Shown: positions 1 through 64,000 of the stretch, one piece after another | How positions within the stretch are numbered: position 1 is the first letter of the stretch | How the letters are laid out: each line of letters opens with the position of its first letter | Source: Gemmatimonadaceae bacterium | GTDB lineage: Bacteria; Gemmatimonadota; Gemmatimonadetes; Gemmatimonadales; Gemmatimonadaceae | Direction of reading: 5' to 3' | Assembly (NCBI GenBank): GCA_019186945.1 | Contig: JABAQJ010000006.1 | Coordinates: 62,001 to 126,000 of the forward strand | DNA: 64,000 nt | Made by a program: the position numbers and the translations under genes | Notes under the pieces: model-generated | Told to the model about the DNA's origin: nothing | Databases searched by the model: none | What the model saw: only the letters and a program-made list of their open reading frames with translations

Positions 1-73
1 TCCGCATGCTGAAGGCGACGTGCGCGATAAACTGCCCGCGCAGGTACGCGAGCCGCTCCCGTACTGAGGACAT
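1..73 (-). CDS. Start of an ABC transporter permease (partial, runs off the window)
   Basis: Only the first 24 codons are present, beginning MSSVRERLAYLRG. The ATG lies 3 bases after the stop of the HlyD-type adaptor, so the two are surely cotranscribed. In MacAB-like efflux systems the adaptor is usually followed by an FtsX/MacB-type permease, and a short basic amphipathic start before the first membrane helix fits that. The assignment rests mostly on position, because no diagnostic domain is inside the window. Confidence 0.4.
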   Translation of the reverse strand, partial: MSSVRERLAYLRGQFIAHVAFSMR

Positions 74-76
74 GGC

Positions 77-1483
77 CTAACGGCGGATGGCCGCGCCCGC
101 GCGACCATCCGCCGCGGCAGGCGACGCCGGCAGGTCTCGCCCGTCGCCCTTGCCGTCGGTCGGCTTCACCGGCACCGATCTCGATCTGGTGGTATCGCCG
201 GGTCCGGGCTCGGGCTTCCCGCCCGATCCGGGGAGGCGCACGGTCGCGATGCCCTGCTTGTCCGATGGAGACGATAGCAGCACTTCGGCGTTCTCCTCCA
301 ACCCTCGCACGATCACGACCTCGTTGTCGTTCATCGCACCGGTTTCGACTTCCTGCCTGACGATCCGCGATCCGTTCTTCCTGAACACGAACGGCGTGTC
401 GCCTTCCGACATTACCGCCTCCAGGGGAATCGAAAGCGCGTTCGGGATCGCATAGGTCTCGATCGCAGAAGACGTCGTCATGCCGGGACGCAACGTGGTG
501 TCTGGCTGATCGACCAGGATCTTCACCTCGAATACCTTGGCGTCCGCATTCGGCCGCTGCTCTCCCACGTTCGCCACCGAGGTCACCTTCCCGGTCAGCC
601 GCTTCGTGGGGTCAGAGTCGAGCGTGAGGGAGACGGGATTGCCAACACCCACCTTGCGTACGTCGATCTCATTGATGTACGTGATCGATTCCATCTGTGT
701 CAGGTCGGGGAGCGTTGCAACGGTCGGATCCCATGGGCTGACCTGCGAACCTGTAGTCTTCTTCCGTCCGTTCCATTCCTTGACATATATGACCATCCCA
801 CCCGCCGGGGCATGGATGGTGAAACCCTTCATGACGGTCTCGACGATCGAAAGCTTGTTGCGCGAACGGGTGACATCCGCCCCGACTTCGCGCATCTTCG
901 CCTGGGCCTGCTCCGTCTTCGTCTTGTAGTCCGTCTTGGCTTGCGCCAGCGCACGCTGCGCCTTCTCGTAGTCTATCTCGGCCTGCCGACGCACCGATGG
1001 AGCCTCGTAGATCGCCTGTTCCTTCGCGATCCGTTTCTCCTCCAGCGACAACTCCATCGTCTTCATGTCCTCGCGCGCCTTCGACAGGTTCAACGCCGAG
1101 TCCAGCATTGCCTGTTCGAGTTGCGCTTCGGCTTTCGTGAGCGCCAGCTGAACCTCCGCCAGTTTGGCCGCAATCGTCGAGCGGTCGAGCTCGGCCACCA
1201 CGTCTCCTTCCTTCACGATCGTCCCCTCCGGAACGATCGACGAGATCTTCATCTGGAATGCATCTGCCTGCTGAGCGTTGGGTGGCCCCTGGATCTGGAC
1301 GAACTTCTTCGCCCGAAGCTCACCCGCCGTGGTGACGAGCACCCTGAACTGGCCCTTCCTTGCACGCGTCGTGATCGACGTGCCCTTCTCGTTGCGATCT
1401 CGCGCGAGGAGCCAGGATGCAGGGATGACGACCAATGCGCCTGCGGCGACAATAATCGCCAGTCGCGACCGCGGGAGCGGCAT
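77..1483 (-). CDS. HlyD/MacA-family efflux periplasmic adaptor
   Basis: This 468-residue protein is a membrane-fusion adaptor that would link an inner-membrane exporter to an outer-membrane channel. It has one N-terminal anchor helix (about residues 8-26). The first lipoyl half-motif follows (PEGTIVKEGDVVAELD), then a long charged coiled coil (about 95-205) and the second lipoyl half (HAPAGGMVIY). The beta-barrel and membrane-proximal domains come last, with a disordered Gly/Pro/Arg tail. A GAGG about 8 bases before the ATG supports the start. The permease gene begins 3 bases downstream, so this is the first visible gene of an export operon. The substrate cannot be told from sequence. It is divergent from nadA across a 275-base gap. 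Confidence 0.88.
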   Translation of the reverse strand: MPLPRSRLAIIVAAGALVVIPASWLLARDRNEKGTSITTRARKGQFRVLVTTAGELRAKKFVQIQGPPNAQQADAFQMKISSIVPEGTIVKEGDVVAELDRSTIAAKLAEVQLALTKAEAQLEQAMLDSALNLSKAREDMKTMELSLEEKRIAKEQAIYEAPSVRRQAEIDYEKAQRALAQAKTDYKTKTEQAQAKMREVGADVTRSRNKLSIVETVMKGFTIHAPAGGMVIYVKEWNGRKKTTGSQVSPWDPTVATLPDLTQMESITYINEIDVRKVGVGNPVSLTLDSDPTKRLTGKVTSVANVGEQRPNADAKVFEVKILVDQPDTTLRPGMTTSSAIETYAIPNALSIPLEAVMSEGDTPFVFRKNGSRIVRQEVETGAMNDNEVVIVRGLEENAEVLLSSPSDKQGIATVRLPGSGGKPEPGPGDTTRSRSVPVKPTDGKGDGRDLPASPAAADGRAGAAIRR

Positions 1484-1758
1484 GATGTGCGCCTCGGACT
1501 AGGGGGAACGTATTCCAGGAGGCGGAACGCATCGCCGACGCCCACCGAGGCGCCCGACAATGCTGCCGTCCTGACTGGACTCTGACACTTCAACGCACAG
1601 AACGGTTGGCCCCGCCCATTTCTCCGTCAAGGGTTCCTTGCCGGAAGCTGTAGCGGATCGCACTACGCCACTCGCCCGTCACACACGATAGCCGCTCCGT
1701 CGCTCGCGCGCCGCCGACGAGATTAGCGTGAGACCGCGCCCGAACTACATTTCTTAGC

Positions 1759-2769
1759 ATGTCTCACGATGCCCCGGGGACGCCGGAACTCCAGCAGAAG
1801 ATCAAGGATCTCGCCCGCGAGCGAAACGCGGTTATCCTTGCGCACAACTATCAGCGGCCGGAAGTGCAGGAGGTAGCCGATTTCGTCGGTGACTCGCTCG
1901 GCTTGTCTCGCGAAGCGGCGCGTACCGACGCGGACGTGATCGTCTTCTGCGGCGTTCACTTCATGGCTGAGACGGCAAAGATCCTCTCTCCGCAGAAGAC
2001 CGTTCTACTGCCGGACCTCGCAGCCGGCTGTTCGCTGGCAGACACAATTACCGCCGACCAGCTGCGCCAGTGGAAGGCCGAGCATCCGGGAGCCGTGGTT
2101 GTCTCGTACGTGAACACAACGGCCGAAGTAAAGGCTGAGACGGATTATTGCTGCACGTCTGGCAACGCCGTCGAGGTCGTGAACGCGATCCCGGCAGACC
2201 GGGAGATCCTGTTCAATCCGGACTTCTTCCTCGGCGTTCATGTGAGGCGACTGACTGGTCGGACCAACATGCACGTCTGGATGGGCGAGTGTCATGTGCA
2301 CGCCGGGATCACCGTGACGAGCCTCAACACGCAACGCAGTCGGTACCCTTCGGCGGAGATCCTCGTACATCCCGAATGCGGGTGCGCCACGAACGTACTG
2401 GAAGCGATGTCCGCGGGGGCGTTGAGCGCGGATGGGGTTCAAGTGCTCTCCACGGAAGGGATGATCCAGCAGCCCGGCCGATCCTCGAAGCAGGAGTTCA
2501 TCGTCGCCACGGAAACGGGAATCCTTCACCGAATGCGGCGGGCGCATCCTGACAAGACGTTCCATGCTGCCAACGAGCGGGCGCAGTGTCAGTACATGAA
2601 ACTCACTACGCTCCCCAAGGTTCTCCACGCACTCGTGCACACGCAGTACCGGATCGAAGTGCCACCGGACATCGGCGCGCGCGCCAAGCGCGCGCTGGAA
2701 CGGATGGTCGCGATCGGTTCGTCACAAGCTCGGCCGGCGGTTGCCGCGGGTTTCGATCCAGGAGAGTAG
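1759..2769 (+). CDS. nadA: Quinolinate synthase A
   Basis: NadA condenses iminoaspartate with dihydroxyacetone phosphate to make quinolinate in de novo NAD synthesis, using an oxygen-sensitive [4Fe-4S] cluster. The 336-residue length is normal. The three cluster cysteines are recognisable in [15 protein letters not shown] and AQCQYMKL, and the substrate-binding [10 protein letters not shown] segment is near the N-terminus. No clear Shine-Dalgarno precedes the ATG. nadC follows 25 bases after the stop, so quinolinate passes straight to the next enzyme. No nadB (aspartate oxidase) is visible in this window. Confidence 0.96.
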
Positions 2770-2794
2770 CACCGCCGGTCACTCGGAGACGCGC

Positions 2795-3730
2795 ATGACA
2801 CGAACACCCGGGTACTCGAGCCCCACTCCGCCGTCACGACGCGTGGCGCCGCTGGAGATCCCCGCGGTGCAGAGTGGCGACTCTCTGCGCTTCCCGCTGT
2901 CTCGCGAACAGCTGCAGGAGCGAGTGCGGGAGGCGTTGATCGAGGATGGCGCCTTCAACGACATCACGACGATCGCCACGGTGCGCTCGGATCGACGGGC
3001 GCACGCCCGGCTGGTCTCGCGTGAGACAGGAGTGGTTGCTGGCATTCCGCTGGCGCTCGAAGCGTTCCGTCAGCTCGATCCCAAGGGCGCCGTCCGCGTG
3101 GATGCGGAGGACGGCACGCACGTGAAGAAGGGCGACGTCATTCTCGCCATCAACGGCCACGCCCGTGGCATGCTCTCCGCCGAGCGCGTGGCACTGAACT
3201 TCCTGCAGCGCCTGTCCGGCATCGCCACGCTGGCATCGCGTTTCGTGGAAGCGGTGCACGGCACGTCAGCTGCGATTCTTGACACGCGGAAGACGACGCC
3301 GGGTTGGCGCAGCCTGGAGAAATACGCGGTCCGTGCCGGTGGTGGGCGAAATCACAGGCTCGACCTTGCCGCCTCCGTGTTGATCAAGGACAATCACTTG
3401 GCCGCCGTGGACGGGAGCGTCGCGATCGCGGTGCAACGCGCCCGGGAGATCGCCCCGGCGAACGCCGCCATCGAGGTGGAATGCGAGTCGATTGCGCAGG
3501 TGACGGATGCAATCGCTGCCGGCGCCCACATCATCCTGCTGGACAACATGCCAGTGGAACTCATGGCGCGGTGTGTCGCTCTGGTCGGCGGCCGTGCGAA
3601 AACGGAAGCATCCGGAGGAATCGCGCTCCAGAACGTGCGCTCTATCGCACTAACGGGCGTTGACTTCATTTCCGTCGGCGCGCTCACGCACTCCGCGCCG
3701 GCGATGAACATGGCCCTCGACTTCGAGTGA
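2795..3730 (+). CDS. nadC: Nicotinate-nucleotide pyrophosphorylase (carboxylating)
   Basis: NadC converts quinolinate and PRPP to nicotinate mononucleotide, the step after NadA. Family motifs are intact: ILDTRKTTPGWRSLEKYAV, the basic RNHRLDL stretch, LIKDNHL, EVECES, LLDNM and EASGGI. I chose the ATG at 2795 because GGAG stands about 8 bases before it. A longer in-frame start at 2741 would overlap nadA and add residues unlike the family. The product is 311 residues with a Ser/Pro-rich leader of about 30 residues before the conserved core. It is followed after 8 bases by a zinc-ribbon microprotein gene. Confidence 0.96.
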   Translation: MTRTPGYSSPTPPSRRVAPLEIPAVQSGDSLRFPLSREQLQERVREALIEDGAFNDITTIATVRSDRRAHARLVSRETGVVAGIPLALEAFRQLDPKGAVRVDAEDGTHVKKGDVILAINGHARGMLSAERVALNFLQRLSGIATLASRFVEAVHGTSAAILDTRKTTPGWRSLEKYAVRAGGGRNHRLDLAASVLIKDNHLAAVDGSVAIAVQRAREIAPANAAIEVECESIAQVTDAIAAGAHIILLDNMPVELMARCVALVGGRAKTEASGGIALQNVRSIALTGVDFISVGALTHSAPAMNMALDFE

Positions 3731-3738
3731 CCGGTCAC

Positions 3739-3900
3739 ATGCCACCGGGTACGCCACCGCCTGGCGCTCAGCCGTCAGTTGGCGGAATCGAACCCCAGGA
3801 GTCCTGCGCCATCTGCGGCACGACGAACCTGATGGAGCTTCGGTGCAAGGTGACCTGCAGGAACTGCCGGACGATTCTGCGCTCGTGCGCTGACCTGTAA
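3739..3900 (+). CDS. Zinc-ribbon microprotein downstream of nadC
   Basis: This 53-residue reading frame begins 8 bases after nadC. A Pro/Gly-rich start is followed by two knuckles, CAICGTTN and CRNCRTILRSC, 14 residues apart, which is the pattern of a single zinc ribbon. I recall similar tiny CxxC proteins in this phylum and in Acidobacteria, but I know of no function. The tight spacing suggests cotranscription with nadA-nadC. The cysteine spacing makes chance unlikely even though the gene is short. Possible roles are a protein-interaction module or a regulator, and neither can be shown from sequence. Confidence 0.7.
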   Translation: MPPGTPPPGAQPSVGGIEPQESCAICGTTNLMELRCKVTCRNCRTILRSCADL

Positions 3901-3998
3901 GACACCGGCAGCCGCTCGCTTTCGCAGGCGCTTGCGCGATCGCGGCCATGCCGCTGCCGAAGCGCGCGAGGCCCGCGTGGTGAGCGGTTACTCGCCGG

Positions 3999-5423
3999 CT
4001 ACGGAATGACCGTTATGACCGCCGTGCCGTCCACTCCCTCCGACGTGGCGGTAATGACTGCCTGACCCACCGCAATCGCCTTGACCAGCCCGTTGGCGGC
4101 AACCGTGGCGATCGTCGTATCCGAAGAGGCCCAGGTGATCGACCTGTTGTTCAGCGGGTTTCCGTTGATGTCACGAGGCGTCGCCTGCAGCTGCTGCACC
4201 AAGCCGACCTTGAGTTGGCTTGTCTGAGGTGTGACCGTCACCGAGACGACCGGAAGCTGGTTGACCGTCACCGTGATTGGCGTACTGGGAATCTGATCCA
4301 CGATCAACTGCACGCTCGTTGTGCCGGGAGAAAGCGCCGTGATCACGCCACCACCGGTAACGCTCGCCACCGTACCGTTGCTGTTGGTCCAGAGCACGTT
4401 CCGTCCCGTCGTCGTCAGCGCATTTCCCGCGCTGTCTTTCACGACGGCCGCCAATTGCGACGTCTGTCCCACGAGGAACGTCGGATCGTTAGGCAGGATC
4501 GACACCGTCGCTACCGGTATCTGCGTGACCTGAACCTGGAGTTGATCGACAACGCCCTCGCACTCGACTACGATCGTCGCCGTTCCGATCAGGTTCCCGG
4601 TCACCAGGCCAGTCGTACTCACAGAGGCCACGGCCGGATTCGTCGAGTGCCACGTGTAGACGCGATTGGGGAGCGGCACGTTCTGAAAGTTCAGCGCCTG
4701 CGCGACGACCTGGAGCGACTTCGTGATCCGAAGGATGTACGAGCCCGTCAGCGGATCGATGATCCGGACCGACGCCACCTTCTCCGGAATCACCCGCACT
4801 TTCACTGTCGCGCGCAGGCTATCGCCCACCACCGCGTTGACGATCGTCTCGCCCACAGAAATCCCCGTCACCGCCCCGCCCGGCGCAATCGCCGCGACCA
4901 GCGGATTCGCGCTCGACCACGTCACCACGCGTCCCGGGATCGGACTGCCCGCAGCGTCAAAGACCGCGGCGTTGATACCCTTCTGCGAGTTCACGTTCAC
5001 CTCGAGCGAGTCCGGTATCACCAGCAGTCGTGTCGCCTTCGATATTACGATGATCACGATGGGGTTCGACGGGCGACCGCCGATTGTCGCGACCAGTCGT
5101 GTCACGCCAATCTTGAGTCCGGTGACCACACCGTTCGCGTCGACAGAAGCAACCGTCGAGTCCATGATTCGCCACGTCACCCTCCGGCCGGTCAGTTCCT
5201 GTCCCTGTGCATCCAGGGCAGTCGCCACGAAATGGGATACCTTCGACCCCACTTCCACGGAGTCCTGCGCCGGAAGAACTGCCACCTGGTTCACAGCCGG
5301 CGGCTCGATGCTGTTCGTGCAGGCCGCGCTCGCGAGGCCTGCTACCAACAGCAGCCCGGCCGTCCAGGTATGCCGCAGTGCGTGTGACAAGTTGCTCCAA
5401 GGTGCCATCGCAAAACGAACCAT
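3999..5423 (-). CDS. Big_2 (Ig-like) repeat surface lipoprotein
   Basis: From the ATG at 5423 the product is 474 residues, with a hydrophobic signal ending in a lipobox (GLASAAC). A longer in-frame extension lacks signal character, and GAGGAC stands about 10 bases before 5423. The mature part is five tandem bacterial Ig-like (Big_2) domains of about 80-90 residues. Each ends in a recognisable strand such as VASVDANGVVTGLKIG, VAAIAPGGAVTGISVG, VASVSTTGLVTGNLIG or IATVAANGLVKAIAVG. Such proteins are usually anchored outside the cell and act as structural or adhesive modules. There is no enzymatic domain. It is transcribed away from a DUF255 gene 267 bases upstream. Confidence 0.85.
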   Translation of the reverse strand: MVRFAMAPWSNLSHALRHTWTAGLLLVAGLASAACTNSIEPPAVNQVAVLPAQDSVEVGSKVSHFVATALDAQGQELTGRRVTWRIMDSTVASVDANGVVTGLKIGVTRLVATIGGRPSNPIVIIVISKATRLLVIPDSLEVNVNSQKGINAAVFDAAGSPIPGRVVTWSSANPLVAAIAPGGAVTGISVGETIVNAVVGDSLRATVKVRVIPEKVASVRIIDPLTGSYILRITKSLQVVAQALNFQNVPLPNRVYTWHSTNPAVASVSTTGLVTGNLIGTATIVVECEGVVDQLQVQVTQIPVATVSILPNDPTFLVGQTSQLAAVVKDSAGNALTTTGRNVLWTNSNGTVASVTGGGVITALSPGTTSVQLIVDQIPSTPITVTVNQLPVVSVTVTPQTSQLKVGLVQQLQATPRDINGNPLNNRSITWASSDTTIATVAANGLVKAIAVGQAVITATSEGVDGTAVITVIP

Positions 5424-5690
5424 TCGTTCATTGTCCTCGTCAGAAATTGCCGAATCCGCTGCTGACCAGCGCCAGTCTCGCCCTGCAGCGTCCCGGAACC
5501 GTACGTCGAATGCGACACTCATCGCCCCACCTGCCCTGATCCAGGCTCTTCGACTCCCCTGCAGGATGCGTGTCGGCAAACCGAACGCCGCTCCCCGTGG
5601 GCAGCGACCCGCATCAAACGACGACCAAGCACAAGCGAGATAACGAATTGCGCTGGGCAAACGCCGTACCAGCTGTGTCGCGCACGCGCG

Positions 5691-7727
5691 TCATGTCACC
5701 GGAAGAATAGCCCGCTCCAGTTGTGTCGCCAGCTCCTCACGGTGATGCGTGGGCGCATCGCACACGTACCGCCGGCAGACGTAAGCAGTCGCCATTCCGT
5801 CGATGGCGAGTTTGCCGGCGGTAAGCGCCAGCGGCAACCGACTGCCATGGTCAGCACCTCCAAGCACCAGACTGGGGACGAACTTCTGCGCCACGACCCT
5901 GTGCAGCACTCTGACCCCGTCACTCTCCGGCGCACCAGAAAGTACGACCTGGACAGCACCGTTCACGGCTATGTCTGCCACCGCCAACAAGTTGCCGAAT
6001 CCAAGCGGATTCCTCACCGCGATCTCCCACAGTTGACCGAGTACGCCCTCACCCAGCGAGCGCCAAGTCTCGTCGCCCGCGAACTCGGCGGCCCTGAGGA
6101 GGAGTTCGGCCACAAGACTCTGGCCCGACGGTGTTGCGTTGTCCGCAACGTCCCGCGGACGGGTGACGAGCGTCTCGTGATCGTGCGCGGCATCGAAGAA
6201 TAGCCCACTCGTGCGATCACAAAAGTGCGCGACCGTTGCGCGTGTCAGTTCGAGCGCTCGGCCGATCCACTGGTCGTCGAAGGTCAACTCATAGACGTCC
6301 ATCAGCGCCAGCGCCAGCGAAGCCTGATCCTCGAGGAATCCCGGCACCTTGACCTGTCCGCTCTTGTAGATGCGGAAGACACGCGCATCCCGCACCAGCG
6401 TTCGCCAGAGGAAGTCCGCGTTCGCCAGAGCCACGTCACGCAGATTCGCGTCTTCGAAGGCCGCCGCAGCCTGCGAGATCGACCGGAGCATCAGCGCGTT
6501 CCAGGAGGTCACGACCTTCTCGTCTCGTGCCGGCCAGACGCGACGGCCCCGTGCGGCATAGAGCGACTCCCTAACGCGCGCCATGGCCGACCGCGCAGCT
6601 GGATCGCAAGGCGCATTCCCCCGGGACGGCCTGGCGACGTGCAGAATGTTCGCGCCCTCGAAGTTCCCCGCCTCACTCACACCCCAGACATCGCGGACGA
6701 TCTCGAAGTCCGTCCCGGCGATCCGCCTCAGCTCGGCGTCGCTCCAAGTATAGAAGCGACCCTCATGTCCTTCGCTGTCAGCGTCCAGCGACGAATAGAA
6801 ACCCCCTTCGGGAGACGTCATCTCCCGCCGCAACCACGTCAGTGTCTCCTCCACGCCACGCCGAACCTCGTCGTCATGAGTGACCTTCCACAGGGCCACG
6901 CCAACGCCGACGAAGAGCGCGTTGTCATAGAGCATCTTCTCGAAGTGGGGAACCAGCCATCGGTCGTCGACGGCGTAGCGGTGCAGGCCGCCGCCAACCT
7001 GGTCGTAGATCCCACCGCGGAACATGGCGAGGTATGTGTCGCGAACCATGGACAGCGCTTTCTCGTCACCCGTGCGCGACCAGTGTATGAGCAGAAACCT
7101 CAAGGTCATCGACGGCGGAAACTTCGGTGCGTCTCCGAACCCCGCGTAACGCTCGTCGTAGCTCGCAGTCAGCAACCGCACCGCTTGGTTGAACCCGGCG
7201 TCGGTCAGCGCGCCTGACGCGGGCGGCTGCGAAGGGGCCGAGAGGATCCCGCGCAGCGCGCGCGCCGTCTCCGCGACGCGATCGGGCTGCGCTCGATACG
7301 CGTGTGCGACACCCTGGAGCACGCGGGCAAACGACGGCAGTCCATGACGGTCGTGTTTCGGGAAGTACGTGCCACCAAAGAACGGCACGCCATCAGGCGT
7401 CAGGAAAACCGTCATTGGCCAGCCCCCGGAACCCGTCATTGCCTGCACCGCCTGCATGTAGATCGAATCCAGGTCTGGCCGCTCCTCGCGATCCACCTTG
7501 ATGTTGACGAACGATTCGTTCATCAACTGCGCCGTCGCTTCGTCCTCGAACGACTCATGGGCCATGACATGACACCAGTGACAGGCGGCATAGCCAATAC
7601 TTAGCAGGATGGGCCGATCGAGTTCACGGGCTCGCGCCAGCGCCGCCGGTGACCACGGATACCATTCAACTGGGTTGGCTGCGTGCTGAAGGAGGTACGG
7701 CGAGGTTTCGTTCTTCAGGGCGTTCAT
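5691..7727 (-). CDS. DUF255 thioredoxin-like protein with (alpha/alpha)6 barrel (YyaL/SPATA20 family)
   Basis: The 678-residue product starts MNALKNETSPYLLQHA, the standard N-terminus of this family, which fixes the start at 7727. The thioredoxin-fold domain carries a CxxC in YAACHWCHVM and the conserved SGGWPMTVFLTPDG and GGTYFP segments. The rest is a helical barrel resembling N-acylglucosamine 2-epimerases (for example GGGLHRYAVDDRWLVPHFEKM). The biochemical role of the family is not settled; a redox or sugar-related role is usually proposed. It is divergent from an M20 peptidase gene across 118 bases that must hold both promoters. Confidence 0.92.
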   Translation of the reverse strand: MNALKNETSPYLLQHAANPVEWYPWSPAALARARELDRPILLSIGYAACHWCHVMAHESFEDEATAQLMNESFVNIKVDREERPDLDSIYMQAVQAMTGSGGWPMTVFLTPDGVPFFGGTYFPKHDRHGLPSFARVLQGVAHAYRAQPDRVAETARALRGILSAPSQPPASGALTDAGFNQAVRLLTASYDERYAGFGDAPKFPPSMTLRFLLIHWSRTGDEKALSMVRDTYLAMFRGGIYDQVGGGLHRYAVDDRWLVPHFEKMLYDNALFVGVGVALWKVTHDDEVRRGVEETLTWLRREMTSPEGGFYSSLDADSEGHEGRFYTWSDAELRRIAGTDFEIVRDVWGVSEAGNFEGANILHVARPSRGNAPCDPAARSAMARVRESLYAARGRRVWPARDEKVVTSWNALMLRSISQAAAAFEDANLRDVALANADFLWRTLVRDARVFRIYKSGQVKVPGFLEDQASLALALMDVYELTFDDQWIGRALELTRATVAHFCDRTSGLFFDAAHDHETLVTRPRDVADNATPSGQSLVAELLLRAAEFAGDETWRSLGEGVLGQLWEIAVRNPLGFGNLLAVADIAVNGAVQVVLSGAPESDGVRVLHRVVAQKFVPSLVLGGADHGSRLPLALTAGKLAIDGMATAYVCRRYVCDAPTHHREELATQLERAILPVT

Positions 7728-7845
7728 GCGTACCGGGCTTCTCGGGAGGCGGTTCGCGAGCGTGGAGTCTCTACAATAGCTTGCTGTGCACCTCCCGTAC
7801 GACGGCACGCGATGCCGGCGGGCTGAACTACTGTTCGCGTCCACC

Positions 7846-9222
7846 ATGAGCCACACCTTGTCCGCCGACCTCGAGTTCTGGTTCGTGCAGCATGCGGATC
7901 GCATGCAGCGCGAGCTGTTCGAGTTTCTTCGCATCCCCAGCGTCAGCGCGCGCACCGAGCACGCCGCAGACGTTCGTCGTGCGGCCGAGTTTCTGCAGCG
8001 GTCGCTCGAGACCATCGGGTGCGACGTCGAGATCGTCGAAACGCCGGGGCATCCTGTCGTACTGGCGGAGTGGCGGCGCGCTGGACCGCACGCACCCACG
8101 TACCTCGTGTACGGGCATTACGATGTGCAGCCGGCGGAGCCGCTCGATCTCTGGGAAACACCGCCGTTTGAGCCGGCGGTGCGCGGCGGCAGGCTCTACG
8201 CGCGTGGCTCCGTCGACGACAAGGGTCAGCTGTATCTCCACATCAAGGCGATCGAGGCCATCCTCGCCGTGCGTGGCGGGCTACCGGTGAATATCGTGCT
8301 GGTCGCGGAAGGGGAGGAGGAAGTCGGCAGTGAGAACCTCGCCGACTTCGTGCGCTCGAACGCGGACCGGCTTGCATGCGACGGTGTGGTGGTCTCGGAT
8401 TCGTCCATGTTCGCGCCGGGGATTCCGTCGATCTTGTCGTCGCTGCGCGGTCTTGCCTATTTCCAGATCGACGTCGAGGGGCCAACCGTAGACCTGCACT
8501 CGGGAAGTTACGGCGGCGCCGTAGTGAACCCGGCGACCGCATTGGCGCGCATCCTTGCCAGTCTCCATGACGATGCGCGGCGCGTCGCCATCCCGGGCTT
8601 CTACGACTCTGTCCGTCCGTGGCCGGAAACCGTGCTAAGGGAAATGCGCGCTCTGCCGTTCGATGACGGTACGTTCCTTGGAGAAACCGGTGCGCCGGCG
8701 TTAGGTGGGGAGGATGGCTTCACCACCCTGGAACGTATCTGGACGCGACCGACGTGCGAAGTGAACGGACTCCTGAGCGGGTACACCGGCGAAGGTGCCA
8801 AGACTGTGCTCCCTTCGAGAGCGATGGCCAAGGTCAGCTGCCGCCTTGTCCCCGCCCAGTATCCCGAAGAGATCGGACGTCTCATGCGCGCGCATGTCGA
8901 GTCCGTTGCGCCACCCGAAGTCCGAGTGACCGTGACGGAACTCCACGGCGGTAAGCCGTGGCGAGCGGAACTCGGTGGCCCGCTGTTCGATGCCGGCTGC
9001 AAGGCGCTCGAGGCTGCGTTCGGTCGAGCGCCGGTCATCGTTGGCGAAGGCGGCTCGATTCCGGTCGTCGAGGTCTTCGAGTCGATCCTGAACGCCCCCG
9101 TCCTGCTCATGGGCTTTGGCCTTCCTGGCGAAAACGCGCACGCACCGAACGAGTGGATCAGCGTGGAGAATTACGAGCGCGGCATGCGAGCGGTGGCCTG
9201 CCTTTGGACGACCCTGGGATAG
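7846..9222 (+). CDS. M20-family dipeptidase/metallopeptidase
   Basis: A cytoplasmic di-zinc peptidase of 458 residues. Metal ligands are seen in YGHYDVQP, the bridging Asp in RGSVDDKG, the catalytic Glu pair in AEGEEEVGS, and a His near the C-terminus (ENAHAPNEW). The dimerisation domain lies between about 190 and 310. It most resembles the M20 dipeptidase group (CNDP/PepV-like) rather than ArgE or DapE. ATG 7846 was chosen because MSHTLSADLEFW aligns with where the family begins, although the ribosome site is weak. An in-frame start at 7786 would add 20 unlikely residues. Confidence 0.93.
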   Translation: MSHTLSADLEFWFVQHADRMQRELFEFLRIPSVSARTEHAADVRRAAEFLQRSLETIGCDVEIVETPGHPVVLAEWRRAGPHAPTYLVYGHYDVQPAEPLDLWETPPFEPAVRGGRLYARGSVDDKGQLYLHIKAIEAILAVRGGLPVNIVLVAEGEEEVGSENLADFVRSNADRLACDGVVVSDSSMFAPGIPSILSSLRGLAYFQIDVEGPTVDLHSGSYGGAVVNPATALARILASLHDDARRVAIPGFYDSVRPWPETVLREMRALPFDDGTFLGETGAPALGGEDGFTTLERIWTRPTCEVNGLLSGYTGEGAKTVLPSRAMAKVSCRLVPAQYPEEIGRLMRAHVESVAPPEVRVTVTELHGGKPWRAELGGPLFDAGCKALEAAFGRAPVIVGEGGSIPVVEVFESILNAPVLLMGFGLPGENAHAPNEWISVENYERGMRAVACLWTTLG

Positions 9223-9403
9223 CTTGCCCTTCAGTGAAGGCACAATCAGCCGTCCTCGTTCGATGACAGGCCGCATGCGCGCGACCCGGCATGCGCCGAG
9301 GAAGTGATGTGCTGGTAGCGAGTTAGGTGGTGGCTGCGCGTGGGCACCGGATGTGCCTCGTGCGCCGTTCGCCCGGCAAACGCCTACCACAAGGAGCACT
9401 ATC

Positions 9404-10033
9404 ATGAAGATTTTCCCTGTACTCACCCTCGTCGCTGTCGGCACGCTGGTTCTACCGGCATCGATGCCCGCGCAGAAGGCCACGCCTGTCGTAGCTCGCC
9501 TGACGCCGTATGTGGGCTACATGACGTTCGGCGATCTTGCGGACGGACCGATTGGCACTCGCATTGCCAACCAGAGCACCGCGATCTACGGTGCGGAGTT
9601 GGGAATCGATGTTGCGACAAACGTGACCTTGGTCGGGAACATCGGTTACGCGGATTCGAACGTTCGTGTGGGACTCCCTGTCATCGGCGGCATTTCGATC
9701 GCCGACAGCAAGGTGCTGCTCTATGACGGCGGCATCCAGCTGCGTCTTCCGGCCACCACCGCGTTAGGTTCGGGTCTTGTTCCATTTCTCCAGGGCGGTG
9801 CCGGTGCGATCCGGTACGAGATCCGCACCGGGCCGCTCGAGACTCGGTCGACGAATTTCGCCGTAAACGCCGGTGGCGGCATCGACGTCCAGCTCAGTCG
9901 GGCGATCGGCGTTCGCGGCATGGCGAAGGACTACATCGGGAAGTTCGACCTCCGGGAGGCTACGTCTCTGAGCCTCTCCAGCAAGGTCGCTCATAACCTG
10001 GTCTATAGTCTTGGGCTGAATCTGGGCTTCTAG
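9404..10033 (+). CDS. Outer-membrane beta-barrel protein
   Basis: A 209-residue protein with a signal peptide (MKIFPVLTLVAVGTLVLPAS, cut near AQKA), then alternating hydrophobic strands ending in an aromatic (LVYSLGLNLGF). That pattern is typical of small OmpA/OmpW-like barrels. AAGGAG stands about 8 bases before the ATG. No enzymatic motif is seen. A strong stem-loop 27 bases after the stop probably ends its transcript. The substrate or role is unknown. Confidence 0.8.
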   Translation: MKIFPVLTLVAVGTLVLPASMPAQKATPVVARLTPYVGYMTFGDLADGPIGTRIANQSTAIYGAELGIDVATNVTLVGNIGYADSNVRVGLPVIGGISIADSKVLLYDGGIQLRLPATTALGSGLVPFLQGGAGAIRYEIRTGPLETRSTNFAVNAGGGIDVQLSRAIGVRGMAKDYIGKFDLREATSLSLSSKVAHNLVYSLGLNLGF

Positions 10034-10059
10034 CAGTTCCCGGGGCGGCAGCGAAAGCG

Positions 10060-10091
10060 GAGCGGCGCGGGCACGAAAGCACGCGCCGCTC
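10060..10091 (+). terminator. Stem-loop after the beta-barrel gene
   Basis: A perfect 10-bp stem (GAGCGGCGCG at 10060-10069, CGCGCCGCTC at 10082-10091) with a 12-base loop, 27 bases after the stop at 10033 and before the next start at 10120. The T-tract is poor (TTC), so termination may be imperfect. Confidence 0.6.
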
Positions 10092-10119
10092 TTCATGTGG
10101 CGGCATATATTCTTCGGCC

Positions 10120-12492
10120 ATGCTGCTCCCATTCGTCCTTCTTGCGCTCCCGGGTGTTCTGTCCACGGGGCCCGAGCCCGGTCCGGGCGGCGTATTTCAC
10201 GGTCGTGCCGGCGAGCTCGACGTCGGTGTTCCCCGGATCGCCGCCGCCGTCACAATCGATGGCATGCTGAACGAAGCACCTTGGCGCGACGCAGCACTGT
10301 TGACCGGTTTCTCCCAGTTGCAGCCGACGGACCAGCGGCCCGCGACCGACTCCACCGAAGTGATGGTCTGGTACTCGCCCACGGCCATGTACTTCGGCAT
10401 CCGGGCGTTCTCTCCGCCCGGCAGCGTGAACGCCCGGCTGTCCGACCGAGACAAGATCCAGTCGGACGACTTCGTCCAGATCATTCTCGATACGTTCAAC
10501 GATGGACGCCAGGCGTTCGTCTTCGGCGTCAATGCATTGGGTGTGCAGTCGGACGGGACGATCAACGAGAGCCAGCGGCTGACCTCCGGCCACGGCGACT
10601 CGTTCGGAACGTTAGGCGCATCGCAGGCTGACCTGAGCGCGAATTTCGCATACGAGTCGAATGGACGCGTCACGGAGTATGGCTACGAAGTGGAAGTGCG
10701 GATTCCGTTCAAGAGTCTGCGGTACCAGCCGACGGAGTCCCAGGACTGGAGGCTCCAGATCCTGCGCCAGGTGCAACACCTGGGACACCAGGATACCTGG
10801 ACACCGGCGCGCCGGGACGCTGCGTCGTTTCTGTCTCAGTCGGGGACGCTCCGGGGCATCAGCGGGATCCGCCGGGGACTGGTGGTCGATGTCAATCCCT
10901 CGCTGGTAGCGCGCCAGACCGGTGCGTTGAAGGCCAACGGATCGTGGGGATACACGCCTGACGGTCCCGAGTACGGTGCCACGCTGAAGTGGGGCGTGAC
11001 CAACAACCTGACGCTCAACGGAACGGTCAATCCCGATTTCTCGCAGGTGGAGGCAGACGTGGTCGCCTTTCAGTTCGACCCGCGTCAGGCCCTCTTCTAT
11101 CCCGAGCGGCGTCCATTCTTCCTCGAGGGAATCGAGAACTTCACGGCACCGAACAACCTGATCTACACACGCGCCATCTCCCAGCCTGACGTGGCATTCA
11201 AGCTGACGGGGAAGAGCGCGGGAACGAACCTGGCTGTCCTGACGGCGCTGGACGACCGGCAGACGTCGCTCGACGGCACCGGTCACCCGTTCTTCAACAT
11301 CGTACGCGCGGTGCGCGACATCGGCCAGCAGTCGCGCCTCGGTCTGACGTACACAGACAGAACCGATGGCGACAGCTCGAATCGCGTCCTCGGGCTGGAC
11401 ACGCGGCTCGTGGCGCGCAAGATCTGGTCATTGAACATGGCTGGCGCCCTGAGCGCGACGTCGTCCGGAGATTCCACGATCACCGCGCCCCTGTGGTCGG
11501 CAACGCTGTCGCGGGCCGGCCGCATGTATGGCCTGAACGCCCGGATTTCCGCAGTAGGCGAGGATTTCGTGGCACGTGCCGGCTTCATCGGCAGACGCGA
11601 CGTGGCGGACTACGTGATCGCCAACGTCTGGAACTTCTACGGACCCAAGGGCTCGCTGGTAGAGACCTGGAACGTCGGTGTGCGGGGGCAGCAGACCGGC
11701 GGCTACCGCGCGTTCGTCGACGGCCGTGCATCGCAGGATCGAAAGCTCCACTTCACTGGGGGCGCAGCATTGCGCGGCGGGTGGCGCCTGACCGGCGGAG
11801 TGTTCTTCGAGAACTTCGGGTTCGACAGTGATCTCTATGCCGACTACTACATCGAGCGCCCGCTGGGCGGCGGCGCCATGGATACGGTCAAGTTCACCGC
11901 TGCCGGCGATCCGCGACTGCATAATGTCGACCTGACCATGACCATCGCGACGCCGGAGTTCGGCAAGTTCTCCGGCGACGTCTTCTACATCGGGGGGAAG
12001 GACGAGAACTTCGACGAATGGCAGTCAGGGTTGATCCACTTCGTCACGGTCAACCTTCGCTATCGCCCCACCGACCAGCTGCGACTGGAAGCGCAGTACC
12101 AGCATCAGGAGTTCAACCGGTGGAAGGACGGGAGCACCGTGAACATCAGAAAGGTCCCGCGACTCAAGATGGAGTACCAGATGTCGCGCTCGATCTTCGT
12201 GCGTTTCGTTGGCCAATACGACGCCATGCAGAAGCTCGACCTGCGGGATGACGAGCGAACCAACTTCCCGATCCTGTTTCGCAACGCCGACGGCAGCTTT
12301 ACCCGCGCTTCCGGCTTCGTCCGAAACCGGGTCCGCGGCGACTGGCTGTTCTCATACCAGCCCACGCCTGGCACTGTGTTCTTCGCCGGCTATGGCGGAA
12401 CGCTTGCCGAGCCTACCGCATTCCGGTTTCGCGGACTCGAGCGCAGGGCCGATGGCGTGTTCATCAAGTGGAGCTATCTGTTCCGGCTATGA
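10120..12492 (+). CDS. DUF5916 outer-membrane protein with CBM9-like N-terminal domain
   Basis: A 790-residue exported protein. After a signal peptide comes a carbohydrate-binding family 9-like domain (about 30-210; VTIDGMLNEAPWRDA, FGIRAFSP, DDFVQIILDTFNDGR). The C-terminal DUF5916 region is rich in beta strands and ends in an aromatic-rich strand (FIKWSYLFRL), as expected of an outer-membrane barrel. Segments such as NPDFSQVEADV and YPERRPFFLEG are typical of the family. It may help uptake or sensing of sugars or peptides, but no substrate is known. The gene stands alone, 86 bases after the previous stop and behind that gene's stem-loop. Confidence 0.9.
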   Translation: MLLPFVLLALPGVLSTGPEPGPGGVFHGRAGELDVGVPRIAAAVTIDGMLNEAPWRDAALLTGFSQLQPTDQRPATDSTEVMVWYSPTAMYFGIRAFSPPGSVNARLSDRDKIQSDDFVQIILDTFNDGRQAFVFGVNALGVQSDGTINESQRLTSGHGDSFGTLGASQADLSANFAYESNGRVTEYGYEVEVRIPFKSLRYQPTESQDWRLQILRQVQHLGHQDTWTPARRDAASFLSQSGTLRGISGIRRGLVVDVNPSLVARQTGALKANGSWGYTPDGPEYGATLKWGVTNNLTLNGTVNPDFSQVEADVVAFQFDPRQALFYPERRPFFLEGIENFTAPNNLIYTRAISQPDVAFKLTGKSAGTNLAVLTALDDRQTSLDGTGHPFFNIVRAVRDIGQQSRLGLTYTDRTDGDSSNRVLGLDTRLVARKIWSLNMAGALSATSSGDSTITAPLWSATLSRAGRMYGLNARISAVGEDFVARAGFIGRRDVADYVIANVWNFYGPKGSLVETWNVGVRGQQTGGYRAFVDGRASQDRKLHFTGGAALRGGWRLTGGVFFENFGFDSDLYADYYIERPLGGGAMDTVKFTAAGDPRLHNVDLTMTIATPEFGKFSGDVFYIGGKDENFDEWQSGLIHFVTVNLRYRPTDQLRLEAQYQHQEFNRWKDGSTVNIRKVPRLKMEYQMSRSIFVRFVGQYDAMQKLDLRDDERTNFPILFRNADGSFTRASGFVRNRVRGDWLFSYQPTPGTVFFAGYGGTLAEPTAFRFRGLERRADGVFIKWSYLFRL

Positions 12493-12538
12493 TCCGGTTC
12501 GAATTGCCGGCGTTGCAGCCATCGCATAGCATGAGGCC

Positions 12539-13504
12539 ATGACTGCCCCCGTTTCCGCCAGCCGCGAACGGCGCCGTTCGAACGAACTCGCACTGCGATC
12601 CCGACTGGTCGTCCAAGGCGCCACGAGCGTGGCGGTCACCGCGTGTCTGGCACTGGGCGCATGTACGCCCGCACCCGCCAGCACGCCGCCGGATACAACC
12701 GCCGCGAGCGCCTCGCTCCCGACGCCGGCTGCAGTCCGGAAGGTCTCGTTCCGCGTTCCCGACGAAAGTGAGGTCACGGACACCGTAGTCCTGGCCTCGG
12801 TTCGTCGCGGACGCGCGCTCCTTCGCAACACACGCGATTCGCTGCCAGCGCACGTCGGAAACAAGTTGCAGTGCGTCAGCTGTCACGCAGCCGACGGGAC
12901 GCAGAAGAACGCCATGCCGCTCGTGGGCATCTACGCGCGTTTCCCGCAATACCGCAGCCGCGCTGGTGCTACGCAGATCATCGGCGATCGGGTCAACGAC
13001 TGTTTCAAGCGGAGCATGAACGGCACGCCGCTCGATCCCGAGAGCCGCGACATGCGTGACATGGTCGCCTACATGGCGTTTCTCTCGTTAGGATATCCCG
13101 TTGGCGCAGAGGTCGAAGGGCAGGGATTCCCCCGCGTCCCGCCGCTGCCGGGCGACACGACGCGCGGTGCGGCGCTGTTCGCGTCGAAATGCGTCGCCTG
13201 CCACGGGTCGGATGGTCAGGGGACGGACCTGGCGCCACCGGTCTGGGGCCCGAATTCGTACAACATCGGTGCCGGGATGGCGCGCGTCCGCACCGCCGCC
13301 GGGTTCATCAAGGAACTGATGCCACAGACGGCGCCTCGCACCCTGACGGCACAGGAAGCCTACGACGTGGCCACGTACATCAACACTCGGCCTCGTCCGG
13401 ACTTCAAGGGGAAGGAACTGGATTGGCCGCACGGCGATCCGCCGCCGGACGTGGCCTACCCCACACGGGCGGCTGCGACACGCAAGGCTGTCTCCAAACG
13501 GTAA
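12539..13504 (+). CDS. Diheme c-type cytochrome lipoprotein (TsdA-like)
   Basis: A 321-residue exported protein with a lipobox (LALGAC) and two heme c sites, CVSCH near residue 112 and CVACH near 219. The two-domain layout, the NAMPLVGIYARFPQYR segment and the RVNDCFKRSMNG segment resemble thiosulfate dehydrogenase-type diheme cytochromes. The Cys in NDCFKRSMNG is a candidate for the distal heme ligand known in TsdA. It probably carries electrons in the periplasm. A thiosulfate function is possible but unproven. GAGG just precedes the ATG. It converges on a small lipoprotein gene at 13532. Confidence 0.85.
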   Translation: MTAPVSASRERRRSNELALRSRLVVQGATSVAVTACLALGACTPAPASTPPDTTAASASLPTPAAVRKVSFRVPDESEVTDTVVLASVRRGRALLRNTRDSLPAHVGNKLQCVSCHAADGTQKNAMPLVGIYARFPQYRSRAGATQIIGDRVNDCFKRSMNGTPLDPESRDMRDMVAYMAFLSLGYPVGAEVEGQGFPRVPPLPGDTTRGAALFASKCVACHGSDGQGTDLAPPVWGPNSYNIGAGMARVRTAAGFIKELMPQTAPRTLTAQEAYDVATYINTRPRPDFKGKELDWPHGDPPPDVAYPTRAAATRKAVSKR

Positions 13505-13531
13505 CGCGCTACCGAGCGGATCCGGATCGCG

Positions 13532-13915
13532 TCACGGCTGCGCAGGCGCCGGCGAACTGGCGGCACGACGGCGGATTCGCACCAGGTCGACCATCGGTCC
13601 AACCATTCCGATGGACATCAGATCGTCACGTTGACGCGCGTCAGCCTCGACAGGGAGACTGTCGACCTGAAATGCCGGAGGAAGGTTCGACGGGTTGTAC
13701 TGCGTCCCGGCAGTATCGAGGATCACGAAGAGGCCGCCCTCGAGCGTCAGGCGGTGCACGGTTCCTGTAATGCGGATTTCCGGAGTCGAAGTCGTATCGA
13801 CAGCCGGCAGCTCAACCCAGTTGGCTTCACCCATGCCGGTACATGCGAGGATGCTCAACATCGTCGCGATCGCCGCGACCCGAGACCGCAGTGCACATGT
13901 CCACTTCATTTTCAT
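13532..13915 (-). CDS. Small lipoprotein of unknown function
   Basis: A 127-residue protein with an N-terminal signal and lipobox (LSILAC). The core reads ITGTVHRLTLEGGLFVILD, then YNPSNLPPAF and a run ending in DLVRIRRR. This matches a family of small secreted beta-rich domains that I recognise (G-V-x-x-x-x-LEGG-F, then Y-P-x-NLP) but cannot name. The ribosome site GGAGG six bases before the ATG is excellent. It lies between two cytochrome genes, which may be chance. Confidence 0.7.
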   Translation of the reverse strand: MKMKWTCALRSRVAAIATMLSILACTGMGEANWVELPAVDTTSTPEIRITGTVHRLTLEGGLFVILDTAGTQYNPSNLPPAFQVDSLPVEADARQRDDLMSIGMVGPMVDLVRIRRRAASSPAPAQP

Positions 13916-14065
13916 TCGTCCCTCCGATTGTGCGCGCGCGTTCGCTGGAGAGCAAGATACGAGTGGCTACCCGGAAGCGAGTTCTTCTTCGGGATCCATC
14001 CTCACCGGCGTCTTGGCGCCGGTTCCGGATCGACGCCGTCGCCGTGCGCGTGTGGGCTCCAATGC

Positions 14066-14452
14066 CTAATGGATCCCTGCCTGCATCTGGAGCCACCGTA
14101 CATATGCGGTAAGGCTCTCGACCTGCGCCGATGTGACCAACGGCACCGGCTGCATATCGCCGAATGTCCAGTGATGCGCGCGTACGCCGTTCCGCACGGC
14201 TAGCACAAACGCCGCATCGGCGTGATGCCGGGGAGCATAGACAGAATGAACCAGCGGCGGTCCAAGATCGGTCCCCAGCGCATGGCGACCATGGCACGAC
14301 TGACAGTGCATGACGTACAGGGAGTCGCCGGCGAGCAGGGTGACCGGTGTGGGTGGCAGAGGCTCCGGCAGCCGGACCGATGGCGCTGGCTCGCGGGAAC
14401 AGGCCATGACGACTGCCACGCATGACGCGATCGGCCAGCGCCCGCCAATCAT
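14066..14452 (-). CDS. Monoheme c-type cytochrome lipoprotein
   Basis: A 128-residue exported cytochrome with a lipobox (VVMAC) and one heme site, CQSCHGRHALGTDLGPPL. The C-terminal GDMQPVPLVTSAQVESLTAYVRW segment holds the Met axial ligand and final helix typical of class I cytochrome c. Its ATG overlaps the stop of the acyltransferase gene as ATGA, so translation is probably coupled. It likely shuttles electrons at the periplasmic face, and the diheme cytochrome 0.6 kb away is a possible partner. Confidence 0.85.
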   Translation of the reverse strand: MIGGRWPIASCVAVVMACSREPAPSVRLPEPLPPTPVTLLAGDSLYVMHCQSCHGRHALGTDLGPPLVHSVYAPRHHADAAFVLAVRNGVRAHHWTFGDMQPVPLVTSAQVESLTAYVRWLQMQAGIH

Positions 14453-15318
14453 GCGGTGGACGGTTCTGGCGGCGACGCCAACGAAGCAGCCGGCTGGCCG
14501 TAGAGTGCGCGATCGTCCTCCATCAAGTCGCGGACGCGGTCCATCACGACATCGGTGATTGCCTTGTAAGTGCTGCCTTTGGGCGGAAGTTCGTACATCG
14601 ACGTCAGGTCGATGGGGCGGCCAAAGTGGATGCGGATGGGATCCTTGGCACTCCAGCTGGCGGCAACCTGTCTCCAGAAAGTGTTCTCCAGTCCAACGAC
14701 GAATACCGGAATTACCTGCGGGCGCGCGGCGTGGATGATGCGACCCGTTCCCGGCTGTACCCGGCGCAGCGTGTACACGTCAGGGTCCAGATTCCGACCG
14801 CCCTCCGGGTGAATCCCAACCATCGTACGTTCCGCATCGCTGCACAGATGCACCAGGAGGTCCAGCGAATGACGATCGATGTCCTTGTGCGAGGCGTTGG
14901 CGAACAGGGGCGGGAACATCGACCAGAAACCGACGGTCGCATTGAGCGCGATCCCGGTCAGCGTCTGGTAGTAGTGGCTGCCCATGATCGGGAAATACAG
15001 GTGGCGCTTGATGCCAGTGTGACGGAACACCTCGCTCGACACCACGAACATGTCGAAGTACGAACGATGATTTGCCACGAGGAGCAGAGGTCGATCGAGC
15101 GAGGTACCGGCGACGTGCTCCATGCCGAATACCCGCGTCCGGCGAGCGGTTGTCGATCGGATCGCGATCGAGCCGAGCGAATACTGGAAGAGCGCCATGA
15201 ACCGCTTGAGCGGATCCTGATTGAAATGCCATGCAAGGCGATAGTGCAGTCGCTCCAGTGGCGCCAGCGCCCGCAGCACTTCGGCGGGCGCTGGCGGAAG
15301 CGACTTGGCGCGTCTCAT
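14449..15318 (-). CDS. 1-acyl-sn-glycerol-3-phosphate acyltransferase family protein
   Basis: A 289-residue PlsC-fold acyltransferase, probably at the cytoplasmic membrane. The catalytic HX4D is in ANHRSYFD, the glycerophosphate-binding block is IHPEGGRN, and VIPVFVVGLEN is the fourth family block. It is somewhat longer than standard PlsC and lacks a clear N-terminal helix, so it may acylate another lysolipid. The gene overlaps the downstream cytochrome gene by 4 bases. Confidence 0.85.
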   Translation of the reverse strand: MRRAKSLPPAPAEVLRALAPLERLHYRLAWHFNQDPLKRFMALFQYSLGSIAIRSTTARRTRVFGMEHVAGTSLDRPLLLVANHRSYFDMFVVSSEVFRHTGIKRHLYFPIMGSHYYQTLTGIALNATVGFWSMFPPLFANASHKDIDRHSLDLLVHLCSDAERTMVGIHPEGGRNLDPDVYTLRRVQPGTGRIIHAARPQVIPVFVVGLENTFWRQVAASWSAKDPIRIHFGRPIDLTSMYELPPKGSTYKAITDVVMDRVRDLMEDDRALYGQPAASLASPPEPSTA

Positions 15319-15378
15319 CAGTCGCGTGACGCGAGCGATCCCGGCCCGACACCGGGATGGCGTTCGCTTCGCTGCACG

Positions 15379-18300
15379 CTACCGGCCTGTCCGCTGTCTC
15401 AACTGGACAGCGCGGTTGCGCGAGCTTCCGATCTGCTTCAGCAGTTCACTCACGGCAGTCTCGAGCTGTGTATCCCGTCCGGAGTAACTTTCTCCCATTG
15501 GTCGGTCGATTGGGATGTCCACCTTGCGCGGGATGAGCTCCAACGCCGCCTGATCCAGCTGCGCGTTCCGCATGAACGGGAGCCGCACAGTCGTGCCGTC
15601 CACCATTGTCCCGCTGCCCGTGTACACATCCCAGCCAGCGGTTGGCTCGCCGACGACCTTGCCCAGGCCCATGGTGCGATACCCCTCCGTGAAGTTTTCG
15701 CCATCGGAGAGCGTCGCCTGATTCGTCACTAGAATCGTGGGCGCCTCGAGCGCCCGCTGTCCCAGCACAGGCCGGCCCGGCACCGATGGGACGCCACGCC
15801 GCACCATGTCCACGTAAGGCTTCCTGCTAAGGATATCCAACGCGTAGCCGTTCACGAAACCGCCGTTGTTGTTTCTGATGTCGAGCACGATCGCGTCGTT
15901 TTCGTGGTCATCGGCGTCGAGGTCCAGGTTGAGTTGGGCGATCGCTCCCCCACCCATGTCCAGCATGTGGGCGTATCCCAGGCGCCCCTTGCTGAGGGAC
16001 GCGACGAGCGCACGGCGTTCGTCCACCCACGCACGGTAGAGCAGACCCTTCTCCGCGCCAGACGCAACGGCGCGAACGTTGACGTCGCGCCTGTCACGTC
16101 CGTTGGCGTCGCCGGCAACAGTGACTACGACCTTCCTTCCGATCTTGTAGGCAAGCAGCGAATCGAGACTCACGTCGCGCGTGACAGGTACGCCGTCTAT
16201 GGCAAGGACCAAGTCCCCGGCACGGATCCCGCCGGCAACGGCAGCAGGACCGAGCGGTACCAGTGACGCCACGCGGAGCTGTCCGCGGGCGTCGTACGCG
16301 GCGGGGTCGAACTCGATGCCGAGTCGGCCGGTCGATGGTGCGATCCCAGCGGGCGGCGAGCCGATTCCCATGTGCGAGGCGTTCATCTCGCCGATCATGA
16401 GCGAAAGCACGCGACGCATCTCGTCCGGAGTTCGCGAACCGGCGACGTACGGCGCGTACGCCGCTCGGGTGGCCTTCCAGTCGATCCCGTGGAAGTCCGG
16501 ATCGTAGAAGTTGTCGTTGAGGTACTCCCAGGCCTGATGGAAGACCTCCCACTTCTCTCGACCGAAGTCGACGTCCAGCTCGGCACGCACGGCGACCGTT
16601 CGTGCCTGTCGCGAGTCGAGGTTGACACTCGTGACGCGCCCGCCCTCCAGGAACCAGATCGTCTTCCCATCGCCAGCGAACTGGATGAGCGTCTTGTTCC
16701 CCGCAGTCGTGGTGAGCTGCCGCGTAGCCGGGGGCTCGGCCGCGAGTTCGTCGAGCGAATACGAAAACAGATGCTGCTGGTTACCGACGGATGCTCTGAC
16801 GATCGCCGTCTTTCCGTCCGGGCTCAGCGTCTGCGTCTCAACGTCCACGCCTGCCGGGACGATGCTCAGACGCCGGCGAATGCCATCGAACTCGATGCGG
16901 ACGTTGCCGCTGCCGGAAGGTCGCGCGGTGGACGTCGAGCTGTCCGTTGGGATGGCGGGCGCGGGCGTGGGGGGCGTCGTACGGCCCGGCGTGTCATCGC
17001 GGAACAGGGCGACAAACTGATCTTCGCGGAATTTCGGAGTGTGCGGGAGAAGGTCGATGCGAGCCAGGAGTCCAGGCTCGGTTCTCATGCCCGTGTCGAG
17101 GAGGAGGAAGGTTCCGTCTCCGCTCCACGATACGGTGTTCGCGCGCGTGTTCGACAACCAGCTGACCTGCCGCGCATCACCCCCGGCTGCCGGGACTACG
17201 TAGGCGTTCATGAACAGCTTGGTGCCGCCTGACAGGTAGGCGATCCATCGCGAGTCCGGTGACCACGCGATGGCGCGCTCCGGCATCATGGGGGGGCGCC
17301 CGAAGATCCCAGTTGCAACGACGCGCACGACTTGTGGATCGAGGGAAGCTACACAGAGCTCGCTGCCGTCGCGAATGAACGCCAGCGCCTTGCCGTCCGG
17401 CGAAAAACGTGGCGCGCTGGAGTTGCGGACGCCTTCCGAGACTTGCGTTTCCACACCGGTAGCGAACTCGTAGACGTACACCTGCCAGGCACCGGCGCGG
17501 TTCGAACTGTAAGCGATACGTTTCGAGTCGCCGCTCCACGTCACCTGCGACTCGGCGGCCGGCGTGCGAGTGATTCGGGTCGCATCGCCACCATCCGTTG
17601 CCGACACGGCAAACACCTCACCGTGTGCGGTGAAAGCCAGCTTCTTGCCGTCAGGGGCAACAGCGAGATCGGCGAAGTTCGTGTTGAGCGACAGGTGCTC
17701 GATCTGATCGACCGTAGCTGCACCTCGCAGGGTAATCGGCACTTCATGCGCTGTGCGTGCGACGGGATCGTACAACCAGATTCCGAAGTCGCGTTCGAAC
17801 GCGATCTGACCCGTGTTGGCCATCGTGGGCCACATGACGCGGCCACTGGTAAACCGAGTGAGCTGCTGTGCATCGCCCTGCAGCGGCTTGGTCCAGAGAT
17901 TCTGCGCCCCCGATCGATCGGACACGAACGTCAGGGCCGGTGCACTACCGGAGCGGTTCCACATCGGCCACTGCTGCTTGGCGCCCCGCGGCAGCAACTT
18001 CTCGTAGCTGGGTGCACCCGAGGTTCCCGGCCTGACCAGCCAGACCTCGCTCTCATCCAGGTGGCTGTGGCCCTTCCGCCACCACTGGGAGAGCGCCATA
18101 CCGCGGGCAACGATGGCGATCGATTGCCCATCGGCGGACGGTGCGGACATGAACTCGCTTGCGTACCGGTCGGCGGCCACCGGCATGGGTGTGCCACCCT
18201 TCGCCGACACGCGATATACGTCGTTCATCCCGGCGATGTCGTGAGCAGACGTCGAGTAGTAAAGGAAACTGCCGTCCCCGGACCAGCCATCGAGCGACTC

Positions 18301-18645
18301 GGTTCCGTCGTCGAACGTCAACCGGCGCAACTGTCCGGACGCGAGCGTAAGAAGCCAGATATCCATGCTGCCGGCGCGATTCGACATGAAGGCGATCCGC
18401 GTTCCATCCGGCGAATACAGGGGACGTTCGTCGCTGGCAGGATGCGCGATCAGCAGGCGCGCCTCGCCGCCGCGCGACGAGACCGCCCAGATGTCGCCGG
18501 CGCTGACGAGCGCGATCTCCGAGCCATCCGGAGAGATGCCGGGCTGCGCGAGCGGCGAGCGCGGCACGGCAGTCGGGCGCGACTGGGCGAGCGCTGGCGC
18601 AGCGATGAGCGCAAGGAGCGCCGTCGTTCGAGAAGCTGTACGCAT
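15379..18645 (-). CDS. Tricorn-type S41 serine peptidase (exported)
   Basis: A 1,088-residue protein with a signal peptide (RTTALLALIAAPALAQS). The N-terminal ~680 residues are PD40/TolB-like propeller repeats (SPDGTRIAFMSNRAGS, WSGDGSFLYYS, SPDGKALAFIRDG). A helical linker, a PDZ domain (GIRAGDLVLAIDGVPV) and the S41 peptidase domain follow. Ser980 in ATLSDGEN is the expected nucleophile, and IVLDIRNNNGG is the usual upstream S41 block. Tricorn homologues trim peptides made by other proteases; this one would act outside the cytoplasm. I chose ATG 18645 because the signal peptide begins there and GAGG precedes it. It is divergent from argJ. Confidence 0.93.
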   Translation of the reverse strand: MRTASRTTALLALIAAPALAQSRPTAVPRSPLAQPGISPDGSEIALVSAGDIWAVSSRGGEARLLIAHPASDERPLYSPDGTRIAFMSNRAGSMDIWLLTLASGQLRRLTFDDGTESLDGWSGDGSFLYYSTSAHDIAGMNDVYRVSAKGGTPMPVAADRYASEFMSAPSADGQSIAIVARGMALSQWWRKGHSHLDESEVWLVRPGTSGAPSYEKLLPRGAKQQWPMWNRSGSAPALTFVSDRSGAQNLWTKPLQGDAQQLTRFTSGRVMWPTMANTGQIAFERDFGIWLYDPVARTAHEVPITLRGAATVDQIEHLSLNTNFADLAVAPDGKKLAFTAHGEVFAVSATDGGDATRITRTPAAESQVTWSGDSKRIAYSSNRAGAWQVYVYEFATGVETQVSEGVRNSSAPRFSPDGKALAFIRDGSELCVASLDPQVVRVVATGIFGRPPMMPERAIAWSPDSRWIAYLSGGTKLFMNAYVVPAAGGDARQVSWLSNTRANTVSWSGDGTFLLLDTGMRTEPGLLARIDLLPHTPKFREDQFVALFRDDTPGRTTPPTPAPAIPTDSSTSTARPSGSGNVRIEFDGIRRRLSIVPAGVDVETQTLSPDGKTAIVRASVGNQQHLFSYSLDELAAEPPATRQLTTTAGNKTLIQFAGDGKTIWFLEGGRVTSVNLDSRQARTVAVRAELDVDFGREKWEVFHQAWEYLNDNFYDPDFHGIDWKATRAAYAPYVAGSRTPDEMRRVLSLMIGEMNASHMGIGSPPAGIAPSTGRLGIEFDPAAYDARGQLRVASLVPLGPAAVAGGIRAGDLVLAIDGVPVTRDVSLDSLLAYKIGRKVVVTVAGDANGRDRRDVNVRAVASGAEKGLLYRAWVDERRALVASLSKGRLGYAHMLDMGGGAIAQLNLDLDADDHENDAIVLDIRNNNGGFVNGYALDILSRKPYVDMVRRGVPSVPGRPVLGQRALEAPTILVTNQATLSDGENFTEGYRTMGLGKVVGEPTAGWDVYTGSGTMVDGTTVRLPFMRNAQLDQAALELIPRKVDIPIDRPMGESYSGRDTQLETAVSELLKQIGSSRNRAVQLRQRTGR

Positions 18646-18890
18646 GACGAGAACCTCGAGTGAATCGTGGCGGTCGGTGCCGCGCCACGCGCGTGCCGGA
18701 CGCAGCGTGCCCAGTCCCCTACAACGACATCGGCCAGCACACCGTTGAGCATGCCTGGAGGCCGGGCCAGCCACCGGGCTCCGACGGCGATGCGCTCGGA
18801 ACGCCAGTCGACACGAAGAACACAGAAATATTGCGTTGCGCGATTGCGCCGGATAACTCGCTGAGGGGGGAGCCGTGACGATGCCATCGC

Positions 18891-20126
<1,236 letters not shown>

Positions 20127-20487
20127 TGAAATGTCCTGGGAAGTCGTTAGGTAAGTCGATCGGCTTCTTCGAGGATACGTTGCCACAACTGCGCACAGTC
20201 ACATGCGTCCCATCATCGTTAGCCCATGCACTCGCATTGCTGCCGGGGTTCCATCAGCGCGATCAGCGGCCGACACGAGATGTCGACGATTGCCGCAGAG
20301 ATGGACCTCGTCAGCCGCAGATGGGCGCGGATGGAGCCGTGCGTCAGCGGGTTCTCTGCGCTGGACGCGCCAAGCGATCCTTCGACTACTCCCACGACAT
20401 GGCTCCGTGCCCCACTTTCCCTGGCATCCGGGGCCAGAGCCGCCGGGAACGAGCGTGAGCCTGATCCATCCCACCCCGTAGGGAGCC
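20127..20487 (+). other. Non-coding gap between argJ and the propeller-GGT gene
   Basis: No convincing gene in this 361-base stretch. It holds one CGTTAGG copy (20145-20151). Near 20290-20340 there are degenerate CCGCAGATG/GCGGATGG-like words that resemble eroded dispersed repeats. GGGAG at its end is the ribosome site of the next gene. Confidence 0.5.
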
Positions 20488-23343
20488 ATGCTACCTGTCG
20501 TATTCGCCGTCATCCTCTTCGCGCAAGCTCGGTCCGCGACCTCGCCGATCGCGCGCGACCCTGCCTACGCCAGTGACGGTCGCCTCGCTGTCTCAGTCGA
20601 CGGCGACCTGTGGTTGCGCCGCGTCAACGGATCCTGGTCTCGCCTGACGAGAGGCCCGGAGTGGGATCGGCAGCCGGCGTGGAGTCGCGACGGAGCGTCG
20701 CTCGTGTTCGCATCCGACCGAAGTGGCGGTGGAGATATCTACCGACTGCCGGTACGCGGCGATGACGCCAGTGCGCTCCCGGACCGGCTGACCAGCGACG
20801 ATGCGCCAGAGAGTGAGCCGGCGCTGGCGGCTGACGGGACGCTGTTCTTCGTCCGTGGACGCGGGACGTCAGCACGCATCTGGTCACGTGCCCCGGATGG
20901 CTCCGAGAAACGCCTGACGCGCGATGACCTGGCGGAACGATGGCCGGCGATCTCGCCCGACGGCGCGAGGCTCGCGTACGTGCAGTTCACGGAGACGGCG
21001 CGTCGCCTGCGCGTCCGGACTATCGCCTCGGGGATAGACAGCGTGGTCGTGGCCGACCGGGCGCCGGCACGACCGGGGTGGTCGCCTGATGGCGCTCGTA
21101 TCGCGTTCTTTTCGGCCACGCCGCGCGCGGGCATCTACGTTGCCGCCGCTACCGGCATCTACGCCAACTTTCTGAGTGCGCGGAGCGGTGACCCAGCGTG
21201 GAGTGCGGACGGCGCTCAGGTGCTGATTGCCGATCGGTCACCCGACGATGCCAGCTACAACGGAGATCCCGATCGGGTTGGGGACCGGGCGATCGCGGAA
21301 CAGTTGCTTGCCGGCGCCGGAATGACGATGGTAGATGCACCCAGGCCACCGGATGCCGGCCTGCGCACCATCACCGGACCGGCGGTGATGGATCGTCGAG
21401 CACGAAATGCCGAAACGTTCGATCGTTTCTTCGACCGCACGGACCGGCTCTACTTCAGCGCTCCCGACGCGGCCGAACGGCGTGCGCAGTGGAAGGCACT
21501 TGGAGATACGCATCGACCGCAGGCCCTGGCTGCGACCAGCGATCTGGAACTGGACCGCGTGTTATACCGCATGGTGAGGGACCGGCCGACGCTCCGACCA
21601 GAGCAGACCGGGCGCGCGGCAGTGTCGAGCGCAAGTCCCGTAGCCACCGCGGCCGGTGTGGAGATTCTGAGCAAGGGCGGCAACGTCGTCGACGCGGCCG
21701 TTGCCGTTTCCTTCGCGCTCGGCGTCGTCGAACCCGATGCCAGCGGCGTGGGCGGGTATGGTGAGATGTTGGTGCAACTGACGGGAATGACCAAGCCGGC
21801 GCTGATCGAGTTCATGGCGCGCGTCCCGGAGGAGGCCACGCTGTCCAATGCCTCGCTGCTTCAGGACGGTCGGTATCCGTCGGACGGTCCCGTGCTGGCC
21901 ATGGTTCCCGGCACCGTGGCGGCCATGTACCAGGCATGGCAGCGCTTCGGCTCGCAACGGATCCCGTGGGCAGATTTGCTCGCTCCAGCCATTCGTGCGG
22001 CGAAGGACGGTTACGTAGTCAGTGACGGGCTGGCCACCACGTTGCAGCTCGAACGAAGCCGCTTCCTCAAGTACGAATCGAGTCGCGCGCTCTTCTTCAG
22101 GAATGGAAACCCGCTCAAAGCTGGCGATACTCTCCGGAATCCCGACCTCGCCTGGACGCTCGAACAGATCGCCAAGAACGGGCACGACGGCTTCTATCGT
22201 GGCGAAGTGGCGCGGCGACTGGTCAATGACCTGCGAGGGAAGGGGAACGCAATCAAGCTGACGGACCTCTCCCGGTACTTCGCCGCCGATCGCGTACCAG
22301 TCGAGGGCACCTATCGCGGCCTGACGATCTTCTCCAGCGCACCGCCGGTTGGAGGCGGCGCGACGCTCGTCTCGCAGCTCAACCTGCTGGAGCACATCAG
22401 CGCCCCGAAACGGTATACGGACGACGCTCAGACGCTGCACGCGATGATCGGCGCCTGGCAGCTCATTCCGTCTTCACGAAACCGGATCGCCGACCCGTCG
22501 CTCTGGCCCGTGAACGTCGAGCCGTTCCAGAACAAGGATACCGCCGATGCACGATGGAAATGCTTCGACGCCGACCGCGCGTTGACTCCCGCGATCTTCA
22601 AGGGAGACACGCTCAGCTGTGCCGGTACCAAGACACCCGCCGAGCCCGCGCGCGACGCGGATGAGACACCCGTCCCGGAATGCGAAGGGCAACCGGATCA
22701 CGCCGCCGGCGCGATCTGTCGTCCCCAGGGAACCACGGCTTTCACGGTCGCCGACGCTGACGGCAATGCCGTCGCGGTGACGCAGACCCTGGGAACATGG
22801 GGCGGGAACTTCTACGTGACTTCAGGCCTCGGCTTCCTCTACAACGACAAGCTCACGTCGTATGGCACCGATCCGAACGCCTACGGCGCACGACTCCCAT
22901 ACGCCCGCCACGGGAGCACAATTGCCCCGACGATCGTGATGCAGGGAAGCAGTACTTCGCGTCGCCCGATCCTGGCTGTCGGGGCCGCCGGCAACGCCTG
23001 GATCAACTCGGCTGTCTACCAGACGCTGGTTGGCGTCGTGGATTTCGGTCTCTCGCCGCAGCGCGCTTTGGAGCTGCCGAGGTTCCTTCCGTCACAGCGA
23101 GGCGGCGGTGGCTTCGGTCCGCCGGCAGGACCGGGCGGGCGGCGCGAGTTCGTCATCGATATCGAGGACGGGTTCGATCCCGACGTGATCGCCACCCTCA
23201 GGGCCATGGGCCACAACTTCAACGTGATCTCGCTCAGGGGCGAGCTGCGAATGGGGTACGGTGCGGCGATCGCGATCGGCAGTGGCCGAGTGACTGCAGG
23301 CGGCGATCCACGTCGCTCGGGAACGGCAAGCGCCATTCCCTGA
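20488..23343 (+). CDS. Tricorn-like propeller fused to gamma-glutamyltransferase
   Basis: A 951-residue exported protein. After a short signal come PD40/TolB propeller repeats ([50 protein letters not shown]) to about residue 290. A helical linker resembles the one that precedes PDZ-S41 in tricorn proteins ([17 protein letters not shown]). From about 377 to the end it is a gamma-glutamyltransferase: [20 protein letters not shown], the Thr749-Thr750-Ala751 processing site (canonical TTH has His as third residue), then [18 protein letters not shown]. GGTs self-cleave and transfer or hydrolyse gamma-glutamyl groups such as that of glutathione. The product probably acts in the periplasm. A GGGAG ribosome site supports the start. 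Confidence 0.9.
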
Positions 23344-23447
23344 CCGGTTCATGCGCCGGGAACCGAATCGCGGGTACGGCGACTTCTTCAGGGGTGAGAT
23401 CGCATGAACGATCGGCGGCGCACCCCCCCTGCCGTACGGAGCATTCC

Positions 23448-23849
23448 ATGACCGACGATACCGCACACTCGAGCGAGGACGTCAAGGCACGCCTCACGTC
23501 TCAACAGTACCATGTCACGCAGGAGAAGGGCACCGAACGGCCCTTCTCCGGCGCCTATTGGGACTGTCACGACGAAGGGACTTACCGCTGCGTGGTCTGT
23601 GACCACCCGTTATTCCCGTCCGGTACGAAGTTCGATTCGGGTAGCGGCTGGCCTTCGTTCTACGCTCCGGTGGACGAGGCCGCGGTGTCGACTGCCCAAG
23701 ACACGTCCCACTTCATGCGACGTACAGAGGCGCTGTGCCGCAACTGTGGCGCGCACTTGGGCCACGTCTTCGACGATGGCCCCGATCCGACGGGCCAGCG
23801 CTACTGCATCAACTCCGCGGCGCTGACCCTCGATCGAACAACGAAGTAG
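23448..23849 (+). CDS. msrB: Peptide-methionine (R)-S-oxide reductase
   Basis: MsrB reduces methionine-R-sulfoxide in proteins. All hallmarks are here in 133 residues: two zinc-binding CxxC pairs ([19 protein letters not shown]), [10 protein letters not shown], and the catalytic Cys in [13 protein letters not shown] about 7 bases before ATG 23448 fixes the start. There is no signal peptide, so it acts in the cytoplasm. It is convergent with rho, whose stop is 6 bases away. Confidence 0.96.
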
Positions 23850-23855
23850 CCGGCG

Positions 23856-25430
23856 CTACAAGCCCGTCAGCAAGGCGTCGTTGTTGGGCGTGTTGGCAAT
23901 CCGTTTGATCATCCACTCCATCGCGGCCTGCGGCGGCATCTGCTGCAGGCCGCGGCGCAGCGTGTAGATCGCGTCGATCTGGTCGGGCTTGTACAACTTC
24001 TCCTCTCGACGTGTCCCGGATGCGGCGATATCGAACGCCGGAAAGATCCGCTTCTCGCTCAACGATCGGTCGAGCTTGATCTCGCAGTTCCCGGTTCCCT
24101 TGAACTCCTCGAAGATCACGTCGTCCATGCGCGAACCGGTCTCGACCAGTGCAGTGGAAATGATGGTCAGACTGCCGCCGCCGTCCCGCTCGGCCACCGC
24201 GCGAGCCGAGCCGAAGAACGCCTTTGGCTTTGCCATAGCAGTGGTGTCGAGACCGCCGGACATGGTACGGCCCGAGCCACGCTCGGCGGTGTTGTGCGCA
24301 CGCGCCATGCGCGTCAACGAGTCGAGCACGATTACCACATCGCGGCCGAGTTCCACGAGGCGGCGAGCGTGCTCGAGTACCATCTCGCAGACTTCCACGT
24401 GACGGTGCGCTGGCTGGTCGAACGAGGACGCGATTACCTCGCCGACACCCCATGAAATGGCTTCGCTGACTTCTTCCGGCCGTTCGTCGACGAGCAGAAT
24501 GAGGAGCACTGCCTTCGGGTGATTAAGCGCGATCCCTTCCGTAAGCGCGTGCAGGAGCATCGTCTTGCCGGCACGCGCCGGTGCGACGATCAGAGCGCGC
24601 TGACCGTATCCGATGGGCGCCATCAGGTCGATGCAACGGCGCGTGAGCTCCGGCCCGCCACGCGCCGGTCTGCCGGTCTCCATCGTCAGACGCCGGTCCG
24701 GATACGTCGCGGTCAGCGACTGGAAGTCAGGACGCTTGCCCAGCGTCGCGGGATCCTGGTCGTTGATGCTCGTGATTTCGACGACGACGATCCGCTGCCG
24801 ATGATCTCGTCCGGTCGTTGCAACCAGAACGTCTCCGCGCCGTAGCGAGTACTGCCGAACGACGTGTGGCGGAACGAACGCGTCGCCCGATTCGGCGAGA
24901 TAGCTGTTGGAGGCTCGGCGAATGAAGCCGCCGTCGCGCGACGTATCGAACCAGCCAGCAGTTTCCGAATCGGCGATGATCGGCGTGGGCGGGGTCTGTT
25001 GCTCCGGACCGCGTCTTCCGCGGCGATTCCGGCGGTGCCGGCGGCCGTTTCGTCCGTGAAACTCGTCGCGCTCGCGATGGGGGCGATCGTCGAACCGGGG
25101 CGTCGGTGCAACCGGTGCTTGGGGCGCGATATCGTCCGGGCTTCGGTGCGGGCGTGAGGCGTCACTCGTGCCTTCGCTCCCTTCGCTTTCGACGGCAGCC
25201 GATCGGTCGCGCGCGGCCGGGGCGTCAGCTTCGGCAGAGCCATCCGACCCACGGTCGCTGCCGTGCTCAGCGGTGGGTGGTGGTGAGATGTCGATATCGA
25301 GGTCCTGGGATCCGTCCGGCATGTCAGCCACGGCATCGCGATACGGATTCGGCTCGCCCGGCTGATCGGTCTGGCGATCACGGCGGGTAGGACGGCGGCC
25401 ACGACGATGCGGGCGTCGGCGTTCGGTCAT
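23856..25430 (-). CDS. rho: Transcription termination factor Rho
   Basis: A hexameric RNA helicase that ends transcription. The product from ATG 25430 is 524 residues. Residues 1 to about 165 are a low-complexity, Arg/Asp/Pro-rich extension (RRRPHRRGRRPTRRD, GRRHRRNRRGRRG). The RNA-binding cold-shock-like domain follows (DAFVPPHVVRQYSLRRGD), then the ATPase. Its Walker A is APARAGKTMLL, Walker B is VVIVLDSLTRMARA, and the Q/R-loop region includes FFGSARAVAERDGGGSL. An N-terminal helical RHO_N domain is not evident. Such charged insertions are known in Rho of several phyla and often bind RNA. No Shine-Dalgarno is clear. A 456-base leader region lies upstream. Confidence 0.95.
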   Translation of the reverse strand: MTERRRPHRRGRRPTRRDRQTDQPGEPNPYRDAVADMPDGSQDLDIDISPPPTAEHGSDRGSDGSAEADAPAARDRSAAVESEGSEGTSDASRPHRSPDDIAPQAPVAPTPRFDDRPHRERDEFHGRNGRRHRRNRRGRRGPEQQTPPTPIIADSETAGWFDTSRDGGFIRRASNSYLAESGDAFVPPHVVRQYSLRRGDVLVATTGRDHRQRIVVVEITSINDQDPATLGKRPDFQSLTATYPDRRLTMETGRPARGGPELTRRCIDLMAPIGYGQRALIVAPARAGKTMLLHALTEGIALNHPKAVLLILLVDERPEEVSEAISWGVGEVIASSFDQPAHRHVEVCEMVLEHARRLVELGRDVVIVLDSLTRMARAHNTAERGSGRTMSGGLDTTAMAKPKAFFGSARAVAERDGGGSLTIISTALVETGSRMDDVIFEEFKGTGNCEIKLDRSLSEKRIFPAFDIAASGTRREEKLYKPDQIDAIYTLRRGLQQMPPQAAMEWMIKRIANTPNNDALLTGL

Positions 25431-25886
25431 GCAAACAGGGGGTCTGAAACGGGGATTGATGTCGGCACACGTGCACGGCACGTGGGCGGGAAAGCGTTAG
25501 GCCTGGGAATGGTCCTGGCGACCGCGTCGGGCGCATGCGCGCAACGACGGCGCCGCGATGCCTGCCAGTTCGAACTTGAGATAGGGAACCGTCGTGCGCA
25601 CTCGCACGACACTCACAATCACCACGCGTCGCGGATAGATCACACGACCGCAGTAACGGCTTACTGCTTTGGCGCCTTCGTCCTGTCCGCTCCCGGAACA
25701 CCGACCGGTCTCTGCGGCAGGACCCAAACATCACCATGACGATGCCACACATCGCCCATGGGTTGGTTCAGTATGCCACTGCGCCCCGATTCGCGCAAGC
25801 GCGCACGATCCGCCTGCCGGGAGGCAGACGCCTCGCCGAGCGACCTCCTCATGCAGGCAGACGGATTGGAGACCCCAATCGCAACA
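25431..25886 (-). other. Non-coding gap upstream of rho
   Basis: No credible gene in 456 bases; the open frames here have no family features and poor codon bias. It should hold the rho promoter and possibly a long rho leader, since rho genes are often autoregulated through their leader. It has one CGTTAGG copy at 25495-25501. I tried to fit known riboswitch cores and none matched. Confidence 0.45.
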
Positions 25887-26531
25887 TCAGGGTCTCGAGC
25901 CCCCGATGCCCTCCAGGCTGCGTGTGACCTCGATCAGGCGCCGGCTCAATTCGATGATGCGCTCCACGGATCGGCGATGGTCTGCCCCGAGATCCTCGAG
26001 TTCCATGAGTTGTGCTTCGGCAAGCAGCGCCGCGAGCGGGTTGTTCAACGAGTGCTGCAGCTTCAGGGCGATCTCGCCAGCAGCGAGCAAACGTTGCGTC
26101 TGGCGGAGCACGCGCAGCGCATGGGCGAGCGACGCATTCTCCTTCGCCAGACCGTCCAGACGCAGTGCCTCGCGCAATGCGTCCGGCAGAGTGCCGGCGA
26201 GCGTTGCGCTGTCGAGCACGTGGCTGATGCCGAGTCGGGCTCGATCCCTCTCCAGCGACTCGCGCCCACCGCTGACGATGAGCATCGCCGGAGCCTTGAA
26301 ACCGCGGGCGCGCATGGTTCGCAGCATCTCGATCGCCTTGTCCTCGGCCGACGCGTCGATCAGTGCGCAGTCGGCGTCCGGTAGATTCCGGACGCTGCCC
26401 AGGTCGGTTGCGTCGACTGCTGCCCCGGGAAGCAGTGCGGCGATGAGCTGCGCCAGTGCTGCGGCGGTCGGTTCTGCGGTCGACAGGCACGCAACCCGGA
26501 TTGGCGCTATCCGCGGATCCGCGTGGGTCAT
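25887..26531 (-). CDS. Degenerate receiver plus HisKA-like dimerisation domain, no ATPase
   Basis: A 214-residue protein. The first half (about 10-120) has receiver-like alternating strands and helices (IRVACLST, CALIDAS, PAMLIVSGG), but the acidic pocket is mostly missing. A coiled segment (about 125-150) leads to a HisKA-type H-box, ALKLQHSLNNPLAALLAEAQ, with candidate phospho-His160. The protein ends about 50 residues later, before any N, G1 or G2 box. It could therefore receive or pass on phosphate, or dimerise with a kinase, but could not bind ATP itself. It diverges from a TPR gene with only 33 bases between starts. Confidence 0.7.
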   Translation of the reverse strand: MTHADPRIAPIRVACLSTAEPTAAALAQLIAALLPGAAVDATDLGSVRNLPDADCALIDASAEDKAIEMLRTMRARGFKAPAMLIVSGGRESLERDRARLGISHVLDSATLAGTLPDALREALRLDGLAKENASLAHALRVLRQTQRLLAAGEIALKLQHSLNNPLAALLAEAQLMELEDLGADHRRSVERIIELSRRLIEVTRSLEGIGGSRP

Positions 26532-26564
26532 GCGTCCCGCTGCGGGCCAGGGTAGTTTTCGCTC

Positions 26565-27158
26565 ATGTCGGCTCCGGCATTTCGGCTCCCCGCGGACGTC
26601 GCGGCGGCGGTGGAAGACTATCGACGGGAGAGCAATCCCGTCGAACTTACGCGACGACTGATCCATCTCGCCAATGCGGCTACGGCCGATGCCCTGATCG
26701 AGGTGGCTGAGCCCTACCGGGACGAGCCCAACGTAATCGCACCGCTCTACGAGCAGATCGTTCGACAGCAGCCCGCGAACGCGCGAGCGCTGGTGATTCT
26801 GGCGAATGCCTACTGGTTGCAGGGAAGAGGCCCCGCCGAGGTCGGGCAGTTGGCGTCGCGCGCGATCGAGTGCGACCCGGCGAACCGTGGCGCTTGGCAC
26901 CTGTGGGCTCTGTCTGAGTCGGATCCGCGCCAGAGAGTGACACGCTGGCAACAGGTCACCCAGCGTTTTCCCGATGACGACCTGGCCCTCGCGAACGTCG
27001 CCGACAACGCGGCTGCCGTTGCGGGTGCGGAGTCCGACTACGAACTGCTGGACTTGGCGGTGGCCACGTTCGAGCGACTCCTGGAGCGATCGCCGGCGCC
27101 GGAGCAGCGCGAAGCCGTGGAGATGGCGATCCGGGCACTCAAGGGCTGGCGTTTCTAG
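26565..27158 (+). CDS. TPR-like helical protein
   Basis: A 197-residue cytoplasmic protein with no signal. It contains tetratricopeptide-type helix pairs: APLYEQIVRQQPANARALVILANAYWLQG is followed by ASRAIECDPANRGAWHLWAL, with the typical W/L-G-Y/A-P pattern at about 34-residue spacing. Such proteins are scaffolds. It shares a 33-base divergent promoter region with the phosphotransfer-like gene at 25887-26531, hinting at shared control. Specific role unknown. Confidence 0.72.
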   Translation: MSAPAFRLPADVAAAVEDYRRESNPVELTRRLIHLANAATADALIEVAEPYRDEPNVIAPLYEQIVRQQPANARALVILANAYWLQGRGPAEVGQLASRAIECDPANRGAWHLWALSESDPRQRVTRWQQVTQRFPDDDLALANVADNAAAVAGAESDYELLDLAVATFERLLERSPAPEQREAVEMAIRALKGWRF

Positions 27159-27269
27159 CGGCGGGCCTCCGTCGTACCGCCGTCAGAGCCGGTCATTCGG
27201 GCGTCGACGGAGACGAGGAAACTCTGCGGAGGGCGTTCCGTATCTAAGAGCACGACACTCCCGCACACG

Positions 27270-29462
27270 ATGTCTCGCCCCATGGGTCTCGCGGTTCGAT
27301 GGCGGTCATTCCGCTCGCGCGTCGGCGGTCCGGCAGATGCGACTCTCCGGCAGGTTGTGCGGCAGCGTTGGCCGCTGGCGGCTGTTGGACTGGCAGTTCT
27401 CCTCTCCCTGGCCTGGTTCGACGTGTGGCTGGCCACCTGCGGTCTGGAGGGATGCCCGACGGACACCGAAATCCGGGCATACCAGCCATCGGAAGGAGAG
27501 AGGGTGTTCGACAGGAATAACAAGCTGATCGGACGTCTTACGAGCGTTCGGCGTGTGAATGTCCCCCTAAGGAAGGTGCCAGAGCACGTCCGGCGGGCTT
27601 TCCTGGCAACCGAGGATCGCCGCTTCTACCGACACGACGGCGTCGACTGGCATGGTGCCGCGAGGGCGCTGGTCCGCAACGTGACGACGTTCGGCGTGCG
27701 CGAAGGTTTCAGCACGATCTCGATGCAGCTGGCGAGAAACTCCTTCCTCGCGCATCGCGTCAACGGTAGCCGTTCGTTAGGGCGCAAGTTCCTCGAACTC
27801 CGTGTGGCGCGGCTTCTCGAGAACGCATTGACCAAGGAGGAAATCTTCGAGCGATACCTGAATGCTATCTACCTGGGGAATGGGGTGTATGGCGTCGAAG
27901 CGGCGAGCCGTGATCTGTTCGATAAGCACGTATCTGAGCTGACGGTGGCCGAGGGCGCGATGCTGGCGGCGTTGCCGAAAGGACCCTCGGCGTACACTCC
28001 GAAGGCGAATCCGGAACGGGCCCTGGAACGTCGCAATCTCGTCTTGTCGTTGATGCGGCGGGAGGGCTTTCTGGACGACGCAACGCTGGAGTCCGCGCGC
28101 GACGAGGCGATCGATGTCTCCAGCGAGGACTGGTTCCCGCCGGCGCTCAACGATTCGTATGCGCTGGACGCCGTGCGGCAGCAGGCCGACTCGATTCTTC
28201 GGAAGGCGGGGTTGGTCGGGACGGATGTACGACTGTACACGACGCTCGACCTGACTGCACAACGGGCCGCCGAGCGGGCCGTGCGGGACCGCGCTGGGGC
28301 CATCGAGGAGGAATCGTCGTATGAGACGTGGGCAGTGTCCGGCGATGGCAATGATGCGTATCGCTCACGTACGCCATTGCAGGGAGCGATGGTGGCGCTC
28401 GATCCTCGAACCGGCGACATCCGGGCTCTCGTCGGTGGCCGAACCTATCGACGGGGCTCCTTCAACCGAGCGCTCATGGCGAAGCGTCAGCCGGGATCCG
28501 CATTCAAACCATTCGTCTACGCTGCTGCCCTGTCGGCAGGAATGACACCGGCGTCGATGGTGGACGACGAGCCGGTGGAGGTGCGCGACGGGCGTCGAGT
28601 GTGGACGCCAGCGAACTACGGCGACGAGTACGAAGGGCGTGTGACTCTCCGGCGGGCGCTCATGCACTCCTCCAATGCGGCGACTGTTCGCGTCAGCCGG
28701 AGTGTCGGCGAACGGGTGGTGGCCGACATTGCCCACCGGAATGGTATCCGCAGTCCGATCTCGGCGGTCCCGGCATTGGCGTTAGGCGCCGTGGACGTCA
28801 CGCCCCTGGAACTGGTGGCTGCATATGCCCCGTTCGCGAACGGCGGGTTCCGCGTTGCGCCACGGCTGCTGCGGCGTATCGAACGGGTAGACGGGAGTAT
28901 CGTATGGTCTGGGCGCGTCGTGCGCGACAGTGTCATGGATGCCCGGGACGCCTATCAGCTGACCTCCATGCTGCGCTCGGTGGTGGACCGGGGCACCGGC
29001 CGTGCCGCTCGGGCCGGGGGTGTGTCCGGGCCCGTTGCGGGAAAGACAGGGACGACGAACGACGGTGACGACGTCTGGTTTGTCGGCTATACGCCGACGC
29101 TTGTAGCGGGCTTCTGGTTCGGGTACGACACGCCGGAGTCGATTGGTGCCAATGCCAGCGGCGGACGTCTGGCCGCCCCGGCATGGGCGCAGTTCATGAG
29201 GGAGGGCTGGCACGAGCGGGCCAGCGAGCGCGCATGGTCTGCACCGTCGGGCATGGTCATGGTCGAGATCGACTCCGAAACCGGCGAACTGGCGGGCGAG
29301 TGGTGCCCGCACCGACAGCGCGAGTGGTTCCGGCCAGGCACCGAGCCAACATCTCCCTGCCGCGAACACGAAGGTGGCGAGAGTCACGAATGGCGTTTCG
29401 ACCTGCCCGACGGCTTGGACGCCCGTGTCCAATCCCTCCTGCGCCGCATCCTCGGTCGATAG
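27270..29462 (+). CDS. Class A penicillin-binding protein (transglycosylase/transpeptidase)
   Basis: A 730-residue bifunctional peptidoglycan synthase, anchored by one N-terminal helix (about 32-52). The GT51 glycosyltransferase domain has catalytic Glu115 in TEDRRFYRHDGVD, then FSTISMQLARN and NAIYLGNGVYG. The transpeptidase domain has Ser410 in GSAFKP (SxxK), a SSN motif in MHSSNAATV, and the KTGTT box at Lys592. Length and layout fit the PBP1A/PBP1C family; I cannot separate the two by sight. A short Cys-containing loop near 57-62 and another near the C-terminus (EWCPH, SPCRE) could form disulfides outside the membrane. Confidence 0.95.
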   Translation: MSRPMGLAVRWRSFRSRVGGPADATLRQVVRQRWPLAAVGLAVLLSLAWFDVWLATCGLEGCPTDTEIRAYQPSEGERVFDRNNKLIGRLTSVRRVNVPLRKVPEHVRRAFLATEDRRFYRHDGVDWHGAARALVRNVTTFGVREGFSTISMQLARNSFLAHRVNGSRSLGRKFLELRVARLLENALTKEEIFERYLNAIYLGNGVYGVEAASRDLFDKHVSELTVAEGAMLAALPKGPSAYTPKANPERALERRNLVLSLMRREGFLDDATLESARDEAIDVSSEDWFPPALNDSYALDAVRQQADSILRKAGLVGTDVRLYTTLDLTAQRAAERAVRDRAGAIEEESSYETWAVSGDGNDAYRSRTPLQGAMVALDPRTGDIRALVGGRTYRRGSFNRALMAKRQPGSAFKPFVYAAALSAGMTPASMVDDEPVEVRDGRRVWTPANYGDEYEGRVTLRRALMHSSNAATVRVSRSVGERVVADIAHRNGIRSPISAVPALALGAVDVTPLELVAAYAPFANGGFRVAPRLLRRIERVDGSIVWSGRVVRDSVMDARDAYQLTSMLRSVVDRGTGRAARAGGVSGPVAGKTGTTNDGDDVWFVGYTPTLVAGFWFGYDTPESIGANASGGRLAAPAWAQFMREGWHERASERAWSAPSGMVMVEIDSETGELAGEWCPHRQREWFRPGTEPTSPCREHEGGESHEWRFDLPDGLDARVQSLLRRILGR

Positions 29463-29842
29463 CTTCCGATCGCTCAGCTTCAACACGAGTGTGCGGGGTC
29501 TGCTGCGAGCACCCTCTGATTGCCTGACTGTAAAGACACAGCGCTGCTCTGCAGCTGATGTGTCGCAGCCGGTGATGATTCGTTCCGACCTGGTCCACCG
29601 ATGCCCAGCAGCTGCACCCCAACACGCAGCGGCCTCATGAAAGCCTCGGACGGGTGCCGCCGCTAACCTGCTTGCCCAGGACCATTCCTTCCCGCCGAGC
29701 CTGACTCCGACCCGTCTCCTTGACGGTGGAGCTTGCCTGTGGCGCGAATGTCACTTCCGAGCAGCATCGACGCTGGTACGACCACACCGGCGCGTGAGTC
29801 GCACGCGCCGGACGCGGCCGCATCCGATTCGAGCTCGCTACG
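29463..29842. other. Non-coding gap between convergent genes
   Basis: A 380-base stretch between the converging PBP and DUF1501 genes. I see no gene with family features. The only structure is a perfect stem-loop near its right end (29787-29811). Confidence 0.5.
29787..29811. terminator. Perfect hairpin between convergent genes
   Basis: CCGGCGCGTG (29787-29796) pairs fully with CACGCGCCGG (29802-29811) around the loop AGTCG. It lies 31 bases past the stop of the DUF1501 gene on the minus strand and 325 bases past the PBP gene. No T-run follows on either strand, so it is a candidate terminator or transcript-end stabiliser. Confidence 0.5.
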
Positions 29843-31093
29843 TCACAGGATTCCCAGCCAGCCGGAAGGCTCGCCGGCAAATCCGGGAAAGATTCGATCG
29901 AGCGTCGCAGCGCCCATGTGACGGGAGACAACTTCCGCGAAGACCGAACGAAAGTCCGTGGTCAGGGCGAGATCCCGGCCCTCGTACAGCTGCTCGGGTT
30001 GCAGACCGGGCCAGCGTCCGAGAACCTTTCCGCCTCGCACCGATCCGCCGATGACGAACATGGCGCCAGCGTGGCCATGATCCGTGCCGCCTGTGCCATT
30101 CTGGCGCGCCATTCGCCCGAACTCGGACATGGTGACGATCACCACGTCCTCCATTCGATCGCCAAGATCGGTGACGAACGCTGCAAGCGATCGCGAGAAA
30201 TCATCCAGCCGAGCAGCCAAGGCACCGCTCGCTCCACCCTGGTTGACGTGCGTGTCCCATCCGCCCACATCGGCGAACGCCACCTCCAGCCCGACATTCG
30301 CCTTGATGAGCTGTGCGATCTCCTTCAGGTGCAGGGCAAACGGAGACCGCGGGTAGTCGGCGCCAGGGGCCGCCGCGTACCGGCTCGGGTCAGCGGCCCG
30401 CAGCATGCGTACGGCTTCGAACATGTCGCGACCCGCACCGTGCACAAGGTCCGTGCTGCCCGAGCGATACAAGGCCTCGAGGCGATCGACCGACGCTCCC
30501 GACGTCCGAACGCTGAACTCGCCTAACGAGGACATCGCTATCACCGGCTCCGGTCCTTCCAGCATGCGCGGCATCTGCGGCGTCATGGAGACGGCGCGGA
30601 ACGGCGACGGCGCGCAGGCCTCGCACGTGCCGCGCACGGCAAGAAGCCGATTCAACCACCCGTCGTGCGTCGACTTCACGTCTGGCGTCCCGGACTCCAT
30701 GTAATCCTGAGCGTCGAAATGCGATCGCGTGCTGCTCGGACTCCCCACAGCCTGGATCGGGGCAAGGATGCCCCGCTTGTACAGCGGTACCAATGGCGCC
30801 AGCGAAGGATGCAGAGCGAAGAAACCGTCGAGATCGACGCCCCGCGGTCCGTCGCCACGCCCGGGCGCGGGAATCGCAATCGTGGGACGCAGGGCGTAGT
30901 ACGCTCGCTCGCCGAAGGGGACGACCATGTTCAAGGCGTCCGCCGCCCCCCGCTGAAAGAGGCAGACCAGAACCTTGCCCTTCTGCCCCTGGGGGAGCGA
31001 CTGCGCGAACACTGTCCGTCTCAGGAACGATGGACTCAGACCGATGGTGAGGAGCGCAAGAGCTCCATCTCGAAGGAAAACGCGGCGTTGCAT
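29843..31093 (-). CDS. DUF1501 family Tat-exported protein
   Basis: A 416-residue protein with a twin-arginine signal (QRRVFLRDGALALLTIG). The sulfatase/phosphatase-like DUF1501 core shows VCLFQRGAADALNMVVP, SHFDAQDYMESGTP, GGWDTHVNQGG and TMSEFGRMARQNGTGGTDHG. The H/D-rich motifs suggest a metal site, but no activity is established for the family. ATG 31093 has GGAGAG just upstream. The gene follows the DUF1800 gene by 13 bases; the two families occur together widely, so they probably form a functional pair in the cell envelope. Confidence 0.93.
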   Translation of the reverse strand: MQRRVFLRDGALALLTIGLSPSFLRRTVFAQSLPQGQKGKVLVCLFQRGAADALNMVVPFGERAYYALRPTIAIPAPGRGDGPRGVDLDGFFALHPSLAPLVPLYKRGILAPIQAVGSPSSTRSHFDAQDYMESGTPDVKSTHDGWLNRLLAVRGTCEACAPSPFRAVSMTPQMPRMLEGPEPVIAMSSLGEFSVRTSGASVDRLEALYRSGSTDLVHGAGRDMFEAVRMLRAADPSRYAAAPGADYPRSPFALHLKEIAQLIKANVGLEVAFADVGGWDTHVNQGGASGALAARLDDFSRSLAAFVTDLGDRMEDVVIVTMSEFGRMARQNGTGGTDHGHAGAMFVIGGSVRGGKVLGRWPGLQPEQLYEGRDLALTTDFRSVFAEVVSRHMGAATLDRIFPGFAGEPSGWLGIL

Positions 31094-31106
31094 ATTCGCT
31101 CTCCGC

Positions 31107-32849
31107 CTAACGGCGTTGGAATTCCGGGCTGCCCAGCGCCAGCCCAACGGTTTGCGAGAGCCCGCTCAGGCGGACGGGCGCTCCTGCGGTCCCCGCGACT
31201 CGCCTTCGCCGCTCACGCGCTGCCGAGGAAGCGGACGCCACGCTGTCGGGTTCCATGATGGCGAACGTGCTGTCGGTCCCGGCCCGTGCCAGCAGAGGGT
31301 TGACGCCGGACTCGAGTACATCCCGTGTTTCGGCAGAAACGACGCCACCGAGGAATGCTTCGACCACGCCGGCGACCTGCTCTTTCGCCGATCGACGGGA
31401 CAGCGTGTCGAATGCGGGCCATTGTCGTAACGAGGCGCCCGGAACGCGACCCGCTGCCAGCGCCAGACCGAAGTTGATCCGGCTGAGAATAGCTCCCGTA
31501 TTCATCCATGGCTCGCTCGTCTCCGGCCAACCGTTAGGTGCCTGATGGCCGTAGATGGGCTGGCCCAGCTGGGCGACGACGGCGGCGGTTCTTGGCGTCG
31601 TATCGGGCCGCGCGTCCACGGCGCGCAAGGCACTCACCACGACTTCGAACGGCGACTTCACCTTGGCGCGATACGCCGCGCGCGAGAAGAACTCGGACGA
31701 CGTAACGATAGCGCGCACGACCTCGCGAATGTCACCGTCCGAGCGACGAAACACATCGGCGGCGAGATCCACAAGTTCGTCCGACGGCGCATCGCTCACG
31801 AACCGGATCGCCAGTTTCCGCGAGATGAAACGCGCGGTCGACGGGTGTCGCGCGAGGATGTCGAGCACTTCCTCGCCGTCCTCTATCCCGCGACCGGCGG
31901 GCAGCCGGTGGCCGAGCACCAGCTTCTCCTCGGCGTCGTGGGCCGCCGGATTGAACACAAAGCCCTGCGTGCCGATGCGCGGAGGCCCGACGGTCCAGCC
32001 GGTGAGCGCCCGGGCGACGTCGATCACATCCTGCTGAGTATAGCCGCCATCCACGCCTAACGTGTGCAGCTCCAGCAGTTCGCGGGCATAGTTCTCGTTC
32101 AGGCCCCGCTGACGCGACCGAGCCTGCCGATCGCGTCGCGCGACGCGCCGGGACTCGCTGACCCTGCGGCCGGAGTCTGCGACCGATTGCACGTTATCCA
32201 GATACTGGAGCATTGCCGGGCTTCGCGCCACGGCACCGAGCAAGTCGCGGAATCGGCCGAATACGAACGGACGAATCGACTCCCTCTCGTAGTCGGGCAG
32301 CGTGTAACGCAACTGGCCCTTACCCACGAAGACGGTGAAGTGATTCAGCCAGAAGTCGGTCATCACCTCCTGCAACTGCCTTTCGGATACGCTGGCGCGA
32401 GCGACGCGGGCAGAGGTGATCTCGCCCACTATCGAGCGCGAGGCCCGCGCGAGTTCCACGCGCTTCCCCTTCGCCAGCGCGGTATCGCCGCGCTGGCGCG
32501 CCTGCCTTAGCGCCGCCCCGGGAGGCGGAAACTCCTCCGCCAACTCATTGGCCGACATCCTCAGGACAGGATACGCTTTCAGTAACGCATCCAGCGCAGG
32601 GTCCGGAATGCGCTCTGGTTGAAGCTGTCGATCGATCCACCGATCGACACCGGTCGCCAGCACGCGGTCCACGTCTCCCGGACGGGGGCCGAAGGAAAGC
32701 CGATTCAGAACGTGGAGCGCCTGCTCGCGCGAACTCAATTCGCGAGGATTCGCTCGCGCTTCTGCGCTGGTCCTCGGCGCGCTCGCGCACGCCGACAGCA
32801 TCATGGCAAGGAGAGTCGTTCGGAGTACCTGCATTCGCATTCGCACCAT
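31107..32849 (-). CDS. DUF1800 family lipoprotein
   Basis: About 580 residues, with a signal ending in a lipobox (MMLSAC). DUF1800 features include HVLNRLSFGPRPGDVDRV near the start, MTDFWLNHFTVFVGKG, NENYARELLELHTLGVDGGY and FISRKLAIRFVSDAP. The true start is unclear: in-frame ATGs lie at 32879, 32864, 32849, 32840 and 32834, none with a strong ribosome site. 32849 gives the most typical signal length. It is transcribed with the DUF1501 gene. A 62-residue Arg-rich insertion (about 190-215, RRVSESRRVARRDRQARSR) looks like a surface loop. Confidence 0.9.
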   Translation of the reverse strand: MVRMRMQVLRTTLLAMMLSACASAPRTSAEARANPRELSSREQALHVLNRLSFGPRPGDVDRVLATGVDRWIDRQLQPERIPDPALDALLKAYPVLRMSANELAEEFPPPGAALRQARQRGDTALAKGKRVELARASRSIVGEITSARVARASVSERQLQEVMTDFWLNHFTVFVGKGQLRYTLPDYERESIRPFVFGRFRDLLGAVARSPAMLQYLDNVQSVADSGRRVSESRRVARRDRQARSRQRGLNENYARELLELHTLGVDGGYTQQDVIDVARALTGWTVGPPRIGTQGFVFNPAAHDAEEKLVLGHRLPAGRGIEDGEEVLDILARHPSTARFISRKLAIRFVSDAPSDELVDLAADVFRRSDGDIREVVRAIVTSSEFFSRAAYRAKVKSPFEVVVSALRAVDARPDTTPRTAAVVAQLGQPIYGHQAPNGWPETSEPWMNTGAILSRINFGLALAAGRVPGASLRQWPAFDTLSRRSAKEQVAGVVEAFLGGVVSAETRDVLESGVNPLLARAGTDSTFAIMEPDSVASASSAARERRRRVAGTAGAPVRLSGLSQTVGLALGSPEFQRR

Positions 32850-33094
32850 TCCGACCGGAGACATCAGGTGTAGACGCATGCGTCATCGCGATGTGAAGAC
32901 CCTCGACAGGCTTCGTGTGCGAACGCCAATGCGATTCTCCGGAAGCTTCGTAATGAAATTGCCCCGAGCGGCCGACAACCAGAGCATGGCCAGGTTCCCG
33001 AATCGGCGGGCACTGACGCCGCTACCTGGTCGCGTACGCCCGCGCCGTCGGTGCGTACGACCTCCTCCCGCCCATCGATTGAACCGGAGCACCC

Positions 33095-33454
33095 TTGCTA
33101 GTCCATCTTGCCCCGTTCACCGACATGTCCTTCGCCGAGGCGGCCAAGCACCTGGCCACTTTCGAGGGCGGCCAGCGGGTCGCATCGTCGCATGGTATGG
33201 ACTCCGATCGGCTCAGCGCCAACTTCCGTGCGGCCCATTCGTTCACTGGTGTGGAAGTGGGCGTTATTCGACGCAACGTCGACTCCCTCGATGGTGTCGT
33301 CTCGATTCGAAGCGAACCGGGCAAGGGAACGAGCGTCCGACGCTGCCTTCCCGTTAAGGCGGTCACCCGATCGTCCGGTCGCGGAGCACGATCTGGCGCC
33401 GATGCGAGCGAGATCGAATCGTTCGACACCCGTTCGGTTCGGCGGGCCCGGTGA
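33095..33454 (+). pseudogene. cheA remnant with large internal deletion
   Basis: A 119-residue frame with a TTG start behind GGAG. The first part reads like a CheA P1 (Hpt) domain end, with FRAAHSFTG matching the phospho-His helix (usual form FRAAHSxKG). It runs directly into GVEVGVIRRNVDSLDGVVSI and SEPGKGTSVRRCLPV. Those match the last strands of the CheA ATPase domain (usual form GVGMDVVRxNIExLGG...S.PGKGT.F.xxLPL). About 500 residues of a normal CheA (P2, dimerisation, N and G boxes, CheW-like domain) are missing. Its stop overlaps the GTG start of cheR (GTGA), as in a coupled operon. It may still be translated, but it cannot be a working kinase. Confidence 0.55.
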
Positions 33455-34314
33455 GCGCCAGCGGCAGTTCCTCGGGATCAGCTCGCACGATCGGAACCGG
33501 AGACTTCCAGGCGGTACGCGACGTCGTTCACCGGGAAACCGGGATCAGGCTCGGGGACCGAAAGCGAGCGCTGGTGGACGCGCGTCTGGGGAAACGCCTG
33601 CGCGCGTTGCATCTATCGACATATCGCGATTATCTGCAGCTGCTCCATGGCAAGCACGGTCATACCGAACTGCGCGAGCTCATCAACGCGATCACGACGA
33701 ACAAGACGGCGTTCTTTCGAGAGGAGCACCATTTCGCGTTCTTGCGTGACCGCTTCTTCCCTGGCTTTCGGGGTCGCGTTGCGCGAATCTGGAGCGCCGG
33801 ATGCTCCTCGGGTGCGGAGCCGTACTCGATCGCGATCGTCGCGGCCGAGGTTGGCGCGGATGCCCGGATACTGGCGTCCGACATCGATTCGAACGTGTTG
33901 GCGGCGGCACGCACGGGATCGTTCGACGCTGAGCAGCTGGCGGGGGTATCCCCGGATCGTTTGCGGCGGTTCTTCGTGCGGGAGGAAGCTGATAGGAGCA
34001 ACCGGTATCGCATCGGACCGCTGCTGCGGGACGCTGTCACGTTCGAACAGTTCAACCTGAATGCGCCGCGCTGGCGGCGGCGCGACCGGCTCGACCTGAT
34101 ATTCTGCCGCAACGTGGTCATCTACTTCGATCGGCTGACCCAGCGCACGCTGTTCGAGCGTTTCGCGGCGCTGCTGAACCCAGGCGGTCTCCTGATCCTC
34201 GGCCACTCGGAGAGCCTGGCATGGCTGCCGGACGCATGGGAAGCGTGCGGGAGGACGATGTATCGGCGGCGCGGCGACGAAGTCATGCCGCCAGGATTGG
34301 CGTCGCCGCGCTGA
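33451..34314 (+). CDS. cheR: CheR-type protein-glutamate O-methyltransferase
   Basis: A 287-residue SAM-dependent enzyme that methylates glutamates of chemoreceptors. The N-terminal helical CheR domain (TGIRLGDRKRALVDARLGKR) is followed by NKTAFFRE. The SAM-binding site is SAGCSSGAEPYSIAI, then LASDID and IFCRNVVIYFD, and GHSES lies near the end. It starts with GTG overlapping the cheA remnant by 4 bases. No receptor, cheB or cheW is in the window, so its partner is elsewhere. It may serve a chemosensory system that is not flagellar. Confidence 0.93.
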   Translation: MSASGSSSGSARTIGTGDFQAVRDVVHRETGIRLGDRKRALVDARLGKRLRALHLSTYRDYLQLLHGKHGHTELRELINAITTNKTAFFREEHHFAFLRDRFFPGFRGRVARIWSAGCSSGAEPYSIAIVAAEVGADARILASDIDSNVLAAARTGSFDAEQLAGVSPDRLRRFFVREEADRSNRYRIGPLLRDAVTFEQFNLNAPRWRRRDRLDLIFCRNVVIYFDRLTQRTLFERFAALLNPGGLLILGHSESLAWLPDAWEACGRTMYRRRGDEVMPPGLASPR

Positions 34315-34387
34315 GGCACTCGCGGCGACGGCGAGCAGCGAATCGACTGCTTCAGCCCGAGAGGAGTGTCCCGCGGGCGCGAACCCG

Positions 34388-35089
34388 CTATTCCGCCTTC
34401 AGGACGTAGCCAACGCCTCGCACCGTGTGAACGAGGGGCCTCTCGCCAGGCTGTTCCAGCTTCTTCCGCAGGTAGTTGATGTACACGTCGACAATGTTCG
34501 TCGTGGGATCGAAGTCCTGCTTCCACACGTGTAGCGAGATCTGATCACGAGTGACCGGAAGGTCGACGTGCCTGACGAGATACTCGAGGAGTGCATACTC
34601 CTTCTGAGTGAGAAGAATCTGCCGGCCGCCTCGCGTGACCTCGCGCGAGATCGGGTTGACGGTGAGGTCGCCGACGCGAAGGAGCGACTCCTCTGCCCGA
34701 AGCGCCGCGCGACGCAGCAGTGCGCGGACACGCGCCAGGAGTTCGTCGTAGTCGAACGGCTTGCTCAGGTAGTCGTCCGCACCGGCGTCGAGTCCCTCCA
34801 CCTTGTCCTGCACGGCATCGCGCGCCGTGAGCATCATGATCGGGTTGATGAACGCGCGGGAACGCAGCTCCCGCGCGACGACATATCCGTTTTTCTTCGG
34901 AAGGCCGATATCCAGGATGATGAGGTCGGGCGCACGATCGAGTGCGACCTCGAGCGCCAGATCGCCGTCGGTGGCCGTCAGGACTTCGTACCCGTTGTCG
35001 GAAAGAGTCCTTTGCAGCACGTCCAGGACTTCGCGGCGATCCTCCACGACCAATATCGTGTTTCCGCTGCTCTCGCTTGCCGCGGCCAT
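34388..35089 (-). CDS. OmpR/PhoB-family response regulator
   Basis: A 233-residue DNA-binding regulator. The receiver domain is complete: Glu16-Asp17, phospho-acceptor Asp60 (IILDIGLP), Thr87 and Lys109 (LSKPF). The C-terminal winged helix is of the OmpR type (LTQKEYALLEYLVRH, TNIVDVYINYLRKKLE, VHTVRGVGYVL). No histidine kinase gene is adjacent, so the regulator is an orphan here. It converges on cheR. Confidence 0.95.
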   Translation of the reverse strand: MAAASESSGNTILVVEDRREVLDVLQRTLSDNGYEVLTATDGDLALEVALDRAPDLIILDIGLPKKNGYVVARELRSRAFINPIMMLTARDAVQDKVEGLDAGADDYLSKPFDYDELLARVRALLRRAALRAEESLLRVGDLTVNPISREVTRGGRQILLTQKEYALLEYLVRHVDLPVTRDQISLHVWKQDFDPTTNIVDVYINYLRKKLEQPGERPLVHTVRGVGYVLKAE

Positions 35090-35453
35090 CGCATCCTCCG
35101 TCTCTGCGACTCCAGTGTATACAGCCGTGACTAATGTGCGAACGTGACACAGGAACGAAAGAGGGAACCGGAGAGTTTCTTACGATTCGCGGTGCGCAAG
35201 CGAGCGTTTCTGGCCAGTGGCGCGGCGATCGCGTGGCGCCAGAACCCCTCGAGCGTCATGAGGCTGAATGCGTTGTCCGGGTGGGGCAGGCCACTGTGGG
35301 TCACAGGGGGGAACGAATGTCGGGCGATTGTGTCCGACGGGTCGCACGCGGGGTCTAAGCCAGTGTATGACCTCGGCCTGTCAGGTTCCGCCACATTCAC
35401 TCGGAAGAGGGTGGGATGGACAGACATTTTCACTGGGACAGAGGAGGAAATGG
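35090..35453 (+). other. Non-coding gap between divergent regulator and unknown gene
   Basis: A 364-base stretch holding the promoters of both flanking genes. Several frames are open but have no family features and poor codon bias. GAGGAGG at its right end is the ribosome site of the gene at 35454. A CACAGGGGGG run near 35300 is the only compositional oddity. Confidence 0.45.
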
Positions 35454-35993
35454 ATGGACGTGCTCGTCATGCTCGAGGAGTTGCCCGAACACTCCGCGGC
35501 CATTGCGCACGTGAATTCCGTCCCATCGCCGCTCAACTCGGAGCGACCGGCAAGGGATGTCGTCACGCTGTACGGTGACGCCACGCCGCTGTCGCTCGCC
35601 TTGGCACTGGCGGCAGCGGTGGAATCACGGCGAGAGCCCGCTGAACGCTCGGACACCATCCGCCACCTTGGGCTATGGCCGGAACGCGGCGCGGTAGGAG
35701 ACGCGGCTTGGCGCGATCGAGAGACTGGAGAACTCGTGACGCGCGACCTCGCTATTCCACTCGCTGCGCTCCAGGCAACGGCGGATCATCTGTTGCAGGA
35801 GTGCGGTGCGTCCATTCGACGCCTCGTGGCAGGTCTGTCCATGCCTGACTGGCCAGAAGGTGCGCGCCGCGCGATCAGCTTCACCCTCACCCCGTTCGCG
35901 ATCCTTCCCGCTGGCGCTGGCGCCAGGTTCGACGCGCTACTCGAAAGCTACCGGCAATCGGATGGATTCACGTTCGACAACGAAGGAGACTGA
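35454..35993 (+). CDS. Hypothetical protein
   Basis: A 179-residue protein starting MDVLVMLEELPEHSAA. It is helix-rich with no signal and no motif that I recognise. Conserved-looking stretches are TPLSLALALAAAVESRR and AGLSMPDWPEGARRAISF. The start is set by GAGGAGG six bases before ATG 35454. A second ATG at 35450 is in another frame, and the codon bias downstream favours 35454. A strong terminator follows 35 bases after the stop, so it is a single-gene transcript. Confidence 0.6.
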   Translation: MDVLVMLEELPEHSAAIAHVNSVPSPLNSERPARDVVTLYGDATPLSLALALAAAVESRREPAERSDTIRHLGLWPERGAVGDAAWRDRETGELVTRDLAIPLAALQATADHLLQECGASIRRLVAGLSMPDWPEGARRAISFTLTPFAILPAGAGARFDALLESYRQSDGFTFDNEGD

Positions 35994-36028
35994 GCGAATC
36001 ACCCTGATTTGTCAGAGACCGTTCGACC

Positions 36029-36059
36029 GGGGCCGCGATCATCGTCGCGGCCCCGTTTT
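36029..36059 (+). terminator. Rho-independent terminator
   Basis: GGGGCCGCGA (36029-36038) and TCGCGGCCCC (36045-36054) form a perfect 10-bp stem around TCATCG, followed by GTTTT. It ends the transcript of the hypothetical gene at 35454-35993. Confidence 0.85.
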
Positions 36060-36189
36060 CTTCCTGGCGAACCCGGTTTGGCGGCCGGACTGCGGTGCCC
36101 TCGATGGCGTAAGGCGATTCCTCTTGACGTTACCGTGGCAGCGAGCGACGCTCTAACGAATCCCTAGCCAACTGGAGAGGCGTACGCTC

Positions 36190-38298
36190 ATGAAGGAGTA
36201 CAGCGCAGCTGACATCAGAAACGTGGCGGTGGTCGGACACGGAGCCAGTGGCAAGACCTCATTGGTCGACGCCCTTGCTTTCGTGTCCGGGACGAGTAAG
36301 CGGCATGGTTCCATCAAGGACGGGACCACGCTGACGGACTATACGCCGGAGGAGACGGAGCGTGGTTACTCCATCAACCTCGCCGTGGCCTATGCCGAGT
36401 GCCTCGACACCAAGGTCAATCTCATCGACACTCCGGGATATCTGGACTTCCACGGGGATGCGGTGGCGGGTCTTACCGCTGCTGATGGCGCGCTCTGTGT
36501 CGTGTCTGCTACGTCCGGAGTGGAGGTCGGTACGGAAAAGATGTTCCGTGCCGCGGTCGAGTCGAAGGATCCGATCCTGTTCGTCGTCAGCATGATGGAC
36601 AAGGAACATGCGAACTTCGACCGCACGTACCAGCAGATCAAGGAACGGTTGACGAGCAAGGTCATCCCCGTCGAGATCCCCATCGGCGAGGGCCACGCCT
36701 TCACTGGCGTGATCAATCTCTTTGCCCGAAAAGCGTACACGTACAAGCTCGGTGCCCGGACTGGCGAGTACGCCGAAAGCGACATCCCTGCGAGTGAGCA
36801 GTCGCGTTTCGACAAGTACTACTCCGAACTGATCGAGGCGATTTCGGCGACCGACGACGCCTTGCTCGAACGCTACCTGGAGGGTGCAGAGATCGGGCGC
36901 GACGAGGCCATCCATGGCATGAAGGAGGCGATGAAGCGCGGAGACCTGTATCCGCTCTTCTGCGTCTCTGCCGAACAGATGATCGGGATTGGAGCGCTGC
37001 TCACGGAACTGGTGCAGCTGATGCCTTCCGCGTATGAAATGGAGGAAATCCATGCCTTCAAGGGTGCGGAAGGCGATCGTACGGTAGAAATTCACGCGCT
37101 TGACCAGAATCCCTTTGCCGCGCTCGTCTTCAAGACGATGTCCGAGCCACATGTCGGCGAGGTATCCTATTTCCGGATTTTCTCCGGAACTGTGGCCAAC
37201 GGTGCGGAGGTATTCAACGCCACCCGCGACGGCGTGGAAAAGATGGGACACCTCTGCATTTCGTCGGGCAGGGAACGCGTCGAGGTTCCGGTACTGCACG
37301 CGGGCGACATCGGGTGCGTGGCCAAGCTGCGCAACACGCACACGAACGATACGCTGTCAACCAGAGAGCATCCCGTCCGGCTGCCGCAAGTGCGCTTCCC
37401 CGAGCCGGTCGTCCAGTTCGCGGTGCAGGCTGCCGCGCGGCACGACGAAGAGAAGCTGCAACAAGGGCTGCACCGGTTGCACGACGAAGACCCGACCTTC
37501 GAGACGCACTACACGCAGGAAACGCACCAGACGATCATCTCGGGGATGGGAGAGCGGCACATCGATGTCGCCATGGCGAAGCTCAAACGCAAGGCCGGCG
37601 TCTCCGTCGAGATTTCCAAGCCGAGGATCGCCTACCGCGAAACGATCCTGGGCAAGGGAGAAGGACAGGGGCGTCACAAGAAGCAGAGCGGCGGTCGCGG
37701 TCAGTTCGGAGACTGCTGGGTGCGTATGCGGCCGCGACCCTCGGGTGCCGGCTACCAGTTCATCGACGCCATCGTGGGTGGCGTGATTCCCTCCGGGTTC
37801 CGGCCGGCGGTGGATCGCGGTATCCAGGAAGCCGCGGCGCGCGGCGTGCTGGCCGGCCATCCCATGGTGGACTTCGAAGTCGAATTGTTCGATGGGTCGT
37901 ACCACTCCGTCGACTCCAACGAGATGTCGTTCAAGATGGCCGGCATCCAGGCGTTCAAGAACGTCGCGCCCAAGTGCAAGCCGGTGCTCATGGAGCCGCT
38001 CGATCTGGTCGAGGTCTCCACGCCTGACGAGTACCTTGGCGACGTCATGGGCGACCTGTCGTCGCGGCGCGGTCAGATCCTTGGCAGCGAGACGGTTGAA
38101 GGTTTCGGGACCAAGGTGCGTGCCTACGTACCGCAAGCGTCGTTGCACCTGTATGCTACGGACCTCAGTTCCCGCACGCATGGGCGCGCGACGTTCACGC
38201 GGAAACTATTTCGCTACGAACAGATGCCACCGGACGCCGCCAGAAAGGTGATCGAGGAGGCATCGAAGGACGGAAAGGAAGAAGGGGACGACGAATAG
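36190..38298 (+). CDS. EF-G2-type elongation factor G paralogue
   Basis: A 702-residue translational GTPase with all five EF-G domains. The P-loop is GHGASGKTS rather than AHIDAGKTT. Switch I is short (TPEETERGYSINLAVA), G3 is IDTPGYLDF, and the usual NKxD is replaced by MMDKEHANF. The later domains are clear: SGMGERHIDVA, GGVIPSGF, AGIQAF, SSRRGQILG. These changes mark the second EF-G class (as in Thermus EF-G2), not the main elongation factor. Members may act in stress translation or recycling; the role here is unknown. GGAGAGG stands 9 bases before the ATG. Confidence 0.92.
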   Translation: MKEYSAADIRNVAVVGHGASGKTSLVDALAFVSGTSKRHGSIKDGTTLTDYTPEETERGYSINLAVAYAECLDTKVNLIDTPGYLDFHGDAVAGLTAADGALCVVSATSGVEVGTEKMFRAAVESKDPILFVVSMMDKEHANFDRTYQQIKERLTSKVIPVEIPIGEGHAFTGVINLFARKAYTYKLGARTGEYAESDIPASEQSRFDKYYSELIEAISATDDALLERYLEGAEIGRDEAIHGMKEAMKRGDLYPLFCVSAEQMIGIGALLTELVQLMPSAYEMEEIHAFKGAEGDRTVEIHALDQNPFAALVFKTMSEPHVGEVSYFRIFSGTVANGAEVFNATRDGVEKMGHLCISSGRERVEVPVLHAGDIGCVAKLRNTHTNDTLSTREHPVRLPQVRFPEPVVQFAVQAAARHDEEKLQQGLHRLHDEDPTFETHYTQETHQTIISGMGERHIDVAMAKLKRKAGVSVEISKPRIAYRETILGKGEGQGRHKKQSGGRGQFGDCWVRMRPRPSGAGYQFIDAIVGGVIPSGFRPAVDRGIQEAAARGVLAGHPMVDFEVELFDGSYHSVDSNEMSFKMAGIQAFKNVAPKCKPVLMEPLDLVEVSTPDEYLGDVMGDLSSRRGQILGSETVEGFGTKVRAYVPQASLHLYATDLSSRTHGRATFTRKLFRYEQMPPDAARKVIEEASKDGKEEGDDE

Positions 38299-38314
38299 TC
38301 GGCAGTGACCGCGA

Positions 38315-38347
38315 GGTGCCCGCCAGTATACAAACACGGCGGGTGCC
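38315..38347. terminator. Weak hairpin between convergent genes
   Basis: GGTGCCCGCC (38315-38324) pairs with GGCGGGTGCC (38338-38347), with eight Watson-Crick and two G-T pairs around a 13-base loop. It sits between the converging EF-G2 and propeller-lipoprotein genes and could serve both. Confidence 0.45.
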
Positions 38348-38352
38348 TTCAG

Positions 38353-40383
38353 TCATGGCGACCGCACGATCGTGGCCGAGATCCCCACCAGGTAAAGCGA
38401 TCCAGTGGCTCCTGCTCCCCACATCTGGATCAGGAGCCGCGACGAAGGTGACCTGAGCGCGGTCCACGTCGCTCCGTCGAAACGCAGCAGCATTCCATCC
38501 TCTCCCGCGGCAAACACATCCGTCGGACCCGTCCCCCAGACGGTTCGCAACGCTTTGGTTGCCGGACTGCTCATCGTGTACCATCGCGTGCCATCGTACC
38601 GCAGGATCGTTCCGGCCTCTCCGACGGCGAAGATGTCATTCCGCCCAGTCCCCCAGATTCCGCGCAACAGTTCCTTTGTCGGCGTTGGCATCGTCGTCCA
38701 CGCGTTCCCGTCGTAGTGCAGCACGGTCCCGGAGTCGCCGACAGCATAGACGTCGTTCGCCGCAGTCCCCCATACATGTCGCAGGAACCCTTCGGTCGGG
38801 CTGGTCATCGATCGCCAGCCACCTGGCGTGGAGGAAAGGATCGTACCCCGGTCGCCGACCACAAAGGCCTGCGTCGGATTTGCGAACCAGATCGACCGGA
38901 GCAACACTGCGCGCGGACTGGTCTCCGACGTCCAGCGGGTGCCGTCGAACCGGAGAATCGTCCCAGTATCTCCCACCGCAACGATGTTGAGCGGTCCCGT
39001 GCCGGCGACGCCGTACAGCGGGTGCGACGGCGGCGCGTCCATGGGCGACCAGCCCATCGGTCCGCGCCGGTAGATGACGCCACCGCCACCAACCGCGTAT
39101 GCGGTCTCATCCCCGCCACCCGGTCCCCACACGGACACGAAAGTCGGAGCGCTCACTTCCACTTTCCAGACGTTGCCCTTCCCGCGTACAACGGTGCCGT
39201 CCCATCCTGCGACGACCACACCGCCCGCGTTGTCGCCCGACACAGCCCGCAGGTTCTCGCCACTTCCCGAGGATACGATGCTCCGCCAGCTCGAACCATC
39301 GTATCGCACCACCTCGCCGGTATTGCCGACGGCGTAGATCTCGTTCGCGGACAGTCCCCAGATAGCAAACAGGTTGCGACTCGTTGGCGTGGGCTCGATC
39401 TGCCACGCCGTTCCATCGTAGTGCAACATCCGCCCGTTCACTCCGACTGCCCACACGTCGCGCGAATCGCTTCCCCAGACCCCGAAAAGCGGCGTGGTGG
39501 ACGGCGTCGTCATCGGCGTCCACGCGTTGCCATCGAAGTGCACGATTCGCCCGTTTTGTCCCACCGCGAAGATGTCGCGCGGCGACGTGCCCCAGAGACC
39601 CCACAACTCCCAGTCCGTCCCGCTGTGCACCAGCCGCCATGTCGTCCCGTCGAACCTGAGGATGATGCCGTTCACGCCAGTGGCGTAGATCTCGTCACGA
39701 CCGAACCCGTACACTTCCAGCAGGATCTCCGTGGTTGGGCTCGGCATCCGTGACCATGTGGTGCCGTCGAAATGAAGGATGATGCCGCCAGTCCCAACGG
39801 CGTAGACGTTCGACGCATCCGTGCCCCAGATGCCTACCAGCGTCTCCGTTGTCCCCGTCGACTGCAATGACCATGCGCCGCCCGCCGAATGCAACACTAC
39901 GCCGTTCTGACCGACCGCGAACGCGTGCGGCGACTCGGCGTCCGCCCACGCGCCGAGCAGCGATACGTCGGTAAGACCCTGAAACTCCAACCCGAAAGCG
40001 ACCGCTCGCGGCTCGCCCTCGACGACGGTCACGTCGCTGATGGCCTGCACATCGCCGGCAACTACGGTGATCCGCGCGCGGCCGGGTACGACCGCTCGTA
40101 TCGCTCCGTCAGCTGAAATCATCGCCGACGCCGGGTTCGATGACGAGAAGCGTAGCGCCGGATTGGTCAGAATATTTGCAGCCGAATCCCGGGCGATCAC
40201 CTTGGGGAACAGCAGCCCCCCAACGCGAAGAAACGCGCGTGCAGGAACGATCTCGATCGACGCAACCGGAGTCGCCGGACCGGCGAGTGCTGGCGACCGC
40301 TCCGCACACCCGCATGCAATCGCGGCCAGCGCGAGGCCAACCGTGCTACGTGTCCGATTCAAACGGCGCGAAGTGTTCGCCAA
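38353..40383 (-). CDS. Surface lipoprotein with Big_2 domain and 13 propeller-type repeats
   Basis: A 676-residue protein. The signal ends in a lipobox region (LAAIACGC). An Ig-like Big_2 domain follows (about 40-120), then 13 tandem repeats of about 39 residues and a partial last one. The consensus is L-x-x-[IV]-W-G-T-x-x-x-D-[VI]-[YF]-A-V-G-x-x-G-x-I-[LV]-x-[FY]-D-G-x-x-W, closed by a S/T/P-rich turn. This is the pattern of a beta-propeller or solenoid with aromatic staples. No catalytic motif is seen. The start appears to be TTG 40383 behind AAAAGG, as no ATG precedes the signal peptide. It is probably displayed on the outer surface. Confidence 0.85.
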   Translation of the reverse strand: MANTSRRLNRTRSTVGLALAAIACGCAERSPALAGPATPVASIEIVPARAFLRVGGLLFPKVIARDSAANILTNPALRFSSSNPASAMISADGAIRAVVPGRARITVVAGDVQAISDVTVVEGEPRAVAFGLEFQGLTDVSLLGAWADAESPHAFAVGQNGVVLHSAGGAWSLQSTGTTETLVGIWGTDASNVYAVGTGGIILHFDGTTWSRMPSPTTEILLEVYGFGRDEIYATGVNGIILRFDGTTWRLVHSGTDWELWGLWGTSPRDIFAVGQNGRIVHFDGNAWTPMTTPSTTPLFGVWGSDSRDVWAVGVNGRMLHYDGTAWQIEPTPTSRNLFAIWGLSANEIYAVGNTGEVVRYDGSSWRSIVSSGSGENLRAVSGDNAGGVVVAGWDGTVVRGKGNVWKVEVSAPTFVSVWGPGGGDETAYAVGGGGVIYRRGPMGWSPMDAPPSHPLYGVAGTGPLNIVAVGDTGTILRFDGTRWTSETSPRAVLLRSIWFANPTQAFVVGDRGTILSSTPGGWRSMTSPTEGFLRHVWGTAANDVYAVGDSGTVLHYDGNAWTTMPTPTKELLRGIWGTGRNDIFAVGEAGTILRYDGTRWYTMSSPATKALRTVWGTGPTDVFAAGEDGMLLRFDGATWTALRSPSSRLLIQMWGAGATGSLYLVGISATIVRSP

Positions 40384-40514
40384 TGCCTTTTTGCGGACGA
40401 TCGGCGACGCTCAGGCTGGTCCCATCGAGAGGCAGTCTCTCGACAGACTCGCGAACCGCACGTCCTGGTCGAGAACGTGACAGCCGTCGCGCGGTCCCGG
40501 CAAGGCTCCCGGTG

Positions 40515-40925
40515 TCACGGGCGCTCTTCCTTCACGCGTGCGGACACTACCACGATGGCGCCCGCCGGATAACCGGATCCGTACTTCACCTGGGCCTGCG
40601 ACGCGCTCAGATAACGAATCTCGTACACCGTCGTCACCGCGATATCGCGCAGCGTCGACATGTCGCCGAGTGGTCGGTCGTCCAGAACCACAGTTGGCGT
40701 GCGCGATTCCGTTCGGAGAATGCTGGTACGCCCGCGATCCTTGAAGAACTGCGGACGGAGGCGCTGCACGGCCTCGTAGGCATTCAGCGCAGCCGTTCGC
40801 GACAGCTCGGCGCGTGTGATGATGTCGCTCGACTGCACGGCCCGCCGGCCGGCGTTGCCGGAGCAGGCGACTCCAGCAACGAATGCGAATGTCATCCAGC
40901 CTGTAGCGTATAGCTTGTTGATCAC
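40515..40925 (-). CDS. Small TonB-plug-like lipoprotein
   Basis: A 136-residue exported protein with a lipobox (VAGVAC). The second half (TPTVVLDDRPLGDM, VYEIRYLSASQAQVKYGSGY, PAGAIVVVSAR) resembles the plug domain of TonB-dependent receptors (VYVDG...DVESIEVLRG..AxYGSGxANGVIxIxTK), but there is no beta-barrel. I recall free plug-like proteins of this kind as common in Gemmatimonadota; their role is unknown. The start is GTG 40925. Confidence 0.7.
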   Translation of the reverse strand: MINKLYATGWMTFAFVAGVACSGNAGRRAVQSSDIITRAELSRTAALNAYEAVQRLRPQFFKDRGRTSILRTESRTPTVVLDDRPLGDMSTLRDIAVTTVYEIRYLSASQAQVKYGSGYPAGAIVVVSARVKEERP

Positions 40926-41012
40926 GGCGAACTCATTCGCTCAGAAAACATCGACCGCGCACCACTTCCCTGCCACACCCTACCGTCGGTTCCGACCACC
41001 CGCAAGCGGGTG

Positions 41013-41522
41013 TCACGTCAGGCGACGCGCCAGGATGACCCGACTGTCTCCGCGACGATAGAAATCCCGCAAGGTTGCCAGCTCGGTGTAGCCCCGCGAC
41101 ACGTAGAACACGCGAGCGGAGTCCGACCCTCGCCGCGAAGACGCCTCGACGACGAGGAGCCGGCCACCGTCGGCTGCGGCCGTCCGTTCCACCTCCTGCA
41201 GCAGCGATCGACCGATTCCGCGGCCCTGATGCGCCGGGTCGACGACGAGCCAGTACAGATCGAACGTTCCGTCCGTCGCCGGAGTGGGACCGAAGCACGT
41301 GACCGCCACGAGCGCATCGCCGTCGACTGCACCGACCCAGCGATAGTCCGGATCCAGCGGCGGCACTCCTTCGGACGCCACGCCAAGGTCGAACAGCTCC
41401 AGCGCCACCTCCACCTCGTCGGACCCAAACGCGCCCGTACGCGTGACGATGCGGCGCACGTGCCGGCGATCCGATCGACGCAATTCCCGGAAAATCGGAC
41501 TGCCTGACGAACCGGCAGGCAC
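41013..41522 (-). CDS. GNAT-family N-acetyltransferase
   Basis: A 169-residue acetyl-CoA-dependent transferase. The acetyl-CoA loop is VVDPAHQGRGIGRSLL, preceded by the beta-4 strand FDLYWLVV and followed by VFYVSRGYTELA. The GTG start at 41522 shares one base with the stop of the upstream ATP-grasp gene (TAGTG), so the two are tightly coupled. It is last in a three-gene operon with two ATP-grasp ligases, suggesting it acetylates their peptide-like product or a building block. The substrate cannot be read from sequence. Confidence 0.85.
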   Translation of the reverse strand: MPAGSSGSPIFRELRRSDRRHVRRIVTRTGAFGSDEVEVALELFDLGVASEGVPPLDPDYRWVGAVDGDALVAVTCFGPTPATDGTFDLYWLVVDPAHQGRGIGRSLLQEVERTAAADGGRLLVVEASSRRGSDSARVFYVSRGYTELATLRDFYRRGDSRVILARRLT

Positions 41523-42577
41523 TACGACAGCGTCTGGCCGAAACGCGCGCGATCCTCCGCGCTGACGGTAAGGCCGGAGAGTTCCTGCACCCTGGCCCAA
41601 CGGGAGTCGTACGACGTCGACGAGCGCGCGAGCGCGTGATCGCAGACGAGACGGACTAGCGCCGCGTAGTCCAGTCCGGCAACGCGCGCCATCCGCGCCA
41701 AGCCGGCGTTGGGTGCGATGTCCGGGTTCGCATTCACTTCCAGGATCCACGGTCGGCCCAAGCGGTCGATCCGCATGTCCACACGTCCGTACCCTTCACC
41801 GCCAACGAGTCGCCAGGACTCCAGCGCCACGCGACGCACCTCGGCCGCCACTGCGGCATCGAGCTGTGCGGGGCACGTTGGCACCGTCCCCAGATCCTCA
41901 TCGCATCCCGTTTCCCACTTCGAGCGGTACGACACGATCTTCCACATGCCGCGTGGCATGGCCGCGAAATCGACTTCAGCCAGTGGCAGCACCGTGTCGC
42001 CAACGATGCCGACGTTTACTTCGCGCCCGTCGATGTACCGCTGGACTATCACCTCGGGCCACATTTCCAGCATGGCTCCAACTCGCTCCGCCAGCTGCTG
42101 CTTGTTCCGGACGACCGAACGTTGCTCGATCCCCAGCGAGGCGTCCTCCGCCGCCGGTTTGCAGATGGCGGGGAACCCGATGGACGGAAGCGGCTGGCCC
42201 GTGCGTGCCAGCCCCCACGCGGGGACCGGAAGTCGCGACCTGTCGAGCAGCGTATTGACCACGTGCTTCCGGAGGCACAATGACGTGGTGAAGCTGGAGC
42301 TTCCGCTGTACGGGAGACCAAGAAGTTCCAGCACGCCGATTACAGGGGGCTCGAACGTGGCGATGCCGTCGATGCCTTCGCAGAGGTTGAAGGCAAGATC
42401 GAAGCGGCCACGCCTCAGACGGTCGATCCACTGCGTATCGGTTCCGACCGGGATGCGAGAGGCCGACTGTCCCTCGTCCCGCAACGCGGACTCGATCGCT
42501 GCGACCGTCTCGAGGATGAGCAGATCGGGTACCGGAGCCAAAGCGGAGACACCATCGAAAAGAACGGCGACCTTCAT
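41522..42577 (-). CDS. ATP-grasp ligase, D-Ala-D-Ala ligase-like (second of a pair)
   Basis: A 351-residue ATP-grasp enzyme starting MKVAVLFDGVSAL. It shows the substrate segment NLCEGIDG, the lid CKPAAEDASLGIEQ, the ATP-binding VIVQRYIDGREVNVGIVG, and the Mg-binding end ILEVNANPDIAPNAGLARMA. The fold is that of D-Ala-D-Ala ligases, but it differs from Ddl in the C-terminal specificity region (NANPDIAPN instead of NTxPGFTxxS). It probably joins a different amino acid or peptide. Its ATG overlaps the upstream ligase stop as ATGA. Confidence 0.85.
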   Translation of the reverse strand: MKVAVLFDGVSALAPVPDLLILETVAAIESALRDEGQSASRIPVGTDTQWIDRLRRGRFDLAFNLCEGIDGIATFEPPVIGVLELLGLPYSGSSSFTTSLCLRKHVVNTLLDRSRLPVPAWGLARTGQPLPSIGFPAICKPAAEDASLGIEQRSVVRNKQQLAERVGAMLEMWPEVIVQRYIDGREVNVGIVGDTVLPLAEVDFAAMPRGMWKIVSYRSKWETGCDEDLGTVPTCPAQLDAAVAAEVRRVALESWRLVGGEGYGRVDMRIDRLGRPWILEVNANPDIAPNAGLARMARVAGLDYAALVRLVCDHALARSSTSYDSRWARVQELSGLTVSAEDRARFGQTLS

Positions 42578-43779
42578 GTGGTCCCGAAATCGCGGAGGGG
42601 CATTCCATGCGGTGGCGTGCGCCGAGCCAACCGGCCGTACGAAGGCGCGCTCGGCAGCTCCACACCGCATCTGGCAGCCGCCAGCAGCAATGTACGCTGC
42701 ATCAGCTCGTCGTACCCAATGCCGGCAGCCCGCGCCGCCATCGGGAAACACGAATGATCGTCCGGGTTGGGCGCAATTCCCGGAAGCGGGTTGACCTCAA
42801 CGACGTTTGGCACACCTCGCTCGTCGAGCCGCAAGTCGACTCGCGCCCAATCGCGGCAACCGAGCACCGAATAGGCTCGGAACGCCACGTGCTCCAGCGT
42901 CTCTCGCAACCCGGCATCGATGCGCGCGGGGCATTCGTAGAGCGACAAGGGATGCTCACGCGTATCCCAGACCCACTTGGCCTCGAACCCGAAAATCGGT
43001 GGTGCCCCAGGCGGAAGCTCCTCGAATCGCATGCCAATGATCGGCAGGACCGTCAGGTCGTCGCCATTTCCCATGATGGCGCACGTGAATTCCTCACCGG
43101 GAAGAAACGACTCGACCAATGCCGGCTGTCGGTACCGCTCCAGCAAGTGCGCGACTTGTTCGCGCAGATCCTCGTACGTCGCGCAGATGCTCCGTTCGGT
43201 GATTCCCTTCGACGAGCCTTCGTGAGCGGGTTTCACGAACGCGGGGAAGGACCGGCGTGCGAACGGGTCGAGCTGCGAAAGGCTGGTGATGCGCGCGAAC
43301 GGTGCCGTCGGAATGCCGTAGTAGGATAGCGTTTCCTTGGTCCGTGCCTTGTCCAGGCAAAGCGAGAGCGTGAAGGGATCGCTGCCAGAGTAGGGGATTC
43401 CCATGAACTCGAGGATGGCCGGCACATGCGACTCACGGTTCGGGCCACGGCGGCCTTCTGCCATGTTGAACACGATGTCCGGCCTGGCGTCGAGCAGACG
43501 TCGTGGGAAGTCATCGGTCGCGTCGAGGCGGATTACCTCACCAAGCGGCGCCAGAGCGTCCGCTACGGCGTCGATCGTCTCGATCGAATCCCACTCGGCG
43601 AACTCGTCGTCAATGGAGAACTCGGCGACACCACCAGCAGACGATTCCACGGCGGGCGACAATGAGCCCGTCGTGGCTGTCAAATCCGCCGCGCATGATG
43701 CATTAGGCGGAGCGGTGCTGCTTGCGTCCACCGCGGTGGCGGTGGGCTTCATGTTGAAGGCGAAACCGATTCGCGTCAC
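42574..43779 (-). CDS. ATP-grasp ligase, D-Ala-D-Ala ligase-like (first of a pair)
   Basis: A 401-residue ATP-grasp enzyme. Blocks seen are DIVFNMAEGRRGPNRES, the lid FVKPAHEGSSKGI, PALVESFLPGEEFTCAIMG and VVEVNPLPGIAPNPDDHSCF. After the first strand (TRIGFAFNMK) there is an unusual Ser/Ala/Thr-rich insertion of about 40 residues. The start is GTG 43779 with GGGAG five bases upstream. It is the first gene of the operon and is about 50 residues longer than its downstream paralogue. Two successive ligations are the natural reading: this enzyme makes one amide bond and its partner adds another. Confidence 0.85.
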   Translation of the reverse strand: MTRIGFAFNMKPTATAVDASSTAPPNASCAADLTATTGSLSPAVESSAGGVAEFSIDDEFAEWDSIETIDAVADALAPLGEVIRLDATDDFPRRLLDARPDIVFNMAEGRRGPNRESHVPAILEFMGIPYSGSDPFTLSLCLDKARTKETLSYYGIPTAPFARITSLSQLDPFARRSFPAFVKPAHEGSSKGITERSICATYEDLREQVAHLLERYRQPALVESFLPGEEFTCAIMGNGDDLTVLPIIGMRFEELPPGAPPIFGFEAKWVWDTREHPLSLYECPARIDAGLRETLEHVAFRAYSVLGCRDWARVDLRLDERGVPNVVEVNPLPGIAPNPDDHSCFPMAARAAGIGYDELMQRTLLLAAARCGVELPSAPSYGRLARRTPPHGMPLRDFGTT

Positions 43780-43960
43780 CGGGCTCCCGGAAAGCTCGAA
43801 CAGCGAATCCTGCGACCAGCACCACGCGTGCGAGCAGGCTTTTCAGATCTTCAGCGCCATCCCTCGCGAGGCGCGCGATATGATAAGGTCGCTTCGGGTC
43901 TCAGGCAACTCGCCTTCGTAGAAGGCGGTGATGTTCGATTCGGTACCAGAACAGGCCAGG

Positions 43961-44710
43961 TCAGATCTTGTGGTATGCCGTGCGCGCCGACTCATGCCGG
44001 TCTGTCGCCAAATAGATCTCGAAGTCTGCGAAGAATCTCGGCGCCTCTACCTGGAGGAGGCGCACAAGGGCGACCGCCAAGCGTCGGATTTCGAGTTCCG
44101 CGCCCTCGCCACCTCGCAATTCCAGCATCGATCTCCAAGCGCGTACGTTCGCCGTCACCACGATTTTCGTTTCGGTGGAGTTGGGGAGCACTCCTCGCGC
44201 GGCCTCACGCGCCATTTTCCGGCGATGCACGCGATCCGACACCCAGGCATAGCGCTCCATCAACTTCTCCACGAGATCCACGTACGTCTGCTGCGCACTC
44301 TCCACCTGTCGCTGCCATGCCGATTCAAGATCGGCGTCGCCGATGATCGCTGGGGGAACGACGAAGTTCGCCTCGGATTCGTCGACGTATCGCTGGCTCA
44401 GTTGCGAATAGGCGAAGCCGGCGCGATGACGTACGAGCTCGTGAGTAAGCGACCGCGACACGCCCTCCAGCAAGACCGAATAGTTGGCGTGCTCCAACAC
44501 GCTTCCATGTGCCTGTTTCAGTATGTTTTCCAGGTACTCTCCCGTCTTCCGATTGGCGGGATTCGCTTGGCTCATGTAACAGAGCCGGCCGGCGTATTCC
44601 GCCAGCCGTTCGCCGTCCGTGCTATCGCCGATCCAGTTCACCGGAAGGTGCGCGGGTTCCGCGAAAGACGGGCGGGCGACGATGGTCAGGCGCGGTGCGG
44701 TGAATAGCAT
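43961..44710 (-). CDS. thyX: FAD-dependent thymidylate synthase
   Basis: ThyX makes dTMP from dUMP using methylene-tetrahydrofolate, NADPH and FAD. The 249-residue protein has the signature RHRAGFAYSQLSQRY (residues 94-108). Compared with the textbook RHR-X7-S-X-R there is one extra residue before the serine (Ser105), a spacing I have seen in other ThyX sequences. HGSVLEHANYSV near 68-79 and NVRAWRSMLELR are further family blocks. It is a single gene between unrelated neighbours. Confidence 0.95.
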   Translation of the reverse strand: MLFTAPRLTIVARPSFAEPAHLPVNWIGDSTDGERLAEYAGRLCYMSQANPANRKTGEYLENILKQAHGSVLEHANYSVLLEGVSRSLTHELVRHRAGFAYSQLSQRYVDESEANFVVPPAIIGDADLESAWQRQVESAQQTYVDLVEKLMERYAWVSDRVHRRKMAREAARGVLPNSTETKIVVTANVRAWRSMLELRGGEGAELEIRRLAVALVRLLQVEAPRFFADFEIYLATDRHESARTAYHKI

Positions 44711-44799
44711 GGCGGAGCGTTGGCGATTGCGATTGCTGGAAAATCGGCCATTGTCCCGTTAGGCAGACGCGGTTACTGCCTGAGCCGACGGCGGGAAAG

Positions 44800-46464
44800 C
44801 TACAGCGCCGCCGCCAGCATCTCCAGACGCGAACGGTCGTAGGCACGCTCGCGCTCGACGCGGTCCAGCACCAACCGCGCCTTGGCTGGGACGGTGGCCA
44901 ATCCAGGGTCGTACTTGATCGCGTGCCACACGTCGAAGTCCGCCGGCGCGGGGGTCTTCACACCGGGGTTGAGGATACCTCGTGGATCCAGAGTCGCCTT
45001 GATGTCCCGTATCAGGTCGAGGGCGGCCGCCGACCAGAAGCGCTCGAGCACCGGCGTGCGCAGTCGGCCGTCTCCGTGCTCCCCGGTAGGCGTACCGCCC
45101 AGGCGCGCCGTCAGCTCGGTCACGTCTCCGAACAACCGGGCCAGTCGCTCTCGCCACGCCGGTTCGCGCACATCGACCAGAACATTGACGTGCACGTTGG
45201 CGTCCCCGGCATGGCCGAAGATCACGCCGCGGAACCCGGCGCTCACGAGAGCGCCGCGCACACCACGCACATACTCCGCCAGATGTGATGGCGGAACCGC
45301 ACCGTCCTCGATGACCTGCATCGACGCAATCGCAGGGTCGAGCCGCGCCAGAATAGGGCTCGCCGCATGCCGAATTGCCCAGAGCGACTCCTCGGACTCG
45401 GGATCCAGTCCTACCAGCACTTGGGATGCGCCAGCCGCATACAACGCTCGCTTGAGCGCGGCCACGCCGGCCTCGAGCGATCGCCGCGCGGATTCGTCGT
45501 GGCCATGCGTTGTGCCGGATGCGGGCGCTGGCGACTCCATCTCGATGAGAAGCACGGTGTCGGCGTTGACATCCACGGGAAGCGCGCGGTCGCCATGTTC
45601 AGCGACGATCCGCACGAAAGTCCGATCGAGGAGTTCACAAGCCGATGCCCCGGCTTCCCTCGCCAGCGCCGCCCCACGCACGGCGTCATCCAGCGAACTC
45701 CACGAAGCGAGGAGCGACGCCGTTGACTCAGGTACCTCTGCCAAGGCGAGTTCAACACCAGAAAACGCGCACAACGTCCCTTCGCTTCCGCAGAGCAGAT
45801 CGATCAACTCGCCGCTCCGCGCGAAGGCTGACAATCCGAGCCCGGAAGAGTTCTTACGCACCGCGGGAGTCGGCTGCTCGGCGGCACGTTCCTGAAACCG
45901 GGCCGAATTGTCCGCGAAACGGGCGAGGGCCTCGTTCCGGCAATCCAGGTCCGCGCCTCGCCGAACCCAGGTGCGACTTCCGTCAGCGAAAATGCACTCC
46001 AGGCCGGTGACCCAGCGTCGTGTCGACCCGAACTTCAGCGACCGTGCTCCCGAGGCGTTGGTGGCCACCATGCCGCCCACGCTGCAAAACGCGCCGCTCG
46101 AAGGGTCAATCGGAAATCGCATCCCGTGCTGACCTGCCGCGTGATCGACTGAGGCTCGCGTCGTTCCCGGAGCCGCGATCGCGAGCATCCGTGAAGGATC
46201 GATGGTGGGTGTGCCTCTCAGAAGCGATAGATCGACAACGACACTGTCGCTTAGGCATGCTCCGCTCATGCAACTCCCTGATCCCCGCATGGCGACCGGT
46301 ACCTCATGCTTGCTTGCCCAGCGAAGCAGGGCCTGAACGTCGGCAGCATCCGCCGGAACCGCAACCGCGCGTGGGGTTATGCGCATGATACCGGCGCACT
46401 CGCCGTAGACCGCTACGGCATCGGGGTCCTCTCGCCACTGGCCACGGAAATCCACAGGTTGCAT
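44800..46464 (-). CDS. FAD-linked oxidase, GlcD/D-lactate dehydrogenase-like
   Basis: A 554-residue flavoprotein that would oxidise a 2-hydroxy acid such as D-lactate or glycolate. The N-terminal PCMH-type FAD domain has VPVAMRGSGSCMSGACL, APGTTRASVDHA and GGMVATNASGARSLKFGST. The C-terminal FAD-oxidase domain has the metal-binding FGHAGDANVHVNV and the terminal GTPTGEHGDGRLR block. No iron-sulfur (GlcF-like) domain is attached. The substrate is not determined. Confidence 0.9.
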   Translation of the reverse strand: MQPVDFRGQWREDPDAVAVYGECAGIMRITPRAVAVPADAADVQALLRWASKHEVPVAMRGSGSCMSGACLSDSVVVDLSLLRGTPTIDPSRMLAIAAPGTTRASVDHAAGQHGMRFPIDPSSGAFCSVGGMVATNASGARSLKFGSTRRWVTGLECIFADGSRTWVRRGADLDCRNEALARFADNSARFQERAAEQPTPAVRKNSSGLGLSAFARSGELIDLLCGSEGTLCAFSGVELALAEVPESTASLLASWSSLDDAVRGAALAREAGASACELLDRTFVRIVAEHGDRALPVDVNADTVLLIEMESPAPASGTTHGHDESARRSLEAGVAALKRALYAAGASQVLVGLDPESEESLWAIRHAASPILARLDPAIASMQVIEDGAVPPSHLAEYVRGVRGALVSAGFRGVIFGHAGDANVHVNVLVDVREPAWRERLARLFGDVTELTARLGGTPTGEHGDGRLRTPVLERFWSAAALDLIRDIKATLDPRGILNPGVKTPAPADFDVWHAIKYDPGLATVPAKARLVLDRVERERAYDRSRLEMLAAAL

Positions 46465-46581
46465 GCACGCACAATAGCATGGAGCGGGTGCCGCGCAAAT
46501 CGCGAATCGGCGCGTATGGCGGCAGCGGGATATTAGTCTTCAGGACCGGTCAGCGCCGGCCCGATACACACGGAGAGTGAC

Positions 46582-47727
46582 ATGGCCATTCGTCGTTCGC
46601 CAGCCGCAACCCCGCGCGGCCTGGCTGCTCTGGCGTTCGCCGCCATGGTTCTGGCACCTTCGCTGCGAGCGCAAGCCACAGGGGTGGCCAAGCGCACCGC
46701 CAGCGAATTCGCCACCACGATCGCGCGACTCTCGGAGCCCGGGGGCTATTTCGATACCGACAACCTCATTTCCAACGAGTCTTCCTACCTGCATCCGCTG
46801 GGTACGCTGCGGCAACTCGGTGTCAGAGGTGGTGGGTACATCGGTGTCGGACCGGACCAGAACTTCTCGTACATAGCGGCGATTCGACCGCGGGTTGCCT
46901 ACATCATCGATCTGCGCCGGGACAATCTGCTGCAGCACCTCATGTTCAAGGCGCTGTTCGAGCGGTCCCGGAACAGGATGGACTACCTGTGCCGGTGGTT
47001 GGGCCGCGTCCCCCCGGCTGACCTCGCGAGCTGGAACCTGCGCTCGATCGAAGAGATCTCCGCTTGGGTCGAGAAGCAGCCGGCGAACGTCCGGTTCACG
47101 CAGGCCGAGCAACAAGGCATCATCGCCGCGGTGCGACAGACCGGAGTGCCATTGTCTGCACAGGACGCGAGCACAATTCGGCGATTCCACGACGCTTTTG
47201 TAGCTGGCGGCCTGGATCTGCAGTTCACCAGCTACAATCGCGGTCCGCGCCCCCACTACCCGACGCTGATGCAACTCCTGCTGGAGAAAGACTCGTCGGG
47301 TCGGCAGGCATCCTATCTCGCGCGCGAAGACGACTTCCGCTTCGTGAAGGCGATGCAGGCGGCAGATCGCATCATCCCAGTCATCGGTAATCTCGCCGGC
47401 TCGCACGCCCTGACAGCCATTGGCCGCGATCTCGAGCGACAGCGGGAGAAGGTGTCGGCGCTATACACGTCGAACGTGGAGCAGTACATCTGGCGTGACG
47501 GCAGCTTCCCGCGGTTCGCCGAGAGCGTCGCAGCTCTCCCGCGCGATGGACACTCCGTAATCATCCGCAGCTACTTCGGCGCCGGTTCCGGCGGCCAGGT
47601 GCATCCACGGGCACGCGACGGCTACTACAGCACGCAGCTGGTCCAGACGGTCGATGACTTCGCCGAGCGACAGAAGAACGGAGGCTGGTCGTCGTACTGG
47701 GAGCTTGTGACCCGAGGGAACAGGTAA
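46582..47727 (+). CDS. Secreted protein of an uncharacterised family
   Basis: A 381-residue exported protein (signal LAALAFAAMVLAPSLRAQA). It contains the long conserved run EPGGYFDTDNLISNESSYLH, then GGGYIGVGPDQNFSYIAAIRP and VAYIIDLRRDNLLQHLMFK. I recognise these as typical of a widespread family with no assigned role. I recall a Leptospira relative (LIC10091) with a methyltransferase-like fold, but cannot confirm that here. GGAG stands six bases before the ATG. It converges on a TonB-type gene with 2 bases between stops. Confidence 0.8.
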   Translation: MAIRRSPAATPRGLAALAFAAMVLAPSLRAQATGVAKRTASEFATTIARLSEPGGYFDTDNLISNESSYLHPLGTLRQLGVRGGGYIGVGPDQNFSYIAAIRPRVAYIIDLRRDNLLQHLMFKALFERSRNRMDYLCRWLGRVPPADLASWNLRSIEEISAWVEKQPANVRFTQAEQQGIIAAVRQTGVPLSAQDASTIRRFHDAFVAGGLDLQFTSYNRGPRPHYPTLMQLLLEKDSSGRQASYLAREDDFRFVKAMQAADRIIPVIGNLAGSHALTAIGRDLERQREKVSALYTSNVEQYIWRDGSFPRFAESVAALPRDGHSVIIRSYFGAGSGGQVHPRARDGYYSTQLVQTVDDFAERQKNGGWSSYWELVTRGNR

Positions 47728-47729
47728 GC

Positions 47730-48443
47730 CTACGGCTTCTTTCGTGCGACGGTGGTCGTATCCACGATCTTGAAGGCGAATGGCTGCTGCACCAGTTGCT
47801 TGACCCGCTTGTTCGCCATTACCGCCGGCCGGAAGCGCATTCCCGGAAGGGTGGCCCTGACCGATTGCGCGAAATCCTTATGCGATGCGAAAAGCACACG
47901 GAACGATGCGGTGTCCGCGCGGCCCGTAGTATCCACGACATACTGAACGACGACAGTGCCTTCAATACGCCGTCGGAGCATTGACTCGGGATACGGTGGT
48001 GCCGCGCTGTCTTCGTAACGGACCGCGGCCGTATCCACCTCCAACTCGGTCATCACCGAATCGCCAAGAAGTTCGGGCTGCGGGACTGGCTCTTCCGGTC
48101 CCAGCTCCTCGTCATGGCGTTCTCCCTTCGGCTTCAGATACTCGAGCTTTTCCTTGTCCCCCAGCTCGTCCGCCTCGTGTCCGGCCCCCGGTGGGGAAGT
48201 CGCCAGTCGGGTCCACGTTACCTTCTCCTGCTTTGGGCGGGAGCCGACGAGATGATCCTTCGGGATCAGGTACTGCGCGATTGAAAACGTGTCGTCGGGT
48301 GTCGCGAGACTGACTCCGTTGTTCGAGCTGGCCAGCCAGACGCCCACGAGTGCAACGTGGGCGGCGACGCTGACCGCCGGCCACTCTGCCACCGTGTACC
48401 ACGAGTGAGGTGACTGTCGCTGGAGCAAACGTCGAAAAATCAT
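47730..48443 (-). CDS. TonB-family energy transducer
   Basis: A 237-residue protein with an N-terminal membrane helix (about 23-40, VSVAAHVALVGVWLASS). A charged Pro/Glu/Lys spacer follows (KPKGERHDEELGPEEPVPQPE). The C-terminal TonB domain reads APPYPESMLRRRIEGTVVVQYVVDTTGRADTASFRV. Such proteins pass proton-motive energy to outer-membrane receptors. No exbB or exbD is adjacent, so it would rely on motor proteins encoded elsewhere, or act in another envelope role. Confidence 0.85.
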   Translation of the reverse strand: MIFRRLLQRQSPHSWYTVAEWPAVSVAAHVALVGVWLASSNNGVSLATPDDTFSIAQYLIPKDHLVGSRPKQEKVTWTRLATSPPGAGHEADELGDKEKLEYLKPKGERHDEELGPEEPVPQPELLGDSVMTELEVDTAAVRYEDSAAPPYPESMLRRRIEGTVVVQYVVDTTGRADTASFRVLFASHKDFAQSVRATLPGMRFRPAVMANKRVKQLVQQPFAFKIVDTTTVARKKP

Positions 48444-48641
48444 GCCGCCTTCATTCGGTGCCGGTCAGCCACGCCGCGGCACCCTCACTACGTGCCGCGA
48501 TTGGACTACCGCGAACTATTGTGGACGGCAACCGCGACGGCAAGCGCTGGTGGGACGAATGGCGAATACTGCGACACGAAACCACGTCTGCGCGATACGT
48601 CATCGACTCGCCCTGACTGGTCCGGCCGCGTTCGTCCAGGT

Positions 48642-49124
48642 TCAGGAGCGCAAGGCTCGGCTGGCCGACTTCCAGGAGGACACACGCCATCCAGCAGCCG
48701 CGAACAGGCACAATACGATGATCGCCGAGATGTGCTTCAGCACGGCCTTGAACGCGGCGCTCTGAAACTCCTTGAGCCCCTCCGGCTGTATGCTCGCATT
48801 CAGCTGGACAATATCGAGAACGAACAGGGCGACGAAGGCAATCAGGACAAGCGCTGCCACGGTGTTTACGATCGCGAGAACGCGCTGAAAGACCAGGTGC
48901 TCCCGCACGGCTGCTACCACGATCATGATGCCCAAGCCAAGCATCGGCGTCATCAGGAAGTTGGAGAGCAGCCCGACGGTAGCAAATCGCCACTGGATGT
49001 TGGTCGGTGACACGGGCAGGACACTGGTGACGAAGTCGAGCAGCGGGTGACCGATCAGCAGCAACCCGAAAGCGTAGAATGGCGCGGACAGCGCTTCATC
49101 AGCGTCGACGTAGATATGGGCCAT
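48642..49124 (-). CDS. Four-helix membrane protein of unknown function
   Basis: A 160-residue integral membrane protein with four predicted helices. They lie at about 15-36 (FYAFGLLLIGHPLLDFV), 50-71 (LLSNFLMTPMLGLGIMIVV), 80-104 (VLAIVNTVAALVLIAFVALFVLD) and 128-147 (HISAIIVLCLFAAAGW). No motif points to a role. It is alone on its strand, next to a 611-base gene-free stretch. Confidence 0.65.
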   Translation of the reverse strand: MAHIYVDADEALSAPFYAFGLLLIGHPLLDFVTSVLPVSPTNIQWRFATVGLLSNFLMTPMLGLGIMIVVAAVREHLVFQRVLAIVNTVAALVLIAFVALFVLDIVQLNASIQPEGLKEFQSAAFKAVLKHISAIIVLCLFAAAGWRVSSWKSASRALRS

Positions 49125-49207
49125 GGTGGCGGGAAGAACGAATCAGACCGAGCGGCGCTAGGGAGTGCGAGTCGAAGAATAGTCCCCAGGCGAGCGACGC
49201 GCCGGAC

Positions 49208-49290
49208 ACGACGGGAAACGACGGGGTCTGACCCCTTTTGCGACGGGGTCTGACCCCTTTGCGCGACGGGAAACGACGGGGTCTGACCCC
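49208..49290. repeat. Short repeat cluster built on GGGGTCTGACCCC
   Basis: The palindrome GGGGTCTGACCCC occurs at 49223-49235, 49245-49257 and 49278-49290. The first and third copies also share the preceding CGACGGGAAACGA, giving near-identical 27-base units 55 bases apart. Related words occur at 59797 and 60720. GGGGTCAGACCCC-type words are widespread intergenic repeats in bacteria; I cannot tell whether these mark a mobile element. Confidence 0.75.
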
Positions 49291-49305
49291 AATTACTAAA
49301 CGGAC

Positions 49306-49341
49306 AGGGCGGATCCGCGCATCGTCGCGCGAACCCGCCCT
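49306..49341. other. Stem-loop beside the repeat cluster
   Basis: AGGGCGG (49306-49312) pairs with CCGCCCT (49335-49341); inside, GCGC pairs with GCGC around ATCGTC. It may be the end of a transcript or part of the repeat element. No T-run follows. Confidence 0.4.
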
Positions 49342-49735
49342 GCGTCGGTCGCTCAGAGGGAGTGAGTAACCGAAGTAACAGTGCCGACCACGACTCCGGA
49401 TCGCTCCTTTGCAAGTGACAAGCGGGCGGGCCGCCACATGCCGAGTCGGGTCGGCTATCTGACACTCTCGAGGGCACCGAGCGTGCCAACCGGGACTCGG
49501 GAATCGGCACACGCTCCTTGGCCCCATACCCGACCATCGTAACATCAGCGCGTCGAACACTTTGCGCGTCAAGCATCGGCCCGAAATCGTCATCCACACT
49601 TGGAAGTCTGCCTTCGACATCGTCTTGCACTGATCAGTCTGGTTGTGGAGTAGACTCAACATGCCGTTGTGTTCAGTCGCGAATGACCGGACGATTTCTC
49701 CGGTCGTTGCGGCGGGCGGGCGCGGATTTTCGCGG

Positions 49736-50017
49736 CTAACCAGCGTCGGCCAAGTAACCGCCCAGACGAAGCGTCTCGAAGACGTTGTCGTTCGCCACTT
49801 GGGCCAGGCGTACGGCGGCGACGAACTGACTGCGCGCCACCAGACTTTCGACGGTTCCAGCGATCAGTTCATCACTGCCGCAGACCTGCTTTGCGGGCGA
49901 CTCGCTATCGCCGGGATCGGAGAGTCCGGCACGCGCGATGCGCTCGGCAGCGCGGTTCATCGATTGTGTCGAACGCTGGATGGCGTCGAGCGCGATGGAG
50001 GGGCCGGACACGTACAT
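49736..50017 (-). CDS. Small flagellar rod/hook-like protein
   Basis: A 93-residue protein. The start, PSIALDAIQRSTQSMNRAAERIARAG, and the end, AGTVESLVARSQFVAAVRLAQVANDNVFETL, resemble the N- and C-terminal helices of flagellar basal-body rod/hook proteins (FlgC/FlgE-like), with the middle domain absent. Short proteins of this kind occur in many bacteria, sometimes outside flagellar operons. The ribosome site is weak. No other flagellar gene is in the window; the cheA remnant and cheR lie 15 kb away. Confidence 0.5.
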   Translation of the reverse strand: MYVSGPSIALDAIQRSTQSMNRAAERIARAGLSDPGDSESPAKQVCGSDELIAGTVESLVARSQFVAAVRLAQVANDNVFETLRLGGYLADAG

Positions 50018-50208
50018 GAGAAGTCGCCGCTGGGGTCTACCTACACAGACGCACTAGCGGTCCACTGAGTTACGACGAATCGCCTGACGACGCCGTGGCC
50101 GCGGCATCAGCGAAACCCTGCGGCTCGCTCAGGTAACGTCGTAATCGCCTGCACGCTACCCAAGCCGGTCATGCCTGGCAGCGCTGGCGGCCTGCTTCCC
50201 GACATGTG

Positions 50209-51894
50209 TCAGGTCAGCGCTGCTGCCTCGCGCAAGCGAAAGCGCTGCAATTTTCCTGTCGAGGTGCGAGGCATCGACGTTTGGAAGACAACCCGGCGTG
50301 GATACTTGTACGGTGCCAGCTGCGATTTCACCCACTCCTGTAACAGCTTCGCGGTTTCCTCGCTGGGCTCGTGCCCGTTGTGCAGGACCACGTGAGCGCA
50401 AACAACCTGCCCGCGCTCGGGATCGGGTGCGCCGACAACTCCGCACTCGTGTACGGCCGGATGCTCCAGTAGCACTGCCTCGATCTCCGGACCGGAGATG
50501 TTGTAACCTGCGGACACGATCATGTCGTCGGTGCGAGCTTGGTACCAGAAGTAGCCATCGGCGTCCCGAATGTACGAGTCGCCAGTCAGATTCCACCCAT
50601 CACGCACATAGGTGCGCTGTCGATCGGTGTCGTTCAGGTAGCGGCAGCCGGTCGGTCCGCGCACGGCGAGCATGCCGATCGTCCCGTCCGGCACATCCCG
50701 GAGTGCGTCATCCACGACACGGGCCTCGTATCCCGGAACCACGCGTCCGGTGGCGCCAGGTCTGATGTCGTCGCCGGATGCGCTGATGAAGATGTGAAGC
50801 ATCTCGGTGGCGCCAATGCCGTCGATGATGCGGATTCCTGTTGCCTCGCGCCATGCCTGGAAGGTAGGTGCCGGCAGAGTCTCGCCGGCGGAAACGCAGA
50901 GCCGCAGGCTCGATACGTCGTGGTCCTTGAGCAGCCCGAGCATTGCGCGATAGGCGGTTGGAGCGGTAAAAACCACGGTCGCGCCATAGCGCTGGATGCC
51001 TTGGGCCAGGTGCGGCGGCGTCGCCTGTTCGAGCAGGATGGTGCTGGCGCCGATTCGCATGGGGAAGAGCAGCAGCCCCCCAAGGCCAAACGTGAACGCG
51101 AACGGCGGCGACCCGATGAAACGATCTTCGGCGTTGGCCAGGAGCACGTACCGGGGGAAGCAATCGCAGATGGCCAGCACGTCGCGGTGGAGGTGCACCG
51201 TACCCTTGCCTTCGCCCGTCGTGCCCGAGGTGAACGCGATCAAGGCGGCGTCGTCAGCGGCGGTTTCCACGGATTCGAACGTGCCGTTCTTCTTCGCCAT
51301 CAGTGCCTCCAGCGAACGGTCGTCGCCAGCTGCGATGGATCCTGGCCCGAACCGCACTACGCACGCATCCTTTCGGGGGGTACCGTCGGCATGGGATGCC
51401 ATGACCTGTTCGCATTCGGTGGCGTATCTGGCGTCGGTCATCGCCAGTCTGATCCGGGCCTTGTCCACGGCGAATCGCAGTTCGCGCGAACGGAGTAGCG
51501 GCATGGTGCACACCACGACTCCTCCCGCCTTTAGGACGCCGAACCAGCAGGCGGCCATCATGGGCGTGTTCGGGCCCCGCAGCAACACGCGGTTCCCGGC
51601 GATCAGGCCCAGATCCTCCGTCAGCACGCGTGCAATGCGATTCGCGCGGTCGTTCAAGTCGCGATACGTCCACTCGCCATCGGGTGTGTGGAACACGATG
51701 CGATCGCCCCAGCCGCGGACAATCGCGGCATCCAGCAACTCCACCGCGCAATTCAGACGATCCGGATACGCGAGTTCCGGGGTCGTGCTGTAGTCCATAC
51801 GTGGCCAGAGCGGGCGCGGCGGCAGCGATCGTTCGACGAAGCGATCGATGTGGGCGCTGGGCACGCCGCCAGGAAGGCCGTCGCAATCAGGCAT
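50209..51894 (-). CDS. Aryl-CoA ligase, probably 2-aminobenzoate-CoA ligase
   Basis: A 561-residue AMP-forming acyl-CoA synthetase that would activate anthranilate (2-aminobenzoate) with ATP and CoA. The P-loop is FTSGTTGEGKGTVH, followed by DGIGATEMLHIF, the DGWNLTGDSY hinge, and the catalytic Lys in TSTGKLQRFRL. Length and sequence resemble benzoate/aminobenzoate CoA ligases. The same operon encodes a 2-aminobenzoyl-CoA monooxygenase/reductase, which makes anthranilate the likely substrate; benzoate or salicylate remain possible. GGGAGGAGG stands just before ATG 51894, 18 bases after the acyl-CoA dehydrogenase stop. Confidence 0.85.
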   Translation of the reverse strand: MPDCDGLPGGVPSAHIDRFVERSLPPRPLWPRMDYSTTPELAYPDRLNCAVELLDAAIVRGWGDRIVFHTPDGEWTYRDLNDRANRIARVLTEDLGLIAGNRVLLRGPNTPMMAACWFGVLKAGGVVVCTMPLLRSRELRFAVDKARIRLAMTDARYATECEQVMASHADGTPRKDACVVRFGPGSIAAGDDRSLEALMAKKNGTFESVETAADDAALIAFTSGTTGEGKGTVHLHRDVLAICDCFPRYVLLANAEDRFIGSPPFAFTFGLGGLLLFPMRIGASTILLEQATPPHLAQGIQRYGATVVFTAPTAYRAMLGLLKDHDVSSLRLCVSAGETLPAPTFQAWREATGIRIIDGIGATEMLHIFISASGDDIRPGATGRVVPGYEARVVDDALRDVPDGTIGMLAVRGPTGCRYLNDTDRQRTYVRDGWNLTGDSYIRDADGYFWYQARTDDMIVSAGYNISGPEIEAVLLEHPAVHECGVVGAPDPERGQVVCAHVVLHNGHEPSEETAKLLQEWVKSQLAPYKYPRRVVFQTSMPRTSTGKLQRFRLREAAALT

Positions 51895-51912
51895 TCGTGC
51901 CTCCTCCCGGGG

Positions 51913-53082
51913 TCATGGCGCGTTCTGCGTCTTCAGGATCCGACTGGCGATCACCAATTGTTGCACCTCGCTCGTTCCTTCGTAGATCCGGAGCGAGCGG
52001 ATCTCGCGGTAAAGTTCCTCGACGGGGGAGCCGGCCACTATGCCACGTCCGCCGTGCAACTGGACGGCTGCGTCGATGACGCGCTGCGCGGCCTCGGTGG
52101 CGTACCACTTGGCCATCGCCGCTTCGCGAGTAACTGGCTCGGCGGCGCAATCGCGCATCCAGGCGGCACGATATACCAGGAGCGCGCTTGCATCGATCTC
52201 AGTTGCCATGCCGGCGATGCGCGCCTGCGTCAGCTGGTGCTCCGCCAGAGCGCGCCCGAACACGCGCCGCTCGCGCGCAAAACCGACGGCTTCGTCGAGC
52301 GCGCGGCGCGCCAGCCCCAACGCAGCGGCTCCAACGGTCGCGCGAAACGTATCCAATGTGCCTAACGCTACACGCACGCCCCGTCCTGCGTCACCCACCA
52401 TGGCGCCCGCCGGCACGCGGCAGGCTTCGAACGCTATTCGTGCCAGCGGATGCGGGGCGATGGTCACGAGACGCTCCACCATGCGAACTCCCGCGGCATC
52501 CGCCTCTACGACGAACGCGGCGAACTCGCGCTCTTCGCCGTCGATGCGTGCGAATACCACGTAGAAATCGGCGATCCCTCCGTTCGAAATCCATGTCTTT
52601 TCTCCGTCGATCACCCAGTCGGCGCCGTCCCGCCGTGCTGTGGTGCGCATGGCGGCGATGTCGCTGCCGGCCTCTGGCTCGGAGAGCGCGAAGGCGGCGA
52701 TCGTGCGTCCCGTGCTTACGCCCGGCAGGTATCGCGCCCTCAGCGACTCGCTGCCGTACAGCGAGATCGGGCCGGCGCCGAGGCCCTGCATGGCGAATGC
52801 GAAGTCGGCAAGTGCCGCATGCCGGGCGAGCGTCTCGCGCGCGACGCAAAGCGAGCGCACGTCGAGGGCACCCGTGCGACCTCCGTACGCCGCTGGTACC
52901 GAGAGCTGCAACCAGCCAGCATCGCCGTACGCGCGCACCAATCGACGACACTGGTCGTCGACGTCGCAGTCATGGAGTGCCTTTCGGTCGATATTGTCGG
53001 CGGCCCAGCTGTCCAGATCGCTCGCCAGCACCCGATGGCGCTCGTCGAAGAACGGCCACCGCAGGAATGCTGTGTCGCTCAT
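51913..53082 (-). CDS. Acyl-CoA dehydrogenase
   Basis: A 389-residue FAD enzyme for alpha,beta-desaturation of an acyl-CoA. Family blocks are [66 protein letters not shown] and the C-terminal [12 protein letters not shown]. The Glu in YEGT(S/T)E is the catalytic base in short-chain members. In this operon it likely acts on the alicyclic CoA ester after ring dearomatisation of anthraniloyl-CoA. Confidence 0.93.
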
Positions 53083-53104
53083 CGGCTTCGCGCCATGGCC
53101 GACA

Positions 53105-53938
53105 TCACTTTCCTTCGAACGCGGGAACGGTGCGCGCCACGAACGCGCGATACGCGCGCGCGAAGTCGCCCGTCTGCATGCAGATCGCCTGGGCCTGCGC
53201 CTCGTGCTCCAGTGCGACGTCGATCGGCATGGCCCATTCCGCGTGCAGGCAGGACTTGGTCATCGCATGGGCGAAGGACGGTCCGTCCGCCAGTTCCTTC
53301 GCGAACGTCGCGGCATCCGCCTGCAGCCTGTCCGCGGGAACGATCCGATTGAAGAATCCCCACTGCAGGCCTTCGTCCGCAGACATGAAACGTCCTGTGT
53401 AAAGCAGTTCGGCCGCCCTTCCCAGTCCGACGATGCGCGGCAGCAGCGCGCAGGCACCCATGTCCGCGCCGGACAGCCCCACACGCACGAACAGGAACGC
53501 CGTTCGTGCTGCCGGCGTGCCGAACCGAACGTCGCTGGCCATGGCGAGAATCGCTCCAGCGCCGGCGCAGGTGCCATCGACGGCCGCCACGATCGGTTGC
53601 GGACAGGAGCGCATGGCAGCGACAAGGCCGCCGGTCATCCGCGTGAAGGCCAACAGCTCGTCCATTCGCCTTTCGTCTCGTGCCTGCACGAGCGGACCGA
53701 TGATCTCGTGAACGTCGCCGCCGCTGCAAAAATTCCCGGCGGCGCCGACGATCACCACGGCGCGCACGTCTCGCGCAGAAGCGAGGCGGCGGAAAAACTC
53801 TGTAAGCTCCGCGTACGATGCGAACGTCAGCGGGTTCTTTCGCTCCGGACGATTGAGTGTAACCGTCGCCACCATTCCCGTCACCTCCAACAAGAAATGC
53901 GACGGTACAAATCCCGCCAGATCCTCGCGCGGCGCCAT
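53105..53938 (-). CDS. Enoyl-CoA hydratase/isomerase family protein
   Basis: A crotonase-fold enzyme of 277 residues from ATG 53938. The oxyanion-hole blocks are [12 protein letters not shown] and [19 protein letters not shown]. The Asp at the second catalytic site ([18 protein letters not shown]) departs from the usual Glu pair, so hydratase, isomerase or C-C lyase activity is open. A longer frame back to TTG 54031 would abut the monooxygenase stop, but family homologues begin near 53938. In context it should process the ring-derived CoA ester. Confidence 0.9.
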
Positions 53939-54031
53939 GGCGGATTCGGGGACGATGGGAGGTGTCACGGGATCGGTCAGTCGGTCCGAAGGTTCGTCAC
54001 CAAGCTTGCACGCGCCGACGTCGTCAGGCAA

Positions 54032-56368
54032 CTACCGCGCCTGGGCGGCGCGTTCCAGCAGGCGTTGCAACTGCTCGCTGCCGGACGTGTAAGGCCACGG
54101 CCACGCCTGCCCTCGCCAGCCCTGCCTGGCGGCGGCGTGCAATGTCCAGTTGGGGTCTGCGAGGTGAGGTCGGGCGAGAGCACACAGGTCGGCTCGGCCG
54201 GCAGCCAGGATCGAGTTCACTTGATCCGGATCCGTAATGCTCCCAACGGCGATGGTGGGGATGCCCACTTCGTTCCGGATGCGGTCGCTGAACGGAGTCT
54301 GCCACATGCGGCCGTACACGGGCCGCGCATCCGGCGACGTCTGTCCGGTCGACACGTGGATGATGTCGGCACCGGCCTCGGCGAAGGCACGCGCGATAGT
54401 GACGGACTCAGCAGCGTCAACACCGCCGTCCACCCAGTCCGTAGCGGAGATCCGGACCGAGATCGGTCGCGCGACGGGCCAGACGTCTCGCACGGCCCGA
54501 AAGACCTCCAGGGGATAACGCAGACGGTTTGCGGTAGTGCCGCCGTACTCGTCGGTCCGCTGGTTCGCGAGCGGCGTCAGAAACGACGAAAGGAGGTAGC
54601 CGTGCGCGCAGTGCAGTTCGAGCATGTCGAAGTCGGCGGTGTTCGCCATCGTCGCCGCCCGGACGAACTCGTCGCGTACGCGATCCATGTCCGAGCGGGT
54701 CATGGCGCCTGGCGTGCGCATGGCTGGAAGATACGGGATCGCAGAGGGCGCCAGCGTATTCCACGCCTCGGCGTCGCTCAGTGGTTCGTCGCCATGCTCC
54801 AGCCCGATCTTCACCGAACCTTTCCGCCCCGAATGCCCTAGTTGCAACGCGATCCGCGCACGGCTCCACTCGTGCACGAAGCGCGTGATTCGCTTCCACG
54901 CTGCCGTGTGAGCGGCGACGTACATGCCCGCACAGCCGGGCGTGATGCGTCCCGTCGGAGACACACACGTCATCTCGGTGACGATCAGGCCCGCACCACC
55001 TAACGCGCGGGCACCGTAATGGACCAGGTGGAAATCGCCCGGCGTGCCATTCTCCGCGCAGTACAAGTCCATTGGCGACACCACGATCCGGTTCTCCAGC
55101 GTCATTCCGCGGAGGACGAATGGCGTGAACATGGGTGGCGGTGGCGCGGAATGCGGCGTGTTCGCCGCCGCCGTCCGGCTCGCGAACCAGCGCTCCACGC
55201 CGGACAGGTATTCTCGATCCCGGAGTCGCAGGTTCTCATGACTCACCCGCTGGCTCCGCGTCAGGAGCGAGTAGGCGAACTGCTCAGCGTCCAGGTGCCA
55301 GTATCGGCCGACGTGCTCGAACCACTCCATGGAGTTACGCGCTGCGCTCTGGATCCGGAGCACCTCCGTCATCCGCGCGTCCTGATAACGCGTCAGTGCC
55401 GCGGCCAGCGCGGCCGGTCGTGTGACGGGATCCTCCATTGTTCCGGCGGTGGCGGACAGTGCCTCGGCCAACGCGATCGCGTCCTCCATCGCCAGCTTGG
55501 TCCCGCTGCCGATCGAGAAATGGGCTGTATGCGCCGCATCGCCCAACAAGACGATGTTGCCAGTGAACCAGGACTCGCAGCCGACCCGCAGGAACGTTAC
55601 CCATGGCGCCGCCTGTCGGTGCGGTGTGGCGTTGTACAGGAGCACGTGTCCGTCCAGCCATGGCGCGAACAGCCGCTCGCACGCAGTGCTGGTTTCGCGT
55701 GCATCCGCGCGGTCGAACCCAGCAGCACGCCACGAGGCTTCGTCGCACTCCACAATGAAGGTCGACAGACCCTCGTCGAACCGATACGCGTGGGCCCAGT
55801 AGTTGCCGGTTTCCGTCTGCACGAAGGCAAACGTGAATGCGTCGAAACGCCGCGTCGTTCCGAACCACACGTACCGGTTGGGTCGATTGTCGAGCGTTGG
55901 GCGGAACTCCGATGCGTGGCGCTCGCGGACCGCGCTGTTGACGCCATCGGCGGCAATGATCAGGTCCGCATCGCCGAGACCCAGGGTGGCGAGCCCCGTC
56001 TCGTCGCGGACGTTGGTGGAAAACCGGAGTTCGACGCCTAACGCGGCCGCACGTTGTTGCAGGATGCGCAACAGCGTGATGCGACCGAGGCCGCTGAATC
56101 CGTGCCCGCTCGATGTGATCGTCCGTCCGTGCACGTGGACGTCGATATCATCCCAATGCGCGAAGTGATCGAGGATGGCTTGATAGCTGTCCGCGTCCGC
56201 CTGCAGGAAGTTCTCCAGCGTCTGGTCGGAGAAAACGACTCCCCAGCCGAACGTGTCGTCCGGCGCGTTTCGTTCCACGACCGCGACCTGCCACGTGGGA
56301 TTGTACTTACGGATGAGCAGCGCCGCGTACAGTCCCGCTGGGCCACCGCCGATCACGGCGACCTTCAC
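54032..56368 (-). CDS. 2-aminobenzoyl-CoA monooxygenase/reductase (salicylyl-CoA 5-hydroxylase type)
   Basis: A 778-residue fusion. Residues 1 to about 390 are an aromatic flavin monooxygenase ([60 protein letters not shown]). Residues from about 405 are an Old Yellow Enzyme-type reductase ([48 protein letters not shown]). This two-domain layout is the signature of ACMR from Azoarcus, which hydroxylates 2-aminobenzoyl-CoA and then reduces the ring, removing aromaticity without a dioxygenase. The close relative salicylyl-CoA 5-hydroxylase is the alternative. It starts with GTG right after the upstream TAG, behind GGAGGC. Confidence 0.93.
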
Positions 56369-56800
56369 CTATTCGCCTCCAAGGAGTCCCTCGCCTTCCA
56401 GTTCCTGACGCAAATCGTCCGGCGGCGAAGCCGGACGCACGAAATACCACCACTGGAGTGCCGGATCCATGGTCTCCGATTCGGCGACCTCGCGTCCCCA
56501 GATCGGCCCGCAGGCGACCGTGGCGCGACGCACGCGGGCGTCCGCGAGCGAGACGCGTCGGCGGAGGGGTGCATCGTCTGGCATTGCCGCCACGTCCAAC
56601 GCGTCTTCCAGGATATCGCGCAGGTCCATGTCGTTCAGATACTCGTCCAGCAAACCGTGGTAACCGCGCTCTATCGAGTCCGTTGTGGTTTCCCACCGGT
56701 CGACAAGACCCGCCAAACCGCCCTCCACGACAAAGTCGGCGCATCCGCGCGCGATCAGGTACTGCCGGACACGCGCCTCAACTTCATCCATCTCGGTCAT
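56369..56800 (-). CDS. Small acidic protein, candidate immunity partner
   Basis: A 143-residue, strongly acidic cytoplasmic protein with no signal and no named domain that I recognise. It has a helical start (MTEMDEVEARVRQYLIARG), a Glu/Asp-rich middle (LDEYLNDMDLRDILEDALD) and a strand-rich end (PALQWWYFVRP). Its ATG lies 17 bases inside the end of the upstream toxin-like gene, and its stop directly abuts the ACMR start, so all three are coupled. Size, acidity and overlap fit an immunity protein. A role in anthranilate metabolism cannot be excluded. Confidence 0.65.
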   Translation of the reverse strand: MTEMDEVEARVRQYLIARGCADFVVEGGLAGLVDRWETTTDSIERGYHGLLDEYLNDMDLRDILEDALDVAAMPDDAPLRRRVSLADARVRRATVACGPIWGREVAESETMDPALQWWYFVRPASPPDDLRQELEGEGLLGGE

Positions 56801-57269
56801 CGGCCATGCCTCTCCTCCGTGCCTGACGCTGAAAGTAGGCCTCTCCGTCGTTCGGACGAAAGAAGGTGCGAATCGTGCCATCCGCGTCGAACGCCACGAA
56901 TGCACCGGATTCCCGGTCGAAACGCGACGCCGTACCGTCGGCACGACGGACTTCGAGGATCGCACCACCCAGGGGCGCGTCCCGCAGTTCCTGCGCGCGC
57001 CGCAGGTACTCGTCGGCTGCAATTTCGCCGAACTCGGCTCCGTGCTTCGCGAAATGCTCTTCCATGAGCTGCCGTGACCGGAAGCCCGCGTCCACGTGCT
57101 CGACCTTCGACGCTTCGGTGGCGGAGCCAATGGCCGTCGTCCGGGCCGCCGTTGGTGGTGGCTCCGCTTTTTCAGCCGACGGCGCGGGTCTGCAAGCCAG
57201 GAACGCACCTGACGTGACGACCGCCATGAACCTGACACACTGTCGCAACGTCTTCAGCCGTACCCCCAT
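56784..57269 (-). CDS. Exported lipoprotein with nuclease-toxin-like C-terminal domain
   Basis: A 161-residue protein with a lipobox (SGAFLAC, Cys26) and a short Pro/Thr-rich linker. Its compact domain (about 60-150) reads LMEEHFAKHGAEFGEIAADEYLRRA, then ASRFDRESGAFVAFDADGTIRTFF. The order H-x-x-KHG-x-EFG-x(6)-EY, then a beta-rich R-[FY]-D/N...F...DG-x-IRT-[FY], matches C-terminal toxin domains of Rhs/CdiA polymorphic toxins with a BECR-type RNase fold, as I remember them. Candidate active residues are His72, Lys75, His76, Arg117, Thr132 and Thr135. GGGGAGG just before the ATG is a strong ribosome site. A non-toxic, domesticated use is also possible. Confidence 0.65.
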   Translation of the reverse strand: MGVRLKTLRQCVRFMAVVTSGAFLACRPAPSAEKAEPPPTAARTTAIGSATEASKVEHVDAGFRSRQLMEEHFAKHGAEFGEIAADEYLRRAQELRDAPLGGAILEVRRADGTASRFDRESGAFVAFDADGTIRTFFRPNDGEAYFQRQARRRGMADDRDG

Positions 57270-57329
57270 GGGCCTCCCCTGTCTCTTGCGACAGAATAGC
57301 GTCGAACACGCGGCACGGCTACGAATCAG

Positions 57330-58877
57330 TCAGGGCTTGCGGAGCCGTGCCGCGGTACGTTTCGCCAGCCAGCCGCGCGCACCGGTCCAGACGACGATCG
57401 TGCCGCAGTCGACAGTCTGAAACTCGGGAGGTGCTTCCATGCGGCGGGGATAGATCTCGACCGCGCGCACGATATGCGTCGGGATCAGGTCGTTGATGTT
57501 CATTCCGTTGAGTGGCACACGCTGGCCGTCGAGAACGATCAGAGGCTCGCATGCTGCGTCCGGACCGTTACCCTCCATGCGCACGTACGCACCGGACATG
57601 CCGCTCGACGAAATGAGGACGCCACGCGTCCCACGCAGGAGATCCGAGAACTGCTGAGGCGACCGTCGCTCGATCTGCTCGGCATCGAGGAACGCGCCGT
57701 AGCCCTGCCGCCGTCGATACTCGAACGATCCGGGTGACGTGGCCATCCGTGGACGCGTCGCGAGCACACGCACCGTGTCGATCTCGGTCGGGAAGTCCGA
57801 CATGCTCACGTCCGCATGCATCGGCCGCTGCGCGAACAGGTCAATGGCGGTACGCGACGGCACGAAACCGATGGCACGGACTTCCAGCGTGTGCGATCCC
57901 GGAGCGACGTCCCCGATCGCATACTCGCCGTCCGCATTCGTGATCGCGCTGTACCGGGTTCCCCATATGCTCACGCGTGCACCAGCGATCGGATCGCCGT
58001 ACCGGCCGCGGATCGTTCCCGTCAGCCGCACTCGTCCTTCGCGCGTGGGCAGGAGCCCCGTCGCCCCAGCGCGCACGATGCGTCGCCCGTCGGAATCCCC
58101 GAGGACGACCGGATTCTCCGAGCCAACGTCAGCATCGGTCGCGCGAGCGACGGATTGGCTGCTCAGGTACATTCCGCGAAGCAGGATGCCGTGATCGGGA
58201 AGCTCGATCTCGACGAACGATCCGGTGTCCGCGCCAGCACTCACGCGCAGCAGCGCGAGTGAGCGATGCGGAATGCCGCACAGGCCGAACCAACCGCCCG
58301 GACCGGTTACCGTCGTTGCCTGGCGGGTCGCCGCCCGCGCGCCGCTCTCGTCGATGATGATCTCGCTCCACCGGGCGAGGATCTCGGCGTGCTCGCGCGT
58401 GCTGCCGTCTTCGGGACGCAGTACGTAACCGGCGACAAACCCGGACGAATCCTCGAGCGCGGACCGACCGCACGCTGCCTCGACGATCGATCGCGGCGAC
58501 GGCACGGAGAGGTCGAGCCCGTTCGCACCGTCCCCGGGGATCCGAACGCGACGGACAGGCGCCTCCATGCCTAACGAATCGAGCTTGGGATGAAAGAACC
58601 CGACCATCATCGCGCCATCGGGGACGCCCGCGATCTCATAACGACCGTCCACGTCCGCTACGCCGCTCAGCCGCACGGTTCGTTCCGGGTCGACTCCGAG
58701 CAGCATGAGCTGAACGATGGCGCCACCCAGAGGCTGGCGGGCAACGCTGTCGTATACGAACCCGCGAATGACATGCGACGAACGCAAGTCGGCGGGGGCC
58801 TCCTGCGCTCCGGCGCCTCCAACCGCGGTCCCGGCAGCGATCAGGGCAAGCGCGAATACACGGATACGACGGTTCAC
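57330..58877 (-). CDS. Carboxypeptidase-regulatory and TonB-plug domain protein, no barrel
   Basis: A 515-residue exported protein (signal ALALIAAGTAVGGAGAQ). It has an N-terminal CarboxypepD_reg-like domain (IRGFVYDSVARQPLGGAIVQL). A second lies at about 285-370 (LTGTIRGRYGDPIAGARVSIWGT). A plug-like domain ends it (FSDLLRGTRGVLIS, CEPLIVLDGQRVPLNGMNINDL, VRAVEIYPRRMEAPPEFQ). The transmembrane barrel of a TonB-dependent receptor is absent. It starts with GTG and overlaps the 3-hydroxyacyl-CoA dehydrogenase stop (GTGA). It may sit at the outer membrane and work with a separate receptor. Confidence 0.8.
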   Translation of the reverse strand: MNRRIRVFALALIAAGTAVGGAGAQEAPADLRSSHVIRGFVYDSVARQPLGGAIVQLMLLGVDPERTVRLSGVADVDGRYEIAGVPDGAMMVGFFHPKLDSLGMEAPVRRVRIPGDGANGLDLSVPSPRSIVEAACGRSALEDSSGFVAGYVLRPEDGSTREHAEILARWSEIIIDESGARAATRQATTVTGPGGWFGLCGIPHRSLALLRVSAGADTGSFVEIELPDHGILLRGMYLSSQSVARATDADVGSENPVVLGDSDGRRIVRAGATGLLPTREGRVRLTGTIRGRYGDPIAGARVSIWGTRYSAITNADGEYAIGDVAPGSHTLEVRAIGFVPSRTAIDLFAQRPMHADVSMSDFPTEIDTVRVLATRPRMATSPGSFEYRRRQGYGAFLDAEQIERRSPQQFSDLLRGTRGVLISSSGMSGAYVRMEGNGPDAACEPLIVLDGQRVPLNGMNINDLIPTHIVRAVEIYPRRMEAPPEFQTVDCGTIVVWTGARGWLAKRTAARLRKP

Positions 58878-59761
58878 CCCATAAGCGCGTTCGGCTCCGG
58901 TTCGTTGCCGCCGTAGCGGTAAAAACCATTGCCGCTCTTCCGACCGAGATAGCCAGACACGATCATCCGCCGCAGCAAGGGCGGTGGCGCGAACCGGGAA
59001 TCACGATACTCGCTGTACATCGACTCCGCCACACGATGCAGAGTGTCGAGCCCAACGAAATCGCACAGCGCCAGCGGGCCCATCGGCACGCCGGCCCCAA
59101 GGGTCATGCCGAGATCGATGTCTCGCACACTGCCGACTCCCTGCTCGAACGCGCGAATGGCGTCCAGCAGGTAAGGGACGAGCAGGCGGTTCACCACGAA
59201 ACCGGAACTGTCTCGTGTGTCAATCGCGATCTTCCCGATCCGCCGGACGAACTCGTGCGCGAGGGCGTGCGTGCTGTCGCTGGTAGTTACCGTGCGAACT
59301 ATTTCCACCAGCTGCATCACTGGCACAGGACTGAAGAAATGCAGACCAATGAAGCGATCTCCTCGTCGCGTCGCAGCCGCCTGGGCGGCGATCGACAGGC
59401 TCGATGTGTTGGAGGCAAAGACGGTCGCAGGCGGCGCCAGCATGTCGACGGCTGACCAGAGCGCCTTCTTCTCCGCGAGATCCTCGACAATCGCTTCCAC
59501 GATCAGGTCCGCGGATGCCGCTGACCCGAGATCCGTCACAAAACTCACCCTGTTCAGCGCCGCGTCTCTCGCTTCTGCCGTGAGCTCTCCCTTTTCCATT
59601 GCCTTGGACAGCGATCGCTTCACCGCTGTGTGGGCGCGCTCGCATTGCGCGTTCCCGACTTCGCGGCACACGGTGGAGTATCCGCCCACGATCGAGACGT
59701 GGACGATGCCGCTCCCCATCAGTCCACCGCCGAGTACCGCAATGCGTCGGAGTTCGCTCAT
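58874..59761 (-). CDS. 3-hydroxyacyl-CoA (3-hydroxybutyryl-CoA) dehydrogenase
   Basis: A 295-residue NAD-dependent dehydrogenase. The Rossmann motif is IAVLGGGLMGSGIVHVS, with FASNTSSLSI, the catalytic His in GLHFFSPVPVMQLVEIV, and FVVNRLLVPYLLDA. The C-terminal ends GYLGRKSGNGFYRY. It is a stand-alone Hbd/PaaH type, not fused to a hydratase. It is the first gene of the minus-strand operon and would oxidise the 3-hydroxyacyl-CoA formed after ring cleavage of the anthranilate-derived ester. Confidence 0.94.
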   Translation of the reverse strand: MSELRRIAVLGGGLMGSGIVHVSIVGGYSTVCREVGNAQCERAHTAVKRSLSKAMEKGELTAEARDAALNRVSFVTDLGSAASADLIVEAIVEDLAEKKALWSAVDMLAPPATVFASNTSSLSIAAQAAATRRGDRFIGLHFFSPVPVMQLVEIVRTVTTSDSTHALAHEFVRRIGKIAIDTRDSSGFVVNRLLVPYLLDAIRAFEQGVGSVRDIDLGMTLGAGVPMGPLALCDFVGLDTLHRVAESMYSEYRDSRFAPPPLLRRMIVSGYLGRKSGNGFYRYGGNEPEPNALMG

Positions 59762-59790
59762 GGCCAACGTTGATGTCGGGCGCTGCAGAC

Positions 59791-59808
59791 GGACAAGGGT
59801 CAGACCCC
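59791..59808. repeat. GGACAAGGGTCAGACCCC element
   Basis: GGACAAGGGTCAGA is followed by CCCC; it contains the GGGTCAGACCC palindrome related to the cluster at 49.2 kb. The same 14 bases recur at 60714-60727, so the two direct copies bracket the gene at 59862-60710. Confidence 0.65.
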
Positions 59809-59861
59809 TTTTCGGGTTACGTGCTGCCCGCAGCGTCGGAAACGTCAGCGTTCCGTACTGC

Positions 59862-60710
59862 CTACTTCCGCGGAGGTACGAGTATATCGAGGAGGGATGC
59901 GCTCTTCCGTCGTAGCTCTCCGTGCTCCATCCGGTCGAGGATCTGTTCGAGGGCAAGCTGGGCTCGGGAGACCTTCTTCCGCTGCGCGGATGCGAGCCCC
60001 GCAGCCACGGCTGTCCCGATCGCGGCCCAGACACTGCCGACGGCCGCGCCGACCGGAACGGAGGCCCCGGGCACGCTCAGCGTCAACGCGACTAGACCGC
60101 CCGCCCCCAGGATCACGGCGGCGCCAGCGGTTGCGCTCCCCCCGACGCTCCGCCGGCGACTCTGCGAATAGTCCGCATCCAGACGCACGATCGTGCGACC
60201 GTCATCGACGGCGATCGCCGTTGCGCCCACCTCCGCGGCGGAAGTCAGCGCATATGCGCGACCGCCGATGTTGAAACTCGACTGCAGGCCTGACAGGAAG
60301 TCGCGGCGCGCTTCCCACGTGAGACGATCGGTGAAACGGCGCCGCGGCCGCAGCCCTTCTTCCTGTTGCATCCAATCGTCAAGGAGTTCGAGCACGTGGC
60401 TTGGCGCGCCCGGGACGATTCGCGACGCAGTCGCGATCGACGCGCCGAACCACGATCCGATCGTTCCGTGTTCCTCGGGTACTGCTACGCGCGTCCGTTC
60501 CTCGGCCACCGCGCGGCGCATGTATTCGGCAGAGATCCCAACTTCCCTGCCTAACGCCTCAAGCTCGGCGGGCGACATGCCTTCCGATGGTTCGGTTGTC
60601 CCGGCCTGCAGCTCGGCGGCGCGCGCCAGCACACGCTCGAGCGCAGCACGATCCAGCGGCTGTGCGGGGCTCGAAGCCGGAACGTTGGATCGAGAGGAGT
60701 CGTCGGCCAT
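59862..60710 (-). CDS. Membrane-associated hypothetical protein
   Basis: A 282-residue protein. The N-terminal part has a short helical module (LERVLARAAELQAG, LEALGREVGISAEYMRRAVAEE). A soluble middle region follows, with a pair of hydrophobic segments at about 195-240 (GAAVILGAGGLVALTLSVPG, GAAVGSVWAAIGTAVAAGL) and a basic C-terminal tail. The opening module occurs in other small proteins of this phylum, but I know no function. ATG 60710 lies 12 bases after the upstream stop, so it is cotranscribed with the 60723 gene. Two copies of GGACAAGGGTCAGA flank it. Confidence 0.6.
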   Translation of the reverse strand: MADDSSRSNVPASSPAQPLDRAALERVLARAAELQAGTTEPSEGMSPAELEALGREVGISAEYMRRAVAEERTRVAVPEEHGTIGSWFGASIATASRIVPGAPSHVLELLDDWMQQEEGLRPRRRFTDRLTWEARRDFLSGLQSSFNIGGRAYALTSAAEVGATAIAVDDGRTIVRLDADYSQSRRRSVGGSATAGAAVILGAGGLVALTLSVPGASVPVGAAVGSVWAAIGTAVAAGLASAQRKKVSRAQLALEQILDRMEHGELRRKSASLLDILVPPRK

Positions 60711-60713
60711 TTC

Positions 60714-60727
60714 GGACAAGGGTCAGA
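60714..60727. repeat. Second copy of GGACAAGGGTCAGA
   Basis: Identical over 14 bases to 59791-59804 and in the same orientation; the palindrome half after it has decayed. It spans the stop codon of the gene at 60723 and the leader of the next gene. Confidence 0.6.
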
Positions 60728-61916
60728 TACCGCCCAGAATGATATCGATCTGGCGGGCCACGGCGTCACGCACGGCGTCGGGAAGGGAAAAGCTGCGCTC
60801 GAACGCAGATGTGGGGTCGCCATCGGGAACACGGGCCCTGGCGATTCGGAGGTAGTAACGCTGGTATTCCGGCACCAGGTCCGGCGCAACGTGCGCAAGG
60901 ATGATCGCTCCACCCCGGACCGCCGCCAGGCTCGCATACCGGTCCGCCGTCCCGTCCCGCTGTTCCGCCGGTGTGGTTTGATCGCGCACCGCGACCGCCG
61001 AGGGCGCACCCGCGATCTCGTGAAGGAACACGAAGACCGGCTCGTTCGCGGCGGCGTCATCGTCCGGGAACGGGACCGCCACGTAGTTCTCGCGCCGGTT
61101 CACGCTGACCGTCCGCCCCTCGCCGCCTAACGTAAGCGAGAGCAGCACCTCTCCGTCGTCCTCCTGGACGTTGGTGAGGAATCGCTCCAGGCGACCGCGG
61201 AACCTCGTACGCCACGCGAGCTCAAACGTCGTTCGCGCTCCCTCGCGCGCCCTCGTCTCCGCCAGCCAGTATTCGCCATAGAAGCGGGTTCGCTCGTCGT
61301 CGAGCGCATGGACGAACGACCGCGCCCATTCGCGATCCCTTCGCTGCGGGAAGCTGGCTGCGAACGTCGCCACGACTTGTGCCGAGGCCTGGTCCCGTGC
61401 GCGCCGCGGGTTGCCGTCGGCGCTGAGGAACAGATCGAACCCCTCCCTCATCTCCTCCCATGTCTGGAAATAGAGCGGAAGAAATTGCGCGGAGATCAGG
61501 CGCGGATTCGCGTCGATGTAGGATGACAGCCGCTCGCGTGAGGCGTCGAGCGTAGTGGTCACGCGTCGCTCGCGTCGCACAGCCTCGATGTGTGTCCGGT
61601 ATCCCGGCCGAAAATATGGGACGAGGGTGGAATCGGCCTGCAGCATCGCGAAGCCATGCAACCAGAGATCGACGTGCTCGCGAGCATAGACACGCCAGGT
61701 CATGTCGCGAGCGGAAGTGCGCGTCCCCATGTCCTTGCCAGGCGCAGCCGGCGTCCCGGCGATCGTGCCGGGTGGCGGCCCCGTATTCGGTGCGGGAGTG
61801 GCCTCGACCAGTACTGGTCCTTGCGGCGCACAACCGAGAGCCAGCGCGACTAGCATGGAGCGCCCCCAGCGTTTCGACAACGGAACCTCGGGAATGCCGA
61901 CTATCGACAAGGACAC
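60723..61916 (-). CDS. Lipoprotein of unknown function
   Basis: A 397-residue protein. The start is GTG 61916, giving a basic leader (SKRWGRSM) and a lipobox-like ALGCAPQ; ATG 61856 is an alternative. A Pro/Gly/Thr-rich linker (about 35-65) leads to a helix-rich domain (WRVYAREHVDLWLHGFAML, FYGEYWLAETRAREGARTTFELA) and a strand-rich end. A FVFLHEIAG segment looks faintly like a metallopeptidase HExxx site, but the second ligand motif is not seen. No family that I can name. Confidence 0.6.
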   Translation of the reverse strand: MSLSIVGIPEVPLSKRWGRSMLVALALGCAPQGPVLVEATPAPNTGPPPGTIAGTPAAPGKDMGTRTSARDMTWRVYAREHVDLWLHGFAMLQADSTLVPYFRPGYRTHIEAVRRERRVTTTLDASRERLSSYIDANPRLISAQFLPLYFQTWEEMREGFDLFLSADGNPRRARDQASAQVVATFAASFPQRRDREWARSFVHALDDERTRFYGEYWLAETRAREGARTTFELAWRTRFRGRLERFLTNVQEDDGEVLLSLTLGGEGRTVSVNRRENYVAVPFPDDDAAANEPVFVFLHEIAGAPSAVAVRDQTTPAEQRDGTADRYASLAAVRGGAIILAHVAPDLVPEYQRYYLRIARARVPDGDPTSAFERSFSLPDAVRDAVARQIDIILGGI

Positions 61917-61974
61917 CGGAACCTGTCTGCAAGGAACCTCCCGTACCCGCGCTGCGGGACTACGGTTCGCCTCG

Positions 61975-62742
61975 CTACGCGTTGTCTCTTCCGCACGTTA
62001 TGCAGTAGCGCCAGCCGATTTCGAGCTCGGTATTACAGGCGGGGCAATGCTTGACGGTCAGGTCGTGCCCGCAATGCGGACAGAAACGGACTTCCTTCCC
62101 CTCCGGCAGCTGCCCGCCACAAAACCGGCACATCGGGTTGACTTCCATCGTATTGTGGCTGCCGAGCGTCTTTGCGGCGCCGGCATACTGCGGCTGGGCG
62201 CTCAGCGGGGTGGGAGGAAGGGGCTGTGGCGCCACGGGGGACAGGTGTTCCTCGGGCGCAGCAGGCGATGACGCACTGCTGGTGAAAAGGAGTTCGGTAG
62301 CACGAGCGGCTACTTCCGCCTGATCCGTTCGTTCGTTCGAGGTGGGCATTGCACGGGCATATTCCGGCATGGCTGGCAGAGCCGGTTGGGCGTCGAGCAG
62401 GCGGAGCGCCTCGGGAACGAGCGACACAGTCGATGTCGCGAATGCGCGGTAAGCCGAAAGGTCGGGGTTTCGCGACTCGAGCTCCGAACGCAGCGTCCGC
62501 TGCATCTCGTCGTCGCCGGTAAGATACCCACGCGCCCCGGACAGGAGCTTCGTCAGCGCCAACTCGTAGTCCTCGTTTGTGTCCAGCGCGAGTTCGCGGC
62601 GATTGTGACGGTACGGGACGATCTGCTGGTAGATCTGCGACACTTCGAACGAACGAGACAACAGCTCTGGGTAGGCTGCTCGTACGTTCTGCACAAGGCG
62701 GCGAAAGATGCGGTCGAGTTCGTCCATGGGGTTCTGTTGCAT
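61975..62742 (-). CDS. Double zinc-ribbon protein
   Basis: A 255-residue protein from ATG 62742. The N-terminal half is helical (DELDRIFRRLVQNVRAAYPE, SQIYQQIVPYRHNRRELAL). A Pro/Ala/Ser-rich linker follows (about 130-185), and the C-terminus has four CxxC knuckles: CRFCGG, CPHCGH, CPACN and CITCGR, which is two zinc ribbons (DZR type). A longer frame to 62841 would overlap the RNase HI gene by 71 bases, so I prefer 62742. It is probably a scaffold or nucleic-acid-binding protein. Confidence 0.7.
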   Translation of the reverse strand: MQQNPMDELDRIFRRLVQNVRAAYPELLSRSFEVSQIYQQIVPYRHNRRELALDTNEDYELALTKLLSGARGYLTGDDEMQRTLRSELESRNPDLSAYRAFATSTVSLVPEALRLLDAQPALPAMPEYARAMPTSNERTDQAEVAARATELLFTSSASSPAAPEEHLSPVAPQPLPPTPLSAQPQYAGAAKTLGSHNTMEVNPMCRFCGGQLPEGKEVRFCPHCGHDLTVKHCPACNTELEIGWRYCITCGRDNA

Positions 62743-62770
62743 GCCGTGAGCTGCCAGTCTGTCCGTGTAG

Positions 62771-63388
62771 TCAGTGACGTCGTTCGCCTGCAGGCGGTAA
62801 CCCTGGAGACGGCCGGAACTCACTGGTTGCCGGGAAGTCATCCGGTTTCAGCGGAGGATCCCGCTTCGCCAGCCACTCGTCGAACTGGCTGTCGACGAGC
62901 CCGGGCGAGTCGCAGAGAGTCTCGGCGGCTCGAACGGCGAGGTCGTTCGCATATTCGTTTTGGGCGTGCCCATTGTGTCCGCGAACCCAGCGCCAGGCAA
63001 TCTCGTGCGAAGCTGCCGCGCTCACGGCCTCCCTCCAGAGATCGAGGTTCTCGATAGCGCCGGACTTGCGCCGCCAGCCGCGACGCGCCCAATCGTGAAC
63101 CCATTTCGTCATTCCGTCGACGATATAGCGGGAGTCGGTCGTGAACACGATACGAAAGGTCGATCCTTTGCGCGATAGTGCCCGGCATGCCTCGATGACG
63201 GAGCGCAGCGCCATGCGGTTGTTCGTGGTCGCGCGTTCTGCTACCCAGAGGTCACGGCGCACGAGCGGCCCGTCGGGTCGGGCATACTCGACGAGTACAC
63301 CTGCGCCGCCGGGATTCTCTCCTTCGCGACCGTTCCCGAGGCAGGATTCATCCGCATAGACGGCGACCAGAGGCAGAGAGGCTACCAT
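62771..63388 (-). CDS. RNase HI-family protein with altered active site
   Basis: A 205-residue RNase H-fold protein. The first Asp is kept (VYADESCLGN, Asp13), as are TTDSRYIVDGMTKWVHDW (Asp85) and the WVRGHNGH loop. Compared with E. coli RNase HI (TNNRMEL and NERCDELA), this protein has TNNRMAL and NEYANDLA. The second catalytic Glu is therefore Ala60, and the fourth Asp is Asn148 with Asp149 one place later. A C-terminal tail of about 45 residues is added. Activity on RNA-DNA hybrids is doubtful without biochemical proof. Its ATG overlaps the upstream stop by 7 bases. Confidence 0.85.
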   Translation of the reverse strand: MVASLPLVAVYADESCLGNGREGENPGGAGVLVEYARPDGPLVRRDLWVAERATTNNRMALRSVIEACRALSRKGSTFRIVFTTDSRYIVDGMTKWVHDWARRGWRRKSGAIENLDLWREAVSAAASHEIAWRWVRGHNGHAQNEYANDLAVRAAETLCDSPGLVDSQFDEWLAKRDPPLKPDDFPATSEFRPSPGLPPAGERRH

Positions 63389-63603
63389 TGGACGATCTCG
63401 AATCCCTCGATCTCCGCAAGTCCAAGTATGACGGACTCTCCTGTAGATGGATGTCGCGCCTCGATGGCTTCGCCTCCGGAGCGGGCGAACACGCGGATCG
63501 GGACCACGACGAGTTCCATCCCATGTTTCAGGACGGCGATGCGGCGGCCGACGCGGATTGCGTGTTCGAGAGCGTCGTAGTCGTCCGGTGTCAGAGTGGC
63601 CAT
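63382..63603 (-). CDS. Small conserved hypothetical protein
   Basis: A 73-residue protein starting MATLTPDDYDALEHAIRVGRR, with a beta-rich centre (IAVLKHGMELVVVPIRVF) and end (VILGLAEIEGFEIV). GGGAG five bases before ATG 63603 supports the start over GTG 63621. It overlaps the upstream peptidase stop by 13 bases and the downstream RNase HI start by 7. The fold looks like a small barrel; no function is known. Confidence 0.65.
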   Translation of the reverse strand: MATLTPDDYDALEHAIRVGRRIAVLKHGMELVVVPIRVFARSGGEAIEARHPSTGESVILGLAEIEGFEIVQW

Positions 63604-64000
63604 GTCGCTCCCGTGGCGCACCAGGTAGTTGCCAGTCGCGTCAGCACCCGGGTCGCCCTCTCGATTTCATCGATTTTCACCCACTCGTCGGCGGAGTGCG
63701 CAAGCGCGATGTCCCCCGGTCCAAAGCAGATCGTGGGGATACCGGCGGCGTTCAGCAGGGCCGCGTCCGTCCAGGCGGACATGCCGTCGTATCGAATCGA
63801 CTCGTTCTCCTGCAGCATCGCGTGGCCTAACGAGCGAACGATCGGTGCGTCGATCGGAACGTCGCTTGGCTCCTGGGAGAAGACGTGCCGAACGGTCGCG
63901 GAAAACCCTCCAGTGCGCCGGCCCAGTCGTGCGCACGCATCGCGGACTTCGCCCAACGCATCGTCCGGCGACTCGCCTGGAAGCGTTCGCCTCTCGATCG
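63591..64000 (-). CDS. M20-family deacylase, C-terminal part (runs off the window)
   Basis: The last 135 or so residues of an ArgE/DapE-type zinc amidohydrolase. The dimerisation-domain remnant begins RRTLPGESPDD. The catalytic-domain end has WTDAALLNAAGIPTICFGPGDIALAHSADEWV, where the His is the final metal ligand. It resembles acetylornithine deacetylase or succinyl-diaminopimelate desuccinylase, but the N-terminal part needed to decide is outside. It is first of the overlapping run with the genes at 63603 and 63388. Confidence 0.85.
   Translation of the reverse strand, partial: IERRTLPGESPDDALGEVRDACARLGRRTGGFSATVRHVFSQEPSDVPIDAPIVRSLGHAMLQENESIRYDGMSAWTDAALLNAAGIPTICFGPGDIALAHSADEWVKIDEIERATRVLTRLATTWCATGATWPL

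Follow-up and report, generated by a model that had tools for sequence, protein, structure and literature searches.

Two Ddl-like ATP-grasp ligases and a GNAT acetyltransferase in a Gemmatimonadaceae bacterium as the probable remainder of a four-gene biosynthetic cassette

The DNA stretch analysed here (the window; 64,000 nucleotides of contig JABAQJ010000006.1 from a Gemmatimonadaceae bacterium) carries an operon of two Ddl-like ATP-grasp ligases, A and B, and a GNAT acetyltransferase. On balance, we read this trio as the remainder of a widespread four-gene biosynthetic cassette, the complete form of which would build a small acetylated beta-lysyl peptide or amide. In the proposed pathway, the lysine 2,3-aminomutase KamA would isomerise L-lysine to beta-lysine, the GNAT would acetylate one of the amines (probably that of the side chain, which is where AblB acts), and A and B would form two successive amide bonds to give the acetylated beta-lysyl product, with B and the GNAT sharing one intermediate as substrate. 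In the window genome, kamA would have been lost. An argument made for other clusters is that lysine N6 is first blocked by acetylation, which directs the amide bond formed later (PMC2922099). The step order, the acetylation site, the partner amino acids and the biological role are given here as we infer them, and that the product serves as a solute or small protectant would be a guess. The initial annotation had proposed the synthesis of a small peptide or amide with acetylation. This proposal is supported in part: the placement of two non-Ddl ligases and an acetyltransferase in one pathway was borne out by the tree, the gene order and B-GNAT fusions, but the window copy lacks kamA, and this genome may therefore not make the ancestral product.

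All three genes lie on the minus strand and overlap by exactly the 4 and 1 bases first reported. Ligase A (42574..43779; 401 aa) has a GTG start at 43779 and a TGA stop at 42576-42574. The ATG start of ligase B (41522..42577; 351 aa) at 42577 lies within the stop of A, the 4-base overlap being ATGA, and B ends with a TAG at 41524-41522. The GNAT gene (41013..41522; 169 aa) shares 1 base with this stop, starting with a GTG at 41522 and ending at 41013. In Pfam, A and B matched Dala_Dala_lig_C (PF07478) with 119 and 90 bits, respectively (cut-off 24), and the third protein matched GNAT families (PF13508, 44 bits versus a cut-off of 27). The AlphaFold (AF2) models of A (pLDDT 83.5) and B (pLDDT 92.6) had the Ddl fold, with Ddl structures as the best structural matches, and the orthologues of B within the family were 58-67% identical. 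As the initial annotation had noted, the ligases differ in length and by an insertion: the extra length of A corresponded mainly to a variable, predicted-disordered N-terminal insertion (residues 16-57; 43609..43734, minus strand) that had a pLDDT below 50 and was unaligned among orthologues. Upstream of A are thyX and then an FAD-linked oxidase gene, and the GNAT gene is followed downstream by a small ORF and the genes for a repeat protein and EF-G. Genes of the mur, ddl or ftsQ kind were absent from the operon neighbours in the window, as had been stated. The repeat protein (38353-40383, minus strand), which contains many units like WGTGxxDVFAVGExGTILRYDG, sits between EF-G and the cassette, and a protein resembling it adjoins a decayed A gene in locus L061. 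Promoter and terminator scans gave nothing informative. An anti-phage defence role was considered and rejected, as PADLOC models gave no match for A, B or the GNAT.

The trio is not a chance arrangement, because the same genes were found in the same order in more than 100 other loci. In the gene-neighbourhood survey that had been suggested for paired ATP-grasp and GNAT genes, the ligase pair with a GNAT recurred, usually with KamA as the fourth gene. The order A-B-GNAT-KamA was observed in Gemmatimonadaceae, in other Gemmatimonadota families, and in loci labelled as other phyla, namely MAGs of Ignavibacteria/Bacteroidota, Kryptonia, Nitrospinae and Planctomycetota. A scan of species genomes yielded 550 confirmed stretches encoding relatives of A; among the 80 loci listed from it, 35 were labelled as other phyla or unclassified, and nearly all of these were MAGs with uncertain taxon labels. 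Most of the 35 loci with enough contig carried A-B-GNAT-KamA in order, and rearranged orders were seen in a Nitrospinae locus (B-GNAT-KamA-A) and a Planctomycetota locus (A-GNAT-KamA-B). The flanks varied, from thyX, FAD-oxidase and EF-G in some loci to recG, plsY and gpsA in others, and because they differ between phyla, the four genes can be regarded as a unit. Additional pathway genes in the flanks were sought and rejected: recG, plsY, gpsA, thyX, the FAD oxidase, EF-G and an M24-type peptidase were judged by sequence to be chromosomal context. No transporter or regulator that would hint at a role was found near the cassette in the flanks examined, and Rfam gave tRNAs alone, without any riboswitch, in 11 loci.

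ATP-grasp genes were noted in other settings as well. On plasmid pTHIMO01 of Thioflavicoccus mobilis (L139, 2557-8038), a ligase that shares 33-35% identity with A lies next to a KamA gene; the ligase gene comes after those for a diaminobutyrate transaminase, SbnA and an ornithine-cyclodeaminase-like protein. This is possibly a different diamino-acid peptide cluster. Several rhizobial plasmids, including those of Sinorhizobium in L140 and L141, carry ATP-grasp genes that stand alone and share 37-38% identity with A. Clade C (L066-L071 and L074) is a third group of Ddl-like ATP-grasp ligases, approximately 35% identical to A; its genes overlap or adjoin one that encodes a putative zinc metallopeptidase of approximately 350 aa. 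The stronger matches to clade C came from cassette-bearing genomes of the family sample.

In the loci of relatives that we read, the gene for the radical SAM protein KamA follows the GNAT gene. A and B were adjacent in 27 of the 59 Gemmatimonadaceae genomes, and 26 of these 27 also had KamA, the sole exception being the window genome; G002 contributes a 27th KamA to the family sample, a fragment lying at the edge of its contig. Among 395 Gemmatimonadota genomes, 104 had both B and KamA, 13 had B only, 8 had KamA only and 270 had neither (Fisher p 6e-70, a value that overstates independence because the genomes are related, although the loci still span six families). The best NCBIfam match of KamA was lysine 2,3-aminomutase (437 bits, versus 221 for EpmB), and the scores of cassette KamA proteins for this enzyme (437-521 bits) fell under the TIGR03820 cut-off of 525.4. 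When the proteins were aligned with the lysine 2,3-aminomutase (LAM) structure 2a5h, C125, C129, C132 and R134 were invariant in all 111 KamA sequences, and D293, D330 and K337 in all 106 of the 111 that covered these positions. In LAM, C125, C129 and C132 are the cluster cysteines, Asp293 and Asp330 bind the lysine side chain, and Lys337 is the PLP lysine; every lysine-specific residue is thus kept in the cassette KamA. KamA is thus predicted from its sequence to turn lysine into beta-lysine, and because such an aminomutase is normally encoded at the end of the operon, beta-lysine is suggested as a building block. The reading frame of kamA is broken in L052 (G040), L162 and L192, as is that of B in L192; either assembly error or decay is possible there.

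An aminomutase beside an acetyltransferase is also the arrangement of ablA/ablB, in which lysine 2,3-aminomutase and beta-lysine acetyltransferase produce N-epsilon-acetyl-beta-lysine (PMC1224877), and the same first step is predicted for the cassette. It could thus be argued that KamA and the GNAT alone make this salt-induced compatible solute and that the ligases serve a separate pathway in the same operon. We consider this improbable, since the four genes stay together across phyla despite changing flanks, and B and the GNAT are encoded by a single open frame in L120 and L123, which belong to two Gemmatimonadota families. Moreover, the cassette GNAT is not recognised as AblB: for six cassette GNATs, the AblB model gave no match at 1e-4, and matches were confined to general GNAT models such as RimI and AAC, all below their cut-offs. 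The cassette also differs from ablA/ablB in its two added ATP-grasp ligases and, in the window genome, in the loss of kamA. The solved structure closest to the window GNAT was PDB 2r7h (1.6e-30), a putative D-alanine N-acetyltransferase; this function name is the depositor's label, and we know of no activity for 2r7h. The GNAT may acetylate something other than beta-lysine. In the NAGGN pathway (asnO, ngg), a GNAT and an ATP-grasp ligase, even fused as one protein, make an acetylated dipeptide solute. The cassette resembles that pathway, as commonly described, in the cooperation and fusion of these two enzymes, whereas its ligase type differs and an aminomutase takes the place of asnO; no asnO-type amidotransferase was recognised among the recurrent flanking genes, whose annotation was not exhaustive. 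N-acetylglutaminylglutamine amide is a known solute (PMC1224877).

No KamA homologue was found in the window genome (G000; 3.95 Mb in 20 contigs, estimated completeness 100%), and the site that kamA occupies in relatives (40926..41012) is empty here, with no remnant of a radical SAM motif. In G205, the start of kamA can be read and a run of N then follows, so assembly gaps can imitate loss; the apparent losses in G205 and probably G182, which have runs of N at the site, were accordingly set aside. In single-contig MAGs (L121 near 11198 and L125 near 9400), runs of N likewise fall where kamA or the GNAT gene would be expected. No such run is present in the sequence read at the window region, which is internal to a contig of 478 kb. 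An A-B-GNAT trio without an orthologous kamA was also found in L119, L163 and L164, and a weak KamA homologue (about 34%) encoded by a genome without kamA belongs, where readable (L225), to a different, longer subfamily. With the window, four loci thus keep the trio without kamA, and beta-lysine may therefore not be indispensable. These loci, together with the conservation of A and B in the window, are what can be said for the ligases using ordinary amino acids or other substrates, with KamA as an optional branch and the window trio as a complete working pathway. We doubt this explanation, given the strong overall co-occurrence of B and KamA, and because decay better fits the drift of the window GNAT and the near-total loss in a sister genus. 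Conserved columns deviated in the window copy at 1 of 98 positions in A, 1 of 44 in B and 3 of 24 in the GNAT, which was among the four most deviant of 116. In the tree, the nearest kin of the window A were lone, long-branched A-like genes of the sister genus g26, located at the same site after thyX. These genes (L060:10375-11346 and L061:10438-11412) are decayed; their catalytic motifs seem to be gone, and by eye the EAKW motif is lost. Because the window genome is without KamA and the sister genus keeps only a decayed A, the comparison suggests that the window copy represents a stage of stepwise loss in which kamA would go first, then B and the GNAT, with A decaying last. Essentially every conserved residue is retained in A and B, whereas the GNAT has started to drift, so the operon here would be either a recent relic or one now using another amino acid.

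The ligases might alternatively have a macromolecule as acceptor, for instance peptidoglycan or a lipid, to which beta-lysine or one of its peptides would be joined, and would then yield no free small molecule; ATP-grasp ligases, Ddl-like ones included, work in the synthesis of cell-wall peptides (PMC2922099). This seems rather unlikely, because wall, lipid and export genes were not recurrent in the flanks; recG, plsY and gpsA occurred there in some lineages only and look like chromosomal context.

The fold and the PF07478 domain that A and B share with Ddl, and the Ddl structures returned as their best structural matches, might suggest extra cell-wall ligases forming D-Ala-D-Ala or D-Ala-D-X (Van-type) ends. 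The likeness extends to the ATP-grasp machinery, and Ddl Lys215 is kept in both proteins. We consider such a function very unlikely, however. The scores of A and B were well under every curated Ddl and Van cut-off (NF002378: A 180 and B 155 versus 243; TIGR01205: A 146 and B 113 versus 245.65). In the maximum-likelihood tree, the Ddl clade (support 100/99) included the genome's own Ddl, which is encoded on another contig (C5:167571), and both A and B fell outside it. The A clade (support 98/97) comprised Gemmatimonadota, Ignavibacteria, Chlorobi-like, Nitrospinae, Planctomycetota and delta-proteobacterial loci, and B likewise formed its own clade (support 96/84), one very long branch excepted. 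The residue after Lys215, the active-site Tyr216 of E. coli DdlB, is replaced by an invariant Trp (W269 in A and W221 in B), and the second-substrate loop is altered in both. E62 of A would occupy the position of Glu15 of Ddl, and the equivalent Glu appears to be absent from B. With regard to LysX/RimK-type ATP-grasp ligases, no RimK family was among the Pfam matches of A and B at E 0.1. Judged by sequence, neither A nor B is a Ddl, because the genome has its own Ddl elsewhere, the tree separates A, B and Ddl, and Trp stands at the Tyr216 position; the absence of wall-synthesis neighbours and the association with KamA also set the ligases apart from Ddl and Van enzymes. The initial annotation had described both as Ddl-fold proteins distinct from Ddl and had called for a phylogeny against it, and the models, the scores and the tree bear that description out. 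Finally, the KamA-family enzyme EpmB supplies the beta-lysine of elongation factor P (EF-P) in E. coli, but beta-lysylation of EF-P by an EpmA-unlike route is extremely unlikely here and was rejected for Gemmatimonadaceae, because the EF-P loop is without the target lysine (tip PGNL in 26 of 26 Gemmatimonadaceae genomes read, cassette present or not), EpmA was over its cut-off in none of 150 genomes, and the cassette KamA resembles LAM and not EpmB. In known EF-P modification systems, the loop-tip residue used is Lys or Arg. The EF-P genes examined (L226-L255) have Asn at this position (HHTPGNLRAM) in 26 of 26 readable genomes.

The trio did not correspond to an already defined pathway, the initial annotation having treated its product as one not yet described: in the open-access literature, a subset too narrow to prove novelty, we found no description of an aminomutase and ATP-grasp ligases in such an operon. 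As described above, the reading that we favour is a four-gene cassette of which the window retains three genes. It can tentatively be made more specific, namely that the cross-phylum cassette, with two Ddl-like ligases acting in succession, would yield an as yet undescribed acetylated beta-lysyl di- or tripeptide, that this product would be widespread in the environment, and that the window lineage would illustrate its stepwise loss. Genes of this kind carry a Ddl domain and could easily be called D-alanine--D-alanine ligase, but they are something else. A compact set of four genes, kept in the same order in several phyla, is a good target in the search for a new and common bacterial metabolite, and its aminomutase offers a concrete and testable starting point, beta-lysine.

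What the first reader, a model, noticed from the sequence alone, without database searches (positions are those of the whole stretch)
56369..57269. Toxin/immunity-like pair embedded in an anthranilate-degradation operon
The lipoprotein at 56784-57269 carries a compact domain with the H-x2-KHG-x-EFG and DG-x-IRT-F pattern that I associate with polymorphic-toxin RNase domains. The next gene, overlapping by 17 bases, is a small acidic protein that then abuts the ACMR start. Toxin and immunity genes usually sit in Rhs, T6SS or CDI loci, not between a plug-like protein and a catabolic flavoenzyme. A lipid-anchored toxin domain without a delivery module would be unusual.
Basis: partly seen in the sequence, partly recalled or inferred. 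Interest (0 to 1): 0.72.

Follow-up and report, generated by a model that had tools for sequence, protein, structure and literature searches.

The report
Exported RNase toxin with cytosolic immunity
Two overlapping genes look like an exported RNA-cutting toxin and the protein that protects its maker; the same two-gene unit, not yet a named family, recurs in several bacterial phyla beside ordinary genes rather than beside a known toxin-delivery machine.

Summary
In detail: both ORFs, the motifs, the 17-base overlap and the abutting flavoenzyme start are present. The toxin reading is supported. The 161-aa protein has an export signal and one nuclease domain related by sequence (profile E=1.1e-9) and predicted fold (Foldseek E=3.3e-6, TM 0.84) to a contact-dependent-inhibition toxin of E. 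coli O32:H37, more distantly to colicin D. Predicted active-site residues are invariant or nearly so in 69 aligned cores. The partner lies downstream in 76 of 80 loci. In 395 Gemmatimonadota genomes, 36 of 37 toxin matches have it adjacent, while 8 genomes keep a strong partner match without toxin; two decayed toxins sit beside an intact partner.

The setting needs correction. The pair is not tied to ACMR: a same-genus genome has the operon without it, and other clades carry the pair beside other genes. Export is general (86 of 89 toxins, 0 of 76 partners); a lipobox pattern is a minority trait (22 of 89).

Best explanation: a barnase/barstar-style pair, an exported colicin D-like RNase plus cytosolic inhibitor. 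Activity, binding and delivery are untested. New variant of a known kind.

The parts
56784..57269 (-). toxin gene: 161-aa exported protein with one C-terminal nuclease domain
   Evidence: ORF; sequence and fold match to CDI toxin 8ey4
57273..57280 (-). Shine-Dalgarno-like AGGGGAGG ahead of the toxin ATG
   Evidence: read directly in the sequence; not tested
57192..57269 (-). export signal of the toxin (residues 1-26), lipobox-like AFLAC ending at Cys26
   Evidence: by eye; 86 of 89 relatives have a hydrophobic segment here, 22 of 89 with a lipobox pattern (the window's own protein was not among those rows)
57087..57191 (-). Pro/Ala-rich linker (residues 27-61)
   Evidence: sequence; in Bryobacterales relatives the linker is nearly absent
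56823..57086 (-). nuclease core (residues 62-149)
   Evidence: alignments A1 and A3; AF2 model mean pLDDT 83.9; 8ey4_A Foldseek E=3.3e-6
57030..57056 (-). active-site helix motif HFAKHGAEF (residues 72-80)
   Evidence: two His and Glu 69 of 69, Lys 68 of 69; fits Hxx[ED] of Tox-Colicin D (PMC3482391)
56862..56873 (-). IRTF strand (residues 133-136), predicted catalytic Thr135
   Evidence: Thr 69 of 69, Arg 68 of 69
56369..56800 (-). partner (immunity-like) gene: 143 aa, acidic, no export segment, predicted mostly helical
   Evidence: ORF; downstream of the toxin in 76 of 80 loci; AF2 mean pLDDT 95.4; 0 of 76 partners with an export segment

Best explanation
This is a self-contained toxin-immunity pair built like barnase and barstar. 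The first protein is exported (Sec; by lipobox, membrane anchor or cleavable signal) and carries a BECR-fold RNase of the colicin D / CdiA-CT type. The second stays in the cytosol and inhibits the RNase there, protecting the producer from toxin that is not yet exported or that returns. Shown: homology, fold, conserved active-site pattern, compartment split by sequence, tight pairing, and loss of toxin with retained partner. Inferred: that it cuts RNA (probably tRNA), that the partner binds the active site, and that the exported toxin harms neighbouring cells. How it would enter a target is unknown. The first two rivals share these parts and differ only in what the exported RNase is for, so the odds given do not sum to one.
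For: Sequence: 8ey4_A E=2e-5 as single sequence, 1.7e-8, 1.1e-9 with 69 rows. Fold: 8ey4 E=3.3e-6, TM 0.84; colicin D next at 4e-3 to 1.3e-2; VIA Z 12.9 (86 aligned, 2.4 A) and 8.0-8.3 for three colicin D entries. The O32:H37 P4 toxin type, presumably that of 8ey4, is listed as RNase (PMC11630599 table passage); the characterised BECR CdiA tips are described as tRNases but for one rRNase (PMC9086364, passages). The domain lies under Rhs, FHA/CdiA or SAR2788 annotations in 16 of 21 plasmid records, at the C-terminus in the three opened. Active-site columns. Partner downstream in 76 of 80, overlapping or within 30 nt in 66 of 76. 36 of 37 toxin matches paired, 8 genomes with strong partner and no toxin. 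G035 keeps the toxin's N-terminus but not the nuclease domain, G107 a 44-aa remnant, both with an open partner frame. Exported toxin against cytosolic partner. 66 of 76 pairs are basic core / acidic partner. Toxin core dN/dS 0.03-0.37 in the close pairs listed.
Against: No activity or binding was tested and no complex was modelled. The window's own core is acidic (pI 5.4, net -3), unlike most relatives. Three toxin loci (L144, L148, L168) have no recognisable partner. The domain is unusually conserved for a weapon (55-71% identity to the window's core) and mostly follows phylum labels (14 changes against 33.2 shuffled), so a housekeeping role is open. An enoyl-CoA hydratase-family gene lies near the pair both here and in 20 Alphaproteobacteria-type loci, which is unexplained.
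Confidence: 0.7

Rival explanations
1. SitA-like lipoprotein toxin: the exported RNase is handed to neighbours by outer-membrane exchange or vesicles, and kin are protected by the partner.
For: SitA toxins are lipoproteins with C-terminal nuclease domains and a downstream immunity gene, without a specialised export apparatus (PMC5562445, passages; PMC8546572, passages). The window protein (by eye) and 22 of 89 relatives show a lipobox pattern.
Against: No escort-like domain between signal and nuclease; the nuclease is constant, not polymorphic; most relatives look TM-anchored or have a plain signal. TraA/TraB were not searched.
Confidence: 0.15
2. Exported RNA-scavenging or envelope RNase; the partner is only a safety inhibitor and there is no antagonism.
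For: High conservation, purifying selection and inheritance that mostly follows phylum; nine nearest neighbours from nine loci hold no delivery family.
Against: Patchy presence (37 of 395 Gemmatimonadota genomes); toxin loss with partner kept suggests that immunity alone is useful; the closest relatives are interbacterial toxins.
Confidence: 0.2
3. Intracellular type II toxin-antitoxin pair.
For: The fold is shared more distantly with BrnT and HigB/RelE-type toxins; overlapping genes.
Against: Export segment in 86 of 89 toxins; toxin gene first. The partner model has no confident structural match of any kind, so it neither supports nor excludes an antitoxin fold.
Confidence: 0.05
4. Metabolic accessory of the ACMR operon, or of CoA-thioester catabolism more widely.
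For: Synteny with ACMR in 6 genomes including this one. An enoyl-CoA hydratase-family gene (25-32% identical to the window's) also lies near the pair in 20 Alphaproteobacteria-type loci.
Against: 44 ACMR genomes without a real toxin match and 9 with it elsewhere; G028 has the operon without the pair. Hydratase-family genes are common: 37, 63, 40 and 60 matches in four such genomes of 6.0-9.1 Mb, with the 63-66% identical copy (in three of the four) away from the pair. Those loci are one clade, so the recurrence may be one event. Other clades have other neighbours.
Confidence: 0.03

Closest known systems
CDI toxin of E. coli O32:H37 (PDB 8ey4; presumably type 7 of PMC11630599)
   Same: nuclease domain by sequence (E=1.1e-9) and fold (TM 0.84); H-x2-KHG-x-EF and RT-x-F-x-P signatures align
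   Different: there the tip of a CdiA effector with an entry domain; here a 161-aa exported single-domain protein
Colicin D tRNase domain and ImmD (1v74)
   Same: BECR fold, VIA Z 7.2-8.3 over four entries; Hxx[ED] and [ST] motifs
   Different: 11-13% identity; no receptor or translocation domains; partner not matched to a colicin immunity family
Barnase-barstar
   Same: exported RNase plus inhibitor as a simple, non-polymorphic gene pair; Zhang 2012 calls such pairs a possible incipient TI order (PMC3482391, passages)
   Different: different RNase subfamily; partner predicted mostly helical, not the alpha/beta barstar fold; often membrane- or lipid-anchored
SitA/SitI of myxobacteria
   Same: lipoprotein nuclease toxin with downstream immunity gene
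   Different: no escort domain and no polymorphism here; delivery by exchange untested
SAR2788, Rhs and FHA toxin tips; phage portal/minor-head fusions (PHROG 15528)
   Same: same domain
   Different: other carriers; in the three toxin loci opened no partner of this family lies nearby

Membership tests
BECR-fold nucleases | alpha+beta BECR fold | tested here: met
   AF2 model; Foldseek 8ey4 and colicin D, VIA Z 12.9 and 8.0-8.3
BECR-fold nucleases | RNase activity | not testable with these tools
   needs an assay
Tox-Colicin D (Zhang 2012) | [KH]K, Hxx[ED], [ST], [TS]xxK motifs | tested here: inconclusive
   Hxx[ED] and an invariant Thr in 69 of 69; the [KH]K pair is not strictly there, but a His lies 4 and a Lys 1 before the motif His; [TS]xxK not checked
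Tox-Colicin D (Zhang 2012) | match to a named Pfam or NCBIfam toxin family | tested here: not met
   no toxin family in 69 members; stray single-member matches only
CDI toxin of the 8ey4 kind | homologous toxin domain | tested here: met
   E=1.1e-9
CDI toxin of the 8ey4 kind | large CdiA carrier with entry domain | tested here: not met
   161 aa, export signal plus one domain
CDI toxin of the 8ey4 kind | CdiB partner in the genome | tested here: inconclusive
   only a partial ShlB match below cut-off in the own genome; partial matches in 13 of 17 toxin genomes
SitA/SitI | lipoprotein signal | tested here: inconclusive
   AFLAC by eye; lipobox pattern in 22 of 89 relatives
SitA/SitI | escort domain and polymorphic C-terminus | tested here: not met
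   only a low-complexity linker, or nearly none, before a constant domain
SitA/SitI | TraA/TraB exchange, SitB | not tested
   no search made
Barnase-barstar | exported RNase-fold protein with non-exported partner, paired genes | tested here: met
   86 of 89 against 0 of 76; 76 of 80
Barnase-barstar | partner homologous to barstar | tested here: not met
   no barstar match in 68 partners (Pfam); predicted mostly helical
T6SS effector | T6SS sheath gene in the genome | tested here: not met
   no VipB in G000; VipB in 4 of 17 toxin genomes

The most novel reading that the evidence does not exclude
A conserved, non-polymorphic exported tRNase/inhibitor module, spread over several diderm phyla, in which each cell holds an anchored tRNase in its own envelope and only cells with the cytosolic inhibitor survive when envelopes mix (vesicles, exchange, predation, lysis): antagonism or kin control without a dedicated secretion apparatus.
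Probability: 0.25. Interest if true: 0.78.

Novelty: new variant of a known kind. Interest (0 to 1): 0.58.

Why it matters
Toxin tips of this kind are usually met at the end of a large carrier. Here the bare domain with an export signal and its own immunity gene persists at 55-71% identity across phyla, has no named family in Pfam or NCBIfam, and occurs in isolates as well as MAGs (Reyranella aquatilis KCTC 52223 and Vineibacter terrae CC-CFT640). If it poisons neighbours, it asks how a nuclease reaches a target cytosol without a needle or stalk. If not, it asks why an envelope RNase needs an inhibitor that can outlive it. It also offers a second version of the barnase-barstar arrangement, with an unrelated-looking inhibitor, in diderm bacteria.

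Tried and rejected
Family libraries: no match for the window's two proteins in Pfam, NCBIfam or PADLOC. For aligned relatives only stray matches: Pfam, one family in one of 69 toxins and two families in one each of 68 partners at E up to 0.01; NCBIfam, at most one of 69 toxins and two of 68 partners (RecX, E 0.0012) at E up to 0.1; earlier smaller sets likewise. Partner fold: best Foldseek E 2.2, best VIA Z 5.2; partner profile against PDB sequences: a de novo helical barrel at E 0.00055 with no stretch passing, 0.11 with the larger alignment. No structural family is claimed; ImmD, Imm64 and the immunity chain of 8ey4 are not excluded. Partner against plasmids: none. IMG/VR: 16 relatives at 29-34% identity; architecture not examined.

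Rows dropped: P0001 hits in G006, G065, G083, G105, G123, G131, G145 (E 0.0018-0.0093) and P0002 hits in G010, G027, G089, G105, G124, G129, G143 (E 4.7e-4 to 0.009), taken as chance. In one search, 10 Gemmatimonadota rows (8 duplicates of later loci, 2 truncated) were left out, giving 90 rows, 89 with enough upstream sequence; the 3 below threshold are L092 (lipobox present), L148 (cut by contig end) and L166. Some of the 80 loci are the same places as G-handle loci, and some are near copies (60 remain at under 86% identity, 57 of them with partner). Start codons were chosen by script and are doubtful in a few rows. One search's tree has few columns and many open forks; labels follow submitters' titles and some bins may be mixed. 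Papers: no description of this pair seen in the listings.

Full report
WHAT IS THERE. On the minus strand, ORF 56784-57269 (161 aa) overlaps ORF 56369-56800 (143 aa) by 17 bases, and the latter's stop directly abuts the GTG of the ACMR-like ORF at 56368. The first ORF starts with a hydrophobic segment ending in AFLAC (Cys26), lipobox-like by eye. Upstream is a 515-aa CarboxypepD_reg/Plug protein; downstream are the ACMR-like, enoyl-CoA hydratase-family, acyl-CoA dehydrogenase and AMP-binding genes.

THE DOMAIN. Neither protein matches a Pfam or NCBIfam family. Against all PDB sequences the toxin has one match at E up to 10: 8ey4_A, E=2e-5 as a single sequence, 1.7e-8 with 19 rows, 1.1e-9 with 69 rows. 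The AF2 model (mean pLDDT 83.9) gives 8ey4_A first (E=3.3e-6, TM 0.84 on the target), then four colicin D entries in five rows (E 4e-3 to 1.3e-2). VIA gives Z 12.9 for 8ey4 (86 residues, 2.4 A); colicin D entries follow at 8.3 (rmsd 9.6), 8.2, 8.0 and 7.2, then other toxins, among them BrnT and CdiA tips. 8ey4 is a contact-dependent-inhibition toxin-immunity complex of E. coli O32:H37; a table in PMC11630599 (one passage read) lists the O32:H37 P4 toxin type, presumably the same, as RNase. PMC9086364 (passages) describes the characterised BECR CdiA tips as tRNases but for one rRNase. In plasmid records 16 of 21 matches lie under SAR2788 (10), Rhs (2) or hemagglutinin/CdiA (4) annotations; in the three opened the match ends at the C-terminus. 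In phages 17 records match, some under portal, capsid or minor head proteins (PHROG 15528 E=2.1e-11).

ACTIVE SITE. In 69 aligned cores the two His and the Glu of H-x2-KH-x2-E are 69 of 69, the Lys 68, the Thr of IRTF 69 and its Arg 68. PMC3482391 (passages) gives Hxx[ED] and [ST] among the Tox-Colicin D motifs; its [KH]K pair is not strictly present here.

DISTRIBUTION AND PAIRING. One scan of genome contigs found 303 confirmed relatives; 80 were kept. A partner homologue lies downstream on the same strand in 76 of 80. Exceptions: L155 ends just after the toxin; L144, L148 and L168 have none recognisable. The genes overlap in 37 of 76, are 0-30 nt apart in 29 and further (to 272 nt) in 10. 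In 395 Gemmatimonadota genomes, 37 have a toxin match and 48 a partner match. 36 of 37 toxin matches have the partner directly downstream; the exception, G325, is a broken toxin. Eight genomes have a strong partner match and no toxin, and four more only a weaker partner match. In G107 a 44-aa remnant precedes an open partner frame. In G035 the toxin's N-terminus remains (45.6% and 40.9% identity to two same-genus toxins), the toxin region is about 260 bases shorter than in G058, no nuclease core is found, and the partner is open. This asymmetry is what a toxin and its immunity gene would give.

EXPORT. 86 of 89 toxins with enough upstream sequence have a hydrophobic segment before the core; 0 of 76 partners do. 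Only 22 of 89 show a lipobox pattern: others look TM-anchored (Reyranella group) or carry a signal ending close to the core (Bryobacterales). So 'exported' is general and 'lipid-anchored' is not. Core and partner are positive and negative in 66 of 76 pairs; the window's own core (net -3) does not fit.

CONTEXT. The ACMR link is lineage synteny. An ACMR match occurs in 60 of 149 relatives; 16 of these have a real toxin match, beside ACMR in 6 (own, G025, G052, G053, G074, G088), elsewhere in 9, undecidable in 1. G028, of the same genus as G053, G074 and G088, has plug-like genes, ACMR, hydratase and dehydrogenase in order with no trace of the pair. Most neighbour clusters stay within one clade, but some join Gemmatimonadota and Alphaproteobacteria loci: a hydratase-family gene 25-32% identical to the window's lies in 20 Alphaproteobacteria-type loci, often just downstream. 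Four such genomes hold 37, 63, 40 and 60 hydratase-family matches, and in three the 63-66% identical copy is elsewhere, so I read this as one clade's synteny with a common family; it is not excluded as a signal. Nearest neighbours from nine other loci are a urate oxidase N-terminal protein, a short-chain dehydrogenase, DUF4136, a PAPS reductase-type protein, a pyridine nucleotide-disulphide oxidoreductase, a cupin, a PCYCGC protein and two without a match; none is a delivery family. The own genome has no T6SS sheath gene VipB; 4 of 17 toxin genomes do. ShlB matches are partial. TraA/TraB were not searched.

EVOLUTION. Cores are 55-71% identical to the window's. dN/dS is 0.03-0.37 for toxin cores in the close pairs listed; partners range higher, to 0.90, with dS saturated in some. 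The 58-row tree needs 14 phylum changes (least possible 8, shuffled mean 33.2; few columns, many open forks). That is steadier than I would expect of polymorphic toxin tips. In some Reyranella-group pairs, toxins 76-79% identical have partners only 33-38% identical.

READING. The best account is an exported colicin D/CdiA-type RNase with a cytosolic inhibitor, arranged like barnase and barstar. Zhang 2012 writes that simple barnase-barstar pairs might be an incipient toxin-immunity order without notable polymorphism. SitA (PMC5562445 and PMC8546572, passages) is the precedent for lipoprotein toxins but has escort domains and polymorphic tips, not seen here. Catalysis, inhibition, target and delivery remain to be shown.

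Noticed in passing
L148:2-415 and L148:4194-4835: An Acidimicrobiia MAG contig has two copies of the toxin domain and no recognisable partner.
   Followed up: partly
L144:2-292 and L168:5866-6285: Very similar toxins in a Fimbriimonadaceae and a Methanoregulaceae bin read ITF in place of RTF and lack the partner; perhaps one mis-binned organism.
   Followed up: partly
G047:C1:1392975-1393283 and similar places in genus g22: A second, diverged partner homologue sits away from the pair in 16 genomes of this genus, and alone in G294, G321 and G351.
   Followed up: partly
L116 against L138, L158, L159: Toxins 76-79% identical but partners only 33-35% identical, as if the partner had been replaced or had diverged fast.
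   Followed up: no
L159 about 6724-7389 and 19 other Alphaproteobacteria-type loci: An enoyl-CoA hydratase-family gene lies near the pair, as a different one does in the window's clade.
   Followed up: partly
window 57330-58877: Plug-like protein with CarboxypepD_reg and Plug matches but only 515 aa; two or three tandem homologues in some relatives.
   Followed up: no
phage portal/minor head proteins: The same nuclease domain is matched in phage head proteins (PHROG 15528).
   Followed up: partly
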